From IMG/VR virus record IMGVR_UViG_3300042934_001314, positions 1 to 20,060 of that record: a stretch of DNA of 20,060 bases; one strand, given 5' to 3'. Made by a program: the position numbers and the translations under genes. Of this stretch, positions 1-20,060 are shown in pieces (positions within the stretch are counted from its first letter, which is position 1; each line of letters opens with the position of its first letter). The notes below the pieces were generated by a model that saw only the letters and a program-made list of their open reading frames with translations, searched no databases and was not told where the DNA came from. Origin of the DNA: a virus.

Positions 1-459
1 GCGGCCGACCAGTTCGGCGCGATCGGCGTGCACTCGGTGGTGATGAACCAGATGGTCAAGCAGGACCTCATCGAGTATCTGCGCGACTCCGACGGCAAGA
101 TCATCCTGGCGACCTACCTGGGTAAACCAGTGTTCATGGACGACGGCCTGGTGTACGGCGCTGGCAAGTACCTATCGGTGTTCTTCGGCCAAGGCGCGTT
201 TGGCTACGGCGAAGGCACGCCGAAAGTGCCGGTGGAGATCGAACGCAAGCCGGGCGGCGGTAATGGCGGCGGTGCTGAGGTGCTGTGGGAGCGGAAGACT
301 TACATCCTCCAGCCTGCCGGCTTCAGTTGGAAAGGCTCCGAGGCTCAGAACCTCAGCCCGACCGCGACCCAGTATGCCGCTGCTGCGAACTGGGAGCGCG
401 TGTTCAGCCGCAAGCAGGTCCCGTTCGCCGCCGTCATCAGCGGTACCACCACGCCGTAA
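1..459 (+). CDS. Major capsid protein, C-terminal part (5' end outside window)
   Basis: The reading frame is open from base 1 and ends at TAA 457-459, giving 152 visible residues of a longer protein. The segment VVMNQMVKQDLIEYLRDSDG followed by a 'TYLGKPVFMDDGL' stretch and an 'FGQGAFGYGEGTPKVPVEIER' type strand resembles the C-terminal halves of coat proteins annotated in Pseudomonas siphophages; a glycine-rich turn lies near residues 84-91. It would form the icosahedral shell. Position supports this: head-tail connector genes follow directly, as they do in lambda-like phages. Only the C-terminal part is visible, so the fold and true length cannot be judged. The assignment rests on resemblance and gene order. 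Confidence 0.75.
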   Translation, partial: AADQFGAIGVHSVVMNQMVKQDLIEYLRDSDGKIILATYLGKPVFMDDGLVYGAGKYLSVFFGQGAFGYGEGTPKVPVEIERKPGGGNGGGAEVLWERKTYILQPAGFSWKGSEAQNLSPTATQYAAAANWERVFSRKQVPFAAVISGTTTP

Positions 460-517
460 TCCGGCCTTCACTTACCCTGGCGTCTGCAAGGGCGCCGGGC
501 TGCATTTGAGGTGACTC

Positions 518-823
518 ATGAAAGTTATCTATACGGACAAACCGGGCAAAGAGCGCGGCGTATGCTACCGCCTGCTGAGCGAGTTCTTCGGCGTCATTGG
601 CACTGCCACTGAGGTGGTCATCGAGGGCGATGCGCCTGAAATTTACGATGCATACGAAGCGGCCGGCATCAAAGTTTCGGACGGCAAGGAGCAAGAAAAC
701 ACCGAAACCGACCCTCTGAAAATGAAGGTCCCCGAGCTGAAAGACTGGTTGACGGCGAAGGGCATCACCTTCGACGCAGCTGCCAAGAAAGAAGACCTGC
801 AGGCTCTGGTGCCAGCCGAATAA
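518..823 (+). CDS. Small protein with C-terminal HeH/LEM-like domain
   Basis: A 101-residue protein. ATG 518 follows GAGGTG (508-513) at good distance. The N-terminal half (1-55) is a compact alpha/beta stretch that I do not recognise. Residues about 66-98 (DPLKMKVPELKDWL, then AKGITF and AAKKEDLQALV) match the HeH/LEM or SAP-like helix-extended-helix pattern, which is common in small phage proteins encoded between the capsid and connector genes. Such domains often bind nucleic acid or protein, but the substrate here is unknown. The gene sits 58 nt after the capsid gene and 10 nt before the next start, so it belongs to the same late transcript. A structural or head-completion role is inferred from position only. 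Confidence 0.7.
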   Translation: MKVIYTDKPGKERGVCYRLLSEFFGVIGTATEVVIEGDAPEIYDAYEAAGIKVSDGKEQENTETDPLKMKVPELKDWLTAKGITFDAAAKKEDLQALVPAE

Positions 824-833
824 GGACATGCAC

Positions 834-1211
834 ATGACCGACTTCATCACCGTTGCCGATGTTGACGCTTCGCTGGGTCCTGGCTGGGCCGGCACCGGTG
901 ATCCGGTCCTTGCTGTGACCATGGCCAACGCCTGGCTCACTGCCAAGATCAAGCGGGTTGTTCCCGATCCGGTTCCGGCCGAGATCAAAACAGCCGGCGC
1001 CCAGGTCGCTAAAGAGGCGGCGGCGGGCAAGTTGTACACGGCCACTCAGAAGGAAGTGCAAAGCAAGACGGTATCGGCTCAGTCCGGCACGTCCGTGAGC
1101 AAGACCTACGTGGCCGGATCTACTGATCAGTCGGCGGGTGTGAACTTCGCCCTGGCGCTGCTGGAGCCTTGGATCAAGCGCTCCGGCGTGATGATGCTGA
1201 AAAGGATCTGA
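834..1211 (+). CDS. Head-tail adaptor-like protein (often annotated DnaT-like)
   Basis: A 125-residue protein starting MTDFITVADVDASLG. Two in-frame ATGs lie at 828 and 834. AAGGA at 822-826 is only 1 nt from the first but 7 nt from the second, so 834 is the better start. The sequence 'VADVDASLGPGW' followed by a helical region and a C-terminal LEPWIKRSG helix matches a phage family labelled 'putative DnaT-like ssDNA-binding protein' in databases. By position (after the capsid gene and before a gp10-like gene) it most likely acts as a head-tail connector or adaptor rather than in replication. The upstream stop codon (821-823) overlaps its Shine-Dalgarno sequence, suggesting translational coupling. 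Confidence 0.7.
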   Translation: MTDFITVADVDASLGPGWAGTGDPVLAVTMANAWLTAKIKRVVPDPVPAEIKTAGAQVAKEAAAGKLYTATQKEVQSKTVSAQSGTSVSKTYVAGSTDQSAGVNFALALLEPWIKRSGVMMLKRI

Positions 1212-1213
1212 TC

Positions 1214-1606
1214 ATGGGGATGCGCGAAGAGATTCAGGCCGAAATGGCCGAGGCTTTCGACGATCCTGACGGCCTCGCCGACGCGGTAAAGCCAGTGGAG
1301 GGCGTCCGCAAGATTCCTGGCGAGTATGACCCCGAGCTGGGCGGCGAGACGCCGGAGACCACCATCACTTACATAGGGCGCGGCGTTCTGGGCAGTTATC
1401 TGTCCAAGGAAATCGACGGCTCTCTCATCCAGACCACCGACAAAAAACTGCTGGTCCTGCAAAACGAGCTGTTCGTGTCGGAGGCCGGTGTGCCGACAAC
1501 GGTGCCAGCTACCCCGGCCATCGGCGATATCGTCAACGGGTTGCGGGTAATGAACGTGTCTGCGGACCCTGCTGATGCAACGTGGACGGCGCAACTGAGG
1601 AAATGA
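1214..1606 (+). CDS. Putative head closure / head-tail joining protein
   Basis: A 130-residue protein. An upstream in-frame start at 1169 lies inside the preceding gene. ATG 1214 follows AAAGGA (1201-1206) with 7 nt spacing and comes 2 nt after the previous stop, so I start here; ATG 1220 is a close alternative. The N-terminus is helical and acidic (REEIQAEMAEAFDDPDGLAD), followed by a beta-rich domain (TITYIGRGVLGSYL, then a KLLVLQNELF strand). This layout, a short helix then a small beta barrel, and the position between the adaptor and the gp10-like gene, fit a head closure or FII-like joining protein that seals the portal and docks the tail. I recognise no specific motif, so the role comes from gene order. 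Confidence 0.6.
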   Translation: MGMREEIQAEMAEAFDDPDGLADAVKPVEGVRKIPGEYDPELGGETPETTITYIGRGVLGSYLSKEIDGSLIQTTDKKLLVLQNELFVSEAGVPTTVPATPAIGDIVNGLRVMNVSADPADATWTAQLRK

Positions 1607-1607
1607 C

Positions 1608-2192
1608 ATGGCCGCTCAAACCGGCAGCTTCGCCCTGAGCCTAACTGAGTTCGCGGCGCAGACCAGCGAAGCGATCGATGCCAGTGTGCGCGAGATCATT
1701 ATCGAGGTCGGCAGCAGCCTGATCCGCATGTCTCCGGTGGGCAATCCAGAGATATGGGCTCAGAACGCAGTCGCGACCGAGTACAACAAGGCTGTCGACG
1801 AACACAACACTGCGCTGCGCAGCGACTCGGCCAACCTGACCAAGGGTGGCAGGCTCAAGAAAGGCCGGAAGCTAAATGACGGCATGGACATCGTCGCACC
1901 CGAAGGCTATGTCGGTGGCCGGTTCCGGGCGAACTGGCACATCTCGCTCGGCGTAGTCGAAAGCGTCACCTTTGACGAGGTGGACCCAAGCGGCGCCGAA
2001 ACCACTGCCGCGCTGGTCGCCGCAATGAGTGACTTCACCGCTGGCCAGATGGCTTACATCATCAACAACTTGCCCTATGCGATTCCGCTGGAGTTCGGCC
2101 ATTCGACCCAGGCCCCCGGCGGCATGGTTCGGGTAACCGTGGCTCGCTTCCAGCAAATCGTGTTGGAGGCCATCAGGAACAACCAGGTATGA
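1608..2192 (+). CDS. HK97 gp10-like tail completion (neck) protein
   Basis: A 194-residue protein. ATG 1608 lies 1 nt after the preceding stop, with GAGGAA as ribosome-binding site. Features typical of the HK97 gp10 / lambda gpZ-type family are an N-terminal helix, 'SSLIRMSPVGNP', a 'GRFRANWHISLG' motif (residues about 103-114), and a C-terminal 'NNLPYAIPLEFGHS' followed by 'GGMVRVTVARFQ'. These proteins sit at the head-tail interface and complete the tail end that joins the head. The last four bases overlap the start of the next gene (ATGA), so the two are probably translationally coupled. The length fits the longer members of the family. Confidence is high because both the motifs and the context agree. 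Confidence 0.8.
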   Translation: MAAQTGSFALSLTEFAAQTSEAIDASVREIIIEVGSSLIRMSPVGNPEIWAQNAVATEYNKAVDEHNTALRSDSANLTKGGRLKKGRKLNDGMDIVAPEGYVGGRFRANWHISLGVVESVTFDEVDPSGAETTAALVAAMSDFTAGQMAYIINNLPYAIPLEFGHSTQAPGGMVRVTVARFQQIVLEAIRNNQV

Positions 2193-2608
2193 GTCATGCA
2201 ATCATCGCCTCGATCTACGAGGCAAAGCTGATCGCCTGGAACGCTGCCAGGTCGGAAAAGCTCAAGATCGTTTTTGAGAACATGGCGTATACGCCCGCAG
2301 CGGGCGAGACTTACCTGCGGGCGTTCACCATTCCGGGCGACACGGCCAGCAACACGCTCGGGGGAGACCACCGGCTTTATACCGGCGTGTTCCAGGTCAG
2401 CATCATTTCCCCGGCCGGCAACGGTAAAGCGAAAACCAACCCTATTGCTGCCGAGCTCATCGCGTTATTTCCGCTTTATGTGCGCGACGTGAAGAACGGT
2501 TTTGTAGTTACGCCCATGACGCCTGTAGATGTCGGCCCAGGCATCACAGGCGATTCAACCTACACCGTCCCGATGTCGTTCTCATACCGCTCCGACACCA
2601 CGCCATAA
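2189..2608 (+). CDS. Tail terminator protein (DUF4128-like, lambda U role)
   Basis: A 139-residue protein whose ATG overlaps the upstream TGA as ATGA. The sequence 'YLRAFTIPGDT', then 'GGDHRLYTGVFQVSIISPAGNG', 'ELIALFP' and 'TYTVPMSFSYRSD' follows the usual pattern of phage tail terminator-like proteins (DUF4128 type). These form a ring that stops tail tube polymerisation and prepares the tail for joining to the head. The position immediately before the tail tube gene is the expected one. An intrinsic terminator follows 22 nt after the stop. Nothing looks truncated. Confidence 0.8.
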   Translation: MSHAIIASIYEAKLIAWNAARSEKLKIVFENMAYTPAAGETYLRAFTIPGDTASNTLGGDHRLYTGVFQVSIISPAGNGKAKTNPIAAELIALFPLYVRDVKNGFVVTPMTPVDVGPGITGDSTYTVPMSFSYRSDTTP

Positions 2609-2630
2609 CCCGCCCGTTGGGCAAATCCTG

Positions 2631-2653
2631 AACCCGCATCTGAGCGGGTTTTG
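2631..2653 (+). terminator. Intrinsic terminator before the tail tube gene
   Basis: AACCCGC (2631-2637), a 6-nt loop, and GCGGGTT (2644-2650) form a perfect 7-bp stem that runs into TTTTG. It lies between the tail terminator and tail tube genes. In an antiterminated late operon it would be read through; without antitermination it would reduce downstream expression. The T run is short, so efficiency is uncertain. A smaller GCCC/GGGC hairpin lies just upstream, near 2612-2621. Confidence 0.7.
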
Positions 2654-2677
2654 TCATTTCTGCAAAGAGGAAAACCC

Positions 2678-3349
2678 ATGTCTGTTTACTTCCCCAACGG
2701 GGCGACGCTTTCAATTTCCAGCGGATTCGCCGCCGCAAAGATTATTTCGGCTATCAGCAACGCGAATCCGGGTGTCGCTACCAGCGCCGCGAACGGCTTT
2801 GCCAATGGCGATATCCTTCTGATCACCTCCGGCTGGGAGGACATCAACGAGCGCGCCGTGCGTGTATCCAACGCGGCGGCGGGCGCATTCACTCTGGAAG
2901 GCATCGACACGTCCAACGTCGCTTTCTTTCCCGATGGCATCAGTGGCGGTACTGCGAAGAAAGTGACCGGCTGGGTAGCGGTCAATCAGGTGATCGGTAA
3001 CTCCATGTCCGGCGGTGAGCAGCAATACTGGACTTACGCGCCACTCGAAGCGCGCCGCGACAAACAGATCCCGACCACCAAGAATGCTCAGGCATTCGCT
3101 TTCCAACTGGCTGACGATGACAGCCTGGCCTGGTACGAAGAGCTTGATAAGGCTGATCGAGAGAAGGAAGTGCGCATCTTGCGTATGTCGCTGCCCAACG
3201 GCAAAACGATTTATTACGCCGGCTATGCATCCTTCAACAAAACCCCGACGCTTGTGCGCAACGAAGGTGCGGCCGTTTCCTTTGGCTTCACCATCAACGC
3301 CGAAATCACCGCTTATCGCGCGCCGGTTGCTGCTGGCGGCGGGGCCTGA
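2678..3349 (+). CDS. Major tail (tube) protein
   Basis: A 223-residue protein. An in-frame TTG at 2651 lies within the terminator; ATG 2678 follows AGAGGA (2665-2670) and is the clear start. The sequence resembles lambda gpV-type tail tube proteins: an N-terminal MSVYFPNGATLSISSGF strand region, a 'VNQVIGNSMSGGEQQYWTYAPLE' block, 'IPTTKNAQAFAFQLADDDSLAWY', and a C-terminal 'NKTPTLVRNEGAAVSFGFTINAE' beta strand. Hexamers of this protein stack to make the tail tube, through which the DNA passes. It is followed 2 nt later by the tail assembly chaperone gene, the canonical order. The terminator and strong ribosome-binding site in front suggest separate tuning of this abundant product. Confidence 0.88.
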   Translation: MSVYFPNGATLSISSGFAAAKIISAISNANPGVATSAANGFANGDILLITSGWEDINERAVRVSNAAAGAFTLEGIDTSNVAFFPDGISGGTAKKVTGWVAVNQVIGNSMSGGEQQYWTYAPLEARRDKQIPTTKNAQAFAFQLADDDSLAWYEELDKADREKEVRILRMSLPNGKTIYYAGYASFNKTPTLVRNEGAAVSFGFTINAEITAYRAPVAAGGGA

Positions 3350-3351
3350 TC

Positions 3352-3732
3352 ATGGCGAAGTTCAAGATTGCGCAAGCGCCAACATTCACTGGTGCGGTAA
3401 TGGTCCCGGTAGTTGGCCAAGACGCGGTGAAGGTGGAATTTACCTTCAAATATCGAGACCGCATCGAACTCGCCGCGCTGTTTGATGGATGGAATCAGCG
3501 TCAAAAGCAGAGTCTCGCGCAGTTCGGCGACGAGCCTACGATGTCTCAAATCGTTGCGGTCGACACTGAAAATCAAGTTCAGCAGATCAAGGATCTGGTT
3601 GTTGGCTGGGAGTTCGATGACAAGTTCGACGACGAGGGCATCAAGGCGCTGGTGACGTCTTGCCACGGTGCAACCGAGGCCGTGGTAAATGCCTACCAAG
3701 CGGCCTACGCCAAGGCCCGCACGGGAAACTGA
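3352..3732 (+). CDS. Tail assembly chaperone, short form (lambda G role)
   Basis: A 126-residue protein starting 2 nt after the tail tube stop. Features include the N-terminal strand 'FKIAQAPTFTGAVMVPV', a 'VEFTFKYRDRIELAALFDGW' segment, and 'DLVVGWEFDDKFDDEGIKALV', a pattern common in phage tail assembly chaperones. These coat the tape measure protein until tube protein polymerises around it and are absent from the finished virion. The gene ends with codons ACG GGA AAC TGA. The last sense codons form the heptamer G GGA AAC in the correct frame for -1 slippage, giving a second, longer product through the next ORF. The chaperone call rests on family resemblance, position between tube protein and tape measure, and the frameshift. 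Confidence 0.85.
   Translation: MAKFKIAQAPTFTGAVMVPVVGQDAVKVEFTFKYRDRIELAALFDGWNQRQKQSLAQFGDEPTMSQIVAVDTENQVQQIKDLVVGWEFDDKFDDEGIKALVTSCHGATEAVVNAYQAAYAKARTGN
3723..3729 (+). promoter_or_regulatory. -1 programmed ribosomal frameshift slippery site
   Basis: The heptamer GGGAAAC is read as G GGA AAC in the chaperone frame (codons 3724-3726 and 3727-3729), an ideal X XXY YYZ slippery sequence that differs from the lambda G-T site only in the last base. The zero-frame stop TGA follows at once (3730-3732). After slipping back one base, reading continues as CTG ATT CGC into the next ORF without a stop until 4052. A GC-rich stretch follows, but I did not identify a specific stimulatory structure. 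Confidence 0.85.
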
Positions 3733-4052
3733 TTCGCGCCGCCCGCGCCATGTATGAGCCGCCTCCGAATGCGGAGCAACTTGCCGCATTCGGGTTGGAC
3801 ACTGAGGACATCGAAGAGGAATTCGAAATTTGGCCGTGCCTTTGGCCTGCTTTCCTCCTGTTCAACAGGATGTCCACTCAGTGGCGTGTCGGCGCCGGCG
3901 GCGCTATCGGTCTTGACTACAGCAGCATCCGCGACGTGGCCGGCTTCCTCGGCGTCAAGAAAAAGAAACTCGTTGAAATCTTTCCTGACCTGCAGGTGCT
4001 GGAAGGCGAAGCTCTGCGCGTCATGGCGGAGGAAAGGGAAAACAGCCCGTAA
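3729..4052 (+). CDS. Frameshift-only C-terminal half of tail assembly chaperone (DUF1799-like, lambda T role)
   Basis: This 107-residue extension is read in the -1 frame relative to the chaperone and would be fused to its 126 residues, giving a product of about 233 residues. It begins LIRAARAMYEPPP and contains 'EFEIWPCLWPAFLLFNRMSTQWRVG', 'GLDYSSIRDVAGFLGV' and a charged C-terminus, the pattern of phage DUF1799 proteins found between the chaperone and tape measure genes. An internal ATG at 3750 exists but has no ribosome-binding site at proper distance, so independent translation is unlikely. In lambda, the gpG-T fusion links the tape measure protein to tube subunits through its T part. The same role is inferred here. 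Confidence 0.8.
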   Translation: MIRAARAMYEPPPNAEQLAAFGLDTEDIEEEFEIWPCLWPAFLLFNRMSTQWRVGAGGAIGLDYSSIRDVAGFLGVKKKKLVEIFPDLQVLEGEALRVMAEERENSP

Positions 4053-4079
4053 CCGCGGGCATCAATACAAGGTGAGTCG

Positions 4080-7000
4080 ATGAACATTGCAGAACTCGGC
4101 GTCAAGATCGACTCGGCCGACGCTATACAGGCCAAAACCAGCCTGGATGAAATGGCGAAGGCCGGCGGCCGCGCCGAGCAGTCCGCCGTTTCGTTGATGA
4201 ACGAAATGCAGGCGCTGGAGAAATCGCTCTCTACCAACGCCAAAACCACGCAGGATCTCGCGAAGCAGCGAGAAGCGTTGGCGAAGCTGACCAGGACCGG
4301 TGCCTATGGCGAAGCTGAAGCCGTGAAGATATCGGCGCAGCTCGACAAGCAGCAGGTGGCGCTGGCCAAGTCGGCCATGGATGAACAGAAGGCACTGACC
4401 AGCCTGCTGGGTGCCATCGACCCGGCCCGCGCCGCACTGGCGAAGCTGGATACCCAAGTAGAGCAACTCGGCAAGCACCTGGACGCCGGCCGCATCAGCC
4501 AGGATCAGTACAACGCCGCGCTGGGCAAGATCGATAAGGATTACGACAAGCTCAATAAAACCACCACCGGCTTCGAAAAGTTGCGCCTCGGCTCGCGCCA
4601 GGCGCAGGAAAATGTGGTGCAGCTGGGGAATGCGCTGTCGTCCGGCGACTGGGGAAGCGGTGTTCGTGCTGTTGCTCAGTTGGGCGCCGGTGCAGGGGAA
4701 GGCGCGGCGGGCCTGCTGGCGATTCTCGGCCCGCTGGCGCTGGCCACTGCCGCCGTTGGCGGACTGGCATACGCTTTTTACAAGGGCAGTGAGGAGCAGG
4801 ATAGCTACAACAAATCGCTGATACTCACCGGCAATTACGCCGGTGTGAGTGCGGGACAGCTCGGCGATATGGCGCGTCAGGTCAGCGCGACTGTCGGCAC
4901 AACCGGGCAAGCCGCTGAGGTTCTCGCGCTGCTGGCCGGTAATGGAAAGATTGCTGGCGAGAGCTTTACGGGCATCACTCAAGCCGCGGTGTCGATGCAG
5001 GAAGCGACCGGCAAAGCCGTGAGTGAGACTGTCGCGGAGTTCGCCAAGCTCGCCGACGACCCGGTCATGGCATCTGCCGCGCTGAATGAGCAGTACCACT
5101 ATCTCACCGCGTCGGTTTACTCGCAGATCACCGCACTGGAGAAGCAGGGCGACCATGCCGGCGCCGTGAAGCTGGCTACTGAGTCGTTCGCCGATGCGAT
5201 CAACGAGCGCACGCCGCGGATCCTCGAGAATCTGAGCTTTTGGGAGAAGGGATACAACGCGGTTGCTCGGGCTGCTGATGGATTGAAGAATATCGGGCGC
5301 AGCGATATCGGAGCTGATATCGAGCAAGCCCGCCGGGACTTGGCGGGCGCTCAGGCGGGTGACGTAGGCCTCTTCCAGAACAAGCAGGAGATGATCGACC
5401 TCTATCAAAATCGGCTCAACATGCTCGAGGATCAGCAGGCCGCAGAAGCCGATATTGCCAAGTGGCAGGGTGAGCAGGCGAAGGCACAAGGCGATGCCGT
5501 CTCGGCGATGGCGAAGGTCGACGCTCTCACCAAGTCGGCGTGGACGAATGAGCAAAAGCGCACCGACGCGATCAAGGAGTACAAGCGGCAGCTCGAAGAT
5601 ATCCGCAAGGTCGCACCCAACGACCCCCGTCTGAATCAGGCCGCGATCGACAAGAACCTGGCGAACATCAACGACCAGTTCAAGGATTCGAAAGCGCCGG
5701 GCTCGCAGGTAGATCTGACCAGTTTCAACAATGCCAAGAACGACCTTGCAGCTATCAGCGCTGAGTACAAAAACGCTCAGAAGGAACTGGACGCAGCGCA
5801 GAAGGCTGGACTTGTTTCTCAGGCCGACTACGCCCTGAAGCGTGAAGCGCTGATCGGCAACGAGCGGGACGAAGTGACCGCGGCCTACGAGGTTGAGATC
5901 GCTGCGCTGGAAGCCGCGAAAGCCAAAAAGACCACCTCTGCCGCGCAAAGCATTCAGCTGGACCAGAAAATTGCCGATGCTCGCGCCGCCATGGTCAAGG
6001 CGCAAAAGGTAGCTGACAGCCAGCTCGAAGTGCTGGCCACCAGCGAAACCGGAAGGCTGGCGAAGCAGGAGCGAGCGATTTCCTCCTACGTTCAGGCCTT
6101 GAGCCAGCAGCAGCGAGCATTGGAACTGGCAGGGCAGCGGGCGGTAGTCGGCGTTGGCCAGGGGGATCGGCAGAACGCCCTGAACGGTGAACTGAACAGC
6201 CAGCAAGATCGGTTCGCTCAGCAATCGCTCGAGCTGGAAAATCAGAAAACCGACCCGTCGCGGAATATGTCGGAGGAAGAGTTCGCTCGAAAATCGCAGG
6301 CTCTTGCGGATGCGAACAAGGCGGCTACCGACCAGATTCGCCAGAACTACGCGGATGTGGAGGCGGCGCAGGGTGATTGGACGAAGGGCGCGACATCGGC
6401 TTGGGCCAACTATTTGGATTCGGCGAGCAACATCGCGGGCCAGACGAAAACCCTGTTCGGCAACGCCTTCAGCTCCATGGAGGACGCAGTCGTCAACTTC
6501 GCCATGACCGGGAAGCTGTCGTTTGCTGACTTCACCAAGTCGATTCTGGCGGATATGGCGCGCATCGCGACCCGTCAGGCCAGTTCGGCATTGCTGAGCA
6601 GCCTCGTCGGTGCTGCCACCAGTTACTTCACCGGCGGGAGTGGCGGCAATGGGCTGGCGGCTGGGTCTGCGGGCGCGACGTCCTCCAATCTCGGCGCCTC
6701 CTCGGCGGGCTATTCCAGCAGCTACTTTCCGCAGGCGCTCGGCGGTGCCTGGTCATCGGGTGTGCAGATGTTTGCCAACGGCGGCGCTTTCACCAACAGC
6801 ATTGTCAGTACGCCGACAGCTTTCGGGATGGCCGGCGGCAGGACGGGCGTGATGGGGGAGGCAGGGCCGGAGGCGATCATGCCACTGACCCGGACCTCCA
6901 GCGGCAAGCTCGGTGTTCTCGCTGCTGGTGGCGGCTCTGGGACTACGATCAGCATCAGCGCGCCGGTCACGGTGGTAACTGAGGACCGTGGGTCTCAAGG

Positions 7001-7130
7001 CATGCAGATCGACCAGCAAGCGCTCTCGAAAAACCTTCAATCGCAAATGCAGGCCGTGGCCGAGAAAGCCGTCGCTGACTCTTGGCGAGCGGGCGGCACC
7101 AGCTTTCGAAATGCCAATGGGAGGGCCTGA
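4080..7130 (+). CDS. H: Tail length tape measure protein (lambda gpH-like)
   Basis: A 1016-residue protein with ATG 4080 preceded by AAGGTGA. The first ~190 residues are heptad-rich coiled coil (many Lys/Glu/Ala/Gln). A hydrophobic segment spans about 208-234 (LLAILGPLALATAAVGGLAY). A helical middle follows (for example 'NAKNDLAAISAEYKNAQKEL'). The C-terminal part has the lambda-type tape measure signature 'GDWTKGATSAWANYLDS', then 'FADFTKSILADMARIATRQ', and a glycine/serine-rich end with 'FANGGAFTNSIVSTPTAFGM' and 'GVMGEAGPEAIMPL'. Its length sets the tail length and it is ejected ahead of the DNA, with the hydrophobic segment possibly helping membrane passage. The stop overlaps the next start (TGATG). 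A 720-codon antisense frame inside it is a composition artefact. Confidence 0.93.
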   Translation: MNIAELGVKIDSADAIQAKTSLDEMAKAGGRAEQSAVSLMNEMQALEKSLSTNAKTTQDLAKQREALAKLTRTGAYGEAEAVKISAQLDKQQVALAKSAMDEQKALTSLLGAIDPARAALAKLDTQVEQLGKHLDAGRISQDQYNAALGKIDKDYDKLNKTTTGFEKLRLGSRQAQENVVQLGNALSSGDWGSGVRAVAQLGAGAGEGAAGLLAILGPLALATAAVGGLAYAFYKGSEEQDSYNKSLILTGNYAGVSAGQLGDMARQVSATVGTTGQAAEVLALLAGNGKIAGESFTGITQAAVSMQEATGKAVSETVAEFAKLADDPVMASAALNEQYHYLTASVYSQITALEKQGDHAGAVKLATESFADAINERTPRILENLSFWEKGYNAVARAADGLKNIGRSDIGADIEQARRDLAGAQAGDVGLFQNKQEMIDLYQNRLNMLEDQQAAEADIAKWQGEQAKAQGDAVSAMAKVDALTKSAWTNEQKRTDAIKEYKRQLEDIRKVAPNDPRLNQAAIDKNLANINDQFKDSKAPGSQVDLTSFNNAKNDLAAISAEYKNAQKELDAAQKAGLVSQADYALKREALIGNERDEVTAAYEVEIAALEAAKAKKTTSAAQSIQLDQKIADARAAMVKAQKVADSQLEVLATSETGRLAKQERAISSYVQALSQQQRALELAGQRAVVGVGQGDRQNALNGELNSQQDRFAQQSLELENQKTDPSRNMSEEEFARKSQALADANKAATDQIRQNYADVEAAQGDWTKGATSAWANYLDSASNIAGQTKTLFGNAFSSMEDAVVNFAMTGKLSFADFTKSILADMARIATRQASSALLSSLVGAATSYFTGGSGGNGLAAGSAGATSSNLGASSAGYSSSYFPQALGGAWSSGVQMFANGGAFTNSIVSTPTAFGMAGGRTGVMGEAGPEAIMPLTRTSSGKLGVLAAGGGSGTTISISAPVTVVTEDRGSQGMQIDQQALSKNLQSQMQAVAEKAVADSWRAGGTSFRNANGRA

Positions 7131-7468
7131 TGGCCATCGAGAAATTCACCTGGCCAACCGAGCGTGGTGAGACACCGGAAATCACCTATCGTGTGCGTAC
7201 TTCTAAGTTCGGCGGCGGCTATGCGCAGAACGTTGGCGACGGCCCGAACAACAAGGAGGACTCCTATCCGATCACCTGCTCCGGTCGGAAGGCCAAGGTG
7301 CTGGAGATCATGGGGTTCCTTGACCGGCACGCCGGCGCGAGGGCGTTTCTGTGGACAACGCCGCTCGGCGAGCTCGGGCTGTTCACCTGCAAAAATCCCA
7401 CTCCCACACCAATGGGTGGCGGGGTCTTCAAGCTCACTGCCACGTTCGAGCGGGCATTCCAACCATAA
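7130..7468 (+). CDS. M: Minor tail protein, lambda gpM-like
   Basis: A 112-residue protein. An upstream in-frame start at 7082 lies inside the tape measure gene; ATG 7130 shares one base with the tape measure stop (TGATG) and follows GGGAGGG. The sequence 'FTWPTERGETPEITYRVRTSKFGGGYAQNVGDG' and 'ITCSGRKAKVLEIMGFLDRHAGARAFLWTTPLGELGLFTC' is characteristic of the lambda M family of tail tip proteins. It forms part of the ring connecting the tail tube to the tip complex. Next comes the gpL equivalent 9 nt downstream, exactly the lambda order H-M-L-K. No irregularity was seen. Confidence 0.9.
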   Translation: MAIEKFTWPTERGETPEITYRVRTSKFGGGYAQNVGDGPNNKEDSYPITCSGRKAKVLEIMGFLDRHAGARAFLWTTPLGELGLFTCKNPTPTPMGGGVFKLTATFERAFQP

Positions 7469-7477
7469 GGGGCAACC

Positions 7478-8227
7478 ATGCCGCTGATCAGTGACATCCA
7501 AGTGCTTGAACCTGGCAGCGAAGTGCTGCTCTTTGAATTGGACGGCACGGAATACGGCGCGGACGTGCTGCGCTTCCATGGGCACGCGATACCGCACACG
7601 CCGGCCGAGTTGATTGCCGCCGGCGCCAATGCTGACCAACTGTCGGCGAAGGCGATCTACTGGCAGGGCAACGAGTACAGCGCCTGGCCGATGCAAATCG
7701 ACGGTATCGAGGCGAACGGCGACGGCACGGCGGTTCGGCCCATTCTGTCGGTGGGCAACGTCAACGGGCGCATCACTGCGCTTTGTCTAGCGTTCGAGGA
7801 TCTGCTCGAGTTCAAGCTGACGATGCGGCACACGCTCGGCAGTTACCTCGACGCGGCGAACTTCCCGGCCGGCAACCCGACAGCCGACCCAACCCAAGAA
7901 ACGATCGAGGTCTGGTACATCGACCAGAAAACGAACGAGGACGGGGAGAATGTCAGTTGGGAGCTGGCCAGCCCGGGCGACGTGGGCAATGAGTCGATCG
8001 GGCGGCAGGCCACAACCCTTTGCCATTGGTGCCTCACCGGCGGCTACCGCGGGCCAAACTGCGGCTACACCGGGCCGTACGTCACGAAGGACGGCGTCAC
8101 CACCGACAACCCTGAACTTGACCAATGCGACGCCACGCTGGGCAAGGGTTGCATCCCGCGCTTCGGAGAGGGTAACCCGCTGCCGTTCGGTGGCTTCCCC
8201 GCTGTATCTCTGATCGCAAGGAGCTGA
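7478..8227 (+). CDS. L: Minor tail protein, lambda gpL-like with Fe-S-type cysteines
   Basis: A 249-residue protein; ATG 7478 follows AAGGGG. The N-terminal domain (about 1-165) matches lambda L-type tail tip proteins ('LFELDGTEYGADVLRFHGH', 'NGRITALCLAFEDLLEFK'). The C-terminal domain holds a cysteine set: CHWC at 182/185, GPNC at 195, DQC at 217 and KGC at 225, with 'GGYRGPNCGYTGPY' between. In lambda gpL the C-terminal cysteines bind an iron-sulfur cluster, so the same is likely here, although which four ligate cannot be read from sequence. The protein sits in the tail tip hub next to J. The stop is followed 1 nt later by the K-like gene, whose ribosome-binding site lies inside the end of this gene. 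Confidence 0.92.
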   Translation: MPLISDIQVLEPGSEVLLFELDGTEYGADVLRFHGHAIPHTPAELIAAGANADQLSAKAIYWQGNEYSAWPMQIDGIEANGDGTAVRPILSVGNVNGRITALCLAFEDLLEFKLTMRHTLGSYLDAANFPAGNPTADPTQETIEVWYIDQKTNEDGENVSWELASPGDVGNESIGRQATTLCHWCLTGGYRGPNCGYTGPYVTKDGVTTDNPELDQCDATLGKGCIPRFGEGNPLPFGGFPAVSLIARS

Positions 8228-8228
8228 C

Positions 8229-8993
8229 ATGCGAAAGCACATCTTGAACGCGATCCAGGAGCACGCGACGGCCGAGTACCCGAAAGAGTGCTGCGGTCTG
8301 CTGCTGGCGATCGGACGCAAGCAACAATATTTCCCCTGCACCAACGTCTCTACTGAGCCCAACGAAGAGTTTCGAATCGATCCCGAGCAGTACGCGGCGG
8401 CCGAAGAAGTGGGCGAAGTGATTGGCGTTGTGCATTCGCATCCGGACGCTACCAGCAGGCCGTCACCGCGTGACCTCGCCATGTGCGAAGCCACCGCGAT
8501 GCCTTGGCACATACTCAGTTGGCCGGAGGGCGATCTGAGAACTGTCATGCCATCTGGCGACGTGCCGCTGCTGAAGCGGCCATTCGTGCACGGGGCCTGG
8601 GACTGCTGGCAAGTATGCGCCGATTGGTACAAGCGCGAGTGGGGGCTCGAATTTGAAGCCTTCAAGCGCGTAGATGGCTGGTGGGAGAGCAAGGACAATA
8701 CCAGCCTGTACGAAGCGAACTACGAGGCCGCCGGCTTCTACCGCGTCGACCAACCGCAGCGCGGCGACATGATCGTGATGGAAGTTGGGCGCACCGTTTA
8801 CCCGAACCACGCGGGGATTTTCCTCGGCGCGGATCCGTCTTTGCCAGGTGAGGATGCGGCGACGTTCGGGCCGGGTCCATTCCTGCTGCACCACCTGTAC
8901 GGCAGGCCATCTGAGGTCATTGTGTTTGGCGGGCCGTGGCTCGACCGGACACGCTTGATTCTTAGGCACAGGGACGCACAAATAACCACTTGA
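8229..8993 (+). CDS. K: Tail tip peptidase, lambda gpK-like (JAB/MPN + NlpC/P60)
   Basis: A 254-residue, two-domain protein. AAGGAG at 8218-8223 precedes ATG 8229. The N-terminal domain (1-110) has a complete JAMM metal-binding motif: E20, H69-S-H71-P, S79 and D82. The C-terminal domain (about 115-250) is NlpC/P60-like, with catalytic Cys in 'WDCWQV' (C126) and His in 'NHAGIFLG' (H194). Lambda gpK has the same architecture. In long-tailed phages this protein is thought to process tail tip components or cut peptidoglycan during DNA entry. Both active sites look intact. This is the last core tail gene before the first cargo island; in lambda the I gene would follow directly. Confidence 0.93.
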   Translation: MRKHILNAIQEHATAEYPKECCGLLLAIGRKQQYFPCTNVSTEPNEEFRIDPEQYAAAEEVGEVIGVVHSHPDATSRPSPRDLAMCEATAMPWHILSWPEGDLRTVMPSGDVPLLKRPFVHGAWDCWQVCADWYKREWGLEFEAFKRVDGWWESKDNTSLYEANYEAAGFYRVDQPQRGDMIVMEVGRTVYPNHAGIFLGADPSLPGEDAATFGPGPFLLHHLYGRPSEVIVFGGPWLDRTRLILRHRDAQITT

Positions 8994-9018
8994 TGCGGCA
9001 TGGCCGCCGGAGATTTAT

Positions 9019-9255
9019 ATGCAACAAAGCTACGCGATGACTATACAAAACCTGTTCACGATCGACGAAGGAGTCTTGTCTGGAGGAGTCGCGGAAATTG
9101 CGATCCTTGATGGCTCACTCGAAGTAGACCGAGTTAAGCTTTCAGGGAAGGTTGGCCCCGGTGAAAGCGTTTATCGCCGCGAGTACATAGGCAAGCCGGG
9201 CCTGAGGGCCGAGCTTCTGACAGAAGTTGGTCAGATCACATTTACGGCGATCTGA
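9019..9255 (+). CDS. Small protein of unknown function, paralogue of the 11932-12168 gene
   Basis: A 78-residue protein starting MQQSYAMTIQNLF. CGGAGA lies 5-6 nt before ATG 9019. It is clearly related to the product of 11932-12168: both have an N-terminal 'TI.(N/H)DL' type strand, a central 'ILD/VLD' strand, a basic patch, and a shared 'R(E/K)Y.GKPGL.A.L' motif near residues 54-67. No signal peptide, membrane segment or catalytic motif is visible, so it is probably a small beta-rich cytoplasmic protein. It begins 25 nt after the K-like stop and is the first gene of the first cargo island. Its base composition appears somewhat less GC-rich than the tail genes. A cargo (moron) role is inferred; the function is unknown. 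Confidence 0.7.
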   Translation: MQQSYAMTIQNLFTIDEGVLSGGVAEIAILDGSLEVDRVKLSGKVGPGESVYRREYIGKPGLRAELLTEVGQITFTAI

Positions 9256-9264
9256 CCTCGAAAG

Positions 9265-9516
9265 TTAGCCGCGCGGCTCTTCCTCTCTGATGAATTCATC
9301 TGTGCCTGGAAGGTGGAAGACGTAGCTTACCTTGTAGCCCTCTCCCATGGTCCGCGCTCTTGCCTCTGCATCAGCTTTTGTAGGGAATGCTCCTACCATG
9401 ATGTTTGGCTCTTCACGCACTACACCCCATGTGTAGATCCAATCTTTTTTGCTCTGGGCATATTCTTCGTTGCTCACATCGACCTGCAGGTCATAAACGC
9501 GCCGAAATTGGCGCAA
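9265..9516 (-). CDS. Small minus-strand cargo protein, unknown function
   Basis: An 83-residue protein on the minus strand, convergent with the preceding gene. The only well-supported start is TTG (9514-9516), with AAGGA 6 nt upstream; no in-frame ATG lies near the N-terminus and a TAG closes the frame at 9577-9579. The sequence begins MRQFRRVYDLQVDVS and has an aromatic 'KKDWIYTWGVV' segment, then 'VGAFPTKADAEARARTMGEGY' and 'KVSYVFHL', a beta-alpha-beta layout loosely like a SPOR-type fold, although this is weak. Its C-terminus is acidic. The leader holds a 10-bp hairpin that would bury the ribosome-binding site, and further upstream is the conserved block shared with two other minus-strand genes. 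A longer antisense frame (9313-9888) is judged a shadow. Confidence 0.6.
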   Translation of the reverse strand: MRQFRRVYDLQVDVSNEEYAQSKKDWIYTWGVVREEPNIMVGAFPTKADAEARARTMGEGYKVSYVFHLPGTDEFIREEEPRG

Positions 9517-9517
9517 T

Positions 9518-9550
9518 CCCAGTCCTTGGGCTTGCAGGCAAAGGACTGGG
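9518..9550 (-). promoter_or_regulatory. Perfect 10-bp hairpin covering the ribosome-binding site of the minus-strand gene
   Basis: CCCAGTCCTT (9518-9527) and AAGGACTGGG (9541-9550) are exact inverted repeats separated by 13 nt. In the minus-strand transcript, the 3' arm contains the AAGGA ribosome-binding site and ends 1 nt before the TTG start, so folding would mask translation. There is no T run on either side, so it is not an intrinsic terminator. Confidence 0.6.
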
Positions 9551-9576
9551 GGAATCCGTTGCGTGAGGGCAAGAGG

Positions 9577-9636
9577 CTACTATCGGAGGTCGGCGGGGCG
9601 TTACTGTGCTTTCGTCCACGCTGGATGGGCGCACAG
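9577..9636 (-). repeat. Conserved upstream block, copy 1
   Basis: This lies upstream of the 9265-9516 minus-strand gene. It shares CTACTATCG, a 12-nt gap, and GCGTTACTG...TTCGTCCAC (plus-strand reading) with copies at 10773 and 12814. Over a 22-bp part it matches copy 2 at 17 positions and copy 3 at 16. Its right end (9621-9636) is a CTG-N10-CAG dyad at exactly the same offset as in copy 3. It ends 1 nt before a forward -35-like hexamer, so it could also influence the DUF4236 gene. Confidence 0.65.
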
Positions 9637-9637
9637 C

Positions 9638-9665
9638 TTGGCGAAAATCATAATCGGTTTATGAT
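9638..9665 (+). promoter_or_regulatory. Sigma70-like promoter for the DUF4236 gene, overlapped by an inverted repeat
   Basis: TTGGCG (9638-9643), a 16-nt spacer and TATGAT (9660-9665) make a plausible sigma70 promoter pointing at the gene starting at 9695. A perfect 7-bp inverted repeat, ATCATAA (9647-9653) and TTATGAT (9659-9665) with a 5-nt centre, covers the spacer and the whole -10 element. That is the usual layout of a repressor operator. The promoter would let this cargo gene be expressed independently of the late operon. Confidence 0.55.
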
Positions 9666-9694
9666 GGCTTTTCGCTTTCTCAAGGATTTGAGCC

Positions 9695-9976
9695 ATGGCC
9701 TTTCGCATTCGGAAAAGTTTCAAAGTCGCCCCAGGCATTCGCCTCAATGTCAGCAAGAGCGGCCTCAGCACATCGATAGGCGGAAAAGGCGCGACGGTGA
9801 ATCTGAGCAAGCGTGGGACGAAAGTAACGAGCAGCCTTCCGGGAACGGGGCTTTCTTCATCCAAGCTGTTTGGCGGAGCGAAGAGTAGCGTTGCTAAAAC
9901 TGCGCCTACACCTTTATGGGCACACATCGTGACATGGCTGATAATAGTCGGCGTTCTAGGGGCGATCTTCAGCTGA
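9695..9976 (+). CDS. DUF4236 family protein with C-terminal membrane segment
   Basis: A 93-residue protein. AAGGA (9682-9686) precedes ATG 9695 by 8 nt. Residues 1-55 (FRIRKSFKVAPGIRLNVSKS, then 'GLSTSIGGKGATVNLSKRGTKVT' and LPGTGLS) are a textbook DUF4236 domain, a short glycine/serine-rich beta domain of unknown function found in many bacteria and prophages. Residues about 73-92 (PLWAHIVTWLIIVGVLGAIF) form a single membrane helix, so the DUF4236 domain is probably held at the inner membrane. It has its own promoter-like sequence with an overlapping inverted repeat and its own terminator, the hallmarks of an autonomous cargo (moron) gene. Its role could be a lysogen-expressed trait such as exclusion, but nothing in the sequence proves this. 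Confidence 0.85.
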   Translation: MAFRIRKSFKVAPGIRLNVSKSGLSTSIGGKGATVNLSKRGTKVTSSLPGTGLSSSKLFGGAKSSVAKTAPTPLWAHIVTWLIIVGVLGAIFS

Positions 9977-9978
9977 AA

Positions 9979-10008
9979 CAAAACCCAGCCATCTCGCTGG
10001 GCTTTTCG
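9979..10008. terminator. Bidirectional intrinsic terminator between convergent genes
   Basis: CCCAGC (9984-9989) and GCTGGG (9996-10001) form a stem with a 6-nt loop. It is followed by CTTTT on the plus strand and by TTTTGTTT on the minus strand. It sits between the end of the DUF4236 gene (9976) and the end of the convergent minus-strand gene (10017), so one hairpin can serve both. Confidence 0.75.
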
Positions 10009-10016
10009 TACCAAGC

Positions 10017-10739
10017 CTAAGATTTCGGCAGGCTCAGCAGTACGCCCACCATTGGACGATCTCCCCAGCCACCGGAGAGCTTGGCTTTTGTCTGGAGCCG
10101 CCAAGTACCGGTCACCCCCATGTCGGCGACTTGCTGTTGAAAGTTTGCGGCTGCGCCACGTGGCAGATAACCGACTTTGAAACCTTCAATATAGACGGCG
10201 CACGCATTTGGGTCATGCGGGTTGTCTGGCTCGGCGACTATGTCTGCTACGAAGTCATTGTCAGTAGCCATGTGGCGGCCGTTTCGTAATCTTCGAAGTG
10301 CTGGCTGGTAGTAGGATTCGCCAACGACGTCGAAGGTACATGCATGTCCTCCGGTGATCTTCCCTGTGAGCGGCGGGAGATCTACCTCTACCGGATTGTC
10401 TTTCTTGGCGCGCGTCTTTTTCGGCTTCTCCGCTACAGGTTGGGCGGGCGGTATGGAATGTGTCGCCACTGGCTTTTGAGCATTGGCCTCCAAAGCTTGG
10501 GATCTAACAGGCGGCGAGTGCCGAGTGTTCGCGACGACCACAAGACGAGTAGCCCGTTCATAACTGATCTTGAGAAGTCGAGCCAACTCATGAGGCGTTT
10601 TGGGGCCGCTTATGGCTATCAGGTTCTTAGCTTCAATGAGTAAGTTGTCGTCCAGGCAGTCGGTTGTCGAGTCGGAGACCGAATCAGCAGCCGTTGTCGA
10701 TCTTGAGTTGGGCGAGAAGATACGCCTCCACCACGACAT
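10017..10739 (-). CDS. FtsK-gamma-like winged helix fused to HIRAN-like domain
   Basis: A 240-residue minus-strand protein. GGAG precedes ATG (10737-10739) by 6 nt. Residues about 30-70 (LLIEAKNLIAISG, 'HELARLLKISYERATRLV') follow the FtsK gamma winged-helix pattern, which in FtsK reads DNA orientation sequences. Residues 75-125 are a Pro/Lys-rich linker ('EKPKKTRAKKDNP'). Residues about 135-238 resemble a HIRAN domain: 'FDVVGESYYQPALRRL', 'DNDFVADIVAEPDNPHDPNA', 'VYIEGFKVGYLPRGAA'. HIRAN domains of HLTF-type proteins bind DNA ends, and stand-alone forms occur in phages. A DNA-binding role is therefore likely, with the target unknown. It carries copy 2 of the conserved upstream block 34 nt before its start and ends at a shared terminator. 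It is transcribed against the tail operon. Confidence 0.75.
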   Translation of the reverse strand: MSWWRRIFSPNSRSTTAADSVSDSTTDCLDDNLLIEAKNLIAISGPKTPHELARLLKISYERATRLVVVANTRHSPPVRSQALEANAQKPVATHSIPPAQPVAEKPKKTRAKKDNPVEVDLPPLTGKITGGHACTFDVVGESYYQPALRRLRNGRHMATDNDFVADIVAEPDNPHDPNACAVYIEGFKVGYLPRGAAANFQQQVADMGVTGTWRLQTKAKLSGGWGDRPMVGVLLSLPKS

Positions 10740-10772
10740 CTAAAGCTCCTTTGCTTGATTTTGGACGAAACC

Positions 10773-10815
10773 CTACTATCGAACCGTTTCAGCGCGTTAC
10801 TGGGGATTCGTACAG
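10773..10815 (-). repeat. Conserved upstream block, copy 2
   Basis: Upstream of the HIRAN-like gene. It has CTACTATCG (10773-10781), identical to copy 1, a 12-nt gap, then GCGTTACTGGGGATTCGTAC (start 10794). A CTG-N10-CAG dyad spans 10800-10815. On the minus strand the left part reads CGATAGTAG, in which GATAGT could be a weak -10 element; no matching -35 is seen. Confidence 0.65.
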
Positions 10816-10861
10816 CAGCGTTCCGGTGTAACCTTGGACCTTTCCCACAGGAGTGACCTGC

Positions 10862-11284
10862 ATGAAATTGATCGTAGGAGCGCTGGCGGTAGCGCTGTTG
10901 GCGGGGTGTGCGACTTCGCCGGTGCCTTCCAATGAAGCCAAGCAGGCGCCGGCCAGTCAGTTGTCGGCCTACCAGTCCAAGCCATCAGGGGCATATGGGA
11001 CACTGCAAGTGATCCGCGACTCTGGGCAGACCGGAAGCCTTTGTTCAATGGCCGTTTTTATCGATGGCAAACAAGCTGCCAAGCTCGACCCGGGTCAGAA
11101 GGCATCTTTCTATCTGCCGCCTGATTCAGTTGCAGTTGGCGCCGCTTACACGGGCTCTGGCATCTGCTCTATGGGTGCAGCCCGAGTGGAGCGGGAAGCG
11201 ATCGTGAAAGACGGCGCGGTCAAGAAATACCGAGTTTTCACCGGGGGCGATGGGCAGATCGACATACTGCCCACGACTCTCTGA
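10862..11284 (+). CDS. Small secreted lipoprotein (DUF2846-like), cargo gene
   Basis: A 140-residue protein. An in-frame GTG at 10853 touches the ribosome-binding site AGGAG (10848-10852), so ATG 10862, 9 nt away, is the better start. The N-terminus MKLIVGALAVALLAGC is a lipoprotein signal with lipobox L13-A14-G15-C16. Ala at +2 favours sorting to the outer membrane. The mature part has a flexible Ser/Ala/Gln linker and then a beta domain ('YGTLQVIRD', 'SMAVFIDGKQAAKLDPGQKA', 'YRVFTGGDGQ') resembling DUF2846/PEGA-like surface folds. Two Cys (C61, C102) in similar CSM contexts could form a disulfide. It lies divergent to the HIRAN-like gene and ends in a terminator. A surface-altering or superinfection-exclusion role is plausible but inferred. 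Confidence 0.85.
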   Translation: MKLIVGALAVALLAGCATSPVPSNEAKQAPASQLSAYQSKPSGAYGTLQVIRDSGQTGSLCSMAVFIDGKQAAKLDPGQKASFYLPPDSVAVGAAYTGSGICSMGAARVEREAIVKDGAVKKYRVFTGGDGQIDILPTTL

Positions 11285-11288
11285 ACAG

Positions 11289-11310
11289 ACCGCCTCCGGG
11301 CGGTTTTTTA
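11289..11310 (+). terminator. Intrinsic terminator closing cargo island 1
   Basis: ACCGCC (11289-11294) and GGCGGT (11299-11304) form a stem with a 4-nt loop, followed by a run of six to seven T. It is preceded by ACAG and followed by TTGCCTGGAGAATGGC directly in front of the gpI-like ATG. The same stem and leader recur at 12874 and, with a different stem, at 18377. Confidence 0.88.
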
Positions 11311-11326
11311 TTGCCTGGAGAATGGC

Positions 11327-11935
11327 ATGTGCTCAGCAATCACCTACACGCCAATGACGAACGTCATGTTGTCCGGTTCGCTTGCGAAGAAGTTTTTTCG
11401 AAGCAAGCCATTCCTTCTCGATGGCGGATCGGCAGTGGAGGTGTTCCGTGCGCTCAATGCGACCATCGATGGTTTCGCCGAAGAAATTAAACGACTGGAG
11501 CGCCTTGGGCTGAAGTTTGCGATCTTCCGAAATCGCGAAAACATCGGGATGGATGGATTCGATCTCGGCGGTACGCGCGAAATTCGCATTGTCCCGGTGA
11601 TTGCCGGGAGCAAGCGTGCGGGCGGGCTGCAGACCATCATCGGCACAGTGATGATCGCCGCAGCCTATGTACTGTCATTCACTCCATTTGCAGCCGCATC
11701 TCCGTTTTTGTATGCGGCCGGCGCGTCGATGGCGATCGGCGGCGTGATTCAAATGCTCAGCCCTCAAGCCTCAGGCCTGAAGCAAAGCGCATCCCCCGAA
11801 AACTCACCGTCCTACGCCTTCGGCAGCGCCAAGAACACCACGGCCAGCGGCAACCCGGTACCGATCTGCATCGGCGAGCGCCGGTGGGGCGGGATGATCG
11901 TTTCAGCCTCCATCCTGGCGGAGGATAAGGCATGA
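11327..11935 (+). CDS. I: Tail assembly protein, lambda gpI-like
   Basis: A 202-residue protein. TGGAG (11316-11320) precedes ATG 11327 by 6 nt. It has the lambda tail I family pattern: an N-terminal 'VMLSGSLAKKFFRSKPFLLD' ubiquitin-like region, 'IRIVPVIAGSKRAGG', a hydrophobic glycine/alanine-rich stretch (about 100-144), and the conserved C-terminus 'PSYAFGSAKNTTASGNPVPI' and 'GERRWGGMIVSASI'. In lambda, gpI is required for tail tip assembly but is not found in the virion; it is encoded just before J. Here J is displaced about 1 kb downstream by the second cargo island. The stop overlaps the next ATG (ATGA). A terminator lies directly upstream, so expression needs read-through or antitermination. 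Confidence 0.9.
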   Translation: MCSAITYTPMTNVMLSGSLAKKFFRSKPFLLDGGSAVEVFRALNATIDGFAEEIKRLERLGLKFAIFRNRENIGMDGFDLGGTREIRIVPVIAGSKRAGGLQTIIGTVMIAAAYVLSFTPFAAASPFLYAAGASMAIGGVIQMLSPQASGLKQSASPENSPSYAFGSAKNTTASGNPVPICIGERRWGGMIVSASILAEDKA

Positions 11936-12168
11936 CCAAAGTGACCTACAGCATCACCATCCACGACCTGCATCGACTTGAAGGTGGAGTGGTTTGTGGC
12001 GACGAAGCGGTGGTGGCCGTTCTGGATAACGGGCGCGAGATTCATCACGAGCGTTTCACAGGCAAATGCACATCGCCAAGCGGCTACACGCGAAAGTATC
12101 GCGGCAAGCCAGGCCTTACCGCCGCTCTGATCTCTGGCAACTGCTGTATGGAAATCAGTGCGGGATAG
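11932..12168 (+). CDS. Small protein of unknown function, paralogue of the 9019-9255 gene
   Basis: A 78-residue protein with its ATG overlapping the gpI stop by 4 nt; GGAGG lies about 10 nt upstream. It shares with the 9019-9255 product the same length, an N-terminal 'TI.DL' segment, central 'VVAVLD' strand, and 'RKYRGKPGLTAALI' motif near residues 54-67. Differences include three extra Cys (two adjacent near residue 72). The last 14 nt overlap the end of the convergent minus-strand gene (12155-12168). No membrane or secretion signal is seen. That both members of the pair come first in their islands, directly behind a core tail gene, suggests a duplication tied to island formation. Function unknown. 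Confidence 0.72.
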   Translation: MTKVTYSITIHDLHRLEGGVVCGDEAVVAVLDNGREIHHERFTGKCTSPSGYTRKYRGKPGLTAALISGNCCMEISAG

Positions 12169-12778
12169 CGATATCTAAGGACCCCAGCGATGAAAATTCC
12201 ACTCCATCTTTGGTTAGCTTGAGGACGTTGGCCTCTCCGCCGATAAGGACACGCCGCCCCTTCGGCTTCGCGTATTCCAGAAGTGCTTGCACTCTCATGA
12301 TTTCTCTGCCGCTTTCGGGGAAGTTCCAATACTCCACCCCTCCCAGCTCCTCGACGGTCACCACCGGCTTCATTGCGAGGCCGTGGGATAGTCTGGAGGA
12401 TTCGAAGTCCGATGTAGAACGGTAAACATAGCCATGAACAAAGCCAGTATCGTTGGAAATCCCGAAAAGATAGATCGTTGCTGTTTGATCCGAGAGGGCG
12501 GGGAACTCGCGCTGCACTTTGCGCCAGATGGCCTGAAGTCGCTTGGTCGCTTGCTCGTTGAGAGAATCTACATCCGAGGCAGTACGCTGATCATTCACGA
12601 AGGAAATCCAGTGTATGAAGAGGTCGGCGGCACCCGTGCCAGCGGTGATCAGCTTTAGCCTGTCTACCGCAACGGCTTTATTCGCATATCCAAGGAAGCT
12701 TTCTTCAGGTGTTGCGACCAGAGTGTCAGTCACAACAGTTGCTTCGTGATCGTCCGTGTAGAAAAGCAGTGAACTCAT
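12155..12778 (-). CDS. Proteasome-like Ntn hydrolase homologue (Ser nucleophile), cargo gene
   Basis: A 207-residue minus-strand protein. The frame extends upstream to 12928, but ATG 12776-12778 has GGAG 5 nt before it and the extension would cross a terminator, so I start here. It begins MSSLLFYTDDHEATVVTDT. If Met1 is removed, Ser is residue 1, Asp (VTD) is 17, Asn-Lys are 32-33 and a G..AAD motif falls at 46-51: the positions of the catalytic Thr1, Asp17, Lys33 and the SGxxAD region of proteasome beta subunits and HslV, without gaps. The length also fits a beta subunit (about 200). The fold is inferred from this register. The substrate is unknown. Copy 3 of the conserved upstream block, with a CTGT-N8-ACAG dyad, lies 36 nt upstream. 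Confidence 0.72.
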   Translation of the reverse strand: MSSLLFYTDDHEATVVTDTLVATPEESFLGYANKAVAVDRLKLITAGTGAADLFIHWISFVNDQRTASDVDSLNEQATKRLQAIWRKVQREFPALSDQTATIYLFGISNDTGFVHGYVYRSTSDFESSRLSHGLAMKPVVTVEELGGVEYWNFPESGREIMRVQALLEYAKPKGRRVLIGGEANVLKLTKDGVEFSSLGSLDIAIPH

Positions 12779-12813
12779 GAAGGCTCCAAGCCAAGTGGAT
12801 TCGTCGGCAGAGG

Positions 12814-12873
12814 CTACGCTTCGCTCAAGCTGAACCGCTACTGGAGTTTCATCCACTCTGTACAGATACACAG
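12814..12873 (-). repeat. Conserved upstream block, copy 3
   Basis: Upstream of the Ntn-hydrolase-like gene. It keeps CTAC, a 12-nt gap register, and CCGCTACTGGAGTTTCATCC (start 12835), matching copy 1 at 16 and copy 2 at 15 of 22 positions. The right end (12858-12873) is CTGTACAGATACACAG, a complete CTGT-N8-ACAG dyad of the LexA-box type, at the same offset as the dyad in copy 1. The -10-like GATAGT of copies 1 and 2 is not kept here. Confidence 0.6.
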
Positions 12874-12896
12874 ACCGCCCGCGAGGCGGTTTTTTT
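12874..12896 (+). terminator. Intrinsic terminator closing cargo island 2
   Basis: ACCGCC (12874-12879), loop CGCGA, and GGCGGT (12885-12890), followed by T to 12896. It is nearly identical to the terminator at 11289, including the preceding ACAG and the following GCCTGGAG leader in front of the J-like start. Here the preceding CAG is also the last half-site of the CTGT-N8-ACAG dyad. Without antitermination it would block transcription into J. Confidence 0.88.
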
Positions 12897-12912
12897 ATGC
12901 CTGGAGGAAAGC

Positions 12913-15900
12913 ATGGGCGCACCAGCAAAGATCGATATCCAAGGCGAGAAGGGCGGCAGCAGCAAGCCGAAGTCGCCGACCGAAGCCAGCGACAGCCTGC
13001 GCTCGACTAACCTGGCCAAGCTGCTGATTGCCGTGGGCGAGGGTGAATTCGACAGCGTCCCGACCGATTACGACATCTACCTGGACAACACGCCGATCCG
13101 CGATGCCAGCGGAAACTACAACTTCCCGAACGTGAAGTGGGACTGGCGGCCGGGCTCGGTGGATCAGACCTACATCCCGGGCATTCCGTCTGTTGAGAAC
13201 GAGACGTCGCTGAACATCGAACTGCGCAGCGATTCGCCGTGGGTACGCTCGATCACCAACACCCAGCTTTCGGCCGTGCGCATGCGCTTGGCCTGGCCAT
13301 CGCTGCAACGCTCCGATGACCAGGGCAATGTCGGCGGTTACCGCATCGAGTACGCAATCGACGTCGCAACCGATGGCGGCGCCTATCAGCAGGTGCTGGT
13401 GGATGCGGTCGACGGCAAGACCACCACGCGCTACGAGCGCTCGCGCCGCATCGATTTGCCGGACGCCACCACTGGCTGGCAGATCCGCGTGCGCCGTCTG
13501 ACGCCGAACCAGAACACCAACAAGATCGCCGACACCATGCTGGTTGCCGGCTACACCGAAGTCATCGACGCCAAGCTGCGCTACCCGAATACCGCGCTGC
13601 TCTACATCGAATTCGACGCCGAGCAGTTCACCAACATCCCGGCCGTGACCGTGAAATGCAAAGCGCGCCGCTGGATGGTGCCGAGCAACTACGACCCGAT
13701 CCTGCGTACCTACACCGGGACATGGGATGGCTCGATGAAGTCTGCCTGGACCAATAACCCGGCGTGGATTACATACGGCATCTGCACCGAAGACCGCTTC
13801 GGCCTGGGCAAACGCATCAAGCCGTTCATGGTCGACAAGTGGGAGCTGTACCGCATCGCCCAATACTGCGACCAGCTGGTGCCGAACGGGCTAGGCGGTC
13901 AGGAACCGCGCTTCCTCTGCGACATGAACCTGCAGGGCAAGGCTGATGCGTGGTCGCTGCTGCGCGACATCTCGGCGATTTACCGGGGCATGACTTACTG
14001 GGCGCAGGGCCAGCTGGTGATGCAGGCGGACATGCCGCGCGCGCAAGACTTCGACTATGTGTTCACCCGTTCGAATGTGATCGACGGAAAGTTTTCGTAC
14101 GGCAGCGCCTCGGCGAAAACTCGTTACACCCGGGCGCTGGTCAGCTACGACAACCCGGCGAACAACTACGACACCGATGTAATCCCGTTCGCTGACCTGG
14201 ATCTGCAACGCCGCTACGGCGACCGGCCGACCGAGCTGAGTGCCATTGGCTGCACCCGCGCATCCGAGGCCCAGCGTCGTGGCAAGTGGGCGATCCTCAG
14301 CAACAACCAAGATCGCACCGTCTCGTTCAAGACCGGCATGGAAGGTGTGATCCCGCTGCCCGGCCACATCATCCCGGTGGCGGATTCGCTGCTGGCAGGC
14401 CGTGAAGTGGGCGGCCGGATCTCGGCAGTGGCGGGGCGCGTGATCACGCTCGATCGCGACACTCAGGCCAAGGCCGGCGACCGGCTGATTATCAATCTCC
14501 CGGGCGGCCGCGCTGAAGGTCGCACCGTGCAGAGCGTCAACGGCCGAGCCGTCACCGTCACGGTTGCCTACAGCGAACCGCCGGTGGTGCAGTTGCAGTG
14601 GGCGCTCGATGCCGATGATCTGGCAATCCCGCTCTACCGTGTACTGCGCACCAAGCGCACCACCGAGGGCGATTACGAAATCAGCGCGCTCCAGTTCGAG
14701 CCGAGCAAGTTCGCTTTCATCGACACCGGCGCACGCCTGGAAGAACGCCCGATCAGCGTGATCCCGATCACCGTCGTTCCGGCGCCGGCGAGCGTAGCGT
14801 TGTCGTCGACTTCGTCGGTTGTGCAGGGGCTGGCCGTGGCCACCATGACGATCACCTGGCCTGCCGTGGATGGCGCGGTGGGCTACGACATTGAATGGCG
14901 CAAGGACAGCGGAAACTGGATCAAGCTGCAGCGCACCGGGATGACTAACGTTGATGTGGTCGGCATTTATGCCGGTGCCTACGTGGCCCGCGTTCGCGCG
15001 GTGAGCGCGTTCGACATCACGTCACCGTGGCGCAACTCGATCCTGACCAACCTCAGCGGTAAGCAGGGGCTGCCGCCGGCGCTCGCATTCCTTACCGCGA
15101 CGCCGCTTCTGTTCGGCATTTACCTCAAGTGGGGTTTTCCTGCTGGCGCCGAGGACAGCCAGCGCACGGAGATTTGGTACGGCCCGACGACCGAGTTGGC
15201 TGCCGCGACCAAGCTGACAGATCTCGCCTATCCGCAGAGCGATTTCTCCATGCTCGGGCTTGCCGCCGGTGTGACCTTCTATTTCTGGGGCCGCATCGTC
15301 GACAAGATCGGCAACATCGGGCCGTGGTATCCGATCGGTCTTGGCGTGCAGGGCCAGTCCAGCTCGAATGCGGGCGACATTCTAGAAATGATTGCTGGCC
15401 AGATCGGGCGAACGGAGTTGGGCGAAGATCTCCTCACCGAGATCGACAAAATCCCCAGGCTACAAGAGCAGATCGACAATATCGCCGACGCGCTCGAGTA
15501 CGACCCAGCTCTGACCTATCTCAAAGGGGACACCGTTCGCGTTGGTCGGCGCCTCTATCAGGCCGAGCAAGCGGTACCGGTAAACACGCCGCCGCCCAAT
15601 CCAACCTACTGGGTCGATATCGGCCAGGTGCTGGAAGAGGCCAACGCGCTGGCGGCTCAGGTCTCGCAGAACACCTTGGAAATCGATCAGCAAGGCGAAC
15701 AGTTGAACGCGCAGGCGGCGAAGCTCGACGGCGTGTACGTGCAAGTGAATCCCTCACTTGCCGGTGACACGTCCGGATTCGCTGGTTCTGATCAGGTCTA
15801 TGTCGGGGTTTGGTCCGAGCAGTCGGCGAGACTTGAGGACGGCATTGCCACCGCGAAGAGCATCGAAACGGTGCGGGCTGAGGTCAACCAGAACAGCGCA

Positions 15901-16380
15901 ACCGTTCAAACGGTCAGCCAATCCGTCGCGACTTTGGACGGAAAGGTTTCAACGAGCTGGTCTGTGAAAATGCAGGTCACCGCAGACGGAAAGTACGTGG
16001 CGGCAGGTGTGGGGCTCGGCATTGAAAATGGTCCGGCTGGGTTGCAAAGCCAGTTCTTGGTCGGCGCTGACCGGTTCGCCATCGTCAACACCATTGCCGG
16101 CGGCGCCATCTCGGTGCCGTTTGCGGTGCAGGGCGGACAGGTCTTCATGAACTCGGCATTCATTCAGGACGCCTCGATCGGAAACGCCAAGATCGGTTTC
16201 TTCATTCAGTCGGACAATTACATCGCGGGCGTCCAGGGATGGCGCATCGACAAGGCCGGCAACTTCGAGTTGAACAGTCCGTTGGGGGGAGGCGCTCGCC
16301 AGACCATCAACAACAACGGCGGCAAAGTGTTCGATGAGAACGGCGTGAAGCGCTACCAGTGGGGGAATCTCAACGCATGA
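12913..16380 (+). CDS. J: Tail tip / host specificity protein, lambda gpJ-like
   Basis: A 1155-residue protein. TGGAGGA lies 7 nt before ATG 12913. Residues 1-600 are the conserved J hub region ('DSLRSTNLAKLLIAVGEGE', 'YGICTEDRFGLGKRI', 'GMTYWAQGQLVMQADMPR'). About 620-815 hold two fibronectin type III-like repeats ('ATMTITWPAVDGAVGYDIEW' in the first). About 861-910 is a small carbohydrate-binding-like module ('LTYLKGDTVRVGRRLYQAEQ', then 'YWVDIG'). A coiled-coil stretch follows, then a DUF1983-type central straight fibre domain (about 985-1122) and a short end. J forms the central tail fibre that binds the receptor, so the C-terminal third should be the host-range region. The gene ends in an ATGA overlap with the next. 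Confidence 0.93.
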   Translation: MGAPAKIDIQGEKGGSSKPKSPTEASDSLRSTNLAKLLIAVGEGEFDSVPTDYDIYLDNTPIRDASGNYNFPNVKWDWRPGSVDQTYIPGIPSVENETSLNIELRSDSPWVRSITNTQLSAVRMRLAWPSLQRSDDQGNVGGYRIEYAIDVATDGGAYQQVLVDAVDGKTTTRYERSRRIDLPDATTGWQIRVRRLTPNQNTNKIADTMLVAGYTEVIDAKLRYPNTALLYIEFDAEQFTNIPAVTVKCKARRWMVPSNYDPILRTYTGTWDGSMKSAWTNNPAWITYGICTEDRFGLGKRIKPFMVDKWELYRIAQYCDQLVPNGLGGQEPRFLCDMNLQGKADAWSLLRDISAIYRGMTYWAQGQLVMQADMPRAQDFDYVFTRSNVIDGKFSYGSASAKTRYTRALVSYDNPANNYDTDVIPFADLDLQRRYGDRPTELSAIGCTRASEAQRRGKWAILSNNQDRTVSFKTGMEGVIPLPGHIIPVADSLLAGREVGGRISAVAGRVITLDRDTQAKAGDRLIINLPGGRAEGRTVQSVNGRAVTVTVAYSEPPVVQLQWALDADDLAIPLYRVLRTKRTTEGDYEISALQFEPSKFAFIDTGARLEERPISVIPITVVPAPASVALSSTSSVVQGLAVATMTITWPAVDGAVGYDIEWRKDSGNWIKLQRTGMTNVDVVGIYAGAYVARVRAVSAFDITSPWRNSILTNLSGKQGLPPALAFLTATPLLFGIYLKWGFPAGAEDSQRTEIWYGPTTELAAATKLTDLAYPQSDFSMLGLAAGVTFYFWGRIVDKIGNIGPWYPIGLGVQGQSSSNAGDILEMIAGQIGRTELGEDLLTEIDKIPRLQEQIDNIADALEYDPALTYLKGDTVRVGRRLYQAEQAVPVNTPPPNPTYWVDIGQVLEEANALAAQVSQNTLEIDQQGEQLNAQAAKLDGVYVQVNPSLAGDTSGFAGSDQVYVGVWSEQSARLEDGIATAKSIETVRAEVNQNSATVQTVSQSVATLDGKVSTSWSVKMQVTADGKYVAAGVGLGIENGPAGLQSQFLVGADRFAIVNTIAGGAISVPFAVQGGQVFMNSAFIQDASIGNAKIGFFIQSDNYIAGVQGWRIDKAGNFELNSPLGGGARQTINNNGGKVFDENGVKRYQWGNLNA

Positions 16381-16403
16381 GTTACGGCATGAGTTACGGC
16401 ATG
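16377..16403 (+). repeat. Tandem 12-bp repeat at a gene start
   Basis: ATGAGTTACGGC occurs twice in tandem (16377-16388 and 16389-16400), followed by ATGAGG. This gives three in-frame ATG codons 12 nt apart and the protein start MSYGMSYGMRIW. The first copy also contains the J stop codon. Eleven bases of the unit recur at the next gene start (16712-16722). Confidence 0.85.
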
Positions 16404-16712
16404 AGGATATGGGGCGCCGATGGGGCGCTCCAGCTGGATGAGAACTCATTCACCATTCGAGTCGTGCTCTCGGTGCAAGTGACGTTCGCGCTTGGATCCA
16501 GCAAAGGGACTCAGGACTTCGCCGTTCCCGGCGTAGGACCTGGTAACGGAACGGCAATCGTGGTTCCAATTGGCGCCTATTCGGAGTTACAGATGCAGTT
16601 CGAGACCGAGATGCTTGAAGGCGTGGTTCGTGTCTACAACTACACCCGGACGTATGCAGCCAGCACCACTTCGTCCGGCACGATGCGCTTGATAGTCATG
16701 AGGTGGAGCTGA
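16377..16712 (+). CDS. Small tail-tip-associated protein with YGMRIW motif
   Basis: A 111-residue protein. ATG 16377 overlaps the J stop (ATGA), which suggests translational coupling; no strong ribosome-binding site is seen. Starts at 16389 or 16401 are also possible because of the tandem repeat. The N-terminal 'YGMRIWGADGALQLDENSF' motif is of a type often seen in small proteins encoded next to phage tail tips, and it recurs in the middle of the following protein ('YGMRLWDGAGKLLFDS'). The rest is beta-rich with a 'NGTAIVVPIGAY' stretch and no Cys. It may decorate or complete the tail tip, but I do not recognise a named family. Its stop overlaps the next start (TGATG). Confidence 0.75.
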   Translation: MSYGMSYGMRIWGADGALQLDENSFTIRVVLSVQVTFALGSSKGTQDFAVPGVGPGNGTAIVVPIGAYSELQMQFETEMLEGVVRVYNYTRTYAASTTSSGTMRLIVMRWS

Positions 16713-17392
16713 TGAGTTACGGAGTTCAGTTCACCAATAACAACAATGTTGTGACTTTGGATTCGGAATTCTCGCGCTTGATGGTCATAGCATCAGGACG
16801 CTATGCGCCCACTCAGGAGCAGGGGCTCGGCTCGGTCACGACGTTTGCGCGGCCGGTTACCTCTCAAGAGCCGCCGCTTGTATTCGTGAGGCCGGACACC
16901 ATCAACGGGGTAGCTGGGCTTTGTCGAATGAGGCTGATCGGCTCGGCAGGTAATTGGACTGGGTTCTATGTTCGAGCCTACGACGTCAACGCTGCCGGGC
17001 TAAACGGGCGCTATTTCGTGGCGGCGTTTGGTGCTCAGCCGGTGGCGCAATACGGAATGCGGCTTTGGGATGGCGCCGGAAAGCTGCTGTTCGACTCCGG
17101 CACCCCGAACGCCACGTTTACCCGAGCATTTCAAAACTGGTCATATGTTCGGTATGACACCACCCAACAAGGGCTCACGCGAATCTTCTATAGCGTTCCA
17201 TTCAATTTTCCAGAAAACGAATTCATGCTCATCAACACTTTCGGCATGCCCATGACCTCGGGTAGCGGCATCGCTCGCGATCTGTACTGCTGGTGGGATT
17301 TTCCCAACAGCACGCTCTACGCCATCACCGTTGCCGCCTCGAACCCTTTCGCCTTCTTCTTGCCAGCAGTGTTTGCAAAACAAGCGGCATAA
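16712..17392 (+). CDS. Tail-tip-associated protein, related in motif to its upstream neighbour
   Basis: A 226-residue protein. An in-frame GTG at 16703 is possible, but ATG 16712 overlaps the upstream TGA and follows GAGGTGGAG, and it gives the MSYG start shared with the neighbour. The sequence is beta-rich and aromatic ('LVFVRPDTINGVAGLCRMRL', 'NWTGFYVRAYD'). Near residues 113-129 it has 'YGMRLWDGAGKLLFDSG', matching the N-terminal motif of the preceding protein. The C-terminus is hydrophobic ('AASNPFAFFLPAVFAKQ'). It is probably virion-associated or involved in fibre assembly, given its place between J and the fibre gene. The codon use looks slightly less GC-rich than in J. No known family is assigned. 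Confidence 0.75.
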   Translation: MSYGVQFTNNNNVVTLDSEFSRLMVIASGRYAPTQEQGLGSVTTFARPVTSQEPPLVFVRPDTINGVAGLCRMRLIGSAGNWTGFYVRAYDVNAAGLNGRYFVAAFGAQPVAQYGMRLWDGAGKLLFDSGTPNATFTRAFQNWSYVRYDTTQQGLTRIFYSVPFNFPENEFMLINTFGMPMTSGSGIARDLYCWWDFPNSTLYAITVAASNPFAFFLPAVFAKQAA

Positions 17393-17468
17393 CGCCTGTG
17401 TTCGCTCTGGTGATGAATTCCAGCGCAAGAATGCTCTGCCTAAAATCAACTCAGGAAACGTAGCCAAT

Positions 17469-18374
17469 ATGGCCAAACAGACGATCAATCTCGGCACTGC
17501 ACCAACGGGCGTCGGCGGCGATACGCCGCGCAGCGCGTTTCAGAAAACCCAAAGCAACTTCGACGAACTGTATCAGCGCGATGCTCTGCTCGGGACGGCA
17601 GCGAACGCGAATATTGGCACCGCCGCTGGCAACGTCATGGCTGTTGGCGCAGGCGGCTGGCTCGGTCCATCTATCATCGATAACAGCAACGCTAACAACG
17701 CAAAAAACACCGGCTTGTATGGTCTGAGCAACGCAGCAAACGCCCCCTTTGTTGCGCTCCAGTTGCTGACTAGCGATTGGGGTGTCGACCCGCGCTGGCA
17801 AGCTCAGCTTGCCTTGGGCATCTCACAAAACAAGGCTTATTTCCGGTCGATCCTCAAGGATCAAACATCCGCCACTGCCTGGGCGGAGCTCTACCACACG
17901 GGCAACACCACGAAAGGCTCTGGCGGGGTGCTCTCTGCCGCCTCGCCGATTGTGCGTGTTTCGAACGTGGCCGGCTCCCTGCGCCTTGATCTGCTTGAGC
18001 AGACCTTCGAGCCAGCGGGCGAGTGGGGTGTTGCGAACGAAGAGGCTCGCGGGGTCAGCGTTGAGCGGCTGGCGGTCGGTGAATACCGGATCACCGGCAG
18101 TCTCGGCCTGGCGCTGGAAGGCTGGCGAACTCTTGATCCTTGCTCGCCGGATGGCGGCCGAACGCTGGGCATCACCGATTCGGAACAGGAGCCTGATGGG
18201 ACTGTGGTCATCAAGCTTTTCAAACAGCGCTGGACCCTGTCTGAGGATGGGGAAATGATCGAGGGGCGTGGCGCAGCACTGGATGTGCCGCTGAACAGCT
18301 GGATCGACGTCCGGCTTGAGATGCCCAAACCTGAAGAGCTGCCCATCCCGATGGAAGCGATCATCGAAGAATAA
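17469..18374 (+). CDS. Tail fibre protein
   Basis: A 301-residue protein. The frame is open from 17331, but this lies inside the upstream gene. ATG 17469 follows AGGAAA (17453-17458). The N-terminus 'INLGTAPTGVGGDTPRSAFQ' then 'KTQSNFDELYQRDA' is the usual anchor of Pseudomonas phage tail fibres. The middle (about 70-150) is a short beta-repeat region ending in 'AWAELYHTGNTTKGSGG'. The C-terminal domain ('LAVGEYRITGSLGLALEGW', 'DGTVVIKLFKQRW', 'DVPLNSWIDVRLEMP') is a conserved fibre end domain. It is short for a fibre, so it may be a minimal form. It is followed by a terminator. It most likely attaches to the tail tip and contributes to host recognition. Confidence 0.88.
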   Translation: MAKQTINLGTAPTGVGGDTPRSAFQKTQSNFDELYQRDALLGTAANANIGTAAGNVMAVGAGGWLGPSIIDNSNANNAKNTGLYGLSNAANAPFVALQLLTSDWGVDPRWQAQLALGISQNKAYFRSILKDQTSATAWAELYHTGNTTKGSGGVLSAASPIVRVSNVAGSLRLDLLEQTFEPAGEWGVANEEARGVSVERLAVGEYRITGSLGLALEGWRTLDPCSPDGGRTLGITDSEQEPDGTVVIKLFKQRWTLSEDGEMIEGRGAALDVPLNSWIDVRLEMPKPEELPIPMEAIIEE

Positions 18375-18376
18375 CC

Positions 18377-18402
18377 ACCCGCCATCGAGCGGGTATTTTT
18401 TT
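18377..18402 (+). terminator. Intrinsic terminator between fibre and endolysin genes
   Basis: ACCCGC (18377-18382), loop CATCGA, and GCGGGT (18389-18394), followed by A and seven T. The T run leads into GCCTGGAGAATGCC and the endolysin ATG, the same leader as in front of the I-like gene and close to that of J. Confidence 0.88.
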
Positions 18403-18416
18403 GCCTGGAGAATGCC

Positions 18417-18950
18417 ATGCCCATCACCCAGCAGCAGTTGCTGCAGATCCTCCCGAACGCCCGCACCCAAGCGGGCGTTTTTGTTTCCGCCCTGAACACC
18501 GCGATGCAGCACTACCAGATCGTGGGCGCAAAGCGCGCCGCGGCATTCCTCGCGCAGATCGGTCACGAGTCGGGCCAGCTGCGCTACGTCCGTGAGATCT
18601 GGGGGCCGACCGCTTCCCAGCGCGGATACGAGGGGCGCGAAGACCTCGGCAATACCGTGCCGGGCGACGGCCGGAAGTATAGCGGTCGCGGTCTGATCCA
18701 GATCACTGGCCGGGCGAACTATGGCAGGTGCGGCGAGGCGCTGGGGCTCGACCTGATCAGCCATCCCGAGCTGCTCGAACTGCCGCAGCATGCCGCGATG
18801 TCGGCAGCGTGGTTCTGGAAACAGAAGGGGCTGAATGATTTGGCCGATCGAGATCAATTCAACACCATCACCCGGCGCATCAATGGCGGGCTGAACGGTC
18901 TGGCCGATAGGCTGGCGCTGTGGGAGAAGGCGCGCAAAGTGCTGGCTTGA
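18417..18950 (+). CDS. Endolysin, GH19 chitinase-like lysozyme
   Basis: A 177-residue protein. TGGAG precedes ATG 18417 by 6-7 nt. It matches phage GH19 endolysins: 'AAAFLAQIGHESGQLRYVRE' with the likely catalytic Glu51 and Glu60, 'RKYSGRGLIQITGRANY' (87-103), 'HAAMSAAWFWKQKGLNDLAD', and 'ITRRINGGLNGLADR' near the C-terminus. It should cleave the glycan strands of peptidoglycan at the end of infection. There is no signal peptide or membrane anchor, so it needs a holin for release, but no clear holin gene precedes it in this window. The gene has a private terminator and leader upstream. All expected catalytic residues appear intact. Confidence 0.93.
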   Translation: MPITQQQLLQILPNARTQAGVFVSALNTAMQHYQIVGAKRAAAFLAQIGHESGQLRYVREIWGPTASQRGYEGREDLGNTVPGDGRKYSGRGLIQITGRANYGRCGEALGLDLISHPELLELPQHAAMSAAWFWKQKGLNDLADRDQFNTITRRINGGLNGLADRLALWEKARKVLA

Positions 18951-18969
18951 GCGCGCCGTGCTGAAATTG

Positions 18970-19131
18970 ATGGCTCTGAGCCACGCTTGCGGGGCCTTTG
19001 GTCTTGAACCATCATTCCTTTTTGATGATGGCGTTATGTACGTGGACAAGCGACTTGCAGGGCTTTCGTTCTTGATGACCCTCGTTTGGGTTACGGTCGT
19101 CCTGGCAGTGATGTATTGGATGTCGCGCTGA
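18970..19131 (+). CDS. Small single-span membrane protein (possible lysis accessory)
   Basis: A 53-residue ORF; a GTG at 18958 or an internal ATG at 19036 (31 residues) are alternative starts, and none has a strong ribosome-binding site. The C-terminal half contains 'GLSFLMTLVWVTVVLAVMYW' flanked by VDKR and SR, a convincing single membrane helix. It begins 19 nt after the endolysin stop. Its place and membrane span suggest a holin, antiholin or other lysis helper, but it is shorter than usual holins and lacks a clear second span. I cannot name a family. The weak initiation signals make it possible that only the shorter form, or neither, is made. Confidence 0.4.
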   Translation: MALSHACGAFGLEPSFLFDDGVMYVDKRLAGLSFLMTLVWVTVVLAVMYWMSR

Positions 19132-19163
19132 ATATAAAGGGTAAAGTTGTGGAAGGCGTAGTT

Positions 19164-19358
19164 ATGGGCGACAAGATGCAGCGAGAGGCCGATCGCCTGC
19201 TGGCGCAGATCGTCCGGACAGATTCGATGATCACTGCAGTGAAGGCGGGAGCACGGGCTGAGGTTTCGTGCTTGGGCTGGAAACCGCCGGCGCATTGCGC
19301 TCCGGCGATGCTGAAAGGCTCTACATCATTTTCGAAGCTGCTCTGGTGGAGCACCTGA
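19164..19358 (+). CDS. Hypothetical small protein after the lysis region
   Basis: A 64-residue ORF. GGAAGG (19151-19156) lies 7 nt before ATG 19164. An in-frame GTG at 19149 also has AAGGG 7 nt upstream, so the start is ambiguous. The first part (MGDKMQREADRLLAQIVRTD) is an amphipathic helix; the second part contains two Cys and ends in 'LLWWST'. No signal peptide is visible and no family is recognised. It is on the plus strand, 32 nt after the small membrane protein, and converges on the minus-strand SRAP gene. A longer antisense frame over the same bases is judged spurious. Coding status is uncertain. Confidence 0.35.
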   Translation: MGDKMQREADRLLAQIVRTDSMITAVKAGARAEVSCLGWKPPAHCAPAMLKGSTSFSKLLWWST

Positions 19359-19379
19359 AAACCTTGTCGCAACGATGAA

Positions 19380-20060
19380 TCATTCGGCCGTCTTGATCAG
19401 TTCCGGCCCCTGATTGCGCACGTTGCCCACGGCGCGATCGACCTTGAACCATTCGAAAGCCTCGGATGGCTCGCCCTCTTGCAGCGCCATCTGTTCGGCG
19501 CGTTCTTTGGGCGTGGCCGGGTCCAGCCATTCCCGCGCGAGCTCCGGCGGGAGAACGACCGGGCGCCGGTCGTGGATGTCGACCATGCCGCCGGCGCTGT
19601 CGGCGGTGATGATTACAAAGCCGTCGTGCTCGCCGGGGCCGTGCTCCTCGTTCGGGTATTGGCCGATCGCTGCGCACAGGATTGGGGATTGGTCCCGGTG
19701 CCTGATCAGGTAGGGCTGCTTCTTCGGCCCCCCCTCATCGACCCACTCGAACCAGTTGTTGATCGCGATGATTGCCCGGTGCGGCCAGATCGCGCGGAAG
19801 AACGGGCCATGGGCGACTTTCTCCACGCGGGCGTTGATTGGCGCGGCGCGGTCTTTCGCCCAATGCGGGCGCCATCCCCAGCGAACCATGTCCGCGTGCA
19901 GAAACTCGCCTTCCTGGTGGAAGAGGGCCAATTGGGTGGTCGGCGCGGCGTTGTACCGCTCGAAGGGCTGCTCGCCGGTCGAGTTGATGAGCGCGTTCGG
20001 CATGCTGAGCGCTGCCACGAAGTCGTGGATTCCGCTGTACTGGGAAAGTCGTCCGCACAT
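19380..20060 (-). CDS. yedK: SRAP domain protein (YedK/HMCES-type abasic site shield)
   Basis: A 226-residue minus-strand protein whose ATG is at the window's last three bases. It has the SRAP signatures: the N-terminus MCGRLSQY with catalytic Cys2 (exposed after Met removal), 'RYNAAPTTQ' (35-43), 'WAKDRAAPINARVEKV' with N77, 'NNWFEW' with E105, and 'DIHDRRPVVLPPE' with H163. These match the four active-site positions of E. coli YedK (C2, N75, E105, H160). Family members crosslink to abasic sites in single-stranded DNA and protect them during replication. The length is typical and it appears complete. It is on the opposite strand to the late operon; its promoter lies outside the window. Such genes are frequent at prophage ends in Pseudomonas. 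Confidence 0.93.
   Translation of the reverse strand: MCGRLSQYSGIHDFVAALSMPNALINSTGEQPFERYNAAPTTQLALFHQEGEFLHADMVRWGWRPHWAKDRAAPINARVEKVAHGPFFRAIWPHRAIIAINNWFEWVDEGGPKKQPYLIRHRDQSPILCAAIGQYPNEEHGPGEHDGFVIITADSAGGMVDIHDRRPVVLPPELAREWLDPATPKERAEQMALQEGEPSEAFEWFKVDRAVGNVRNQGPELIKTAE

Follow-up and report, generated by a model that had tools for sequence, protein, structure and literature searches.

The window, i.e., the whole stretch of DNA analyzed, is a complete virus record of IMG/VR (20,060 bp) that contains a lambda-like phage tail region, and additional genes occupy the K-I and I-J junctions of this region, three of them pointing backward (Table 1). The question raised by this locus is whether the sequence block found upstream of these three cargo genes is a shared regulatory element. 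From sequence comparison, the block is very probably a promoter for accessory ("moron") genes lying backward among the tail-operon genes of lambda-like Pseudomonas phages.

Table 1. Coordinates of the tail genes, cargo genes, block elements, and leader hairpins in the window.
Feature	Position	Strand	Details
Tape measure	4080-7130		
Tail genes M, L			listed between tape measure and K
Tail gene K	8229-8993		
Cargo gene 1	9265..9477	-	70 aa from GTG 9477 (83 aa if TTG 9516); phrog_4280
Hairpin 3	9481..9492	-	most relatives TGACC-TGGA-GGTCA with Shine-Dalgarno; window loop TGCA
Hairpin 2	9499..9514	-	GCGCC-6-GGCGC
Hairpin 1	9518..9550	-	CCCAGTCCTT...AAGGACTGGG
-10-like hexamer TAGCCT, copy 1	9574..9579	-	39 nt from box start
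Box (20-bp core), copy 1	9599..9618	-	plus-strand core CGTTACTGTGCTTTCGTCCA; minus strand TGGACGAAAGCACAGTAACG; predicted -51 to -32
Cargo gene 2	10017..10739	-	240 aa; HIRAN domain PF08797, 31.3 bits (cut-off 24.7)
-10-like hexamer TAGGGT, copy 2	10770..10775	-	
Box (20-bp core), copy 2	10795..10814	-	cores CGTTACTGGGGATTCGTACA; TGTACGAATCCCCAGTAACG
Tail gene I	11327-11935		
Cargo gene 3	12155..12778	-	207 aa
-10-like hexamer TAGCCT, copy 3	12811..12816	-	
Box (20-bp core), copy 3	12836..12855	-	cores CGCTACTGGAGTTTCATCCA; TGGATGAAACTCCAGTAGCG
Tail gene J	12913-16380		

Regarding the window itself, the blocks upstream of all three cargo genes were found at the positions and with the spacing given in a first-pass annotation of this DNA, the CTAC element beginning at 9577, 10773, and 12814, i.e., with equal spacing in the three copies. 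Copies 1 and 2 have the 9-mer CTACTATCG in common, as had been reported, and the best ungapped three-way agreement of the upstream regions reproduces the 13 invariant positions out of 22 that had been counted by hand. In the shuffled-sequence test that had been proposed as a possible refutation, 13/22 was never attained in 300 dinucleotide shuffles, which gave a maximum of 12 (once), 11 six times, and typically 9. For a pattern built on the three copies, 0.09 matches are expected in the window, a figure that is circular since it comes from the same copies. Within the window alone, the block is significant, not overwhelming; its recurrence outside the window is, at the level of sequence, the decisive evidence for it.

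The search beyond the window that had also been proposed revealed that the block recurs widely in Pseudomonas phages and prophages. The pattern can be found in 24 viral stretches with the spacing originally described and in 81 when the spacing is freed to 6–30 nt, where it is almost exclusively 14 or 15. When genomes of 84,980 bacterial and archaeal species were scanned, ten matches were returned, in Pseudomonas in every case, and a sequence profile search detected the block in 80 of 399 Pseudomonas species. Sites are counted here as distinct sequences; with recent ancestors in common among prophages, the counts do not stand for independent origins. No description of the element was found in the open-access literature.

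Read on its own strand, the block consists of TGnAyGrAnnnCCAGTAnC followed by 17–18 mostly variable bases and then by TAGTAGCnTnnTGCC, with TGCC directly after the hexamer TAGCnT. As some letters had been set in the initial searches, the recount relied on the left core only: of 178 distinct cores from the fetched Pseudomonas phages and prophages, 169 have TAnnnT, usually TAGCnT, at an offset of exactly 38 or 39 nt, counted from where the core begins, and 0 or 1 have it at any other offset. The same spacing is observed in 58 of 59 cores of the loci (L279 onward) that were retrieved via a hairpin leader, independently of the block sequence. T1, A2, and T6 of a sigma70-type -10 hexamer are found at a constant position, and we infer from these alignments that the housekeeping sigma factor uses TAGCnT as its -10; the coordinates -10 and -51 to -32 are predictions that presuppose this assignment. 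The "CTAC-type 9-mer" of the first-pass annotation does correspond to the -10 region, but the conserved unit is the minus-strand hexamer TAGCnT instead, a definition that takes in copy 3 too, since the 9-mer of copy 3 differs while its TAGCCT is kept at offset 39, where the hexamer stands in all three window copies. A -35 near TTGACA is absent at 16–18 nt, this place being taken by GTAACG or TAACGC (3 of 6 matches or fewer), and the block sites were not reported by a consensus promoter scan of the window.

With regard to orientation, 149 of the 169 hexamer-bearing sites are antisense between tail genes and none is sense, the remaining 20 being without a recognizable tail gene in reach. In Pseudomonas genomes, from which 40 stretches were fetched and 41 sites examined, tail genes were recognizable at 31 sites, and the block is antisense at all 31. 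The next start codon mostly lies at +69 to +83, or at about +138 when the hairpin leader intervenes. Terminator-like hairpins on the block strand can be found just upstream at 13 of 84 sites (3% in controls). At about nine sites the T run of the terminator stops 10 nt or less from the box, leaving no space for another promoter, so that the block is the only candidate there. Block-linked genes that differ from one another occupy the K-I and I-J junctions and the one before the tape measure; like morons, they lie between essential late genes and are variable among related phages.

The proteins encoded downstream are mutually dissimilar, as had been noted for the three in the window: 197 of them, including a few probably wrong ORF calls, fall into about 39 blast clusters, almost none of which are linked by profile comparison. 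Searches with Pfam, NCBIfam, and PADLOC recovered HIRAN, GNAT, a weak aspartyl-protease match, and little else; sampled cargo had no match in NCBIfam, and the majority of the sampled proteins belong to no known family. Since most of these unrelated genes share one two-part promoter-like sequence, the cargo reads as a swappable and possibly co-regulated set and not as random clutter. Related phages that keep the genes and not the block had been named as contrary evidence, and here the outcome depends on the gene. The HIRAN homologues in three relatives (L029, L008, and L126) have no directly preceding block and come after a terminator-like hairpin ending another stretch, whereas the homologues of the 207-aa protein have kept it in the three found (L060, L195, and L237), two of them flagged by the pattern and L060 by inspection of the sequence. 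No fold is claimed for this 207-aa protein because its AlphaFold model is poor (mean pLDDT 48). The label "terminase large subunit" that it receives from PHROG 13702 is doubtful, given the location of the gene in the I-J junction and of its homologues beside K. The start of cargo gene 1 is most likely the GTG and not the alternative TTG, which is inside the conserved hairpin leader.

The leader of copy 1 is a second element, separable from the block and absent from the first-pass annotation. In copy 1 and in many relatives, CCCAGTCCTnnGCCTGCAAGCCCAAGGACTGGG, GCGCC-6-GGCGC, and TGACCTGGAGGTCA follow each other in this order, the last adjoining the start codon; the Shine-Dalgarno of the window copy is weakened by the loop of its third hairpin. 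The leader was detected at 153 distinct sites, of which 140 are antisense to tail genes and 13 are without an orientation call, and the start codon lies 72–74 nt past the hairpin start in 130 of the 153. It comes after a block at 68 sites and after the end of a same-strand gene at 72, with an overlap of 12. In MT836437 and MT836498, it separates a first block-driven gene from a second gene, which is not the same in the two. The commonest cargo under the leader is a fast-evolving 80-aa family with the motif PFExGVxxAL (L010:1846-2091, L058:8857-9102, and relatives), for which four helices are predicted (pLDDT 85) and no PDB match to the model was found.

In hairpins 1 and 2, paired and compensatory cells exceed both shuffles and slid controls; the double-sided pair changes, four in number, are not unusual (77 of 500 shuffles), and the covariation support for these two hairpins is moderate. 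The pairing of hairpin 3 survives changes, e.g., TGATC/GATCA, in two sequences, and the window copy of the leader folds 2.6 sd below shuffles. The leader gave no Rfam match above the gathering score and no match in plasmids. Elsewhere in the region, the 3' end of the lipoprotein gene and its terminator (11193-11309, plus strand) have a sub-threshold rsmX match (30 bits, gathering 56), probably by chance. The usual presence of the Shine-Dalgarno in the last hairpin suggests that the leader gives a second, translational control.

While the predicted sigma70-like -10 lacks a good -35, the 20-bp box at -51 to -32 would substitute for it. The poor -35 and the position and conservation of the box are reminiscent of activator-dependent phage promoters, and the box would most likely act by binding an activator. 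With an antisense direction and a promoter of its own, the cargo could be made with the late operon off, e.g., in a lysogen, and its transcription would avoid sense readthrough into the tail genes. In a subset of sites including window copy 1, the transcript would then cross the three-hairpin leader, the last hairpin of which usually carries a Shine-Dalgarno. The conserved promoter or leader on one side and the tail genes on the other may serve as homologous flanks for gene swapping.

Regarding the factor that would bind the box, a comparison of gene content across 18 block-bearing phages brought out structural genes, NinG (17/18), and one diverse early family resembling ribbon-helix-helix (RHH) proteins (18/18), and no convincing conserved phage-encoded activator. 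This small RHH-like protein (G001:47850-48209 and 17 homologues), the sole non-structural family present in all 18 and also found in 25 phage records, is unlikely to read the box because its putative DNA-contact strand varies and the site is constant. A host regulon was rejected as well, since the sites fetched in the 399-genome scan mostly fall among tail genes; weak host matches that recur are attributed to chance, lying inside the reading frame of an AmpD-like amidase. A conserved RNA structure spanning the core promoter was likewise discarded, as the promoter halves are not complementary. The earlier proposal of a shared promoter or operator opposing the late operon draws support from the fixed -10 spacing, the near-fixed start distance, the lack of sense sites among 169, and the 39 or so clusters, whereas the co-regulation that it included is something we only infer, no regulator having been found.

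Alternatively, the block could be a constitutive sigma70 promoter that has spread by recombination with its genes, the box being a -35/UP substitute with no dedicated regulator; this concerns the regulation of the block and not its identity as a promoter. Such a promoter would account for the clear -10, for the regulator not being found, and for sites in prophage-type contexts only, but a 20-bp box with many near-invariant positions (some of which were fixed by the search) next to a free spacer exceeds its needs and the -35 match is poor, which leaves it a possible, rather doubtful explanation. An operator controlling both strands is very unlikely: every block of the window does sit between divergent genes, and an imperfect inverted match of 25 nt links copies 1 and 2, but the neighbor on the sense side (J, lipoprotein, I, or tape measure) differs in both type and distance while the antisense start is near-fixed, and a plus-strand terminator separates copy 3 from J.

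Constant elements beside variable genes, several in a row in some phages, also recall the attC-like recombination or insertion sites of cassette systems. The single orientation wherever it could be judged, the -10 hexamer, the near-fixed distance to the start codon, and the non-complementary halves of the core promoter make this very improbable. The outer letters of type A sites (CTGTACGAATCCCCAG) fit a LexA or a Las/Rhl box (CTG-N10-CAG, CT-N12-AG), but the type B copies (GTGGATGAAATGCCAG), to which window copies 1 and 3 belong, lack the initial C, and the interior, where conserved, is asymmetric, so that hardly any weight can be given to this reading.

The reading of the block as a moron promoter with an upstream box can be compared with known systems. 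Lambda lom and bor and the morons of the HK97 group are extra genes amid essential late genes, and described morons are thought to carry their own promoter and terminator. To our knowledge, each of them has an individual promoter; in contrast, a single promoter family and a single leader family here serve many unrelated genes genus-wide, in antisense orientation to the tail operon. The Mu C/mom, P2 Ogr late, and lambda cII-dependent promoters have a -10, a poor -35, and a box at about -35 to -55, and the block likewise combines a -10, a poor -35, and a conserved upstream box. We know of no resemblance of its box sequence to the Mu C/mom, P2 Ogr, or lambda cII boxes, and, unlike in those systems, a cognate activator gene was not found among the 18 phages compared. 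As in anti-CRISPR (acr-aca) loci, including those of Pseudomonas phages, small unrelated phage proteins stand behind their own promoter (PMC9410906), which is a predicted one here. However, acr-aca promoters have inverted repeats within the -35/-10 core that are bound by an Aca repressor (PMC9410906), whereas the conserved columns of the block are without a dyad (in alignments judged by eye), no aca gene was identified among the genes sampled, and the cargo is antisense to the tail operon.

It can be hypothesized, with somewhat less than even confidence, that a dedicated activator-dependent promoter and a separable translational leader form a genus-wide cargo platform serving any small gene. 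If so, the platform would be a common switch for the exchangeable, mostly uncharacterized small proteins of Pseudomonas tail-operon phages. In any case, the block offers a genome-wide handle on accessory genes in Pseudomonas prophages, any gene behind it being a candidate for a role in lysogeny, exclusion, or anti-defence. The timing of moron expression that it implies can be tested, and it raises a concrete question, namely which factor reads TGnAyGrAnnnCCAGTAnC.

Other features can be found around the cargo genes of the window. Two 78-aa paralogues (9019-9255 and 11932-12168, plus strand; phrog_38193) are each convergent with one minus-strand cargo gene, the second overlapping the 207-aa gene by 14 bp, and the association of 78-aa gene, 83-aa-like gene, and block is seen again in relatives, at either junction. 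A repeated stretch containing a terminator and a ribosome-binding site (11285-11338 and 12870-12924, 76–80% identical) precedes I and J, its second copy placing a plus-strand terminator immediately ahead of J within the late operon. Finally, a LexA-like CTG-N10-CAG sequence, CTGTACAGATACACAG at 12858-12873, adjoins copy 3, and in relatives (L031, L073) the similar CTGTACAGCG stands ahead of several copies close to J.
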